The translations under genes were made by a program, and so were the position numbers. The notes beneath the pieces were generated by a model. The model did no database searches. It was not told where the DNA came from and saw only the letters and a program-made list of their open reading frames with translations. 64,000 bases of DNA from Branchiostoma floridae (Eukaryota > Chordata > Leptocardii > Amphioxiformes > Branchiostomatidae): positions 13,020,422 to 13,084,421 of the forward strand of contig NC_049992.1 of the NCBI RefSeq assembly GCF_000003815.2. Reading direction: 5' to 3'. This document shows positions 1-64,000 of this stretch, in pieces. Numbering within the stretch: the first letter of the stretch is position 1; the number at the start of each line of letters is the position of its first letter.

Positions 1-3000
1 AAAATTTTAACCTCTTTGCAGTACACAAATAAATGTACTATGGTATGTTTTTCCTTACAGTTATTGCATCGGTCGGTTTTTACTAGATTTGTTTTTTTTA
101 ACCAGCTGTTTGTAGGTAGGAAATGGTGAATTATCTTGTACTGAAAATATTGTAAATTGGTTTCTTTAGTGACAATAAAGGCGGTAGTATAAACTTTCTC
201 GATGTTGTCTTTGCCAATTTTTCGTATGATTTCGTTTTCTCTAGTGGGTGGTACAACTTGTTTTTCTATAAGGGTATCGTATATCTGCTTACATGTTGTT
301 GTGAGGGGATGGATTCTCTCCGTGTATTCAATGATAGTTTTAGAGGCGCACTTTTTTCCATTGTTTTTTATATTATCTTTCCAATTTTTTGGTATTGCCG
401 CTTTTATAGAATTGTAATTCAATATTTGTCTTGAATCCATGGTCAAACCATATAAATTGTGTAGGTCTTTGTTTGTAAGAAAAGATCCATCCTCGTACAA
501 CAAATCATTCAGATAGATAATTCCGGCATCTATCCAGATTTTGTAAAATATCGGTGCATTCTTTACTAAAATAAATCTATTGTTCCACAAAACTTGCGAA
601 CATATTTGTCTGTGTGTTTTGGGTTCGTATCCTATCACTTCTTCCCATGCAACTAAAACATCTTTGTAAAATAGGGGCATGTCGTTAAGATCTAACTGAG
701 AAGTAGCGTAATTGCATCGGAAAATCAAGAAACCTCCCCATCTTGCAAACAAGTGCTCTTTTTCTTTTGATGGGTCCATTACAAATCTTTTAATCCATAT
801 GGCTTTTAAGGCCTTGTTCATTATATTAAAATCGATCATTTTAAGTCCACCTTGACATTTTTTGCTAATCAGAGTTTTCATTTTTACTTTTGGAGGTTTC
901 TCTCGCCAGATATACTTGAATATGTATTCGTTTACTTGTTTTACAAATTGGGGAGGGACATGCATGACTGAACAAATATAGATCAACTTAGAGATGCCGA
1001 TGGTTTTCACAATCAATATCCGACCAATCAAGGTCAAGTTTCGTTGTTTCCATATGCTGCACGCTTGTACCATTTTTGTATAATTCTTATCAAGGTCTTC
1101 CTTATAGCATCTATGTCTGTCATGGCCAAAGTGCGCGCCCAGTGCTTTAATGGGACCGTCAGGCCAACGGATAGGGAGTGGCTTATCTTGTCTATCTTTG
1201 TTTGAGCCTATCCACATAGCTTCAGTTTTTCCATAATTTAGATCAAGACCACTACAATCCTTAAAGAGGTTCAACGTTTCTAACAGTTTCAGTGCAGAGG
1301 GTATATCTAGTAGTAGTGATGTCATGTCGTCTGCGTACATTGAGAGTTTTTGCATTCTACCGTACACTTGTAAACCTTTTATGTTTATATCTGCTCTAAC
1401 TGCTGAAGCTAACATTTCAATACAGATTATAAACAAGCTAGATGACAGTGGATCCCCCTGCCTTACACCTCTATGAACACTAAACCATGGAGATATATAG
1501 CCATTATTAAGCACACAGCTTGTTATATCAGTGTATAGCAATTTAACCCATTTGATCATGTTGTGTCCAAAGTTTACAGTTCTTAGTACTTTAAGTATGA
1601 AGGAGTGTTCGATACTATCATAAGCTTTTTTAACGTCCAGAACAATCAACAATCCCGGTTTCTTCTTTTTATCGTAATAATCTATGCTGTCATAGATACG
1701 CCTAATGTTTGTCCCTATATATCTCTGTTTGACAAACCCTGTTTGGTCTTCGTGTATTAGGAAAGGGAGTAAACGTTCAATTCGTAGTGTAAGTGCTTTA
1801 CTGACAATTTTATAATCTACATTTAATAGACTTATCGGTCGCCAATTGTCTAGATTACTTGTGTCTAACCCTTTCTTGGGAATTAGCCTTATTACTCCAC
1901 GTCTTAGTGAGATGGGTAGTAAGTTATTGTGGTACGCATCATTAATTGTATTAAGAAGGTAATCTTTTAGTAAATTCCAATACTTAATATAAAATTCTAT
2001 GGTGATACCGTCACATCCTGGTGACTTGTTTTTATTTTTTGACATAGCTTGTAAAGCTTTTCTCAGTTCTACCTCTTTCATTTCACCATCACAACTGGTC
2101 TTTTGTTCAGTGTTTAACTTTTTAACGTCATCATTGTCTAAAAAATAAGTTGATTCCTTCATGTCTGGGTAAGAAGAGGTATATAGTTTTTTATAGTACT
2201 CAGCTTCTTCCAATAAAATTGTTTTAGGGTCTGTTGTTATTGATCCGTCTTCCAAAGTCAACGACGAGATAGTCTTTTCTTTGTAGTTTCTTTTTTCCAG
2301 GTTGAAGAAGTATTTTGTACTCTTCTCTCCTTGTTCATTCCAATTGCATCTACTTCTAATGATAGCACCTTTAGTTTTGTGAGTTTGTATACTTTCTAAC
2401 CTTTCTTTTGTTTCACAGATGAATTTTTGTTTTTCAGGATCATCAAATTCATCTGTCTCCCTCATCAAGGAGTTTAATTGTTCTTCTAATTCTTTCTCCT
2501 CATTTTTGCGACTGCGCGCTTTATTTTTAGAGTATTGAATACTAAGTGATCTTATTTCCATTTTAATCATCTCCCATTGTATACCAGGCTGTTGGATATC
2601 TTTTAGTTTGTCCTTGATATTAGTGAGTAGATCTGTCATTTCTTTATCAAAAGTTTGATCCTCTAACAAAGAGTTGTTTAAACGCCAAAATCCTGGCCCT
2701 CTCTTTTGATATCTAGGCGACTTGACTGTCATTATTACCGCCCTGTGGTCAGGGACGGGCGCTACCTTAATGCTACATTCACTTAAGTTTACTAAATTGT
2801 AAGGTGCAAACCAGTAATCTAGCCTACATTTTATATTTTCATTTTGCCAAGTGTATTGTCTAGTATTGGGGTTTTTTTCCCGCCATACATCAGCCAGATT
2901 AAAAGACTTTAATAGGCATTGCATTTCTTTGATTGCATAATTTTTGTCGTCAATGGGTCTTCCTCCTGTCTTGTCTAATTCTGTTAGGGAAATATTACAG

Positions 3001-3449
3001 TCACCGCCAATGATAACTGTCCCACTAGCGTTTTCCTGAGCTAGCTTGTGAATTTCTTTGAAGAATTTCACTTGTTCTGTCCTTTTGTTTGGTGAATAAA
3101 GGTTAATTAAACTTACGTCATTATCGTTTACTCTACCATTTACCATTATGTATCTACCGTCTTGATCAAGAAGTGTCTGTTCTAAGTCTATATCTGCTTC
3201 AGGGTTAAAGAGCATCATTACTCCTTTCCCGTGAGCTGTGCCATGGCTAAAAACTATTTTCCCGCCCCATTCATTAGCCCAAAGTTTTTCATTTTCTTTA
3301 GCCGAGAAAGATTCCTGTAAAAAGGCTATGTCTGTTTTCTGGTTATGTATCCATCTAAATATTTTTTGTCGTTTCAGTTTGTTATTTAAACCTCTAACAT
3401 TTAAGGAGATAAACGTTAATTTGGACGTTAGAGAGTTTGATGAAGACAT
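1..3449 (-). CDS. LINE ORF2: endonuclease / reverse transcriptase (partial, C-terminus outside window)
   Basis: The frame is open from ATG at 3449 to the window edge, 1,149 codons. The N-terminal endonuclease starts with SLNVRGLNNK near residue 14, a catalytic-type Glu in FLQES near 46, GGDCN near 150 and the PDHR motif near 233. Reverse transcriptase blocks follow: SPGCDGI, NWRPISLLN, LDVKKAYDSIEH, RGVRQGDPLSS, and the catalytic YADD at about 705-708. Near the edge lies C-x2-C-x7-H-x4-C, close to the C-terminal cysteine motif of L1 ORF2 proteins, so only a short tail is missing. Frame was checked at both ends, around 2043 and at the YADD box. The start was chosen as the first ATG ahead of the endonuclease fold. 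The family's role is target-primed reverse transcription. Present activity is unknown. Confidence 0.9.
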   Translation of the reverse strand, partial: MSSSNSLTSKLTFISLNVRGLNNKLKRQKIFRWIHNQKTDIAFLQESFSAKENEKLWANEWGGKIVFSHGTAHGKGVMMLFNPEADIDLEQTLLDQDGRYIMVNGRVNDNDVSLINLYSPNKRTEQVKFFKEIHKLAQENASGTVIIGGDCNISLTELDKTGGRPIDDKNYAIKEMQCLLKSFNLADVWREKNPNTRQYTWQNENIKCRLDYWFAPYNLVNLSECSIKVAPVPDHRAVIMTVKSPRYQKRGPGFWRLNNSLLEDQTFDKEMTDLLTNIKDKLKDIQQPGIQWEMIKMEIRSLSIQYSKNKARSRKNEEKELEEQLNSLMRETDEFDDPEKQKFICETKERLESIQTHKTKGAIIRSRCNWNEQGEKSTKYFFNLEKRNYKEKTISSLTLEDGSITTDPKTILLEEAEYYKKLYTSSYPDMKESTYFLDNDDVKKLNTEQKTSCDGEMKEVELRKALQAMSKNKNKSPGCDGITIEFYIKYWNLLKDYLLNTINDAYHNNLLPISLRRGVIRLIPKKGLDTSNLDNWRPISLLNVDYKIVSKALTLRIERLLPFLIHEDQTGFVKQRYIGTNIRRIYDSIDYYDKKKKPGLLIVLDVKKAYDSIEHSFILKVLRTVNFGHNMIKWVKLLYTDITSCVLNNGYISPWFSVHRGVRQGDPLSSSLFIICIEMLASAVRADINIKGLQVYGRMQKLSMYADDMTSLLLDIPSALKLLETLNLFKDCSGLDLNYGKTEAMWIGSNKDRQDKPLPIRWPDGPIKALGAHFGHDRHRCYKEDLDKNYTKMVQACSIWKQRNLTLIGRILIVKTIGISKLIYICSVMHVPPQFVKQVNEYIFKYIWREKPPKVKMKTLISKKCQGGLKMIDFNIMNKALKAIWIKRFVMDPSKEKEHLFARWGGFLIFRCNYATSQLDLNDMPLFYKDVLVAWEEVIGYEPKTHRQICSQVLWNNRFILVKNAPIFYKIWIDAGIIYLNDLLYEDGSFLTNKDLHNLYGLTMDSRQILNYNSIKAAIPKNWKDNIKNNGKKCASKTIIEYTERIHPLTTTCKQIYDTLIEKQVVPPTRENEIIRKIGKDNIEKVYTTAFIVTKETNLQYFQYKIIHHFLPTNSWLKKTNLVKTDRCNNCKEKHTIVHLFVYCKEVKI

Positions 3450-3536
3450 GTTAAAAGAGTTATAACAAAAAAAAATATCTAAGCATTACCAAGAGCATGA
3501 CTTGATATGGATAGTAAAAACTAATACCGTACAGTC

Positions 3537-4304
3537 CTAGTTGTTGGCAGTCCCGCGATCAGAGATCACCAGTTTATCATACCGTATGTGAGCCACTTGA
3601 CCTCGTTCTCTGGCTGCCCGTAGTGCTGGTAGTAAGTCTTTCCTCTTTTGTCTGATCCTTTCCGAGTAGTCTTCATTAATGTAGATCGATGTACCTTTCA
3701 GCAGTTTTGCGTGTCTTAATATGCTCTGTTTGTCCTTGAAGCGTGAGAACTTCACCACAATGGGGCGTGGTCGATCTCCTGGTCTGCCATTACGATGAGC
3801 CCGTTCGATTTCTATTGCGTCGGTGTTCAGACGCAACTTGGTCTTCAGTACTTCTTTAACCTTGACTTCAGATTGTTCCCATGTCTCCTTCTTGTCGTCT
3901 TTGATCCCATCGAAGATAAGATTGTTCCTTCGTGACTGGTTCTCGATGTAGTCCACTTTGTTTACAATCTCAGTCACTTCGTTGTTGTAGGTCAGGATGT
4001 CTTGTTCCAACTGTTTTATTTTGTCCACGTTCTTTCCACTTACCGTTTTCATGTCACCGAGCTCTCCTTGTGAGAAGTTCAGACTGTTTTTTAAATCCTG
4101 CATCTCTCTGACGAGATTATCCATCCTTTGATTGGTTGAATCTGTTATTATTTGTACAAATGAGCGGAAAATTTTTTCCTGTTGGTCCAGGAGATCTTTG
4201 TAGTAGATTTTTTGTTGTTCCAGCATCTCTTTCATAAAAGCTACACTAACGGGTACTTCCTCGTCCATGACCGCGTTAGTGTTTGTGTTTCTCTTTGGTG
4301 GCAT
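3537..4304 (-). CDS. LINE ORF1: coiled-coil RNA-binding protein
   Basis: A complete 255-residue ORF. Residues about 20-115 are heptad-rich and predicted coiled coil. They lead into an L1-type RRM-like domain: SRRNNLIFDGI near 125-135, IERAHR near 166-171 and RPIVVKFSRFKDK near 180-192. A basic C-terminal domain (YINEDYSERIRQKRKDLL, then a RAARERG segment) follows. L1 ORF1 proteins trimerise through the coiled coil and coat LINE RNA. That is known of the family and only inferred here. The ORF lies 87 bp upstream of ORF2 in the same element, which fixes its identity. A five-residue tail follows the last recognisable motif. No break was seen. Confidence 0.9.
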   Translation of the reverse strand: MPPKRNTNTNAVMDEEVPVSVAFMKEMLEQQKIYYKDLLDQQEKIFRSFVQIITDSTNQRMDNLVREMQDLKNSLNFSQGELGDMKTVSGKNVDKIKQLEQDILTYNNEVTEIVNKVDYIENQSRRNNLIFDGIKDDKKETWEQSEVKVKEVLKTKLRLNTDAIEIERAHRNGRPGDRPRPIVVKFSRFKDKQSILRHAKLLKGTSIYINEDYSERIRQKRKDLLPALRAARERGQVAHIRYDKLVISDRGTANN

Positions 4305-5295
4305 GGTGGCGCTCAGGAGGTTGAACTAATCTAATTATCTCTCTCAAACTTGTCTCTAAGTGCAAAATACACAGTACAGCCCTTTCTTGGTTCTATATAG
4401 TTCACAATTTCGTTAAATAAGTGGATTTTACCGGTTTGTTGGAGAGATTTCGTTTCTTCGGTGTAGTGGTCCTGGATACGTTAATTGCACACACCGGCGT
4501 GCGTTGTCTGCACAAGAACAAAGGACGCACTCTCCGCCCTCCCACCTATGCAGGTCTGTGATCCAAAATCCTGGAGAAACTGGTCCCGTCTCCCCAAAAA
4601 TCTTCTTCGAAGTTGTACAAACTGTCTCTGCAACACTTCAACTCAAAAGTTCTCCTTTGGATGCGATAAATCACATCAAAAACTCATTCTTTGGAACAAC
4701 ATACGGAGAGACGTTGAATACCTGGCTTCTACCGTAAGCGCCACTTACCGATTTTTCCAATTAGAGATACAATAGAAGGCCACAAAGGACACAAAGGTTT
4801 CTCTGGACAATAATCTAATCTTATCTGACAGGGCACAAAGCAGGCCCTATAATCAAAGTCCTTCGACCGATCACTTCACTAATGGAAGGTACTTCTGGTC
4901 AATAGAAAATGTTCTATATTGACACAAAAACAGAACCACTATACAACTGTAGTGGTGCCGTTAATCTCTTAATCTTTTGATACCTCAGAGTGGCACAGAA
5001 TGTTGCTGCTCTATTTATAAAAAAAAGTTAATAGGTAAGCCCAACACAAAACTTTGCTTTCCTAACCTTGCCTTAGTCAAATTTCCTCTCAGCATAATCT
5101 GCCCTCTGCTAATCTCATGTTTTCTTCCTGTCTTTGTCCATTCATCCCTTTACTTCCCTGACCGGTATTCCTTCTTTTTCTATTCTGTTCCCACATTTCC
5201 TCTGTTACCCTTCCTCACTTCCTCTTTTTCCTCAGAGTCCCTTCCCCCCTTGCAAAATTCACCTCTTCTCGCTACTCCTTGATGAAACTAGCAAC
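4305..5295. other. LINE 5' flank / intergenic, no gene recognised
   Basis: The first part (about 4305-4480) is probably the 5' UTR of the minus-strand LINE. Beyond it the sequence is AT-rich with a pyrimidine-rich tract near 5090-5275. Short open frames on both strands here show no recognisable motif. If gene A continues leftwards past 5529, this stretch and the LINE lie in an intron of that gene. Confidence 0.4.
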
Positions 5296-5510
5296 CAGGG
5301 TTGTAGCCAGCCAGAAATCGTTATCCGTCCCCCAGATTTTGGATGGCTTTGGCACAGCGTTCCTAGGGGGGTCCGGGGGCATGCTCCCAAGGAAAATTTT
5401 GAGATCTAGACCTTCTGAAATGCTATTTCCTACATTTTTAGGGTTAAATTTTGCTCACAGAGGACTGAGTGGGCAAATTTTTTTTCCGTCTCCAGCTGAC
5501 TACAACCCTG
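5296..5510. mobile_element. hAT-like MITE, copy 1
   Basis: The left end CAGGGTTGTAGCCAGC and right end GCTGACTACAACCCTG are inverted. Flanks CTAGCAAC (5288-5295) and CTAGCGAC (5511-5518) form an 8-bp target duplication with one mismatch, as expected for hAT insertions. The right TSD is 8 bp from the donor of the last visible gene A exon. The interior shares AGGAAAATTTTGA-type sequence with the copy at 27272-27559. Confidence 0.8.
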
Positions 5511-5528
5511 CTAGCGACCATTACTTAC

Positions 5529-8500
5529 CAGCCATGTCCGTGAGTCTGGCCTGGGCCCCAGCCAGGTCCTTCCTCAGCCCCTCAATCACGTCTTCTTTCA
5601 CCTTGATCTGCTGTTTACAATCAGCCACCTCTCGTCTGGAACACAAATGAGAAATCATGAAAACATTGTCAAATGTTACAAAAACCTGATGATAACTACC
5701 ATTTGGACATTCTGAACATGCATCAAGTCATCCTGACATTGCACTAGAAGGAAAATTCTAACTTGAATACTAAATCAGTAAATGTAACATATAGAGAATA
5801 CTGACATTACAAAAACACACCTAACACACACTACAGAGAGATTCATCACAATACAGGTCAAGTTCATGAACACCAACTAACAAAAGAAAAGAAAGAAAGC
5901 ATCATTTGAAACTTAGTGACTTTCAGTAGTGTACGGTAACAGTTACATGTACAATAACAATTAAGAGTTGCCTCTCTAAGCAAAAATCCCCAAGTACAGC
6001 ACATATTACATGTACTATGATGTAAGCGTGCCACCCACACTGGCTGAACTTGTTGATCACAGACACTCACCGTAACAAGGCAACCAGCTGCTCCAAGGCA
6101 AATATGTCGTGTTGGGAGGGAGGGATGTTAACCGGCTTTGGTGGCACCTTTGGTTTCTGTTGAGCCTCTGAAAACATGAAAAAACATGCTTAAGTCTAAA
6201 ACCTAATACTTTGTAAAAGTATGACCTTTTCTCAGATCACTACTATGCAAATCACTAGTATTGGGCTACTTGTAGACATGGCACTCGGCTGTGTCATGTT
6301 AACTTGTTATCTTAAGTACACACACACATGTAAGTGCTACACAACTACTTTTGTCTATCAACAAATATTCCGAAGATAAAATGAATGTTACTAATCAATG
6401 CACGATTCTATTAAGAACAATGTTAACTAAAATCAGGTACCAAATAAGAAAAAAACTTATACACAATCTGTAAGAATTGACAGAGTATACAGAGAATTGC
6501 ATTTTAAGATTTGCAATGAGGAAAGTTTACTACCTAGCAGTTTTGCTGCAATCATCCATGGAGGCAAAACAGGAAAGAAATCATCATTAGCAATCTAGTT
6601 TGGCAAAGATTATTGCAAACCTGTGCAGTATACAAATGCTAACCCATTACAGTTACAGTTACAGTGAAATACCAAACAACAGTACACTACTCTATGACAA
6701 CAGTACAGCGCAGACCTACATGATGTAGGTCTGCTCTGAATGAGAAATCAGGTCTCAAAACAACACTTCAAGCTCTCAAGGACACTCCATGCAGCGCTGA
6801 GATGGTGGTTCATTTGAAAAGCACACACACAAAACAAATCCCCTACAAAGAGAAGACCCCAAAACCAATTCTCTTTGTCAAAAAATACAAAAACTAATCT
6901 TATTGTACGAATGAAAAAGTTTCCTTGACAAAATTACAAGATGGAAATCTTGGAGAAATATCCCAATCTGCCCAGCAGAGCAGTTCCCCAAACAGTTGGT
7001 GAACAAGGTCAGTGTACTGCCATTACTCTGCTATAAGGTATGAAAAACAAGGTAATCACCCACCAACGCACTATTAATGTGACCTGGCAAGACGCATTAA
7101 GGGATAACTATGCAAAGAACCTGCCTACAGTGACGACTACGAGACCATTGTACAACATGTAGGGTTCAGTCAATTGCCTTCCTGTGTCACTAGGCAAACC
7201 CCGAAAGGCAAACACAGAAAGCAATTACCTTCACTCATGTCCATGGTACACAAAGAAGTGGCACCTTAAGCCCTCAACAAATTTCACATTAATAAAGTAG
7301 GGCCTGGCACTTTGACTGTAAAGAGTTGTACGTGCTAACGGGCACCGACGCCCCATAGCCAAACAGTAGGCACATCGTTGTCAAGGTTCGAGACACGATA
7401 AGTTTGTTAGCTGACCAAGGTAGTTTGGAATGTACCACTCTGGCAGCTTCAGCCCTCTTTTCGTTACTTTTCCCTAATAATGCATTGTTTGTTATTCTAT
7501 GTCAAAACCATCCAAACAAAAATAAACGTTAATCCTTTTTCTATGATTTTTCTGATGTGTTATACAACTGTAAATAATTGAGACTTTCTTACTTTTTGGA
7601 GATGGATGTGACTCAAGTAGTCATTCCCCTGGCTAAGGGCAAAGCGCACGCGTACAAAACGATAATGTGACACTTGCAGCTAACTCTGGATTAACAGGTA
7701 GTTTTTTTAACCTCCCCAGTCTATAACGTTTGTGTCAATTTCATTCACCTCTCAGCCCCCCACTGGCCTCCTGAAACCCAATGCTCCAGCTCCACTTCAT
7801 GACCCTCGTCTGCTTTGAATGGTACACCCCCCTACTGCAATGGCTGAGCCCTCTACACAACTAGCACCACAATTGGATTGGGACACACAATATCTCTTCG
7901 TTGAAACGCGACACCTTCATGGCATATGATTCTAAAAACGAATTTGTAAATGAAAACCTTCATTCACACTTCTGCTATTCATAGACAAACAGGTGTAGCT
8001 TCCCAAAGAAAAACAAAGTACGGTATAGCAGATGCCATAATGGTAACGTTGAGCCATGAGCGTCCATGCGTAGTGTATGGTGTCGCCGGTATTTGGTCAA
8101 CACACGTCGAGCCGGGTGGAAATAATAGAGGAGGGAGGGGGCAGGTGTACATGACAGGTGAGACTTGTTGTGACTGCATGTCTGGACATGAGTCACAATA
8201 TCCACACTACAGCTCCCCATCTTGAAAGTAAAGCGAAAAATATCAGAGCTACTCTGATACCCTTGACATCCATAACTTGAAAAGCTTATCAACATACATA
8301 ATATATGTTATGCCATTCCATAGATTTCATCAATGACAGGGTTTTTCTATGTCCAAGAATCTTAAGTCTAAGATACTTTACACAGTAATATCAAGTTTTC
8401 TATAGCAAGTCACTTGACATGTTCATGCAATTCAATGACTTTGCCAATTGTTTGACGCATCTAGCCAAGAAAACAAGACTAGTGTAACTTCCGAAAAAGC

Positions 8501-11500
8501 TTTCTGTAAGCTTCCTTCAGCTTCATGCATGTCCAGCTTCATGCAAAAACATCTCTTTGCATGTCATTGATTGTGTAACAAGTTGTCTTACCTGGTTTTG
8601 ATATCGTTTTTTGTTTGGGCCGAACCTTAGGCGCACCACCTTGGTTTCCAACAAGGAAAAATCCAAAACAACAAAATTGTAATTCTCTCTACTATCTTTT
8701 ACAATCACTGGGCATATATGAAGCCATGACCCTTGCTACAGACCACTTGCAGAAACAATAACTGAGGAAGACAAAGCCGGACATGCAATGTGCAAAAGCA
8801 CTAGATCACTTGCAATTGTTCATCTGTAATGTTAACACCATGCCTAAAGGATGACAGTAGTGTCGATGCAGTTCTTGATGTTGGGAGAGAGAAGCACATG
8901 CTGCACTACGAACATACAGTATTATATTGAACAAGTAAGACGACATAGGAATGTAAGGACAATTTTCTTGAAAGAAAATTGGAGCAACAAAAACTATGAT
9001 TTTCCAACATATTTCTTAACTATTTTTCAGACAGAAAAGTCACTTTTAAAGGCAAGATCCATGCTTTAGCAGCCAGGCATTTTAGTTATGCACATGCTGC
9101 ATTGACATTAGACTAAGATGCTTATCAAGATGCAGTCACTTTTTGCTACTTCACTAGGCAGCTGAGGCATTTTAGTAATATACACAATGCTACAACATAA
9201 ACAAAAGATACATTCGGTTAAGTTAATATCTACAGGTAACAAAGCTTCCAGCATCCAGTAAATAAGTTCATTTCTGGATCATGCTCTGTATCCTTTCATG
9301 CCGTTTTCACAAGAAACAGTACAATTTCTCTCCCTGAGTGAAAACAAATGTTACTCTGCCATCAGTCATTTTCAACTCTAGCATGTCTGTTACCATGGCA
9401 ACAATAACAGTCCTCTTACCTTCCAGTTTCCTCTGCAGGTCGACCTTCTGTCCCTCCGCCTCCTTCAGCTGTTTGGATGTTGCCAGGAGACGCTCCTCCA
9501 TAGCAACGATCGTCAGGGCGTGTTGCTTGACCTGCTCCCTGAGCGTGTCGGTCTCCTGGGACAGACCACGCCTCCTGTCCTCCAAGTCCTCCCGGAGAGT
9601 CCTCTGTTCCAGCTTGTTCCTCTGCTCCAGGTCTTCTATCTCCTGCCTCAACTTGGCCTACAGGAAGGGAAGGGATGTTAGAAATAAATGACCAAAAAGA
9701 AAACAGTTGTTTTCTTCAACTGACAAATGCCACGGTAGTTGGTTCGGAGCACTGCACAAGCCCAGCAAAACTCTGGAAGAAACATTTTGTTTAACAATTC
9801 TTGTCTGACCATGTATACTAAATATCAGTTCAGTTCAGTTTTCAAAAATTTGATTCAACAAAGCCAGAGCTGTACCCAAAATTTTCGCCATTTAAGTTTT
9901 AACAACCACAGAATATGCTCACAGAGACCTACTGTATCTGTTTGTTTGTTAATGTACGTGACTGTTTACAAAATAGATCATGACCTACTTGCATTTGGTA
10001 CAACCTGATCAGCTGAAACTGTGACAAATATATGACTTTGCCAAAATTGAATAATTTTGTCTATTAACTGGGAAATTAGAAGATGTGATACACAAAGGAG
10101 AATGCATACACATGTAAAATGGAATATTTGGTAAAGACCTTGAACAATATCTTTTGAAAATTTTTCCCTTACAGAAGCAAAGACCATGTGCCCACCTCAA
10201 GCTGCTTGTACTCCTCCAGTTTATCCAATGCCTCCTGAGCAGCAGCTCTGGTCTCCTTCTCTTCCTCCTGTCTTTTCAGGAACGACTGAAGGAGAGAAAA
10301 ATGGGATACACTATTGTCATTACAATCACCTAAAGCCAACAACAGTGATCATGCCCAAAAGATGACCTACATTGCAACTCAAGGCAAATTCTAATTCTAG
10401 ATAGGATTGTAAAGAATAAGAATAGATTTGACAGCAACAGACTACCTGGAACCCTTCTTAGATCAGAGACAAATTTAAGACTCTATTAAGGCTCTAGTAA
10501 AGCCTCCTCTTTGAGGCATTGACATGCATCTGTATCATGTGCACATGAGCTATCTATTATAGGATAAACACTGTATAAAGGACAGCACTCAACACAAACA
10601 AGATCTAGATAATGTCTTCTACCATTGGATAACAACAGTTTACAATCATTGTTTCCTGAACAGATCTAAGGAAACTCTGTTTGTTGACTTGGTGTCCATT
10701 TCAAGGTATGAAAAGTTGTGAAAACATGAAAATGTCCATCCAAGCATGCGAAGTTGCCATAGAAATGGAGTCAGGACGCACCCTCAATCTTTTCTGTTTT
10801 GTGTAGTTTCAGTTCACTGCAGTTCTTTTCAATCAATTGGAGGGAAACAACAATTGAGACTTCTTACCAAACGTCTTGCTTTTACAGAAAGTTTTGGAGA
10901 CCGTGAAAACCATAGCACAGCTTTCTTTGGAGTTAAGCACATTTACTCCTTCAACCACTACATGAGTCTATCTCAATTTCATCCCACAAGACATGCCACA
11001 AAACAACCTGAATGGCCAGAGTTTGTGATACATAGAATAATGGTAGCTTCAATCCTATGTGAAAGTGTTGTTATCAATTGACTCAGTTGAATAGCCTTCC
11101 AAAGAGTCTACAAAGAGAACATGACATACATGTAAGATGCATTACTTTGTGCTAATCACAAAGAGGATTAGCAAAATACAGCTGTACGAGTTTACAGACA
11201 ACTGTTGTACGCACCACTCTGAGTTCCTCCATGTTGTTGTTGGCTTCGTCCAGTTTCTGTCTCTCCGCCAACACGGCCTGCGCCCGTCGCTCCGCCTCTG
11301 CTTCCCGCAACTCGTCCAGCGCCTTACGTAGCTTCTCTTCATCCTCCAATCGCACCTGCAGTATTTGTTATAGACTATGAGAACCCTCATTTCCTCTTAC
11401 ATTTTTGTAATACTCGTACAGCTTGATTCTGTTGTGTTAAGACATTATTCTACAATTATTCAAGTATCAGTTCTGCTATAAAGGGAAGACATTCTACTAA

Positions 11501-14500
11501 AGTACCACTACCAGCCAAGCCAAATGAAAAATTGAGTGGAGCTTCAACCATTCTTGCATGTACCAAATATAAATGAAAAATTTGGTAATCAAAAACATTC
11601 TGCTATGTAACATCCATTGGCATAATACCGGTCGGTTTACTGCAATTTCTCAAGCAATGCTAATTTGGCAAATGATCAACGCATCATTTTCTCCAGTTAC
11701 ATGTTGCTGTTACAGCTTACCTTTGCCACTTCTTCTGTGTAAATTATTTTGTCTCTCTGGTCCTGCTAAAAACATAATATCGTAATTGGAACACACCGCG
11801 GAATTGCACGGAGAACGGGCGCGTGGTTGGAAGGGGGTGCACTATACCGGTCGAACGAAACACGGCACAATTAACTGCCGCTATGTACCTTTATTCATCC
11901 TCTGTTGTTCCTTTCTTTCCTGTTAGTAGTTGCACAAAACAAAAATCTGCATAAGCATACAAAAAGCCATGAGAAAATGGGCGTATACTGACAAGAATTT
12001 TCATTTAATTTTGGTCCGTCACAACCGCTATGACGTAAAACTTTACTGCTGGCCGTAGCATTGAAAATGGCGGGAAAATGGCGGCGTACGTTCAATTTGA
12101 CCCATTCAGCCGTAGATCCGGGCGATAATGCAACGGTTCCTCACACTTTTACTCGAGTTGTAGGTCACCAAAAGAAATTCAAGATTGCTGTTGAATCATG
12201 CTCGTCTTGTGCCGTGAGCACATGTGATTATTATCTACAAATCTGGCGATGAACGTGACAGTGTGTTTGTCCCACGACGAGCTCGCCTGCCCCGAAAATG
12301 ACCTGAAAACTTTTGGCCTTGTTGTCTTTGAATGCATTGTTATCGATGCTTTGTAAATTATGTATTGGACACCTAGATGTCTGAAGTGTGCACACCTCAG
12401 AAATAACTATTGTTGCATGTGTAGATCTCTTTAAGTTCCACTATTTTTAATCGACCGGTATAAGGCTTATGACCGGTATTATGCCAATGCATGTTATATA
12501 CCAAACTTACTTTTCAAGTTATCTTAGAAAACACAATTGCCTGTAATGTAAGAGAGTTTCGTATTGAATTTCCCTTTTACCATTTTCTGTTGACTCATTT
12601 CATGAGTCCCTGACTAAACACCAAACCTACCTTTGCAATGGCATCAGCCAAGTCTTGCTGATGCTGCATTCGGAGCTCTGACAGCCGCTCTGAGAGGTCG
12701 CCCTTGTGCTGAGCCTCAAGGTCACGGATATGGGACCTCATTTTCTCCATCTCCTTCAGTTCAGCCTCAAGTTTCTTCCACAGGTTGTCAATGTGCTTAG
12801 CTGAGACTGTGGTAATGAAAAAGACATATGAGTCTATGTCTTTCAAAAATCTCAACAACAGGGATCAATATGTAGAGGAAAGAATGAAGAATTTGGAATG
12901 TGATGTCTTTTCAGTTTGACTTTGACAGTTGCATACACATTCTTTTCCAAATAATGTTTTTTGTAAGCCGTAGTGCCAGGTTTCAAACTGCCGCTGCGTT
13001 CACTATGACGTTAAAGGAATTTGATTTGGTTACTTGGAGGCATGAATATAGAACTGAAAGTCTGAATTGTAAGATTTGATGTTCGCTAACATCAAAAGGG
13101 CGTCTACTTTGGACAAACACCTTATTATGGTAGAATGTAATCAGGAACTGTATTTGGTGTAACTGGTGTCACAAGCATTAAACATAAGATTCAAGCAGAA
13201 ATGTTGTGCATCCAGCACCTACATACCTTCATCTGACAACTTGACGTTACATCCGGCCTTCTCCAGGGCGCTCTCGATCTCTTGTTGCCATGACAACTCG
13301 GCATTGAAAAAGTTCAAGGCGGCGTCCTTCACCCACTGCACGTTGTCATCCACGGAGAGTGACTGAAGAACGCGCAGCTCTTGTTTCAACATGTTTGCCG
13401 AGCGACCCTTGTCACGTAGACGGCACTGTAGAGGAGATGTGCAACAAGAATGTTAGACTCTGTGTGTGTGTATGGTTTGACCAAGTTTAATGGTAAAAAT
13501 TGCTTATTTTACTCTACTCTCCTCCCCTTTCTGTTGCATACCATCCATAATGTTCCATCTTTTTTTGGTAAATTTAGTGCATCATGCTTTTTTAACAGGT
13601 AATTTTTAAGTTTCAGTTGATGACAAATTTTATGAAAAATAGAGTTTTAGAGCCTAGTTGAAAATAGGCAGACAAACCTCATTTGATATAAAGAACTGAC
13701 CAAATTCAATATAACATTAAAAACCTGGATTAGAAATTTTTGCAAACAACAGAGATCTTGCAAACAACCAAACAACGTCACAAAGCCTTGTCAAACTTAC
13801 CTCCGCCTCGCTAAGATGCTGCCTGAGTGCCTTGGCGCTCTGCTGAGACTCCTTCTGAGACTCCTCGGACAGCTTGAGCTGGTCCTTCATGTCTCGCACC
13901 TTGTTCTGGAACTGGGTCCTGTCCTGGATGATGTTCCTCATCTGATCTATCACCTGGTTGTCGTCAACCTATGGAAAAAACAAAAAGAAATTCTGTTTCT
14001 GGGCTATTCTGTTGACAGTTCAGGGCAAGGTGTACATAGCCTACCATCCTCTGTAGTGATCCAGCAAAAGTATTGAGCCAGTCAAATGAAAAATAATCAG
14101 TGACCCAGTGAAAGTATTGAGCCAGCAGTCACTACGGAGGATGGTACTCAGGCTAAGCTGTACATGCATGTGCAAGTTTTTTTTTTCTTTCAAACTGAAA
14201 GGGTGGAGTACTGGATGTTAAATACATTAAGAATTAAAGGACAGACATTTTGCAAATGCCAACATCCTTCTGTGACCTTCCAGGGGGCAATCAGAACCTG
14301 CTATGGAATGATGCTGAAAGGTCAGTGTTAGCACTGTGGAAGGCAATACAGAGTGACATGGTGAGGAAAACAGTTTACACATTGTCCTAAAGTGACTTTG
14401 GAAAGTATGTTGCTCAAGACAGTGCCGTTTTGTTCATGGTGATCCTAAAGTGATACAATGTATGTGTATAGTGAATATCAAGTATTTCTATAGCAGAAGA

Positions 14501-17500
14501 CAATATAACCATTATGGCCATATGGAAAATGTAGATGGAGACTGCAAACATACCTCATAGTGATAAAACTTGAGTCACGGGTAAGTTTGAAAAAGTTAGT
14601 CAATAGTAAGTCGTCACATATAAAATATCATCTATGGTCGAGGTTACAAACAACGAAACACAGGGATATTCAGATTTATGACAATTGCAGACTTATGTTG
14701 ATAGAAAATTAAAGTCAAAATGACTCATTTTCTGTTGCAAATTTTCCAACAAGACTTCAAATCGGATAAATTACCTCATCATCTTCTTCTTCCCCCTTGC
14801 AGCAGAAAGACCAATAAGTTGTCAGTTTTGTTATGAGATTCAAGGTGCAAGCTGAATTAGAGTCATAGTATCTGTCTTCAGTTTAGTTGATTGGTGAGCA
14901 ATTGGGAAAATGGTGCAGGTTTTGGCACACAACATGTTTGAAATGGTGCCATACAGTTTTGTGCACTTAAAGTCGTGATAGGACTATAAATACGACTCCC
15001 TGAAAACATCTCTTCTCTATGATTTTCATAAACCTACAGTGCCTGTCATTTTATTTATCAGTGGTGGATGAAAGGAATTTCCAATTTTACCTCCTCTTCC
15101 TCATCATGCTAGTTGTGGGAACACAAACAAAAACAAACATTTTGTTTCAAAATGGTTGCAATTTTGGTATAAAAAACCACCAACCACGAAAAACACAGGA
15201 AAACAAACAGACAGACCAGGGCTCTAGCCAGCTCGACATTTTTTTCCGTCAGCCAATTCCCATTGTCGCGAAAACACTATTCCAGGAGTTAGAGAGACTG
15301 AACTGAGACCTTGAAAAACGGATTTAATGAGATTATCGTATGCCAAAGGGCACCGACACACATTATCAACAACCATAACAATAGCAAAACAAACAGTGTG
15401 TGGCTTCTACGGCCGTGGACGGCGTCCCCACGCAGCCTGTAGCTTCCACCAAGGAGCTTTTATCAGATTTTTGTCCGTCAAAGTTGACGGATTGGTTTTA
15501 AAAATTTTCCGTCACACACAGCAAATTTCCGTCCATTGACGGAAAAACGGACGCTGGCTAGAGCCCTGAGACAGACTGACAGACAGTGGTTGTCATTTTG
15601 GTATGAAAAACCACCAACCAGGAAAAACACAGGAAAACAAACAAACAGACAGATGGTGGTTGTACAGTTGACAGATTTTGGTATGAAAAACAACAAACAA
15701 ACAAACAAACAGACAAATAGATATACAGTACCTCCTCATCAGGAGAGGCGATGCCAGGTGCGGAGTAGGTGACCTGGATGATGCGGCTGCGGAAGCGGTC
15801 CAGCCGCGCCTGCGCCTGCTCCAGGTCCACCCGCAGCAGCCGCTCCGAGCGCTGCACGTCCAGGAACTGGGCCTTCGCATGCTCCATCTGGGCGCGGGAA
15901 GTCTTGGCATTCTGGAGGAGGAGAAAAATGTCTTCATAAGGAACACACGTTGATGAAGGTTAGATATCCAGGTAATAAGATACGACAAAAAGCAGTTACT
16001 CAAGCAAATGATTTTGGAAACGGTTAGACGTTTCAGACAGCCATCTGGTGTCTTTCATCGGTGATATTGGATAAATCTTGCTGGAGATAGTTTATACATC
16101 CTAGTTGTGAATTGATATACAAAAGAGATCTAGTTGGAGAACAGGTTTATAAGGAACAATTTCGCAAATGCTGCAAATGACATGTCATCAGTCAGAGAAG
16201 TTAGCCATCTTGAACTACTTTGAATGATGTTCCAGTCTTTAGAAATATGACATAACTTCACCTTGTATTTGTGTTGCCGACCAAAACTGACATCTCATAC
16301 TCAGTGGTTCTAACTGTTCCTCTCAGAATAATGCCAGGGTCTGGCTGTACATACCAAAATCAAATTAAGCTGTTCATATTATACTAGAAAAACACCCCAA
16401 GAAATCACCCACCTCCTTCTCCTCTGACAACAGGATCTTGACCCGGTCTAACTCATCCTTCAGTGTCTTCTTGGTGTCGTCTCCATCCTTTGCCTTCTTC
16501 TCACTGTTCCTCAGTTTCTGTGGTGATAAAATGGGACAGTTTTTGGTCAATCATAGAATCCCAAATGCTATCTTTTTTGCCTACATTCTCTTTGTACTGT
16601 ATTTGTATCTCATGGACAAAGCATGGATTATAAATCAAGTGAGCCATAGTGTTCTTATTTTTTGTAGCTATGCAATACAGGAATGATACGGTCATCTCAT
16701 CATGTTTAATCGAGAGTTATGTTACCAACATTCAATGCTATAACACTACATACCACTCTCAGAGTTGCCAACTCCTTCTCCTTTGCTGTCAAAGCCTCTT
16801 CAAAATTCTTGGTCTCACGCAGTCGGGAAAACTGAAATACAAACCAAACAGAATCCGTTAGACCAAGTAGCTCATAAACATCACAATCTGACATTGATTT
16901 TAAAATCTATTTAATATATTTTAATACCTTAAAAGGTTGAACAAATCTTAATACCTTAAAAGGTTGAACAAATCATCTTTTCTCTATGACTTTGTGGAAA
17001 CCTGTTTTGTACAGAAGGGTTGTATCAACATGAAAAATATGGTAACCTGCTAAGCAATGATTAAAAAAATGATGTTACACAAAAGGCGTTTGAAAAGTTT
17101 TAAAAATAACTTACCTTTGCAGACATAGCAGCTAATTGCACATCTTTATCCTTGACATCCTTCTTCAGTTTGTCTGTCTCAGCCTTCAGTTTATTGATGG
17201 CGACCTCCTTGTTGGAGAGGTCCCTCTGCAGGGAGGTCACCAGTCCCTGCGTCATGCTGTAGTCCTTGCGTAGCTTCCCGTTCTCCGTGATGAGCCTGCC
17301 AATCTCTCGCTCCTTCTCTGACAACTCGCTGTGGAGGGTGGAGGTGCTTCCCATGCCACTGCTGATGTGGGACAACTGTGGGGGAAAAACAACGTAAAAA
17401 TCTGTCAATGATAGGTCTCTGCAATCACCAATGTCATGGTAGCTAATAGAGTGACAACTAGGAAAGCTTAGTTATTCTAGTCACTACAATAACTAAGCTT

Positions 17501-20500
17501 TCCTTCTACAATAAACATTCAAGTACAAGATTCAACTGTTATAAATAAGTTTATCCTACATACACCTTCCTTTCACTGCTACCTGTACATGTTTTAAGTC
17601 AATCATAAATGCACACTTCTTTTGGATTTATCTATTTGTTTAATAACAGTACAGTGTAAAAGGCTAGAAATAGTCAACTAATTTAACAGCTATACAGAAG
17701 GTTAGATACATGCAGCAAAGGACATCAAAGGGAAAATACTGACACCTGAAAGTGAAAGTATTTCCTGACCTGGTCTTTTAAAGCCTTGACCTCAGACTTC
17801 CTCTGTTCCACCTCGTTCTCCAGCAGCAGAAGTTTCTGGGTGACCACAGCGTCTCCCTGTCCGGACTCCTTAGCCTTCCGCAGTTCTGTGTGCAGCTGGG
17901 AGACCTCGTTACGCAGCGAGTCGATGATGGTGTCCTTCCTCCTACACTCACCCTCAAACACGGCCAACCTGCTGATCTCATCACCCATACGCAGAATCTT
18001 TTGTTCCTGTTGGTACAAATCTATTGTTAGCAAGACAATGGCACAATTCTAATGTTAGCGAGATAATGGTACAAATCTAACGTTAGTGAGACAAGCCTTT
18101 CTTTTGGCACCCTGTTGAGAACAATCATAGCAGCTCTTAAAAATGATTGTCTCCTTTTGATAATTCCTTTTTCACAAATAGAAATCAGGGTTGGACAAGT
18201 TTTCTAGAATTCACTTGTCCTATTGGGCAAGTGCATAAAAAATTTACTTGCCCGAACCAGCTTTTCCCTTGCCTGAAATTTCAATGACATTCTTCTAAAA
18301 TAGAATGATGTATTTTGACTTCCATCGATGGAATTCTTGTTATTGACTCTGTTTTTCTATGTTGACCAATGCTTGATGTCATGAGTGTGAAAAGTAGCAG
18401 GTATATCAAAATCTTATTCAATGGAAAAAATCTAACTTGCCTGGTTGGGCAAGTGGGGTAGGTCATGCACATGCCCGATCGGCATTTTCACTTGCCCGGG
18501 ACAATAGGGCTAGTGGACTTGTCCAACCCTGGAAATTAGATGCACGTACATGGCAATACATACTATAGATAAGAATAGCAACTGTTGTATATTACAACTG
18601 TAGATTGTAGTTTAGGAGCATGCAGGTTTAAGTTTGGTTCAAATCAAATCAAAAATTCACCTTGTCCTGCAGTAGTGCAGGGGAGACGTCTGGGGTGGGA
18701 GAACCACTGACTCCATTTCTGCCTACCCAACTTCCTGAAATGGCTACAGAGGGGGAAAAGATAGTGGTTAGGATATAGCATGGTGGCTCAAGAACTGTAA
18801 GTGTAATCTAGAAACTGATAGACTATATTTGATGACAAACTCCTTGTCTATTAAAGAAATAACATTTGACAAGGTATTGAAAATTTCTTTACAACGAAGA
18901 TGAAACACTTTTTTAAGAATGTGATGTAAATTGTGTATCATAGACCCTTACTTCTGTGAGGCATCGGAGGACTGCTCTTGGGCGTGTTTGGGTCGCTGAG
19001 ACTGGCCCCAAAACTGCCTCTCCTGGCACCGGCACTCAGGGGGCGGGACTTCTGTGGGGGGTGGGGCAGTACCGGGGACCCTGAAAAATAAGGTAGACAG
19101 TTACAACATATAGTACGATGGTGACCTGGAAACTGTGGCTATCAATCATTGAACTTAAACATAATCATAATGCTATGACATATTTGATATTTTTTATTTT
19201 TGAGTCACACATCCTTTCCAAAGTGTTTGCCATGTGTGGTCATTCTGTGCTATATTTACCTGACCAAGCCCATACCAAGCTAGGTGCAGTACTGGTGGTT
19301 GTAGGTAGGAGATATTTACCTGAACCAGCCCATGCGAAGCTGGGTACAGTAGTAGTACTGTAGGATATATCATATATTTACCTGACCCGGCCCATGCAAA
19401 GCTGGGTACAGTAGTAGTAGGATATATCATATATTTACCTGACCCAGCCCATGGAAAGCTGGGTGCAGTATCGGTAGGATATATCATATATTTACCTGAC
19501 CCAGCCCATGGAAAGCTGGGTGCAGTATTGGTAGGATATATCATATATTTACCTGACCCAGCCCATGCGAAGCTGGGTACAGTAGTAGTAGCTGTAGGCA
19601 GGTAAGGCAGCTGTGTCTGTGAGGAGGAAGCAGGTCCAGGAGTCTGCAGGATGGTGATAGGAGCACTCCAGGCTGGACGCTGCTGGACAGGTGGATAGTA
19701 CACCTGTATAACAGAGGGGACGGAAGGGTTGATATCAAGGAACAATCAATCAATCAATCAATCAATGTTTCCTATAATGCTACAACCTTCCATATTTCTA
19801 CTTGATTGCAAACTCCTTCCGCATTTAACATATCATCTCCTTCAGATAATTACAATCTCCAGATTTGCATTATTTGTATTAAAAAATAGCGCAAAGAAAT
19901 AAGGGCAAAGCTAGTACCACTAGTATTTAGTGCAGAAGTTTAACCCATCCTTAGCACTAGCGTACAGGCCCTAGGGGCATTCCATTATTATTGAACAGGG
20001 GGAGAGGATCCAATACTAAACAACAGCTAGTGAAATATGCTTTTTCTACACATTAGGTGTTTCTTTAAGTTGACTCACCCTGTTCTGACTTACCCTATGT
20101 TGATACTGCAGGCATGGAAAGAAAAGAGTGGAGGCAGGTGTGAGATTTAGATCATTATGAAATTGTACAATCCAAGGCAGGACAAAGGAAAAGTGAAATG
20201 TAGACAAGGTAAACAAAATACAGACATCAACGTTCAAGGAAAATACAGACATCAACGTTCAAGGAGGTTGAAACAATTAGAGAACAATTAAGAGTGTGAA
20301 GCTAAGTATTTCCTTCAGAAGGATAAGTACTGAAAATACTTTGTTGCCATACTACCAGAAGGCATCCCAACAATTCAAGATCCCTTCCTCTTAAGTGAGA
20401 AAATTGTTATCTTATGAAATATTTATCAAGCAGTTTGGGGCTATTTTGTTCTCAAAGATTATAGACTTCCATGGAACTAAATAAGGCAACCTGCAATTAG

Positions 20501-23500
20501 AGCCCATTTATGAAGAATTGCTATCAAATTTGAATCCAACGGCCGTATAAATAATACAAAAACAAACTGACTCTTTAAACGCCGTCGACTATTTTTAGTG
20601 AATTCTGGCACCTTTTCCAACTTAGCTTTCAAAAAGGTGCAGAGATATTTGTAAATCGAAGCTCAGAGGCGAAGGATCATATTGAAATAGAAGCATGAGA
20701 AAGTTACAAATGAGACCTAAGAATGTGAGGTATGAAAAGATCACCAGACTTGTGTACATGTATACCAGTATGTTGTGATTTCACATTCTTGACTCGAGTC
20801 ATACCTGGGGTGCATCCTCCACCACCAGCTCATACGGCATTCCTCCGAACCCAAACTGGATCATGTCTCCAGGCGCCAGGCGCACGGCAGCGTTCTGGAT
20901 ACGGCAGTCGTTCACGTACGTCCCCTGGACCGTGTTCAGGTCCTGCAGCACAAAGCAGTTCTCGACATCGCTGTATTCGACAACGGCGTGCTGGCGCTCT
21001 ACGCTCTGGGCCTGAGACAAAGACAAAATGTTGACAGGTTACAACGTTGTACAGGACAGGTTCTTTTTAATTTCTGGTGCTGTCATTCAAAAACAGTTGT
21101 TGTTCTAGTCACCATGGTTATACTAATAACACCCAGAAGCATCTTAAACTCAAGATGGAATCCTAAGTGACCAAAATTAAAATTTGTACTAATTAGTCAA
21201 GGAAGAGCTCAGAGGAAACTTTTTGTGCTGGTCCCTTATCCATTATTTATCTGCTCTAATGGTTTACACTATTACAGGTCTATGTATATCAAAACCTTCT
21301 GTATATATACATGCAAAAATGTATCATAGAATAAAGCATACTTGATCTATTTTATTTCAGAATGCTTAAGAATCAACAAAACATCTACAAACATTTATCT
21401 AAATAAAACCTAAAGTTTGCTGAAATCTTTATCTGTAATGATACTTACTTGTCCAGCTACTACTAAGTTTTCCCAATCAATCAATTTAATAAATTAGACG
21501 AGGCTACCCTTTGTTCTGAGCTCTAGCTCTGTGCCTGAGGGGTCATGCAATGGAGTTTCAAAGGAGCAAACAATGTACATAAAGTCACGGCTTGTTAGGT
21601 TCATTGAATGGCAATAAGCCAATAATCATGGGGACGCTGTCTGGGCAGTTTGAATTGGTAGGAAGAATGGTTACTGAGAAATTGTACTGCCTCAAGACAG
21701 GTTGAAACTGTAACAGTTTTGTTGTTTCAATCAAGAACAAGCCTTTATTGCTGACTTGCTGTAATAGCAGATGCATATGATTTAGAATCATTTATAATAG
21801 GACAAGTTGTCCTATTCAATTGATAACAGTTTTTTAGTGACTGTTGTCAACAGTCACTAAAAACTGTTATCAATTGAATCTTTCAAAAAAGACCATGGAG
21901 AGGCCCATACAAGAAAAAGAGAAAAGTTGCTCCCTGCACAACACCTCCAAACACACCTGTTTTAATATACTCTTGCTGTCTCTCTCCACACCATGATTAA
22001 TATATTAACCTTTTTGACACTGAGCTTCCAACGACCTGTCAGTTAGCCATTGTTCAGCTACAACATGTAATATTACTCCTGACCAGTATGGCAGTCTTAC
22101 CAGTCTCCAAACAAATCTTTACAGAATAAACGATGGGTGAAATTGGTTTTAACCGTCTGCTACAAAGAGCTGGCATGTTGGCATGATGCTTTTGTAACCT
22201 AATTGTCAAGCATCAACCATTCTTTATCACAGTACTGTGACCCCATGGATGCTGATGCCAAAATATGTCTGAACATTAGCAAGGTGTGAAAAGATCATTT
22301 CAACAGGCAGATAACAGTTATTCTTAACCACTTACTATTAAAAATAGATACCCGGTAAAAGTTACTACTATGAATAAAGATTTATATTTTGTAGGTTGGC
22401 AGAAAATGTTCAATATTATGATACATATAGATGTAACTAATGCTACATTCTATTTTGAAGGGAGAGTATACTAAACTGTGTGGGGAACTTATCTCATCCT
22501 GGTACAACATTCCGTACCTACTGCCATGGTGTAAGCAAGGTGGTTTAGTAACACAAGGTACAACCAAGCCTGTTTTTAAACGTTGTACATGTGTACATAC
22601 AATTTGCTTTCACCTTAAATCTTCTACACACTTTCAAAAACAAGTAACTCATTCGTCATTCCTTACGTTTGCAAACAGCACACGAACCATACAAGCTTTA
22701 AATCCCTATTTCTAGGGTGCTTGACCCTAATTAATCGCACTTTAGGACTGCAGGTGGTGCTATTTAAACATTGCTTGTTTACAAACTGTGTGCAATTGAG
22801 ACTTATTACATTTAGTATTATTTACACTTTTAAAGACCAACATAGTCTGCCAGACTGGGAGAGAAATCTAAAGTACCTGTATCTAAAGTTGTAACACTTT
22901 GGTTTTGACAGTCTGGTGAATGGGGAATATTCCTTTTGCAAATGGAATGGAATGTGCAATGTATCTAAATTAAAAGCCCTAGACTCTAGAGTCAAGCTAG
23001 TGAAAAGTTGTTCTGTTGCCCAAACCTTGTTAACAACCGTACAGATTAATTATTCATGCCTAATGGCAAACTGTGTCCTTCTGATCCCAGCTGCAGTCTA
23101 CAAATGGAACAACCCTTTTAACTTTGGCGTAACCACTCCTGGGTTGCTAAGCAACTCAGAGATTTAGTGCACTGACTTTGCTTGGCATATATACAGCTAC
23201 AAGATGTAAATCCCTTTGAGTGCTTTCAAGGTCGCAAATAGAAAAATCTGCTCCAGAACTTGATCTCCCAGAGCCTTTAGCTATGGTACACAATAGAATA
23301 TTATAGATCATGCTGTAACATGTGCTTCTTTCATGTTAGTGATGGGTAAATACATGTAGAGCCAGACATGACTTTAGTGGACAGCCTTTTGAGGTACCAG
23401 AGTTGCACAGCTGGTGTGTTACGCCGAAGCCAGACTATATTTCATTTGCTCCATCCATCTATTGTAAAGTTGTCAAGACTTTGGTGGAGGCCTGTGGTTC

Positions 23501-24475
23501 TGAGCTTTACAGTTTAGATTAAAAAACATATGACGGCCATTTTCTCTCATGTAATTTTTCTTTAAGAATAAAGGAGCATATAATCCTGCTTACTCAACGT
23601 CTAATAAGTTCAATATCAAAACATGAAGTTGAATCAAGTAAAACATCATATTTCGATATTGCTTTAGGTCCAAAAAGGCTAAAAATGAGGTTATACATGG
23701 GAGTGCAGTTCAACAATCTGTCTTTTGGAGGGGATCATGTCATTTTAAGCTGCTTTCAGTTTCACCTATGGGAGAGCATGTTTAAGAGCCAATCAGTTAC
23801 TTGGAACCGTCTGAGTGGGGAACTGGGGGTGATCCATTATGCTTAGCAAAATTCACACTTTCTTCCCCTCCTTTCGATGACAAATGTTACAGTATGACTA
23901 TAAGACTTGAACGCTACCACAAACCTTGAAACCACATGCGACCGAGAAGGCAACGCCTTAAAAAGTTAATGTTGGGAATAAACTTTTTGAAAAGCTATTT
24001 TAATAGCAGTCAAACAAGTTGCCAACTTTAAGATAATGAATATAATTTGGTATGTTAATGATCAAGGCATGATGATAAGGCCCAAATCTGTCAAGCAGTT
24101 GGCACCTTATGATCACCTGTATTCAGGTGCGAATCAATTTTCACACTGTTGACATTGTCCATGAAATTACAAAATCGTGCCATGATCATTCCAAACAAGA
24201 TATTTCGAGAACCATCGTTGTTTGTTGAGCTTGGGACGAATGACATCAATGTCAAATGTTGACAAGTGCACTACAGTACGATCCATGTTATTGGCAACGG
24301 AATACACACAGGGTCATTTCATTGTGTACATGACACAACTCATTAACCCCCTCCCCCCTGACAAGCCTCCTTTAAATCTCACCTGTATCGACAGATCGCA
24401 GTTTTCCCGCCCAACAGTCGTGACTTTGGGACCAAGGGCAACCACTCCGTCTTGACTCTTAAGAAATCCCTTCAT
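5529..24475 (-). CDS. FHAD1: FHAD1-like gene A: FHA + coiled-coil protein (3' part outside window)
   Basis: Exons read from splice sites and phase: 24383-24475, 20805-21011, 19553-19703, 18952-19080, 18661-18734, 17770-18006, 17115-17375, 16754-16831, 16413-16517, 15732-15911, 15091-15108, 14775-14795, 13801-13968, 13227-13425, 12631-12806, 11721-11762, 11215-11355, 10196-10285, 9420-9657, 6071-6167, 5529-5635. They give about 937 residues in one frame. The order is an FHA domain (residues 1-100), a Pro/Ser-rich linker (to about 218), then long coiled coils. The opening MKGFLKSQDG and the FHA exon resemble vertebrate FHAD1, and the last exon (REVADCKQQIK, LRKDLAGAQARL) fits the later FHAD1 coiled coil. 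The final exon ends in a donor, so the gene continues left. The human protein is longer (about 1,400 residues), poorly characterised and linked to testis. The function here is inferred. Confidence 0.88.
9389..9402. promoter_or_regulatory. Canonical X-box (RFX site) in gene A intron
   Basis: GTTACCATGGCAAC matches the palindromic RFX consensus at every position. It lies 18 bp inside the intron after exon 9420-9657. It could be an enhancer or an internal promoter. Function is unproven. Confidence 0.45.
14031..14164. repeat. Short foldback element
   Basis: TGTACATAGCCTACCATCCT and its inverse (AGGATGGTACTCAGGCT, then TGTACA) enclose two direct copies of AAAGTATTGAGCCAG. The size and structure are those of a small MITE. 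It lies in a gene A intron. Confidence 0.65.
14775..15108 (-). other. FHAD1: Two acidic micro-exons of gene A
   Basis: 15091-15108 (18 nt, HDEEEE) lies between CTAG and GTAAAA. 14775-14795 (21 nt, GEEEDDE) lies between CAAG and GTAATT. Both are phase 0 at both ends and sit between exons 15732-15911 (ending ASPDEE) and 13801-13968 (starting VDDNQ). Either can be skipped without a frame change. They would lengthen an already acidic junction between two coiled-coil blocks. Identification rests on splice sites, frame and composition, so each is less certain than the longer exons. Confidence 0.6.
15140..15720. repeat. Tandem repeat (about 70-75 bp) split by hAT MITE
   Basis: Units with TTTTGGTAT-AAAA-CCACCAACCA and AACACAGGAAAACAAACA occur at about 15155-15216, 15594-15660 and, diverged, 15676-15720. 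The hAT-like element at 15217-15568 lies between units one and two. The right part is (AAAC)n-like. Confidence 0.7.
15217..15568. mobile_element. hAT-like MITE, copy 2, perfect 8-bp TSD
   Basis: The ends CAGGGCTCTAGCCAGC and GCTGGCTAGAGCCCTG are perfect inverted repeats, flanked by AGACAGAC on both sides (15209-15216 and 15569-15576). The interior holds repeated TTTCCGTC/GACGGA motifs. It is inserted inside a tandem repeat in a gene A intron, which it splits. Confidence 0.9.
16922..16975. repeat. Short tandem duplication
   Basis: ATACCTTAAAAGGTTGAACA plus AATC occurs twice in a row in a gene A intron. Confidence 0.75.
17461..17503. repeat. Inverted repeat hairpin
   Basis: GGAAAGCTTAGTTATT and its exact inverse are separated by 11 bp. 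It lies in a gene A intron. Confidence 0.75.
18186..18531. mobile_element. MITE with TIR CAGGGTTGGACAAGT, full copy
   Basis: The ends CAGGGTTGGACAAGT and ACTTGTCCAACCCTG are perfect inverted repeats of 15 bp, flanked by GAAAT on both sides. Internal ACTTGCCC/GGGCAAGT motifs are repeated in both orientations. A second copy is at 47820-48212. It lies in a gene A intron. Confidence 0.85.
19258..19610 (-). repeat. Minisatellite carrying repeated coding end plus splice donor
   Basis: Units begin at 19259, 19319, 19381, 19438, 19495 and 19552. The last four are spaced exactly 57 bp (19 codons) and the first two are diverged. On the minus strand each unit reads PSF-P/A-WAGSG followed by a GTAAAT donor and KYMIYPT. 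Because 57 is a multiple of three, the frame stays open through the four regular units, so intron retention or use of a later donor would add copies of a 19-residue repeat. Each unit also holds an ACCCAG that could serve as an acceptor. Confidence 0.85.
19553..19703 (-). other. FHAD1: Gene A exon 3: proline-rich linker whose end is part of a minisatellite
   Basis: The exon starts VYYPPVQQRPAWSAPI, parallel to VYYPPVYQRPASNLPI in gene B exon 3, which supports the paralogy. It ends PSFAWAGSG at a GTAAAT donor. The last 20 bases of the exon and the donor are one unit of the repeat array at 19258-19610. The exon leaves phase 1 and joins 18952-19080 in frame. Confidence 0.8.
19743..19765. repeat. 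(CAAT)n microsatellite
   Basis: About six copies of CAAT lie 40 bp beyond the acceptor of gene A exon 3. Confidence 0.8.
20218..20263. repeat. Short tandem duplication
   Basis: TACAGACATCAACGTTCAAGG is present twice with a 4-bp spacer, between gene A exons 2 and 3. Confidence 0.7.
20805..21011 (-). other. FHAD1: Gene A exon 2: core of the FHA domain
   Basis: A phase-0 exon of 69 codons between a TCTCAG acceptor and a GTATGA donor. With exon 1 (24383-24475, containing TTVGRENCDL) it makes a complete FHA fold. The phosphate-contacting Gly-Arg is present (VGRE), and so is the Ser-x-x-x-x-His type segment (SVERQH). The usual Asn-Gly before the final strands is Gln-Gly (VQGTYVND). FHA domains bind phosphothreonine peptides. 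Retained GR and His suggest binding may persist, while the lost Asn may weaken peptide contacts. The exon ends in YELVVEDAPQ, which matches the end of the vertebrate FHAD1 FHA domain. Confidence 0.88.
21814..21879. repeat. 66-bp near-perfect palindrome
   Basis: Arms of 33 bp starting ATTCAATTGATAACAG differ by one T in a T-run, with essentially no loop (centre GTTGTCAAC). It could form a cruciform. It lies in gene A intron 1. Confidence 0.85.
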
Positions 24476-24900
24476 CGTCCTCCAGAAATACCAAAGATTA
24501 CTTCACGAATGTCCCGGTCTCTGATTCAAACTCCGACCGCCCGGGGTGAAAATGGCGTTCGCTCGAAGCTCGTCCAAAAACAGTCCGATTTCACGTCTCT
24601 CGTGTTAGGATCTGGCTTCAAAACAAATCCACTCCTTCAGGAATGTGTTGAGAAGTCCGGACAGCTTCTTTACCCGAGCTTACAGCGCTCCATGACGGTT
24701 TGAACGGAATGTTTGGCCGGTGTTTTCGGTAGACAGGATCACTTTTCACCGAAGAGTGCTTTCTGATCATAGATATCCAATACGCATGCGTAATTGACGT
24801 TAGCAACCGGGTAAATTTACATACAGAGTCCTTAGCAACGGGATTGCTACTTCCGCTAGGGGGCGTGACGAAACGGATGGCTTTGAGACTTGAGACTTTT
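24476..24900 (-). promoter_or_regulatory. Likely promoter of gene A
   Basis: The stretch upstream of the gene A ATG is richer in CpG than its surroundings, with an ETS-like CTTCCG near 24851. Two copies of TTAGCAAC (about 24800-24808 and 24832-24839) match half of the RFX X-box. No TATA box was seen. Because RFX factors drive ciliary genes, this would fit expression in ciliated cells or sperm. That is inference. Confidence 0.4.
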
Positions 24901-25622
24901 ATTTCTGGGGTTTAGAATATACTAGTAGTCTTTACCAGGCACCATGGGTTTCTGAGAAAATGATAGAAATTGGGCAAATAAACAAAATAATCTGGCTGAG
25001 GAGATAAGCTGACAAGAGAACTACAATTTTACAACAACGCAAGTCGCAATTGTAATTCTATGGACAGCTAATACCAGGCCAAGGCACTGGGGTCTTTACG
25101 GCAACTAATTGAGAAAAGGAATGCACACTTTGGGATATTGATGCGATTAAGTTTGAAAGTTGAGAATACTAATATACAGTGTCATTTATGTACATACTAA
25201 ATTATATACCCCAAAGACATTGAACGCCTTGCTGCAAGGCAGGTAAATAATTTTTGAAATCCAAACGACTTTCAGCAATCACTGAATGACTTATGATATT
25301 GAATCTGATTCCAGCAACATAACTAACGCACATCACGTCATTGTGACGTCACGACATCTCAAATCGAAATGGAGCTTTCCGTATCCCCGACATTCTCTGC
25401 TAAACCAACAGTTTTCAAGCCTTGTAGAAACGCAACAAAGTAATTTTAGCACTTAAATGGCTTTCTACTCTCTGTCCTCGGGTTTTACTTTGAAATTCAA
25501 GTGAGAAATGTAACGCAGACTTTGAGATATTAACGCCATTACATTTGAAAGTTGAGAATAATACGTAAATACACAAAAGAACATAAAAGACACAAAGACA
25601 TAGGATCCTGAAATGATATGTT

Positions 25623-25628
25623 TTTATT
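25623..25628 (-). terminator. Poly(A) signal of gene B
   Basis: AATAAA on the minus strand, about 1.07 kb below the gene B stop. The AT-rich stretch 25629-26696 shows no coding structure and is the likely 3' UTR. A later AATAAA-like copy would shorten it, and transcripts would settle which is used. Confidence 0.5.
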
Positions 25629-26696
25629 GAATCAAAGTTTCTAGAACTTTTAAGCCATTCAGGTCATGTCAGTCTCATACATATAGTATATACAAAAATA
25701 GTCCAACATAGAATTATACAATCAAATGGATATAAACATGCCATTTAGTGTAAAACCAGAACTCAGAAAAGGTACTTCCAGATGCATATTTACATATAAC
25801 TGCTGCCCAGTCTTTTATTGCACTTAACACGTTCATTTGGGTAATTTGATAAAATCTCATCCACTCAAATCTCGAGCACTCTCTGCTCAAGTCATAAACA
25901 TTTCTGCATTCAGTTTTACTTGCATAAAATACTTTACTACATAATACTTACATACATACAACAATGGGTATAGAATAAATGTTTTATCAACAACACAGTA
26001 TCATAATCTTGATTAGATCAGTTTATGGCAAAATTAAATTAAAGTCTGATACATTCTACATTATGTTGTTCCTTTTTTGCATACTACATTGTAATAGGTT
26101 TGAATCATAGTCTATACATCTATTTCAATGTTCTAAAAATAATGGACAGACTTCATCAACAGGAAACAACAGATAGATGGACCATATGAGTCTTGGTGGA
26201 TTCTGCCATACATGTGTAGATATTAAGTGGTCTTTCTTCCAGTTATGGCTCTCAGTCATAAACTCATAATTGTTGTAACTGTCACAGATGTACAGAAAAA
26301 TTGCCAATGGAATATTTTTATTGCTTATACCACAGCAAATATTACAAATCAACACAAAACTTAGTTCCAAATCAACAGCTAAGTTAGATGTAGTGGGGAC
26401 TCTTTGTGACTTCTAGGCCTGTTTTGGTTTCTTGATATATACTGGTAGTAGAACATACATAACGAATGCCTACTCAGAACATACAGAAACATTTGTTCAA
26501 ACTCCAAATGGCTTCTTTCTTATTCTTCCTATTTTGTCTTTGTTCAAGGTTCCTAGGCCTGCATCTTAAAACATTCATAGGTCTCAAGAAGAATCAAGGC
26601 TTTACTAATGTAAATTTCTGTTCTCATTGCATTTTGATTTAAGCTTTCTACACAAAAATCAATATTGATTTCTACCAATCAATGTGCTCTTTAATC

Positions 26697-29600
26697 TCAT
26701 TTCCCTTTGTTCCCTTTGGCAGAGGGAGGAGGTCCAAGCTGATCCTTCAGCATCAGTGTCATCTCTTTCTTCGTGGCTTCGTCCAGTTTTCCCTTCTCTT
26801 TAACACGTTTCAGGATGTCCTGACACGCCACGCGCTCGTCCATTAACCGCTGGAGGTTCGTCAGGACGTCGTTGTCTGATAGAAGGGAAGATGGCTTCTT
26901 TTTGTTGGCCTGTTGGAACAAGAGAATGTCTTATGAGACAAAAAAAAAAAGACTTGCTTGGTATCAAGTATGTAGAGATGAAGTGTAAATGCTTAAGTTA
27001 AGTATAAGTTGATATTCAATATTATTTTTTTGTAAGTGGGTTGACCTTCCGCTGGGGAATAAGTGACAACAATTTGGGAGAGATCTGCAGTCAGATTTGT
27101 ATCCAGGAATTTTTCCATCGATTTGTATCCAGGAATTAATGAAGAATTCAAGCAAGCAAGCATTCAAAGTAGTATCAGGAGGTAGGGCCAATGGCCTGTA
27201 GTGCCCCCTAGTGTTCAGTTTGGAAACTGCATATAAAATTACAGAACAATCCTATAAAAAGTATAAAGATACAGTGTTCTAGCCAGTCCCCTAGATTTTG
27301 AATGGAAATCCTGTCTAAGGCATGACGATCCTAGGGGGTTCGGGAATATGCTCCCCAGGAAAATTTTGAAATCTAGACCATCTGAAAAGCTATTTCCTTT
27401 ATTTTGAGGGGCAAATTTTGCTGGAAGACTTAGCTTGGTTCATTCAATATCTTATATAACATGCCAATTTTTGTCCATCACAGAGGACAGACTGGGCAAA
27501 ATTTTTGTCCATCCCCAGCGTCAAAATTTACGGAAGGAGGGATGTTGGCTAGAACCCTGTAACAGATACATTTTATTCCACAGTAACCCTCCCACCTTGG
27601 CAGGTGCCCCGTACACAGCCTGGATGATCTTGCTGCGGAGTCTCTCCATACGAGAGGAGGTGGACTCCAGCTCCACCCGCAGCTGCTGCTCGGTGTGCTG
27701 GCTGGACAGGGCTAACGACTTGTTCTCATTCAGCTCCGACTGGAGCCTGGTGTGGACCTGCGGGGAAAACAGTTACATGTTCTACTTAGGCATTTCCAAC
27801 AGTCAAACTGTCACAGTGTTGTGCTTGAGTTCAGTGTCAAGTAAATTCATATTGGATACCCAATGACTTGCATGTATTGAAATGGCCAATGGAGAAAACG
27901 ATGAGTTTAGAAATAAAACCTAGAATGTGGTAAAAAAAAATGTCATTGTTTTTCTGTTGAACTGTATTGAAAAGAAAAGGCTGGTACTAAGTATTAAAAA
28001 ACTTGTATAATACACATTGTTCATCACATTTCTCCACAGTTTGCTATCACACAAGAGATGTATCTTTACCTCTTTGTCAGCTGCTCTCTGCATCCTCAGT
28101 CTCACCATGTCCACCCTGTACTTCTTCAACTGCTGCTCCTGCTCAGCTGCCTTCTCCTCAACTGTTTTCAATGTCTGTATGTGGGCACAAAAAAAAGAAA
28201 TCAAAATTGAAAAATACAAATGTAGACATACGATGGAAATGAAAAGAAAGTAGCATATTTTAGGATCAATGCTTGTGGTTTTAATCCACAAGTAAGGGGT
28301 GAAGGTATTCACATTAACAACTCAGTAAGGGACCGTACGGCATTTAGCGAGGGGGGAGGGCCGGTCGCCAGGGGGGGAGGGCCAAGCAAAAAAATATTTT
28401 GCCAGGGGGAGGGCCTAGCAAAATTTTTTTTACTTGGGGGGAGGGCCAAGCAAAAAAAAAATAGCTTGGTCTGCCAGCAGAATATGTCCCTTAAAATCCA
28501 AGAAACGGCGTTTCAGAGGGTCAAGATTTCAAAATTTTTCTGGACCTCTGCAAGGGATCGCCCGAGGTTGGCGCTCGGGATACAGTGAAAATGCGAAAGG
28601 GAGGGGGCGGGGCTTATGCATGACGCCCTCGAAAACCTTCTTCACGCACAGAAATGTTATTAAACTCTAGATTAGTCTGCCAGCAAAATTTACCCCTGTC
28701 TTATTGCCCTCAAAATGTAAGAAATGGCGTTTCAGAGCTCGAGAGTAAATATTTGCAAATTTCCCTGGATCCCTTTTGACGTGACCGGCCTCGCGCCTTT
28801 GATGACCGACATCATGATAATGTGTTTTGGGGGGATTTAATTTTGTATTTCTAAATTGAAATGCTATTAAAGTTAGCTTTGTTTGTCAGCAAAATATCTC
28901 CTCAAACTGAAGGAAATAGCTTTTAAGAGGGTCAAGATTTCAAAATTCTCCCGGACCTACCTTGCGATTCTTCGTGCCTTTGGCGCCGAACATGGTGTTC
29001 GGAACGTCGTTCTCAAAAACTTGAAACCCTCGTATTTTTTTTCATAGAAATGTCATCTAACCAGCAAATTTTCCCATAAAAAAGCAATGCAGGAAATCGT
29101 GGCAAAAAAAGCGTGGCATTTCTAAAAGATCTCCTGCAAGTCTGCGGTCTCACCATGGTCTCACGCCCGCCGGCGGCTAGAGAGAGGCGACCGGTCTTAC
29201 CCCGCCGTGGGAAAATCAGCGTCACGCGTCGGCGCCCCCCCCCTCCCCACTACAGTTTTGGAAGTCGAATAGTGCTGTCGTTTTGGTTTTCATTTTTCCC
29301 CCCGATTTACCGTAAGTTATTACCACCACAGAACCAAGAAAAAGTCCAAAATATATGTAAATTGAAAATACTTTCCGTCAAGCCGCTCAGGCCCGCGAGC
29401 TTGCAATACGTAAATTTAGGGAGCGGGGCGCGCGCCGCTTCGTGGCGCAAATCTACTAGAAATCCAGGTACAAATGCTTTTTAGGTGTTGTTTTAATATC
29501 AAAACAATGAAATAGCTTCTATAAAGCAAATATTTATGCCTCTATGAAGCAGATATTTATCCCTCTATTTAGCAGATATTTTGAGCCATTCTGTTTTCCT

Positions 29601-32600
29601 TTTTTTACTAGGGGTGAGAGATCTGCTTCTCGATGAAAATCATGAAAAAGTATGACGCAAAGCACATTTCCAAATGTGGGAGCGCAGTGTTTTATTGGCG
29701 TCTTGAATATTTTTTTCAAAGTTGATAGGAGGGGGGAGGGCCAAGCAAAAATATTTTGTCTTGGGGGGAGGGCCTAGCAAAAAAAATTTTACCTGGGGGG
29801 AGGGCCATGCAAAAATTTTTTGACCCGACCCTCTGGCGACCGGCCCTCCCCCCTCACTAAACGCCGTACGGTCCCTAAAGGGTCATGAAATTGACATCCT
29901 GTCATGAAACAGGAAAGCAGCAAGCTGCAATACCACTATCAACTGCTAGGCGGCGCTGCTGATCCATTGTGTAGGAAACCTTACACCTGTCTACATCTAT
30001 GGTGAGTCAACAAGAACAACACATGACTAACACAGCGTGACTCACGTTCTTCAGGTTGATGATTTCTTTCTCCAAGGAGAAGCTTTCGTCAGCTGAAGAC
30101 TTTTTCTTGTCTTCTCTCAGTCTGGAGAACTGTGGGTGAACAGAGATTATGAGTCAGCTCTTACTTGGGTAACCTAATATACTACATCCAGAAATTGTCT
30201 TTGGGGGGAAAAGTTGAAGACAAAACAGCACAAATATAATATATGGTTTGAAATCCACCTAAAAATAGAAGATGTATATCAAACACAACTGACAGCAGAA
30301 TATATGAAACCAATTTGTTAAGAGGACCCAACAAAACATTATTCTAGAAGAGCTACAAGAGCTCTTGACCCAATACCCCTTACCCCTAGGCCGTGGCAGA
30401 GGAGTATTCTCTCAAGTACACACAATGTATTGCAATACCTTGGTTGACATGAGTTCTACTTCTGCCTCCCTCTCTCTGAGTTCCTTCTTAACCTTGTCCA
30501 TCTCTTTCTTCAGCTTGGCAATATGTTCATCTTTCCTGGTCACCTCTCTCCTTAGGGACATGACAGTGCCTGCTGACATGTTGTAGTTCTTACTGGTCCT
30601 ACAAGGGTGAGATAATATCATTTTTTAAAGGATGCAAAAAAATCTCAAACAAGACATGTCAACATCTGAAAACTGTATAATTAACAATCTAGCCCTTTGC
30701 ACTCAAATGTGCCCATTACATTTATTTTTCCATTTCTGTCCATTTCTTTCCTAAAAATGATTTTTAACATGTTGAATAGTAACAGAAATATTCTGAAGAA
30801 AAAAAAAACACATTGACATTGTTTATTTTACCTTTCCAGGTCAGCTCGCAGCGAGGAGACCTCCTGGTTCCGTTCTATCAACTCTGACCTCATGGCTTCA
30901 TAACTGTCATGGTACACTGAGGAGTCTGCCTGCATTGAGCCAAGCTGGCAAAGGGAAGACGACAAAACAATAAATACATTAAGACATACACACAAGATCA
31001 ACATATAACAATTTAAGCATACCAATTTAAACCTTTGGGGCATATGTAACTGGTTATCTATATTGATATCACAATGTTATAACATTCCATCAAAGTGATA
31101 AAGGCATATTTCAAGCTATTACTTACTCACTCACTATCTGGTTTAACGTCTGTTGTTCCCCATCCCATGGGGGTTAGACGTGCTATTATTTTTTAGAGGT
31201 ATATGATTTTTTACCTGATGTCTAAGCCTGGCTAGTTCGTTGTTCTTGCGAGCCACCTCACTCTCCAGAATAAACAGTCTCTCAGCGATGAAGGATTCGC
31301 TGTCTCCGCTGCCCTGTGCCTGTAACAGGGCTCCTTCTAACTGTGCAATCTCCTCCGTCAATGATAGAATGGTGTTGTCCTTGTCTCGTGAGTCCTCCTC
31401 CAGTAACTGCAGTCTGGACATGTTCTCTTCTAGCTCAGCTATGTACTGGTCCTAATTTGGAACCAAAAAGGAACATGATTAATCAAAGGGCCAAATTGCA
31501 ATCCAAAGGATTGACTTTTGGGTGTCATAATTGACATTTTAGAGGACAGTGTCAAATCTCGTACTTGAAATAGAAAAGGCCACTTATAACTTATTTACAT
31601 TTATCAGTACTTACCTTCTCCTCAAGTGTCCTTGCCTTCAGCACCTCTCCATTGAATAACCTTGTACCAGTGTTCAGGGAACTGTGTGTTACAGACCCAT
31701 TCAAAGTAAAACCACCATCTTCCTCTACTCCCATGGCTTTGTTACTGACTTCCACAGAAGACTGTCCAAACCTCGGACTGGCTGGAGAAGCATCAAAACC
31801 ATCCTCAAAGGGAACGTGGACATTTCTTGGGGAGTCATGGCCATTTTGCTGATTAACGTCTCCACCAGTGAAGTTCAAGGCATCCTGACTGACAGACACA
31901 TGTCCATTCATTTCTTCTGTGAGTTCACCAAGGAAAGAGGCACCGGTATCCCCCGAACCGAGGATGTCATGACTGTATCTTCTCCTGTCAGTGATGCCTA
32001 TTTTCCTGCCCCCCACGGCAGTTTTAACCCTCGGAGGTGAGAACTTTTTCTGCATGGCGTCCTGAGCCCTGTCCCTAGCCAGGCCACTGTTCTCAGAGCC
32101 AGACAGACCTATTCTCTTGGCTGCCAGGTCTCCGTGTGACGTGGGCTCGTCTCTAGGAGAACTGTTTGGTGTGGAATTCAGACTCTCGTTGCTACTGAGG
32201 CTGCCATTGCGCGGAGAGCCGGAGGGTCCTGCAGGTCTGATGCCACCATTTGTCATCCATTCAGCCGGTGCTGGGGGAATAAAGGGACAAGGAGAGGGGA
32301 TTATTCTCTTAAATAACACCACATGTATTATTCATATGACAATCCGCAGTGGTTAATAAGTTCCTCTGTGGCCTTTAGATGTCTATACCTCTACAGGAGA
32401 TGGCTTCTGCAGGTGTGAAAGCAATTGACCTGAACTGCCTGGAGATCTATAATCATGGCTGACAATTGTTGGCATGTCACTATACAAATGTCAATTGTTT
32501 GACATTTCAAGTCATAATGTATTCTGGCTTTATATTTTCAAGGTCCTTTCAGAATCTGTTTTTTCACTTCCCTCTCATATATGGCATTTTTGTTAGCTTT

Positions 32601-35600
32601 GTCTCTGCTTTTTTTCTTTTCCCTTTATCTCCTGTCTTTCATTATTCTTCTCTTTCTTCATCACATCTCTAGTCTCTTTAGTTTATGCATTCTTCTTTTA
32701 CAAAAGATCCCGTGCCAAAAATCGAACATTCAGAAGAGAAATTGCCATGTATCTGATGCCCTTGAATGATTAATTTTTCTTTCTTTCTTTTTACTTCCTC
32801 TCCTTTCTATCCCTTTATCTTTGCTCTCTCCCTCTCTCCTTTCCTTTCACCGCAGCTTTGCTACCTTCCTAAGTAACACCTTCCTACCCCATCCCTCCCA
32901 TCATCCCTCACCTGTGGTAGGTTTGTGTCCCACATGGCTGACAGCAGGACTGTGGGAGCCACTGCCGATGCCTGAGGACTGAGTGGTGGAACTCTGTGGC
33001 CGTGCCCAGGCCTGGGTGCCTGGATGTAACATGTTTCTGTCTGGGGACTGAACAAAGAAAAACAACAGTTACCGTATTAATATTTATACCATACAAACCA
33101 AGGCCCTTGATACAAACAAATAAACCCTTAAGTTTACAAATGTTTAAGTAGAAACACTGTTGGAGACTTAGATCTCCTCCTTCTTTCTATACAAGATGCA
33201 TGCTCAATCTTTGAAAGTTTCTTGTAATGTTAGAGCAAAGAAGTTGTGATACAAGTACAGCATCATGTAGTAAACAGTCCTATTAAGTAATTAACATTTT
33301 GTACCTGTGGCCTGTATCTCTCCATCCGACTGCTGCCTTGGTTCCCCACTACATAAGGCTGGCTGGACGTACTGCTCCTGCTACTGGGCCACGATTGGTT
33401 CAAGTCTGTTCTATACGGAGTAGAGTGTACGACGGGGCCTCCCAGGTTGGGCAGCATGTGCTGACTGGGCAGGCTCTGTCTGCTGACGCTGAGCGTATCC
33501 GACATGGTTCTCCCCACCCCCAGAGGCTCCACTGTCGTATACATCCCCGGTGGTACGGTCTCCGAGCCAGCGCCGGGCGGTGCCGGGCGTCTAGCGAAGG
33601 CTGGTGCCTGCAGCGGTGGTTTGGGAGGGGAGTTTGTGTCGGGATGTTGTTGAGGAGGAGAGCTGTGTCCGGGCCTCCTGCTCAGAATCCGCGGTGCAGA
33701 TGGCTTGGGTTGGGTCTTGCCTGCCCAGGGTTGGGACGGTGTGGCTGACGTGGAGATGGCAATGGGCAGATTGGAGGCAGGACGTTGGTACACTGGAGGG
33801 TAGTAAACCTGCAACACATTGAAGTATGCATTCTGTTACTCTGAGTCTACGTTGTTCTGCAATAAAATTTCAGTTCTGCAAGATACGTAAAAAATAAATG
33901 AAGAACTGATGTGGAACATTTGTCAATACATGTACTATGTGAAATATGTCAAAGTTTGTGTTTTATCTCTTTTGAACACAAAGTTCGGAAGAAAAAAGAA
34001 CTGACATGGCATTGAATAGCTCTGTAGGAATGGAGTCAACAATACCATGGCTGTTAAGTATACAAAATAGAAGAGGCTAACAGCACTAAAGGAATGCAAC
34101 CTTTTCAACATGTGAAGCATATCAGGAATCTCCCTACCCTGCCATGAATAAGACTCTTCACATGAGCACAACCATATCCAGCCACTTCCCTGTACTGTAA
34201 GTGTTGTTTACCAATATACACCCATCACCTGTAGTTGTAGCGTTCTGTCACATTAATGACTTTCAATCTATTCTTACTGTACATATTGCTATGTCTTTAA
34301 ATGCCACTTCATGGTCTCTCTGACAACCCCAACTGTACGTTCTGACAAGCAGTTCAAAATGCAACATACTAGAACTAAAGGTTAGTAAATCAAGAAGTTA
34401 ATAACACTCAAAACTGAAATGAAGTCTTCTATTCATGGCCGACTCCCTGATATGTCAAACGTGTCTGCCAGAACGCTAAGTATAGCAACGACAGGCACTC
34501 ACTGAGTGACTCAATACCAAAGTCTATTTGAACACAGTGCCAATTACCACGAACAAAGACACGCTGGGGTTGCAGAGGCTTTGGATCAGGGCAAAACTAT
34601 ATAAGACAGGGCAGGTGGCAAAACAATATTAGCCTTACACAACACCTTAAAAGAATGTACGACACTCTAGATCTGTACTTCGAAAAACAAAATGCAAATG
34701 TCACCATAGTTCAGAAGAGCTACTTTACTGTATGACGTCTAACCCAGCTACTTTGCACAGGGACAACTTCCTCTTGAGCCACTTCCTCATAAAACACAGA
34801 AGACTCATTTAACCAATTGAAAGTACTGTTTCAGTTACCTTTAGGGATGTAAAACCCAAGACATGTCAATCAATATGTGAAGATTCTGACCCAGCTTCTG
34901 TAGAGAGATACAAGCATACCCTAACAGTAGCGGATGAATTAAGAGCACACTTTACTGTATTAAGTAATTTACAACAAAAGCTTTTCATACGGATCTCAAT
35001 GTTGCTGACTACCTGATAGAAAAATGCACTCTGACAATACCTTACATGTTTAAGTGCCTTCCGAATTCAAGTTTCCGCAGTGTCCCTCTTACCACTACAC
35101 CCACAGGTATTACACCCAAGTTACACATGTTAGGGACACCTGTTATAACACTGGTACAAGAGTCAAGTGGCTCTCACTGTCACCACATCCCGACCCAAGC
35201 CCACTGTTACTGTTTTATGTCTCCAAGCTGTTCAAATACCCACCACAGAATGAGTCAGAGTTACCACTGTGCTACGACAGTAACGAGTAACAATCTATTG
35301 ATTTCTTTAAGTTGTAACATTTCACTGATCAGTAGTCAAAGCGTAGTAACTTAATCCTCAACATGTTGCCACCCACACACTCTGACTTGAAAGAGAGATA
35401 TTTACAATACTCAACCCTTAAAATTTGTATTCTTTAAGACTAAGTTTTTCTCCCTTTGCCCCCTCTCAGAACAATTTATTGTTGTAACAGCCCATGCTTT
35501 AGCAGGTTTCGGCCCTTTACTTACTTAGCCCATGGACAATATCAGACCCAGCTTTACCCAACACCCTGCTGGTCAACTTAGCCCCAAAACCTAATCCTGG

Positions 35601-38600
35601 CCAAGTTAATCAGGGTGTTGGGCCAAGTTGGGTCTGATCCCTTTTACATTGTAGCACAATCAGATGAACAAAACAATACGACTTACCAGACTGAGTATAG
35701 TGAAAATCCTTTACATGCTAAATCAGAGATGGAAAACCCTTACTTCTTGCCCACATCTCTAACAGAGTCAGAGATTTTAGAACTGTGATTGTAAACATGT
35801 CCTTGGAACATTTCACATCCAAACTTCTCAACAGACATCTACAAACACCTGAAGACAGATCCGGGTCAGAGCTAATCCTTGAGACAGAATGATTTGCTGA
35901 AAGAAGTACTAGTAATCCTTCACAATAGTCATTGGATTGGTAAGAAATATTTACCATAGAAACTGGAAGCCACGTTAACAATTCCACTTCAAAAATTTAC
36001 CCCACTTTTAGTGACATTTGGTCATTAGTCTTGACAAAGAAGAAAACTACTAGTACTTATCTTCTTGAAGTAGCAAAATCATACCTTTTCTTCACCTGAC
36101 CACATCCAATGGTAGAGACAGATATATACTTTGCCAAGGTACATGCCAAGTGTAGTTGTGGTTGTATGAGACTAAATATTTGTTTGAAACTTTACCAAGT
36201 ATACAGAGCTATGTGATCTTGATTGTGATAACATTCCACTAACGACAGAAACAGTTGAATTTCATTAGTAATAGAATATCGGTGTAAACTAGCAACCCTA
36301 CCTTCAACTTCATATTCGTTTTAATGAACGACTTAATAATGACGTGTTACACATATAAGAAGTTTTAGTTTGATAAATGAGGGACAGGTATATTGTGCTT
36401 CATTTACATTCTTCACTAGTTTCAATTAATTCGTACAACATACATTTTTTATCCACAATTCTTAGACTGAAAAGTATAACACAAATTAACAGTCAACATA
36501 AATTTTATACATGTCTTTGAAACTATTGTTATAGATTAAACTGATAATTAATTTAAAACAGACACATCAAACAGAACGTATGCAATGCCATGGTAACAAC
36601 ACACAAGCAATGGATCCCACCTAGTTAAGCTGTTACAGTACCTAATCTATTTGATACAAGAGGGGGGATATAGTTACAGAAAAAAGACAATGGATAATTG
36701 TTAAAAGAATGCCATCTACTGTCACTGATGCTTAACTATGGGTGGATAAGTTTACCACACAAAAATTTAGCATCAAAGTTCATCAGCTTTCCTAACAGTT
36801 TTTGCACCACTATGAATTGGAAACTCTGCAAAGATTTTGACTGGCTTTGCAAGTTTCTTAGTCCTCCCTTGAAAAATTCTATACAAGAGAGTCTGTATGC
36901 TTCTTTTCCGTAGGACGTAGGCAACGTATTTTGATTTCCCATAAGTCATAAGGAAAGCTCAGTCTTTTGCACATGATTCTTGGTGAAGAGACCAAATGTT
37001 GCATATTTGACTTTCTTGATTTTAACTTAATTCATAGGGGGTTCTACTGAATTCAGCGTTAAGAGTTGTCTGGACCCTCCATACAGACCCTCCAATAAAT
37101 CGTCATCAAAGTACCAAATAAAAGGGATGTTCAGACAGTTACCTCTAGTTCGTAGCCTTCTCCTTCTCCCGCGAACTTGATGACATCTCCTGGAGCCAGT
37201 CGGACTGCTCCGGTGGGAACGCGACAGTCGTTCACGTACGTCCCGCGCTGTGACTTCAGGTCCTGCAGCACGAAGCAGTGGTCACGCTCGTTCAGCTGGA
37301 TAACAGCGTGGTGATCCTCCACATGGGGGTTCTGCAATGAGATGGGAAGCAGTTTGTTTTAACCAAAAATAGGGAAACCTTCTCAATTCTGCATGCACAT
37401 AATATAAGTCACTTGAGTAGTATTCAATCGGATGTCACTGAAAAAAACAGAGGGGCGAGTAGAACAGAAAGAAACAAACTCTTAGGATTCGAACCTGCGA
37501 CAAACCCGGGCAGCCGAATCACAAATCCAACGTACAAAATGATGGCACCCGTGCAGACTGTGGTCTTTTGCAGCTGCTTTTATAAAGCTTTTAAAATCCC
37601 ATAAAAGAAAATTGTTCTTTGAGATACTTGATAGTCCAGCAACAAACAAGAAAAGGCTATTTAAGGCATCAAGGCTTGATCCTAAGCGTCATAAGGGCAC
37701 GTAACAAAATACAGTCCAAAAACATCCTGAGAAAGAAATGGAAATGTAATTCCCTGCTGTTTTGAATAAAAAGGCAATGTTTACAACTTTCATCCACATA
37801 GCTGCGTTCTTTTTGTGTCTTTCTCTACCGCCGTGTTCCATGTCATTCTTAAATACAGGCATCCCCCTTGTGTAAACACTGGGAAATGCAGGCAGACAAA
37901 CGCTCCTGCATCACCGTGTGGGTTTAGTTTCCTATCAGGTGCCGACGTGTTGACCTAAGGACCTGATCGCATTCCTCCGCACGTTTCTTCTGATTGAAAC
38001 AAAAGGGGCGAGTAGAAACAGTCTCCTGGCTCCACCCGCGCCAAACCATTTGGCAAGACAGTTTGGCGGCACTTGGACCCCAGACCAGTGTTACATGTTA
38101 CAGTTTTGCCAGGCTTGCTCTGGACGAATAAGGAACACCTGTTACCATAGTAGAAAATCTGCATATTTCTTTTTCCCTTTAAGTTTATGTCCTGTTTATG
38201 TCCTATATTTTGCCCTTTAAGCTTATGTCCTGTTTCACAGTCAACATACTGTAGCCATCTCTATTAAGAAATTGCATTGTTTGCTCACAATGGCGCAAGT
38301 CTAATCATCTATTCAGCAAATAAAAATGATAAAGTAGATCCTGGCATATGGAAGTCCTTTTGGACTCCTGGCATTGTTACAGACATATATGTAGAGCTGT
38401 ACCTATGAATATCCAACAATAAAAAAGGGACTGATCTCTGTCTAAAGAAAGTATTGTTAGGTACTTTGAGTTAAGGATCATTAAATGTTTCATCAATGGC
38501 TAACCAGGCCAAGTAATTATTGACATATGGTTAACTGACAGGGACTATTGTATCTCTCGGAGCAGAGATAATTGTGAAGCAATGCTTGAGTGCTACTGCA

Positions 38601-41600
38601 CACAATTTGCACCTTGAAAAACGCAAAAATATTGACTATGTGTCACGACTGTTTTTCCACCAAAGCTAGCTTATTAAGAGATGCAAACAGCTACAACAAA
38701 CTGGCCTGTGGCTTGTTGTTAGGCATCTGTTGTCTCAAAGTATGCACTGAACAGGCATGTAGAGTTGTGTACCTATTATAGTAAAGAAATTTTAGGTACA
38801 GGTACACGGGTTTAGGTACAGGTACAGACCTTTAACTGTACCTAAACGAGTTTGATCAATGATTTGTAAGTTATAAATGTAGCCACTGTCTTTTTCGGAG
38901 AGAAATTGTCATCTTTGTATGAGGAGTTAGATATTTGAACCTCAAAAGTTTTCTTAATTTTCAACTGCAAGATTATCACAATGGTCATCTTTGATTTGGA
39001 ATGTTGCAAATCTTTTCACAAATCCTTGGTCACTCAGCTGTTGCAGTCACTAGTGAAAAAGGACTGTAAGAAAGGCCTTTGTTTCTTTCTAAGCCACTAC
39101 ATTGTAGATGGGAAGAACCCATGTACTGGGCTGAGAACAGGAGACCACAATGTCTCCTGACTATGTTACAGGTGTTGTTTCACACAGAAGGACAGAGTTT
39201 CACCTGTGTAAAGGTCTGACCTTCACAAGAGGCACATTATCTCCGACGGAACGTGCCCCAAACAACGACTCTCTTTCCACTGAACCATCATTATCACACC
39301 TGTTTACATAACATCGACTCTTGGTTGTCAAGGGTGATGCCAGAAAAATAAATGGCACCGTTGACCCTTCCTTTCTAACCTTGTCACGGCACAAGCAAGT
39401 TTTACGCTCTAGAACGGTTGCATCGCACGCCAGCAGCGGATAATGGACCGAGTTCTGGAATGTGTTCGGTCTCTTGCAGCCTTTGGTCTACACTTCAATT
39501 AGATATGATCAAATATCATTATGAGCTCTCATGTACACAAAGTGTTTTGTCCAGATGGTACAATCCAAAACAAGATTGGAGTGCAGAGGGCACAGATACT
39601 GATGGCTCATAACGTAAAACTACCGGTATACCATCAGTGGCTGTCCTGGGTCAGTTTTGAGAACTTAAAATGTGCAATCGAAGATATGCCATATTGTGAA
39701 AGAGGAAATGATGGTATCTCACTACTCCATTTTGTTTCATACATTTTAAATGATTATGATGGATAATTTTGGCTAATGCATTGTATAGCTCAATAATACC
39801 AAATTAAAAAGAATCCTCCTGAATTAAAAAAAAAACTACAAACTACATCTTTTCCCCTTTCCATATACTTTTGTTGGGATTCTCCTGTTTGTATCCACTA
39901 CTTATTTTAAGTGTTCCTAGAAAGGATCTGTGTTTTGTTGGGTGCTCCAACTTGTCCACTTTTGTAGCATTAAAAGGACTGACTTCCTATTTTGAGTGCT
40001 CACAAACTGGGCCAAACTCATTGAATAGGCACGTTTCAATCCACTTAATAGTCTTATGCCTTCAACATCCCCTACAGCTAAGAAAACACAAAGTAGCAAA
40101 GAAGCTCAGTCACACACTCGACTAAGAATGGACACTCAAGCATTCCTATGTAACTGACCTGGAAAAGTTATGTCTTGTATTCTCAAAATGATGGTCACCT
40201 ATTTTCTTGAGTAGTTAATGTAAAAAATAAACGTATATGGCCTGGGTTCCATAGAGCGACTTGTAGATTGAACAATTTTCCTTTTTCCTTAAAGCTGACT
40301 GATAACTTAGTACTTCTAGACTTCTTACAATCACAATAGGGCCCTTGGTAACTGAAAGAGTTTCAGACACAAAGTAATAATAATGTACAAAATGTACAAT
40401 CATACAAGATCTTACCTCATCATTGATTCAGAACCTTTGGTCTAAGGCAGGGGCTGGAAGTTGCTACGTACAAATCTTGAACAATCACAGATTAAAATAA
40501 AAGTGCTTTCAATGCAACTCAATATTGATCAACAAACCTGGCTGTGATGACTGACCTGGTTTGATGAGAATTTTCTCGACTCTTTTGGAGTTTAACTAGA
40601 CGGAGGAAAAACTGAACACCACACCCAAATTTGAGTGCAGGTAACTACGTAGGTAGGCGAACTTTATCTTCTTTGCCTAAAATTAACGACTAATTAATAC
40701 TACTAAACAAAAAGTCCAAAGAAGATGAAGCCATTTGTTACATACAAAATGACAAAACATTTAGGGTCAACAAGAAAAGGCGATTTGGAATTGATGGTGG
40801 TCTTTAAGGGACAACCAATTACATGCCAGTATCTACAACGCTGTGTAGACTCTCTCTTCATGTGGGACAAAATGTGAACACACAGTACATTAATGGGTAA
40901 CAAGCTGAGTGACTTTTACAGCCTCCTTGGGGGGTACCGGAAGAAAAAGAACGTGTACTTGCTACGGCGTAAAAAACACGTATGGTGTCGGAAGTCATGC
41001 CAATGCCAACGGTCAAACCGCTGTTGCGCACTCACCGTGAAGGGGAGAAAGAAAACTTTTGTCCCACTTTCGTGTTATCGACTGGAGGGGATAAAACGGA
41101 GACAAATAAACTGTGCAAACAGACCAGCCCGAGTGTTTCTTCTGCTGGTTACTGTGTGTGTTGGTCTCCATGATAAATAACGACAGCCTGCAGGTCTGCT
41201 GGGAAAGGAGGAGACTGGCAGCCAGCAGAAGGATTTCTACCATGTCCGAGTAACATCTTTTCTTGTAGTGCAAACAAACTGAACATGGATGGACCTTTGC
41301 ACCTTTTCTAATACTGAATCAGATGTACATGAACACGTACTTTGACTGTTTTAGTTGTTCACACTGTCAATAATTGTAGTTATGGCTAACATATCATATT
41401 ACAGAGGATATCATTCCAAAAGTCCAAAGTAGAGTTTTGTTAAGGCAATAGGACAAAAAATTTAATGCTAACATTTGCCAAGAATATAAAACTGTTACCA
41501 TTTAACTACAATGTACATTGTAGTCTCTACCAGACTAAGTAGCTGGAGTCTATTAGGGAGAATAATTTGCCAGGGGAGTTACCCTCACTGTGTCTCTCTC

Positions 41601-44600
41601 TCCTGGCCAACTATTCACTCTATTTTTGCTGAATTCTACCATCCATAACTCCTTACGAAGGACTGATGGCGGTATCAATCAGTATGTACCAAATATTTCA
41701 TATAATCTACCTGACTCCATGTCTTTACAACTTAACACACGTTGGTGCTCACCTGCCCAGGTAACCACTCATCTGGCCTTAATCCCATAACACACCTGGT
41801 AAATATCCCTGCCCTTTCACTAGGTGATGAGTACAATTGAACAAGTATTCATCTGACTTTCAGAAGCCTTCAGTCAATATATAATGCATGTCTCAATGTA
41901 CATGAACATATACTGTCAAACCTGTAAAAGTGACCACCTCTACATACAAACTACCTGGTCCATGTGGTCACTCTTTGGTGGTATCTTAGATAATTTTTCC
42001 CACCGATAAAGCATTAAGAACACAGTGACCAACTGTTCATATTTAGACTTTAGCAGTCACCTGAGTGGTCTTCCAAGGCAGCTTGACTGTACAATAGAAT
42101 TCTGATCTTTTTGGTTCAGTAACTACATAATTCAACATTGACTTATTTTTCCTTTATGATCATACCTGCTACAAAAACACACTGTGACTGTCCAAAGGAT
42201 TAAACACAACTCAAAACAGTTTTCAAGCAAAAAGAAATCTAATTCTCCAAAAATTTCATGATTAAAGTTTTATTGCTAAAGCCTTGCCATTGCCTTACTA
42301 ACTTTGCAAGAAAAGTATTTCATTTCATCCATATTGTGTTGATGGCAATATCTCAAACATTTTGTTTCTGGGAATGAAATAAGAAAATATGCAGTATCTT
42401 GATGAAGTTTTTTTTACTTTCTTTTACCTGGTGCAAATTGATGACGGCAACTGATTTATCAAAGAATTATCACCTTTACAGCATTTCTTTATCTTTTATT
42501 CCTTTTATTAGATGGCAGAAATGACGTCACAGGACGACCTTGTCTGAGCTAAATCACTAAATTGACCCAGGTAACAGACAGATAACATTTTCTCCTGATT
42601 GTAGGCAGTGATTAATCATCTGGATTTGCTGACAGTTGACACATTCCTCAGCTGAAAGACAAGTCACCATGGAAGGAGGAACCATAGCATGCAGCATGTC
42701 TTTATTTATAGACATTAGTGTTACCACAATCTAATGAACACTGCAAAATGTTGTAAGAAAATGACATAAGGACGAAGCTTGTAGAAAAAAATGACATAAG
42801 GACGAAGCTTGTAGAAAATAGTTATTATTAGGATATATCATTGTTTATTTGTTGTCATTAACTTTATATCAAACTTAATGCATTTAGCCCCATTGGGGCA
42901 TGAACATGCAATAAACATCATTGTCATTGTCATTGTCATAATCATAAGGAGAGACATTGTAAATTGTTAATCATCAAGTTTGTTTGAAGACTAATTTTAG
43001 TTTTGAGTGACTGTTCTGTCTACCGGTACAACCGGAAGAAATTATATGTTGAAGAATTGTGGTTATTACTTATATTCAACAGTCTGTAATGATCTAGCCT
43101 CCTTTGCATGCTCTACTTGTAAATTTGAGGACTTATAATGTGCTCTTGATGAAGGCAGACAATGTGAGCCACAAGTTGATTGAAACCAATATGCCATTAA
43201 AAAAAACGCTAGCATATAATAAGCCCAAAAAAGCCCAACTGGTAGAGCTTGCTACATAATATATGCTACATGCACATGTAGTAATGATCCCTTATCAATA
43301 CTTTTCTTCCATCCCTCCGGGTTGCAAATCTTTGCCCATATATACTAATTGCTACAAACAACCCTTTGCTGTAGAGATGCATATCTGACAATAGTAAATA
43401 CTTTAGCCTCTAGGGAAATATCAAACTGTCAAACCACCTTTCTCATAAAGTCTGGAAACAAACCATGGTAGACAAAGGATTTCCTAATACTAATAATGTA
43501 TATCTTTATCAATTTTCTCCCTAGAACTACTGAAGTTATTGTTTGTATTGGTAACAACCTGGTTAACCAGCAGGTTAACCAAGAAGATTGAAATATTGGT
43601 TAGCTCCTCTTTCCACACGATTTCTGAACAACAGCAAAATGACCAAAATTGGATTTTAGTGACCCTTGGTTTCATAATTTGAATACTAGTATCATGCAAG
43701 GTGTAAAAGTATGATTTATAACACTACAAAACACAAAATTTGATCAGTCAAATCTTTGTCTGCTCAGTGGTTGCAGCCGCTTTAGTGGAATGTTTGGAAA
43801 GATCCTCTAGTGAAAGATCCTCTACATGTAGGAAGTCATATGGTAAATCAAATATGATGAATCTTTCAGCAGTCAGGTGCGTCATTTGTGTCTAAGAAAA
43901 ACAATGACATCAGCACATTGTAAAAGTTTAACTTGTTTGTGAAACTTTGAACAGGAAGTGTCATGAGGAAACGACTTTGAACCAAAAACAAAGTTTGACT
44001 TTGCACCTCCACACAGGACTGATCGAACACCTCCGTAAAATGTTCATGGGGAAAAAAAGAGCAGTTTAAGTTCAAGTTCAACCAAACAGGAAGTTGTTGT
44101 TTACAGTGCATTTGATACAGTTGTCTTTGTTCATATTGTATTATCGAGCTTACTGTATCGCCTTGGGAAAATATAACAGGCGTACAACTTGGTGGGAAGG
44201 TGCGTAGGTGCATGCATTTACAGACGAGATTTCAAAACTTATACACAAGAAGACAAAAGATAGAAATATCACAAACATTACCTGAGGAACTGCTTCCTGT
44301 TTTTGGACAAACTTCGGACCTGGCACATCTTGCCTCAACTATGTGTCCAAGTCAACCAAGCTTTCAGGTTGTGTTTTGTAGACAGACTTAACTATTTCTA
44401 CACTGTAAGTTCTAGACAAAACTGCTGACAAGCATTGTGGACACTGGTTGTGGATATGGTATCTGTTTTTCCAGCACAGTAGCAGTGTTGCTAATTTGTA
44501 GTATCATTGGAACATAATTACCACCTAGTATGTTGCATGGGGTTATAAGTATCCCCTACGGCCTACCTCATGTTGGGCCATCAAGTCGATTGACTCCATT

Positions 44601-45142
44601 AATACAATACATACAACAACCAATTTCTAGTACTATTCCTAAAACCCCCAGCAGAGATTATGATACTAGAGTGTGATTCGTACATTTTATCATCAGGATC
44701 AGGTAATGTTAGAACTGAAGTAGAATTTTCCCAGGCACTCCAGTAAGTATTTCTCTACAGTAGTTCTTTGTTGGCATTTTGCTTAGCCAAGAGGTTTGAC
44801 GTTAATTCGAGGAATGTCAACATTTATCCAGAACGCTTGTGTTCTCACAGCTCACCAATTCAAATGGTAAATATTGAAACTCACGATGATATCAAGAGGA
44901 AACATTGGTCCTATATCAAAAGGATAAGCTTATCATGAATTCAAAGTGTATGTAAACAAATAGAGGCAAAACACTGTAGGAATGCTCATTCTAAGTTATA
45001 CTACGTACGTGTGAAGAAAACACTCTAGAAAACAACAGATACAAACCTTCAGTGTGATCTCACAGCCTTGCCCCTTCCCAACAGTCATGGGCTCCTTGGT
45101 AAGGGTGAAGACCCCGTTAGGAGTCTTCAAGAACCCCTTCAT
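26697..45142 (-). CDS. FHAD1: FHAD1-like gene B: complete shorter paralogue
   Basis: Exons: 45047-45142, 37143-37331, 33305-33808, 32912-33047, 31615-32270, 31215-31451, 30832-30944, 30439-30598, 30046-30129, 28070-28174, 27596-27757, 26697-26909. They sum to 2,655 nt (884 residues plus stop), with every phase matching. The FHA domain is residues 1-95, a Pro/Ser-rich low-complexity linker runs to about 500, then coiled coils. The start MKGFLKTPNG parallels gene A. Exons 31215-31451 and 28070-28174 have exactly the sizes (237 and 105 nt) of gene A exons 17770-18006 and 16413-16517. The protein ends PPPSAKGNKGK, where gene A continues for hundreds of residues. B lies 2.2 kb upstream of A on the same strand, a tandem duplication. 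Confidence 0.9.
27272..27559. mobile_element. hAT-like MITE, copy 3 (diverged)
   Basis: The ends CAGTGTTCTAGCCAG and TTGGCTAGAACCCTG are inverted. The interior resembles the copy at 5296-5510. Flanks TAAAGATA and TAACAGATA could be an 8-bp duplication with one inserted base. It lies 37 bp from gene B exon 27596-27757. Confidence 0.7.
28329..29875. mobile_element. Harbinger-like non-autonomous transposon
   Basis: Inverted ends of about 41 bp (28329-28369 and 29835-29875), starting GGGACCGTACGGC, differ at only about three positions and are flanked by TAA on both sides. A 3-bp T-A-A duplication and GG-start termini fit the PIF/Harbinger group. Inside each end are about three copies of a GGGGGGAGGGCCAAGC unit, in the same direct orientation at both ends. 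No transposase was recognised in the 1.5-kb interior. It lies in a gene B intron. Confidence 0.8.
31615..33808 (-). other. FHAD1: Gene B exons 3-5: extended Pro/Ser-rich linker
   Basis: Three exons (33305-33808, 32912-33047, 31615-32270) encode about 432 residues rich in Pro, Ser, Gly and Asn, with no fold recognised. Exon 3 includes PSQPWAGKTQPKPSAPR, matching the PSFAWAGSG end of gene A exon 3. Exon 5 is Ser-rich with many possible basic and proline-directed phosphorylation sites (for example RRRYSHD). Gene A has only about 118 linker residues, so the two paralogues differ most here. Confidence 0.8.
35541..35638. repeat. Inverted repeat hairpin
   Basis: ATCAGACCCAGCTT...CCCAACACCCTG pairs with CAGGGTGTTGGG...AAGTTGGGTCTGAT across a loop of about 40 bp. 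It is a probable small MITE in gene B intron 2. Confidence 0.7.
37143..37331 (-). other. FHAD1: Gene B exon 2: diverged FHA core
   Basis: A phase-0 exon of 63 codons between a TTGCAG acceptor and a GTAACT donor. HVEDHHAVI and FVLQDLKSQRGTYVND align with the gene A exon. The conserved FHA Gly-Arg is Gly-Lys (TVGKGQG, exon 1), and the Asn-Gly is Arg-Gly (SQRGTYV). Arg and Asn of these motifs contact the phosphate and peptide in known FHA domains, so phosphothreonine binding is probably altered or lost. The fold itself looks intact. Confidence 0.85.
37478..37545 (-). mobile_element. Possible tRNA-derived SINE remnant
   Basis: On the minus strand GGTTCGAATCC (37485-37495) matches the Pol III B box, preceded by TTCGGCTGCCCGGG. 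The A box is not recognisable and the T stem is poor, so it is not a working tRNA gene. A TTCTACTCGCCCC tail just beyond recurs near 38003-38018. Confidence 0.35.
41912..42092. mobile_element. TA-flanked MITE copy (CTGTCAAACCTGT)
   Basis: TACTGTCAAACCTGT at the left and GCTTGACTGTAC at the right match the ends of the element at 55169-55665. GTGACCACCTCTACAT and GAGTGGTCTTCC are shared with the copies at 50772 and 61360. It lies in gene B intron 1. Confidence 0.6.
42756..42818. repeat. Tandem duplication
   Basis: The segment AAATGACATAAGGACGAAGC plus TTGTAGAAAA occurs twice in a row in gene B intron 1. A (CATTGT)n tract follows at about 42921-42940 after TGCAATAAACAT, a possible LINE 3' tail. 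Confidence 0.75.
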
Positions 45143-45747
45143 TGGATTCATAACGTCTTGTATGGAACTGCTTCCGTGTCTTCAAGGTCCAAATTCCATA
45201 GCACCTGCACTGAACTCGAGACTTCCTAAGACCTTGGCGGTACAGTTGAGAGTGTCGTGAGACTCTTGAAAGCCCAACGGATTGAAAAATCGGTTAAAAA
45301 GGCGTCTTAGCCGGCCCTCAGAGGGTTTTGTCGAGTCTACCTGGCCGATCCTTGCCTCTGCCAGCCACAATGCAAGGCGGGATCATGTGTCCCATGTTGG
45401 ATACAACGCACACAATGGGGGAAAACTCCGATCAACAAGTTGACAGCGCAAAGGGCATGCGTCCCGCTACCATGGCAACACAGGTGACGGCCGCCCCGCT
45501 AGGCAGGTGCGCTGAGCAGCACACCTGTTAGGAGCGACGCTTTGCGAGAAATATACGCATTGCAGCTAGTCAGAACTTGCAAAGCTGTCATAGATTCGTA
45601 GGGACATACAAGTTACAGGTATACTAGGCATGCAAGTAACGTTACTTCTTGAATTAGGTACAACATAACAATACATAACGTTATATCTTCACTGAAAGGT
45701 GCTACTGACATCTCGGACCATCCCGGAGGACTGGCCATATAAACTTC
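45143..45747. promoter_or_regulatory. Shared head-to-head promoter of gene B and DJ-1
   Basis: Only 605 bp separates the gene B start (45142, minus) from the DJ-1 leader start (45748, plus). The interval is the most CpG-rich part of its neighbourhood (around 45485) and lacks coding signs. At 45466-45479 is GCTACCATGGCAAC, a near match to the palindromic X-box bound by RFX factors. An in-frame TGA at 45706-45708 closes the DJ-1 leader frame upstream. Confidence 0.55.
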
Positions 45748-45895
45748 ATGGCTGCAGCCCGCCAAAGTTGGAAGCTGCTATCCTCCGTCACAAAACGGGT
45801 GTTTTTCCCCGTAAAGCTGTCCCAAATAGCCTCGGCAGTTCCCTTCATACATTCTATAGCTTCTCGTGACAAGTTTGAACGCCATTTTTCGACAG
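45748..45895 (+). other. PARK7: DJ-1 first exon: predicted mitochondrial presequence
   Basis: The frame from ATG 45748 to the GTAAGC donor at 45896 gives 49 residues plus one base. The next exon supplies five bases before the canonical ATG, restoring frame as Asp-Asn-Met. The leader starts [20 protein letters not shown], is rich in Arg, Lys, Ser and Ala, has its first acidic residue only near position 41, and ends ERHFST. These are classic features of a cleavable matrix-targeting signal. An in-frame stop upstream (45706-45708) makes this the first possible start. The canonical Met in the next exon would allow a cytosolic form. Confidence 0.75.
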
Positions 45896-48800
45896 GTAAG
45901 CCAGAAATGCCCACAGAATCTATTAACTTTGTGGGGAGTATGAAGAAAACGCTTTTCTCGAGCCTTTTACGAGAGTTCAAAGGTCGGATCTGCCAAATGT
46001 ATACGGGGATATTTATTACCTATAAAAAGTCTACATATATACACACTATGCTATTTACTTATTGATGTATTTATAATTTTGCAATGATTTTCATGATTTT
46101 TGTATTGTTTTCAATAGTAATATCGAATCTATTTTGTCAACGTAAATCCAACACCCCTACGTTTGGTGTGTTCCCTACCAGACAACATGGGTGACGAGGA
46201 GGTGACAGCGCTGGTGATTCTCGCCGAAGGTGCGGAGGAGATGGAGACCGTAATCTCGGTCGACGTCATGCGCCGCGGAGGGGTGAGGGTCGCTCAGAAA
46301 TTGTAGACAATCAAGGACTGAAAAGCACAATGTCATGTATTTGCTTTGCTCGTGACCTCAGAGAGCAAGCGCATCAAAACCCTTACGTTACAACATACCA
46401 TGACTATGAGCTTTCATGTTGCCTATTCAGTTCTATTTTTGTTAGATACCAACAGTAAGTAGAATAGAAACAAGGGGATATGAAAAAAAAAATTCATTCA
46501 GGAGAACTAAGTATTATCCAATGCATCACAATGGCTTAACTCTTAGTCTTACTATCCAATTTGTTTTCGGATGCCCCTCTTCCATGATTATGAAGGGGGC
46601 GTGGTCATATAGGTCATCTGCGGGTATGACAGTCTGACTGTAACATTAGGAAGTTGAGTAGTTCACATTGATACAGAACATGCTGTCCAAAAGTCAATTC
46701 ATATACATANNNNNNNNNNNNNNNNNNNNNNNNNNNNNNNNNNNNNNNNNNNNNNNNNNNNNNNNNNNNNNNNNNNNNNNNNNNNNNNNNNNNNNNNNNN
46801 NNNNNNNNNNNNNNNNNNNNNNNNNNNNNNNNNNNNNNNNNNNNNNNNNNNNNNNNNNNNNNNNNNNNNNNNNNNNNNNNNNNNNNNNNNNNNNNNNNNN
46901 NNNGCTCGCAAACATGTAAGCATCTTATGTAGCATTCACTTTCTTTGCAACAAGACATTGTGTATATACAATCTTACTAATGACATAATGAAACATGATT
47001 TCGGAAACGTCCATATCCAGTTGCTGAAATAACTGCTAGTTGGCATATTTTATTACCTTGATGTCTAGCCATTGTTGATGTGTGATGAAACATGATTTAG
47101 CTCGAGGATATTTTATTACCTTGATGTCTAGCCATTGTTGATGTGTGATGAAACATGATTTAGCTCGAGGATATTTTATTACCTTGATGTCTAGCCATTG
47201 TTGATGTGTGATGTATACTTAATGTTATTTATAACATGATGAAACATGTTTTTGGATATGTTCCAAAATCATATCCAGTTGCTGGAATAACAGCTAGTTG
47301 GCATATTTTATTACCTTGATGTCTAGCCATTGTTGATCAGATGTGTGATGAAACATGATTTAGCTAGAGGATGTTTTGTTGATATCATTCAGTACATGAT
47401 GAATTTTTCACAAACATCACAGGTATGCCTGTTATGATTAAATGATACTGTTGTATTCCCCAGGGTCCCTATGATGTGGTTGTATTACCTGGAGGACTAG
47501 GAGGGGCAAAGAACCTGGCTGCTGTAAGTTACAACTTGTCATATAATATACTTGTTGCATATTATCCAACTCTACTATAGCTGCCCAATGTCTTTTGACC
47601 TCTTCTTGAGGAGCTACTAGCAGACCATTGATTTAGAATTGAAATTTGCCATTGAATTGTACATCACATTTTGTAAACAGTATGACCACCATCTTGTTTC
47701 CCTGTGACCTCTGTAGTCCCCCAAGGTGAAGGAAGTGTTACAGGAGCAGGAAGGGAAGGGATCCCTGGTGGCTGCCGTGTGTGCAGGTGAACGCTTCTTC
47801 TTGCTCTCCTTTTTTTCTCAAATTCAGTTGTCCTAACGGGCAAGTACATGCCAAAACCAATTTTTCACTTGCCCAGAATTCGAATCACATTTTCTGTATC
47901 TGTATCAATATAGCCGGTATAACCGCCCTTCGGCGTGACCAAGGAGGTTATATTCTGAATATAACCTCCTTGGCGTGACACACCATTTTCCTAATGCATT
48001 TTCACTTCCAGCTATGGAATTCTTTTATTATTGGCTCTATTTTTCTGTATTGACCACTCAATGGTTGATGCCATTACTGTGAAAAGTAACATGTACATTT
48101 ATATAAAGATGTCACTCATGGAAAAATCATATGTGCCCAATATGACATGCGCTTGCCAGATAGGCGCTTTACTTGCCCTGGACAATCGGGCTAGTGGACT
48201 TGTCCAACCCTGTCTTCTTACACATGAAATAAGATGTGAAATAATCTTTGACAGCACTTTTTTTTAACCTTCTTAACTTTTTTATCTGTGGAGGGCATTG
48301 CAATGTCTTTTTTTTTTCAATTTCATACAAGTTGACAAGGTTGCCAACCCTTTGCCTCCCCCAGGTCCCACAGCGTTGGTGAGCCATGGCATCGGGAAGG
48401 GCAAGACTGTCACCTCTCACCCCAGTGTGCAGAAGGTTATGGAAGAAGGTATCGTCCAAAGTTTTAGCTTCTAGAGTTAAATACATCTTTAAAAAATGGT
48501 TCTGAAGGGAGAAGACATCTTTGTTGTACTTTGTGTGACCCTCACTTTTTCTCTTTTGACCTCAATGAAAAGCAGAATTTCTGAATGAACAAACAAACAT
48601 CATCATCATATTGTTCCGCATCAGTACTGCAGTACTTTGCTGGGGTGTTAGATTCAATATCCATGTACATGAGCATAGTAGATAATCATTTGTATAAAGG
48701 TGCAATGTTTAATAAAAGTACAAAGTCTTCCCACTCTAAAAGTGCATGTAGGACTCCTCAGTAGTGTCTGTGTTTAATTTGACCTGTCCTGTTGTGTTCC

Positions 48801-48963
48801 AGCTGGCCACCCCTACACAGAAGCCCGTGTGTCCAGAGATGGCCACATCATCACCAGCAGGGGGCCCGGAACCTGCTTTGAGTTTGCTCTGCAGATCGTA
48901 GAGACGCTCCGAGGCAAGGAAGTGGCTGACAAACTGGTCTCTCCCATGCTGGTCAAACTGTAG
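45748..48963 (+). CDS. PARK7: DJ-1 / PARK7 with N-terminal mitochondrial-type leader
   Basis: Exons: 45748-45895 (leader), 46182-46282, one ending at 46915 whose start is in the N gap, 47464-47523, 47717-47786, 48365-48448, 48803-48963 (stop TAG). From Met at 46187 the protein follows vertebrate DJ-1: [11 protein letters not shown] with the conserved Glu, [21 protein letters not shown] with the reactive Cys (106 in human), TSHP with the His (126 in human), and [14 protein letters not shown]-1 is a dimeric redox-sensing protein of the cytosol, nucleus and mitochondria, and its enzymatic activities are debated. Exon 1 joins with phase to put 49 leader residues plus Asp-Asn in front of the canonical Met. 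The exon with human Cys53 is missing in the gap. It is convergent with SLC25A11. Confidence 0.94.
46710..46903. other. Assembly gap hiding most of a DJ-1 exon
   Basis: A run of 194 N. Immediately after it, GCTCGCAAACAT reads Ala-Arg-Lys-His before a GTAAGC donor at 46916, matching the end of the human exon encoding the segment just before GPYDVV. The exon's acceptor and about 30 codons therefore lie in the gap, whose true length is unknown. Confidence 0.9.
47000..47370. repeat. 63-bp tandem repeat in a DJ-1 intron
   Basis: Units containing TTACCTTGATGTCTAGCCAT start at 47045, 47108 and 47171, exactly 63 bp apart. A further unit at 47303 is preceded by a second copy of the sequence (CCAGTTGCTG-ATAAC-GCTAGTTGGC) that precedes the first. 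Confidence 0.85.
47820..48212. mobile_element. MITE with TIR ACTTGTCCAACCCTG, left-truncated copy
   Basis: It aligns along most of its length with 18186-18531 (for example GGAATTCTT, GTATTGACCA, TTGATGCCAT and the right end ACTTGTCCAACCCTG), but the left 30 bp are missing. A short palindrome is inserted near 47940-47971. It lies in a DJ-1 intron. Confidence 0.75.
47940..47971. mobile_element. 32-bp palindromic insertion with 8-bp flanking repeats
   Basis: CAAGGAGGTTATATTC and its inverse make a near-perfect palindrome, flanked on both sides by GGCGTGAC. This section is absent from the related element at 18186-18531. It could be a minimal MITE or the footprint left by a larger one. Confidence 0.55.
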
Positions 48964-49361
48964 TTCTGTCCTCTATCGATCCTCCAGGGATCTAAAGCAT
49001 TTGTTGTGTAGACATGGCTATCAAAGAAACTTGAAAATCTTGACACTGAAATGGTGAATTAGATATGTCATGTTGCTACTGTAATAACGGTTGAAACTGT
49101 AGGAAAAGTAAGAAATATTGTGGTTTAAAATTAAGTCTTTGCAATGCTGTGGTGAGTATTATTTTCTTATCACTGTAGAAACAATAATGCTTTCAAAAAG
49201 AGCTGTAAGCTATGTATGATGAAAAAAGCTGTGCTTTTAAATGGAAAACATCAAGCATGCTACTAGTAGATTGCTTGTAAAATTCTCTTTGCAAATCCAC
49301 TATTGTGTTCTTTAAATGAGTCGCGGAAGGTCAAGGTGTTCTTTGATTCTGGGAGAAGTAA

Positions 49362-49367
49362 ATTAAA
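49362..49367 (+). terminator. Candidate DJ-1 poly(A) signal (ATTAAA)
   Basis: ATTAAA about 400 bp after the DJ-1 stop, followed within 40 bases by T/GT-rich sequence (TTTTTGGTGTGTTC). No canonical AATAAA was seen between the stop and this point. Confidence 0.45.
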
Positions 49368-50771
49368 AGAATTGACAATGTGACTTACTATTCTTTTTGG
49401 TGTGTTCTTGTTGTGTTGTCTGTGATGTCTACTGTCACATACTATAATGTAATTTTCCCAGTTGGAAGAAGTAGTTCTTAATCATGCAACTTGTGATAGC
49501 AAAATCCGATATAAAACTAAATACAGGTCATCATAGTTTTAGACATTGCAAGAGAAAACAAGATAATGAACATCAAGATTATTCAAGGCAGTCTTCGAAA
49601 ATTAGAAAAAAGAGCACCTGAAAGGAGCCACAAACCTAGCCTCCTTCACAGCCTTCTGCGAGCGTTGGCATTCATTGTTGGGGTGAGTGCTTTCAACATG
49701 TGGGCCAGTTTCTTATGCTGAGCAGTTCGTTCGTGTCTGTGCCGGCTACACGTAAGAGAACTTAACCCTTGTTGAAAGTGGTAAATTTAGCCCCCCCCCC
49801 CCCCCCCCAAAAAAACACACCCAAATAATAATGCCAACACACATGGAAGGCCGGAAGAAGACTACCACAAACCCTGCTGCCACAAAACCAAAGACATTTT
49901 GATTTTGTTAACTTTTACTACCAAAACAATTTTGCATGGACAGATTGATATGTTTACATGTAATTCACACAAACATTCTCTGAAGTGAACAACCAAAAAT
50001 TCCTCCCTCATAAGAAGGGTTGCTTTATTTCCCCCCCTTTATTTCCTTTACATCCCTTTTTGGGAAACACATAAAAAGTATTCAAACATAAAAGTGAATT
50101 TTACAATGATAATGCTAGGCAAAGGCATCATGTCATGTCACTTAATGTCATGTGACTTAATCATCATTCAATACTGTAACAAACTGATGTTTTCGCTGCA
50201 GCTGAAAAGTTACTTTGTGTCTTTCAAATCTTCACCTTGAATTATGATACAAGTTGCAAGAGTTGATGGCAACACATTTAAAAAGAAACACTGGTGGAAA
50301 ATATTTGTTTACAACTTAACAGAACATCCCTTGTGCAGTCTTGGTGTTTTATATCTAGTCTGACAACTGAAGTAAAAAATCAGTTCAAAAATCAGTAAAA
50401 TCAGTAAGAAACAAATTTGTGACAAATTGGCAGTTTGATAAGACGTTTCTGAACGTTTACATAACAGCAAAACACTTATCGTTTTCCCCCATGATTATAG
50501 AGTTAACAGCTTAAACATAACAAGACAATTTATTTCAATCTTAAAATAAGGGACATACATAAGCTGGCGATTTTACTTCTGAATTACTTCTGAATATTTT
50601 AATTGCTCCACAGTTAGGATGACCCACAATTTTTATCCACATGCTGCAGTCACCACAGCATTTGTAACATTTTACACACATGGTCTCTATAAGCAGAGCT
50701 CACCTCACCTATCCCTTGACCTCTGAATGGGTTGTTGGAGCACCACGACTGTTCCATCCACTATCCTAAAT

Positions 50772-50930
50772 ACAGTCAAACCTGTGACCACATCTATGTA
50801 CGGGCCATTTTGGTTGTCCCTTTAAAGATGATTTCTTCACTGACAAAGAATCCTGCCCATAGTGACCACTGTCCACATAGACTTGACTTTACTGGCCCCC
50901 TGAGTGGTCTTCTTGGGTACGGTTTGACAG
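50772..50930. mobile_element. TA-flanked MITE copy
   Basis: The ends ACAGTCAAACCTGTGACCAC and GGTACGGTTTGACAG belong to the same family. It also shares GAGTGGTCTTCTTGGGTA with the copy at 61360-61479. It lies in the spacer between DJ-1 and SLC25A11. Confidence 0.6.
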
Positions 50931-51721
50931 CATCAAGATTTAAAAACTGGTAATAACCTGAGGTGGGCTATATTCATTCCAGCCAACGCGCTACATCTGG
51001 TAGATACATTCTAACAAAATATTACTCCATCACCCTTTTACAAATTACAACATTTCTAGGGCTGCATCAGATATGACAGGCAGTGTACAATAATATAAGA
51101 CATAACATTTATTAAGCAATCTAGAGTTTTTTTCTAAGTCACCTTATTGAACATACTCGACTTGGTTGTAGTAATAGTTGTCATTGCATAGCTCTCAGCT
51201 CCAACATGTGACAAGCTAGCTCATAGTTTATCATCACATGAAAGACAAATACAGCTTTTCTCTTTCAAATGTTTGTATCTACATGTCATAAATAGTTTGT
51301 TCACATACAAATATAGACGTTTGTGAGTGAAGAATTCACCAGACTTCACAATATTAAGGGTACAGGAATAATCACTGTGAGGGCAACTTGAGTCCATCGA
51401 ATGACAATCTTGCCACATGTCTGTTGTCAACCTATCCAGCACAGCATAACAATCTAAGGTTCAGTCCCAGTAGCTTCAAATCTTACATGTGGACTAAAAG
51501 GTGACTGCCAACTTCCATTGGTGTTTTATCGATGTTTGCTCCAAACCATACTTAAGGATATTGCACTGTTAAAATTGCTTCAAAATTGTTCCAGTAACAA
51601 TGGGTGCTTGCGAAGTCAGTATGATTGAGGCATGGTTTCAGTCTTGTTTTACTGGGGAAAGTGAATGAACGACTTGAGGTGTAGTGCCTGAGTAAATCCC
51701 TTTCTTTTTATGATCAATTTC

Positions 51722-51727
51722 TTTATT
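51722..51727 (-). terminator. SLC25A11 poly(A) signal
   Basis: AATAAA on the minus strand about 215 bp below the SLC25A11 stop codon, at a normal distance for a short 3' UTR. Confidence 0.55.
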
Positions 51728-51941
51728 GTTTAATGACATTATCAGTGAACGATACATCTACATAGAGCTGAACCTTACAAAGGGTTATGTTGGACAGTCT
51801 TTTACATCATTCTGTTCAAGGAGCTGAGAGATGCGAACTCTACTGCTACAGCCAAGTCTTACGGTAAGCTGGGCACTATCTTGGTTGGCTCTAGCCCATA
51901 GACCAAGACATCCCAGGTAAAATCTTTGCAGAGCCCTCCCC

Positions 51942-54900
51942 CTAGAGGCTGCTGCCTGTCCCCTCCTCCCCCATGATGACCTTTCTGTAGAGGCGGTTCA
52001 TCTGTTCCAGGAAGATAAAGGTGATGACCGTGTGGGGGCCCAGACGGAAGTAGTATGGGGTGAACCCCTTCCACAGGCTGAACAGCCCCTCCTGTCTGAT
52101 GACCTTGTACAGCACGTCCAGCGCTCCGCGATACTCAGCCTTCCCATCCACTACCTTCATGTTCTGTATCCTGTACATAGCCGGCCAAGAATATGTTATC
52201 TCTTATGATAAGTAATAGGTCAAACATGCAAGTGTCAAGTATATGGTCTAAACTTACCCAGTAGCTGTGTTAACTTTTTTTTTCATTGTTTCCCTGTGAT
52301 TTGGTTTTTTCAATGGATATCTAGCTACATTAATCTAAAACTTTTGCTGTGTATTGTGGACGTACAGTAATATGCTTTTAACTACACGCAGTGATGTTTG
52401 GAGTTGAAAGCAACTTTGCGAGGCTTGACATCTACAAAATAATTTTTCACATAAACTGGTGTATGTCCTCCATTGTAATCACTGTGGCAAATTTTAACAA
52501 TTCAGAACATAAACACCAAATTACCCAAAATTTTCCCATTTCATGGTAGATTCTACCACAAAAAGACCTTTGATGGATCAATAAATGTTACACTCTTTTG
52601 TTCAATCAGATGCCTGATTTATATACAAAGTTTGGTGACTGACAGGTTGAGTACTGACCTGGTTTTCGCAATGTCCACTGGCATGGAGGCAGCAGTGGTG
52701 ACCAGACCACTGATCATACTGGCAAAAAAGTGACACAGGATGTTGTCACGAAACCAACCTAAGAAAACAAACAAATAATAACAAAAATAAGTGAGAAAGC
52801 ATTGATGGACATTTCACATCCAGGTAATAAGATGCACTAGTACAAACTTTTTCAAGCTACTGGATCAGTTTAATTGTTCAGATGTTTCAGATACCTCAGT
52901 CACTGAGGAAAGAGTGGATGCTGTCTGAAATGTCTGGCCATTTATAAAACTTACCAAGCTGCTTGAGTTACTTTTGAATTGTGCATTAAAAAGTAAGTGG
53001 GAAAAGTACCTATCTCAATCTTTTGATACAAGGTTGATAGCAAGTTTTATTTATCTATTTTTTACACAGAAAGTGGTTTTCAATATAGTTACAGGTAGTC
53101 CAAAGCTAAAGCCTAAAGTAAAGGTATTTCAAAAAACAAAGACACCTACCTGTACCCAAGAGGAACTGCTTGGCTTGAGAGTAAGATGCCAGCTGAGCTG
53201 CATTCACCACAACAGCTCTGGACACCGTCGGGCCACAACCCTGGAACACAAGCAAAACTGATTAACACCAAGGTGTTTGTGCTATCTAAGACACTACATT
53301 TAGTAATTAAGAAAGTCAAACCTGTCAAACCTGGTCGCTCAAGGGACTGAGCAAATTTGACCACTATGAACTATAACTTCAAGGCCACCCTAAATTTATT
53401 GGTTGTTTCACAGATTTTTTCAGAAAAAAATTCAACTGACAGGTAAAAACAAAATGCACAAGTAGTTATGAACATGAATAAGACTACAGTACAACTTGAC
53501 TTTTTCAATACTAATCAAAGACTTCTGGTTTCATCATTTTAAGCAGCACAAATATCTGCAAGCTGTATTTTACTACCTTTAGCTCTGGGACACAGCAAGG
53601 GACCTCACCTTTCCCTGTTTCATTCCTATTGCCCTATTGTTTTCATGACAATCTATCTATTCTGTATTATAGGTACTCACTCTCCATAAAGTGAAGAGAC
53701 CTTCTTCCCTAGTTATCCGAGCCAAGGCATTGAAAACACTGCTGTAGTTCCTTCTTTCAGCTACCGGTAATCTACAATTGGGGGTGAAAAGACATTCAAC
53801 CATTTGAAAAACATATGACATGTTTGAGCTTGTGCAGTTTGTTGCTCATCACATTAAGACTTGACATACCAAAACTGGTTCAGTGTGATATTTTTAAGCC
53901 ATCAATAGAGTACAAAAGATAAGATGAAACATGTACAAAGCAGTAGGAAAAATACAAATGTAACACAAAGCCAGAAGGAAAATGACACTGTTTATGTTTA
54001 TCAAGATGCTGACCAGAGTTATATTTTTATGTTGTATAAGAAATACATGTACTATAAATTCATAATCAAACAAGAAAGCAAAGAAGGTCCTTGCCTTCCA
54101 TCTGCTGTCATCCTTATAAGTGAGATCTCTGCAGGAGTTCCTACAAATGCACCAATTGCACCTGCTGTCATACCTGTGGACAAGAAACAACAGGTCTAAG
54201 CTATAATCAAATACTGGATACAACTACTATAATGTATTGATGTATTGTCTAAGGCGGGTATTTTGTCTTCCAGCCTATTCAATCTAACCGCCTTATTGCA
54301 ATGTCTCATATATATAGTATCATCATTCTCACAACACTTCAAAGTGTCTAAGCAGTGTACACACCTATCCCTGCTTTCATGAAGAAGTTAGGGGGCTGAC
54401 CATTCTTGCTAAATTTCTCAAACAGAATGGTGTAGATACCCAGACGGGTGGTGGTGTAGGAGGCTTGTCGTAGAAGCCCTGCAGACAACCTGGAGAAAGA
54501 AAAAGCCTCACCAGTACTGTACCATATGATAATGTGCTATGAACGTGGTGTATAACATTTGAGGTAACAAAGCCAACACACTTGTTACAATTTCATTTAT
54601 TTCTTGAACCTATCAAAGCAAACTTTTGTAGTAGGATCATCAGAAAATGGCAACTGTTAGCAAAACTTGACTCCACAAACAAAGAAATCTTGCTACAAGC
54701 AGAAAAAGTCCTTCTTAACTTATGTATATATCTACTCATTAGATTTGTTATACTACTTATAGTTAAGAATAAGAATAAAGATGTCAGTTGCACTTACCCT
54801 GTATACATGCCAATAATGCCTTCAGATCTCAATATACTTGACACAGCATGAAAACTGGTCTTATATTGTCTCTTCCCCCCTCCTTCACCTGGAAACAAAA

Positions 54901-57900
54901 GTAACAAGAATTTACAACAGATTTAAATGATATTATTCAGTTGTATATCGGATCCATACCCTAATTAAGAATAAATGACACTTATTGAATAATCAAAGGA
55001 TAGGTGAATTCAGACATCCCTACAATCAAATAAAACTCATCCAAATATTTAAACATCAACAAAACCTTAGAATTACACTTACCACTTAGCTGCATTCTAT
55101 TTTTCACCAGGTCGAGGGGTTGAACAAATAGAGTTGCACCCATGCTGCAAAATAGCAAAAACAATTTACAGTCAAACCTGTCTATAGCGGCCACTCAAGG
55201 GACTGGTCAAAATTGGCCACTATAGAGAGGTGGCCACTATAGAGAATATGCTAATTATTTGACCACAAGCAATAAGTTACACATGGTTTTAGTACCGACT
55301 GATCTTTATTCACACAATACAGTACTGTACATGTACTGCAATGATTTTTACACTATATGTATTAAGAAAATAAAAAGTTTGAAATGTTCTACAGTTGATA
55401 TTGTCTGAAGAGACCGGCATAGGGTGACGATACGGCCGCTGTATATGGCCGAACGCGTGCCGAAACATAGATCAGCGGTCCGCGTGGCCGTAATCGGCAG
55501 TGTTTTTGTACCTGCGGGACCGGAAATTGTGTGGCCGTGGCCGCGTTGGACAGGTGGCCGCTAAGCCTATTTCTTAATCATTACGAATCCAAGGGACCGA
55601 CAAAAAGTGGCCACTATAGGCAAGTGGCCGTTATGCAAAGGTGGCCGCTAATACAGGTTTGACTGTATACCTAAATTGCCAAGGCATGAACAATAATAGT
55701 GAAGAATCAAAGAGCTTAATTCTAAGTACTGCAAGTAATTCATACTTTTCTAAGTTAATGATCTTAGTCAGTGCATCTGCACTTTGTCCTACTTTGCTAA
55801 TTTGTAACTTAAGTTTATGTGACCTGTGTTGACTGACTGAGCAGTATTCTGTATTGTACCTTTATGAGTACTATTGTCATTTGTTCCTTTGTCATCTGTT
55901 CCTTTGCGCATAATAGCTACCATGCAAAAGTTAAAGGCAATCTAAACAACAACTCTGTCTAGATAATTGAGTGGTCAAACAAGTAACTAGTTCTTTTCAA
56001 TACTAGTGTATTCCTAATGCAAATACAAATTGTAAAGGTTGGGTTGTTAGAGCATGCAAATTGATGCCAAAAGGTGGGAATACACATCACTTTTTACAAA
56101 ATTGTGAATGGTATCATTAATATACCTTTAACCCAGTACCTTAAACCAGCCCAACGCAGAACCAGAGGAAGTCACATGTTTAAATATCAGTTTATCACAG
56201 CTAGAAGAGACTGCTTCAAATTTTCTTTTTTCCCTCGCACGGTAGTTGAGTGGAACAGGCTGCCAGGGCACACTGCCCAGGCCCCGTCAGTCGAGGTCTT
56301 TAAGGCCGGTTTGGCTGCCTCGCCCTAATCCGCAAGCCACCCCCCCCCCCTCAGCGACACGCCAGTGGGGTTTTTCGAGGGTAACAAAGACGAAGATTTT
56401 TAATTGGCATTAGTGCAAAAAATTAACATTGTGACCTCTTTGTCTTGCATTATTTGTAACCAAAGTAAACATACATTCTAACATTCTAACAAGAAGTATG
56501 ATACACAGACACATCACTCCACATCAAATCAATACGACACAGGTGTTGCATCATGCAAACTGTCAAAGGTTACTACAGGTCACTGATCAGCTAGATCAAG
56601 AGCAGGGATAGGTGATATTCTTATCTTTTCCTTTTTTCATCGCGTTACTACTTATAATGGAACATTTTTCTTATGCCATGCCCATCTTTCTTACTATTTT
56701 GAATCTTTTCTTTTTCTTTGGTTTCAACATACAAACTTTCTTTCTGCACTGTATACACCTGACAACTCCAATTTGCCCCCGATATACAAGTAGTTCATTC
56801 GTTTATGCATAGATTATAGCTGCAGGGCACAGACTTTGAATGAAGATCAAATGGCCTGGGCTGCATTCACGGTGCACACCCCAGTTCTTCCGCCACCGGG
56901 GTCCGTGGTAGTGCGCGACAAAAAAGTGACGAAAGGCTTCCGAGGGTCTATGTTTGAGTTGAGATTTCTCATTATTTCCTGCGAAATGACATTAAACGGT
57001 TACATGGCTGAAAAGCGTAGGAAATGGTGTGTTTTTGGTGCAAATTGCGTTTTGGTCCGCGGCTTACTTTCGGGATATCCCTACGCCTGAATGTGATTAG
57101 GCTCGTGACCTAGATTGAGCTCTGAAGCGCTGTGTTAAGCCAAGTTGCAATGCCGCGCGTCTTGGATGATTAAAAAAACTGTAGTACTAGAATTTTCTTC
57201 ATAATTGGCTGGATTACTCTTTAGACTTTCCTCTTTCTGGCAGTATCAGTCGTGCTTGCCGGAAAAATCTGCTTCATCTGTTTTATCCAATGCGAAAATG
57301 CCCGATTTTGTGCATCATTTTTGACATGAAAATAATGGTTTTTCCCTATAATTTTTCAAAATTAAAGAAGTTGAAGGATCAAAACTCAGTTGGTCTTGTA
57401 GCTGAAGGAATATCTTCTCACCCCATAACTAGTTATTTTGCTTCAGGATAATTCCCTGGAAGAGATGGTCGCTAGACTTCAGGGTGTGCCGCCTCCATTT
57501 GAAACCCCAAATAAACTGGGGTGTGCCCCCTTCAGTTGGAATCCCAAGAAAGCAGGGAGGTTTTACATGACAAGAGGCAAGACTTTTGAAACTTTGATTA
57601 CAAAGTAATTATAAACATGTCCATTAATCCCACTGCTTGCATTTCTAGCTCAGTAGTCTGCATTTCCAAACGTTATGATTGTTTCCGAATAAGACGTTGA
57701 ATCTTTTAGAGTGGAGAAGAAAATTGCACAAATATGATCATGAACATAATTTGCTGACAGTCAATCTACAACAAGAGGGCGTGAACCAGTTCCCGCGCTC
57801 TGTCCTCTATTAGTATTAGCTCCCTCCTGGAGACCACACAAAATGATTTGCCAAGCCAAGCTAGCTGAGGGGCGTGACGAGAAAACATCTCTCTTTTAAC

Positions 57901-58260
57901 TTATGTCTAATTCATGAAATGCCAACAACTCGGTGTCATAACAAGAAACATAAAATCCAAACACAGGATCTGGAAAGTGTCACAAAACGGAGATAATTTG
58001 GCTTTGATAAAAATCCCAGCCCCAAGTAAGCCTTGCGACAGCACAAAGAATTGCAAAACGCCGGTCGACAAGGACACGATCTGACCCGATTGTGCGTGCG
58101 TTTTCAAGCTTCGGGAAGCATTTAACTCTCGCAAACATATAAACAAGACTTCAGTCAAAGATCTATGGGCTCAGAAGTAACCTACTTACCCCGCAAGCCC
58201 TCCGAAGAGGAACTTGATGTACTTGGGCATCGTCTTCTTCGCGTCTGTCTGGGCAGCCAT
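51942..58260 (-). CDS. SLC25A11: SLC25A11: mitochondrial 2-oxoglutarate/malate carrier
   Basis: Nine coding exons: 58190-58260, 55083-55144, 54798-54888, 54365-54489, 54095-54173, 53681-53771, 53150-53240, 52659-52758, 51942-52170. They sum to 939 nt, giving 312 residues, about the size of the human carrier. Three repeated modules carry the carrier signature P-x-D/E-x-x-K/R: QPLDLVKNRMQLSG, TPAEISLIRMTADG and MPVDIAKTRIQNM. Long stretches match human SLC25A11 (FVQPLDLVKNRMQ, SYTTTRLGIYT, VVVNAAQLASYSQ, SLWKGFTPYY). The protein exchanges 2-oxoglutarate for malate across the inner membrane in the malate-aspartate shuttle. A role in mitochondrial glutathione import has been proposed for the family. 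One intron uses a GC donor. Intron 1 holds several mobile elements. Confidence 0.97.
53317..53390. mobile_element. TA-flanked MITE fragment
   Basis: GTCAAACCTGTCAAACCTGG and GCTCAAGGGACTGAGCAAAT resemble the left part of the 55169-55665 element, followed by GACCACTATGAAC. Only one end is recognisable. It lies in an SLC25A11 intron. Confidence 0.5.
55169..55665. mobile_element. TA-flanked MITE, full copy (mariner/Tc1-like)
   Basis: Inverted ends CAGTCAAACCTGT and ACAGGTTTGACTG sit between TA dinucleotides. Inside are repeated GTGGCCACTATAGAG-type motifs and a GC-rich core. One end is only 24 bp from SLC25A11 exon 2 (55083-55144), so that intron's branch point may lie in the element. TA duplication suggests the Tc1/mariner group. 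Confidence 0.75.
56074..56328 (+). pseudogene. LINE reverse-transcriptase C-terminal fragment (CR1/Jockey-like)
   Basis: An open frame of 84 codons carries the conserved end of CR1/Jockey-type ORF2: QRRTRGSHMFKYQ, RRDCFKFSFFPRTVVEWNRL and SVEVFKAGLA. The 3' flank has a poly-C run and ends near GAAGATTTTTAATTGG. Only the 3' end is present, as is usual for 5'-truncated LINE copies. It lies in intron 1 of SLC25A11 on the opposite strand and is a different lineage from the L1-like element at 1-4304. Confidence 0.75.
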
Positions 58261-58310
58261 GTTGGGATAGTGAGGTGAAAGGTCACCCTCCTTTGACGTC
58301 ATCAAAATAA
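58261..58310 (-). promoter_or_regulatory. SLC25A11 promoter elements: CRE and ERR-like half site
   Basis: A perfect palindromic CRE, TGACGTCA, at 58294-58301 lies 34 bp upstream of the ATG. AAAGGTCA (about 58277-58284), a nuclear receptor half site of ERR type, is between them. CREB and ERR factors regulate many mitochondrial genes in vertebrates. Use here is inferred from position. Confidence 0.45.
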
Positions 58311-60749
58311 CACTCTTATTTAAAAAATTCACAAAATCGAAAATATAATCGAGAATTTTAGCTTCTCTGGCATTTCATTATCTAGTTAGAGTAGTTGAAT
58401 CCTAAAGCATATTTCTAACTACACAGGTTTAGTATTTTGGCTTCGCAAAACTGTGACCTCACGTGACTATAAGGTTAGGGATAGTACATTACTTACTATC
58501 TAATGAGCTTTAAAGTTCAAAGGTGTTCAAAGACATTCTTCAATTATAGCTTTTCAACACATTTTAAGTTATTTCGTTGTATGTTCTTTCAAAACGATAT
58601 AAAATTCAGTGCTTGAATGTCAATTCTGCATGAGTACCATAATATTTAAATAATCCTAAATTGAATAGTGGTTTATCCCTGGTAATTGAGATAAGAGTTC
58701 GCCATACTGGTTGAGATTCAGCTGCAGGCGGACAGGGATGGTCGGAGTTCCCAGCTTCTTCGTGTGCGGTAAACTTGGCCAACTGTTAAAAGACTGGGTC
58801 TGACACCTTCACGACATCTATCTCTTGTCTAAGAGGAAGGTAAGGTCGAATTTCTGACCGAATTCGCCTTCGTTTTCCCGCTGTTTGGTTGCGGAAGATG
58901 CGGATGTGTCGTAGACAGCCCCCGAGTTGAATCTCCTTTCCCAAAACAGGGGAATGTTTACACAAATTACATCATTTTAAAATGAAGAAAACTACTCAGT
59001 ATGTAACATTCCAGAGATATTTTCACAAGTTTTAGTCACAGAGTTCGTCATGGATACGTTTGCAAGACTGCACTGAGTAAAATAATGTCTTTATTATCAC
59101 TGCCAAAATCAGAATTTCCTGCAACATAATCTCATGAGTAGTGACCTCAGTATAAACCGAACTCCAGAAGGCCAAATAGTTCCCCCAATTCTGTCACATC
59201 AGCTAAAAAAATAACTAGGAAAAAAAGGGATGTCAAAACGCACGTGGCATTCCAGGCTGCAATACCACGGGTTGTCATTTGCTTTGAAGTAAGTTGCAAC
59301 ACTTCATTCCAAGTTTATATGAACGAGGAGCTCGAGGCTATAACCTACTGGGTACAAACTTTGCCATAACTGAGAAAGTTTTAACATGTTTAAAAGGTAA
59401 TCTTTAACCTTGGGACCAATAATCCTTTTTCTCAAAATAGAAGTTGATGCTTTATACCTTGTCACAAACATTATTCAAAATACTGTATGTCATGATTGTC
59501 CAGTATTGTTTGTAAGGTGTGCCAAATCATTTATGGACAATGGACGCATTGTTCTCCTTTACATTACCATTATGATTAAGAAGTTTACAATTACTCATAC
59601 CACACCAGTTTGTTACTTTGTATTAAGTACATTATTTTACAGGCATTGAGGGAGTGACATTTCGACTACTTTGATCTTTGGAATGTTTTGTCTATCCTTC
59701 CAGACCATAAAGTTTATTCGATCAACTGCATCTTACTTCTCATAACATGTCCATAGACTGATGGAGATAGTTGCAATTGTAACTGCATCATACCTGAGCT
59801 CTTCATTTGATTTTTTTGGACAGATGTGTCCTGTACCAATGTCTTATTGTTTTAGACTGGCATTTTTTCGTTCTAAAGGTCATTGGGAGATGACAGATCT
59901 TTTTTACTGGACTATTCCCCAGTAGAACACCCCGTCTTCCTCACTAGGTGTGGCTCCCACAGTTAAGTCTTTTCAAACTAGGCTAGAGGCCTTCCCCCTT
60001 ACTTTGCCCATTAATGGGATGTTTCTGGGTATTTATGACAAAGTCGGAAGATAACAACAGGAAAAATTGGTTTTCCGGTCTGTGAAACCAGACTCTGTAA
60101 GTCATTCATCTGTACTGCTATTGTCTACATCATCATTATTAATTTATTGTTGTGCCACATATTAGCTGTTGCAGAGGTAGGCCACCATGTTAGAGACATG
60201 TATTTTGTTTCCTTAATAGTTATTAATTACTATAGATTCCAATTATCAATACTGTTGTAATGATGTAAGGAAGATTAAGAGGAGAGGACCCATGACGGAG
60301 CAATGTCATCCCCTTTTTAGTCAGTCATTTAAATTGTTTATTTTTTTTAGTTCATTTTTTTTGTTCTGTCCAGTTTTGCTGACATAATGTAGGTTGTTGA
60401 TAGAGACATCTATGCCAGAGGCACTGATGTCAGCAATTTCATATCTGGCTTATATAGTTACACTTACAGGAAGGAAAAGAACCTAGTATCATTAGGCCCA
60501 TGGTTGATCAACTTGATGTGGATAGCAATATGTTTCAACAGTTTGTTTGGATTACATACCCGGTAAACAATCTCATGGTAAAAGGTAAAGTGCCTTATGG
60601 CTGAAAGGTTAACTCAATAACTGCCTCATGACGTAACAATACTAACATGCCAGGTTTGTACATAACAGTACAACTTGCTTATCCAGATTCCTGATTTATT
60701 GCGTACTTCGGCCCCAATATCATTGTTGTTGTTTTTTAGAATCTGTCAA

Positions 60750-60784
60750 CCCTAATGAATGATATTCAATGTCATTCATTAGGG
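60750..60784. repeat. Short perfect hairpin
   Basis: CCCTAATGAATGA and its exact inverse are separated by 9 bp in intergenic DNA. Confidence 0.7.
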
Positions 60785-61186
60785 TAAATAGCTTATTCTG
60801 AAAATAACCTATAACAAAAATGAGTATCTTTACCTCTGACATTTTAGTATTGATATACAGTATTTTTCAAAGAATGAATTCAGCTGTGTGCTTGTATGTT
60901 ATATGTTATATTATTTGGTATAACTTGCATGAATGCAGTAAAGCCTACCAAAATAAAGACTGAAGTTGGAAGCTTTATGTCCTCAATGTGTAATGGGGCC
61001 AGGATTTGTCTACAATAAGTAACATTGCACTGTTAATCTCGCACTAGCCAACTTTCCTACCATCTTATGACAATTTAGCAATTGAGAAACAACATGTTAT
61101 ATTACATATCATGGCTTATTTTAATAGGCAGCCAGTGTTCTCTTTAGCTCAGATACATGCTGGGATGATGGTGATCATGTATGATA

Positions 61187-61361
61187 TACTGTAAATGCAG
61201 AAATGTTCGCGGTGGATTAACTTAAAATTGCCGCGAACATTTTTCAATTATGGAATTAGACAGCATTCTATGCTGTTACCGCGACTTGAATCCACCGCGA
61301 AAAGTCCCTTTTCCCGCTACCGCGAAATTAAATCCCCGCGAAATTAAATGCATTTCCAGTA
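61187..61361. mobile_element. Foldback element with GCGAAATTAAAT-type arms
   Basis: The left end TACTGTAAATGCAGAAATG and right end TGCATTTCCAGTA are imperfect inverted repeats. Inside, TTCGCGG/CCGCGAA motifs occur several times in both orientations. The ends suggest a TA-targeting MITE. Confidence 0.6.
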
Positions 61362-61479
61362 GTCAAACCTGTTCAAGTCACTACCTCTACATTAAGATCA
61401 CCTGGCCCATCTGACAACCTGGTCACATAGACCAGATTTTATTGGTACCCTGGGTGGTCATCTTGGGTAGGTTTGACTA
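61360..61479. mobile_element. TA-flanked MITE copy
   Basis: The ends TAGTCAAACCTG and AGGTTTGACTA are perfect inverted repeats. The interior shares CACTACCTCTACAT and GGGTGGTCATCTTGGGTA with the other copies. It directly abuts the foldback at 61187-61361, sharing its terminal bases. Confidence 0.65.
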
Positions 61480-62768
61480 ATTGGTGATTAGGTGTGTTTC
61501 AAGAGGGATTCTGATGGTCAGGTTGAAATAAACAGACCATCCATCAGGTTGTTCCAAATATAAAGCTTGCTAGCTTTGGTATATTTCATATTCACTCCAG
61601 TTGTTTCTTGGTAGAAACTTGTGGAGGTGAGCCAACCAGGATGGTACATGTGGATCATGTATATATTCTTTGCTGTTAGGTTTGTTGGTGGTGATATGGA
61701 AAAGCTGTTTAGTGTCTTTGCCCAAGAATAAAGACAAGGTATTTTCTATGCTAGACTTAGACTGAATTCGTAACACCCATAATCTTCTTAGATGTCTGAA
61801 CTGATCATATATTATTACAAACTTTTTTATCATCTGTAGATAATTGAAATGCTGACCTGGCTGAAGCATTGGGAAGGACACAATAATACCAAACACAATC
61901 TATGTCTGAGAACATACAGTGAACAATTTCAAAATTATTAAAGGGAAAAATATGTGAAATGTACTGTCTCAACCGAAAGAAACAAATCGTGTGTCCCAAT
62001 GAAGATGACAAGTGAGTATTTACTGGTTGTGTAAAAAGAAATCTCCAGTACCCTAACTTCAAAATCTGTCTCTACCAATATTTTTGATTTATCATTGACA
62101 CTTATGAATTGCATGTATCAAGACACGTAAGTAAGTTAGTCCAGATTATCTAAGACTCCTGGGCATTTCAATGCACTTTGGTTACTTCTAAATGTATCTG
62201 TTTAACTGCCAAGTGTACAGTTGGGTCATTCAACCCCAGTGACGTTGAGTCATGTATGACATCTTTGTCAGATACCACACATACCTACAAGCCTTCCACG
62301 TACCAGGGTGGGATGTGTGGGTCGTGGTGGAATTTACCCAACGTCTATTTCTGTATTGGTGTTATAGAGAGCTATTACATGGCTGAAAATTCATTTAAGG
62401 GTGTAGGTGTGCAGAAAAAAACATGATGCACGATTTAGACTGAAGCAGAATGTCAGCTGTTTCAAAAGTAGATCTTTGAAAAATTGTGATAACCAAAATT
62501 CTTTAGCAGTCTATCTTCAAAAAACAATAAAGGTTTTATTGTCATTTTTTACACTAATAAGTAAATTGCTATGTATGTGTACTAGTGAATGATATGTGTA
62601 CTATTGTACAATGGTAATAATTCCCTAATACACAAAACCTTGGTGCACACTCAGTCAAAATTAGGTGCACAGCTCCAATTTTTTGGTGCATATGCACCCA
62701 AACTTATTTTGAGCACCATAGTCAACTAAACTTTGTCAAACACTTTAGGTCACTTTGTTTCTCAGACT

Positions 62769-63128
62769 TTGGCCCATCTACACACAGCTTTTACCGATAT
62801 CTGTGGAGATGTCGGGAGGGATCTAGAACATAGGGGGCCGGACACCCATGGCGCTTGCAGTCATAAACATATAGTGCGATTTTCCAAATGGCGTTATATG
62901 CTAATGAGCCTTCCCGAATTCGGGGCGCATCTACACGCGCGCGAAGTTGTCGGGGACCCCTGCTAAGCTATCGGTAAGGTATCGTACGAATGGTCCGGAC
63001 CTTTCGGGAGAAATTTTCCCGATATCGTAATGGCGATATAGTAGTTCCATCTAGACGATGAAAAAAAGCTGTCGGCGAGAGGTTGTAGGCTCGCTGATAT
63101 CGGGAAAAGCTGTGTGTAGATCGTGCCT
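62769..63128. mobile_element. Foldback MITE (TIR with CTACACACAGCTTTT)
   Basis: The left arm GGCCCATCTACACACAGCTT and the right arm AAGCTGTGTGTAGAT are inverted, extending inwards through CCGATATC. The interior is GC-rich and unlike its flanks, with several TCGGG/CCCGA motifs. No clear target duplication was seen. Confidence 0.65.
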
Positions 63129-63244
63129 TTTACTGATTTACTTCTTTACTGCTGCTTTACACTGGCCACGCTTTAAACGGCGTGTGATAAGTGTTGAAGG
63201 CGGGGCAAGTAGATACCTTTGAGCAATGAGTAATGTGAATCTAA

Positions 63245-63477
63245 TCACAGATCGAAGTAGAGTTTGGCATTCAGTTTGATGAATTGGTCAGCTCTCTCAT
63301 GGTTGCAATCCATGATGGCATCCATCCTCAACTTTACATTACCCCTAGCAAGAAGGCACTGGATGCTCCACTTGTATGAATACTCATGATGAAAAGCAAG
63401 GCATCTGGGGAAATCAAGTGCTACTAGATGTTGTGCAGTATGGTAAGTTTGACCTATACAATCATTCTGTGGAACAG
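63245..63477 (-). CDS. Possible terminal coding exon of an unrecognised gene
   Basis: After a TTGTAG acceptor at 63478-63483 the frame reads about 77 residues to a TGA stop. The composition is protein-like (QNDCIGQTYHTAQHLVALDF, then YSYKWSIQCLLARG, then NHERADQFIKLNAKLYFDL). It would be the last exon of a minus-strand gene whose earlier exons are beyond 64000. I do not recognise the family, and no second exon was found between 63478 and 64000. Confidence 0.35.
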
Positions 63478-64000
63478 CTACAATATTAAGGTATATAAAG
63501 TACAAGAACTGTATTTTATTGCAAGGTGTCACAGTAGGACACATACTATACATCTTGAAACGTTCACAGTGGTTCTATTTTCACAGTTCTGTTTGTGACC
63601 TCTCTACCACCAATTTATGACAAAGGGAATATGCAAAATGTGTTTAGTTACTGTACTAAAAAATTGCTTCAATCACAGTCTTATAACACTGCAAAAACCT
63701 CTTTTCCCATGCTACCATGAAGGTAAATGGATTGACAGTACTTGTGTTTTACAATATCTTGTGTCGATGTTCATCCACCTGTATGTGGCAGTGTTGTAAT
63801 GGAGTCGAAATTACATTTACCGAACTGTTCAGTGTGTCTCTAGTGTGTCTCTCGGTGCATTGTGTCAATATCTATCATGGTTATAAATGACTTTCGTTCT
63901 GTAGGGTTACGCGATATTGAAATTCCACATGCTCTCTCCTGGTCGTGAGTGTCCTTCATTCGACACTGAAGCCATCAGTGACGTCAGTTCCATCAGCCTG

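What the first reader, a model, noticed from the sequence alone, without database searches (positions are those of the whole stretch)
45748..46282. DJ-1 gene with an in-frame mitochondrial targeting exon
Exon 45748-45895 encodes 49 residues with strong presequence character ([20 protein letters not shown], late first acidic residue, RHFST end). It joins in phase through Asp-Asn to the canonical DJ-1 Met. Human DJ-1 has no such cleavable leader, and its mitochondrial entry is a long-standing question. One gene could make matrix (leader) and cytosolic (second Met) forms. The leader, splice sites, phase and upstream stop are seen. Targeting and dual localisation are inference.
Basis: partly seen in the sequence, partly recalled or inferred. 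Interest (0 to 1): 0.78.

Follow-up and report, generated by a model that had tools for sequence, protein, structure and literature searches.

The report
Amphioxus DJ-1 with predicted mitochondrial leader
In what appears to be an amphioxus genome, the gene matching the human Parkinson's protein DJ-1 has an extra first exon that reads in frame and looks like a removable mitochondrial address label, so one gene could make both a mitochondrial and a cytosolic DJ-1; no RNA or protein evidence was available to prove it.

Summary
Exon 45748-45895 reads 49 codons from an ATG, ends at a very strong splice donor (2 of 3,784 GT sites on the window's + strand, itself included, score as high) and joins in phase to 46182, just before the canonical DJ-1 Met. 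The gene is a true DJ-1 (best structure match DJ-1, E 2.6e-55); its third exon is probably hidden in an N run. The leader has no acidic residue before 41, six basic residues in 1-40, an amphipathic stretch and an RHF/ST cleavage-like end. The first ATG has a weak Kozak context (T at -3), the canonical ATG a strong one (A at -3); no ATG lies between. Human genes with this layout make mitochondrial and cytosolic forms by leaky scanning. Dual targeting is the likeliest reading (about 0.55). Against it: leader codon usage is not coding-like, 11 other open frames in the window score at least as presequence-like, and a TATAAA 10 nt before the ATG could place the transcript start inside the leader. 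No transcript, relative or import data could be had. Organelle-targeted DJ-1 is known in plants; my searches showed none reported for animal DJ-1.

The parts
45738..45744 (+). TATAAAC, TATA-like sequence 10 nt upstream of the leader ATG; supports the rival reading (transcript start inside the leader) if used
   Evidence: TATAAA occurs 37 times on the + strand of the window
45748..45895 (+). leader exon, 49 codons + 1 nt: [49 protein letters not shown]; predicted mitochondrial presequence with R-3-like site RHF/ST (motif recalled)
45896..46181 (+). intron 1, GTAAGC...CTACCAG; donor CAG/GTAAGC is one of the 2 best of 3,784 GT sites on the window + strand
46182..46282 (+). DJ-1 exon 2: last two bases of the Asp codon, Asn, canonical Met at 46187-46189 (AAC ATG G), residues to ...DVMRRGG; ends in phase 0
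46710..46903 (+). N run where exon 3 (about 34 residues) is expected
47464..47523 (+). DJ-1 exon 4: [20 protein letters not shown]
47717..47786 (+). DJ-1 exon 5, with the catalytic Cys (AAVCAG, human C106)
48365..48448 (+). DJ-1 exon 6, with TSHP (human H126 equivalent)
48803..48964 (+). DJ-1 exon 7 to the stop codon

Best explanation
This is a DJ-1 (PARK7) gene of a genome that appears to be amphioxus; a DNA search found its 5' region only once in that genome. Its first exon encodes a cleavable mitochondrial presequence that splices in frame onto the otherwise ordinary DJ-1 protein. Ribosomes that start at the first, poorly placed ATG make a precursor that is imported into the matrix and cut near RHF/ST, leaving STDN in front of the canonical Met. 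Ribosomes that pass it, or transcripts that begin inside the exon, start at the well-placed canonical ATG and make cytosolic DJ-1. Shown: frame, phase, splice signals, sequence character, start contexts. Inferred: transcript, both starts, import, cleavage, matrix function.
For: The donor at 45895 is far stronger than any other of 57 GT sites between 45165 and 46176 (11.2 against 7.64 for the next). Of the 8 best donors there, only 45895 and the weak 45982 join an open frame from 45748 to the canonical Met; 46165 and 46141 join short frames from ATGs at 46084/46093 but would leave introns of 16 and 40 nt (donor frequencies recalled). Leader chemistry: no acid before residue 41, 6 basic residues, moment 0.63 over 11 residues. 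Simulated frames with no acid, at least 6 basic residues and an R-3-like site near the end: 4 of 1,491 open (20,000 starts, local composition) and 21 of 3,938 open (20,000 starts, exon composition). A discriminant on 25 presequences and 21 cytosolic N termini recalled from memory (44 of 46 right when left out) gives the leader 0.998 and the canonical N terminus 2e-7. First ATG has T at -3, second A at -3; both have G at +4. No ATG in any frame between them, 2.6 expected from local density. A weak first AUG with an in-frame second AUG, the longer form mitochondrial, is shown by experiment for human TRNT1 (PMC12718117, passages and section 10 read) and ALDH9A1 (PMC13219423, abstract and section 8 read).
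Against: Leader codon usage is neutral (0.01 bits per codon against 1.14 for exon 2, which was itself in the training set). 12 of 231 open ATG frames in the window, the leader included, score at least as presequence-like, and the leader lies below the lower quartile of the recalled presequences (6.0; quartile 10.1; minimum 3.1). TATAAA at 45738 would place a start near 45768, inside the leader (spacing recalled). No conservation test was possible. A second DJ-1 gene that might serve the cytosol could not be excluded, since the protein search of the genome did not complete.
Confidence: 0.55

Rival explanations
1. The exon is an ordinary 5' untranslated first exon. Transcription starts inside it (for example about 30 nt after the TATAAA at 45738), or the frame is open by chance, and only the canonical Met is used, as in human DJ-1.
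For: TATAAA at 45738; neutral codon usage of the leader; weak context of the first ATG; human PARK7 is recalled to have a noncoding first exon.
Against: Open frame, presequence chemistry, R-3-like end right at the canonical start and the lack of intervening ATGs all have to be coincidence. TATAAA occurs 37 times on the + strand of the window.
Confidence: 0.28
2. The leader is always translated and this gene makes only mitochondrial DJ-1; cytosolic work is done by another gene or is absent.
For: Presequence character. The whole-genome protein search for a second DJ-1 copy did not complete, so a paralogue is not excluded.
Against: Weak first and strong second start context and absence of any ATG between them favour use of both. 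The Pfam DJ-1_PfpI scan of the genome gave one place, L001; by eye it reads as a more distant relative. That scan did not report the window's own split exons, so it is weak evidence.
Confidence: 0.12
3. Two promoters or alternative first exons: one transcript carries the leader, others start in intron 1 or inside the leader exon, giving the two forms by transcription rather than by leaky scanning.
For: Such a switch is described for the yeast TRNT1 homologue CCA1 (PMC12718117), and changes of 5' UTR length by alternative transcription starts tune the two forms of some human genes (PMC13219423, abstract). The TATA-like site near the ATG would fit a mix of starts.
Against: No promoter mapping was available; intron 1 was looked at for TATA-like sites only (one TATAAA at 46021).
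Confidence: 0.05

Closest known systems
Human DJ-1 / PARK7
   Same: Orthologous protein (best structure-chain match, named DJ-1, E 2.6e-55), active-site Cys, Glu and His kept; exon ends agree with the human gene as recalled
   Different: Human DJ-1 has no mitochondrial targeting signal; its first 12 residues are needed for mitochondrial placement of mutants but did not carry GFP there (PMC3542337, passages). Here a 49-residue leader lies in front.
Arabidopsis AtDJ1B and AtDJ1C
   Same: DJ-1 homologues with N-terminal extensions predicted to target plastids and/or mitochondria (PMC3160306, abstract and passages)
   Different: Tandem double DJ-1 domains in separate genes; AtDJ1C acts in plastids. 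Here one domain and a mitochondrial-type leader with a usable second start
GATD3A
   Same: DJ-1-related animal protein placed in the matrix by an N-terminal signal (PMC8935817, passages)
   Different: A different gene of the superfamily, largely resident in mitochondria; the window gene is DJ-1 itself
Human TRNT1 and ALDH9A1 (dual products by start-codon choice)
   Same: Weak first AUG with leader, downstream in-frame AUG for the shorter, non-mitochondrial form (PMC12718117; PMC13219423)
   Different: Those are shown by experiment; here only the sequence layout is seen

Membership tests
DJ-1 / PARK7 | DJ-1_PfpI domain, best match to animal DJ-1 | tested here: met
   Pfam PF01965 E 2.7e-37; the top chains are named DJ-1 (human, as recalled), then 'DJ-1 beta' 4e08 at 6.9e-42, then bacterial YajL at 2.4e-25
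DJ-1 / PARK7 | Active-site Glu18, Cys106, His126 equivalents (triad as named in PMC3542337) | tested here: met
   [20 protein letters not shown] aligned to DJ-1
DJ-1 / PARK7 | Residues of human exon 3 (Cys46, Cys53 and the segment around them) | not testable with these tools
   N run 46710-46903
Cleavable mitochondrial presequence | No acidic, several basic residues, amphipathic helix | tested here: met
   specificity limited: 12 of 231 window frames score as high, the leader included
Cleavable mitochondrial presequence | Processing-protease motif near the mature start (R-3 type, recalled motif) | tested here: met
   RHF/ST at residues 45-49; an R-3-like site within residues 35-49 in 73 of 1,491 and 197 of 3,938 simulated open frames
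Cleavable mitochondrial presequence | Import and cleavage | not testable with these tools
   needs localisation or N-terminal proteomics
Dual-localised product by start-codon choice | Weak first AUG, strong in-frame second AUG, no AUG between | tested here: met
Dual-localised product by start-codon choice | Both protein forms made from the gene | not testable with these tools
   no RNA or protein data
Coding exon | Codon usage like neighbouring coding exons | tested here: not met
   0.01 bits per codon against 1.14 for exon 2. Low power: 1,120 training codons, partly from open frames picked by eye, exon 2 among them; 49 test codons

The most novel reading that the evidence does not exclude
Amphioxus keeps a true presequence on DJ-1 itself, with start-codon choice setting matrix against cytosolic dose. 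If the leader is ancestral for chordates, vertebrates lost it and the inefficient, stress-linked mitochondrial entry of human DJ-1 is a remnant of a once dedicated matrix enzyme.
Probability: 0.2. Interest if true: 0.8.

Novelty: new variant of a known kind. Interest (0 to 1): 0.52.

Why it matters
How and why DJ-1 reaches mitochondria is unsettled for the human protein (PMC3542337; PMC8935817 notes that some controversy remains). A close animal orthologue with a built-in leader would show that matrix DJ-1 has its own selected function and would give a natural construct with which to test it, by leader removal or by forcing the first start.

Tried and rejected
Considered and rejected: that the gene is GATD3A or another PfpI protein (best matches are DJ-1); that the leader is a separate upstream gene (it ends at a donor in phase with DJ-1); RNA structure in the leader (z -0.84, nothing unusual); a second haplotype or processed copy in the genome to test conservation (a DNA search with 45560-46300 found only itself; that search skips simple repeats and very common words). 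Exon 6 was first set one base too long and corrected. A weak Pfam match of the leader to Cse1 (E 0.034, below its cut-off) was taken as chance. Literature: 10 searches; 8 on DJ-1 targeting or DJ-1 in amphioxus, one on GATD3A (22), one on amphioxus promoters (30). Papers listed in those 8: 0 of 0, 30 of 2,466, 14 of 15, 10 of 10, 15 of 24, 8 of 8, 12 of 51, 12 of 21. No title or abstract start listed showed an animal DJ-1 with a presequence. Seven papers were opened, each only in part (PMC3542337, PMC8935817, PMC12718117, PMC6292497, PMC13219423, PMC3160306, and PMC10138432, passages, nothing on a leader); most subscription papers are not held.

Full report
What is there. The gene is on the + strand. 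Exons: 45748-45895 (leader), 46182-46282, 47464-47523, 47717-47786, 48365-48448, 48803-48964; every visible donor is GT and every visible acceptor AG. The expected third exon is not visible; a 194-base N run at 46710-46903 lies in its place. The joined protein with X for the missing part matches DJ-1 chains from residue 53 on (best E 2.6e-55; human by sequence as recalled) and 'DJ-1 beta' 4e08 (6.9e-42); the equivalents of Glu18, Cys106 and His126 are kept. Pfam DJ-1_PfpI scores 2.7e-37. The match begins after the leader, so the leader is an addition to a full DJ-1 protein.

Setting. The genome held has 513,431,437 bases in 431 contigs and the window lies in contig 14; size and content fit the amphioxus Branchiostoma floridae, as I recall that assembly. 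Organism identity was not otherwise tested. About 600 bp upstream, on the other strand, a probable FHAD1-like gene starts near 45151 (name and start by its sequence, as recalled; its 35-residue first piece had no Pfam match, but an FHA exon at 37134-37358 on that strand does). Such head-to-head pairs are common in amphioxus: 3,950 of 15,884 neighbouring protein-coding genes in B. lanceolatum (PMC6292497, passages). Downstream at 51945-52202 lies a mitochondrial carrier exon.

Is the leader exon real? The donor at 45895 (CAG/GTAAGC) scores 11.2; the next best of 57 GT sites in 45165-46176 scores 7.64, and only 2 of 3,784 sites on the window's + strand, itself included, reach 11.2 (recalled frequencies). 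It is stronger than the four other donors of the gene (4.6 to 7.95). An exon ending at 45895 is therefore likely. Where that exon begins is not known. The in-frame TGA at 45706-45708 limits the leader to the ATG at 45748, unless the exon is internal and begins between them.

Is the leader a presequence? It has no acidic residue until 41, six K/R in 1-40, an 11-residue window with moment 0.63 and an 18-residue window with 0.51, and ends RHF/ST, which fits the recalled R-3 processing motif. In 20,000 simulated ATG starts with local composition, 1,491 stay open, 67 also have no acid and at least 6 basic residues, 14 also reach the 11-residue moment, and 4 have no acid, at least 6 basic residues and an R-3-like site; with the exon's own composition 3,938, 440, 121 and 21. 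On both strands of the window, 231 of 2,630 ATGs are open for 49 codons; 7 of 231 have no acid and at least 6 basic residues, the leader among them. A discriminant trained on N termini recalled from memory gives the leader 0.998, but 12 of the 231 (leader included) score as high or higher, 40 of 231 are called presequence-like, and the leader lies in the low part of the presequence range. So the chemistry is right but not rare by itself; the force of the case comes from its place: in frame, directly before DJ-1, bounded by the gene's best donor.

Evidence against. Codon usage of the leader is neutral: 0.01 bits per codon; other frames of the exon, both strands, -0.22 to 0.11; exon 2 1.14; intron 1 -0.41 to -0.50. 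Exon 2 was in the coding training set and intron 1 in the background set, so those two yardsticks are flattering. Presequences are compositionally odd and 49 codons are few, so this is a weak negative. TATAAA at 45738 (one of 37 on the window's + strand) would, if a TATA box, start transcripts near 45768, past the first ATG (spacing recalled).

How it most likely works. The first ATG (CTTC ATG G) lacks a purine at -3; the canonical one (CAAC ATG G) has A there; both have G at +4. No ATG in any frame lies between them in the leader exon, against 2.6 expected from local density. That is the arrangement which lets scanning ribosomes use both. In human TRNT1 a weak first AUG gives mitochondrial and cytosolic/nuclear forms by leaky scanning (PMC12718117, section 10 read). 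In human ALDH9A1 a weak context and a very short 5' UTR do the same, and mitochondrial genes are enriched in short 5' UTRs (PMC13219423, abstract and section 8 read). A start close to 45748 would thus fit either leaky scanning or a purely cytosolic product; transcript mapping decides.

Comparison. [quoted passage not shown] GATD3A, a related animal protein, does have a matrix signal (PMC8935817, passages). Plant AtDJ1B and AtDJ1C have extensions predicted to target organelles (PMC3160306, abstract and passages). So an organelle-targeted DJ-1 is a known kind; in animal DJ-1 proper it would be a new variant. I cannot exclude that gene annotations of amphioxus or other invertebrates already carry this leader, since no animal protein collection was available.

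Verdict. Observation confirmed; interpretation plausible and partly supported; dual targeting at 0.55, untranslated exon at 0.28. Public CAGE and RNA data should settle it.

Noticed in passing
window 3-4325, - strand: LINE-type retrotransposon with a 1,161-codon open frame (reverse transcriptase E 2.2e-32, endonuclease 4.9e-13) that reaches the window edge, and a second 262-codon frame before it.
   Followed up: partly
window 20802-21038 and 37134-37358, - strand: Two FHA-domain exons (E 1e-12 and 6e-13) with coiled-coil-like frames after each (by eye): probably two tandem FHAD1-like genes, the second head-to-head with DJ-1.
   Followed up: partly
window 19197-19745, - strand: Open frame with tandem peptide repeats of the type APSFPWAGSGKYMIYPT.
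   Followed up: no
window 47045-47213: 63-base tandem repeat, 2.7 copies at 100% match, in a DJ-1 intron near the N run.
   Followed up: no
L001 (own genome, contig 11): The only Pfam DJ-1_PfpI match of the genome scan (E 1.5e-6); by eye its frames read like a more distant PfpI relative. The scan did not report the window's own split DJ-1 exons.
   Followed up: partly
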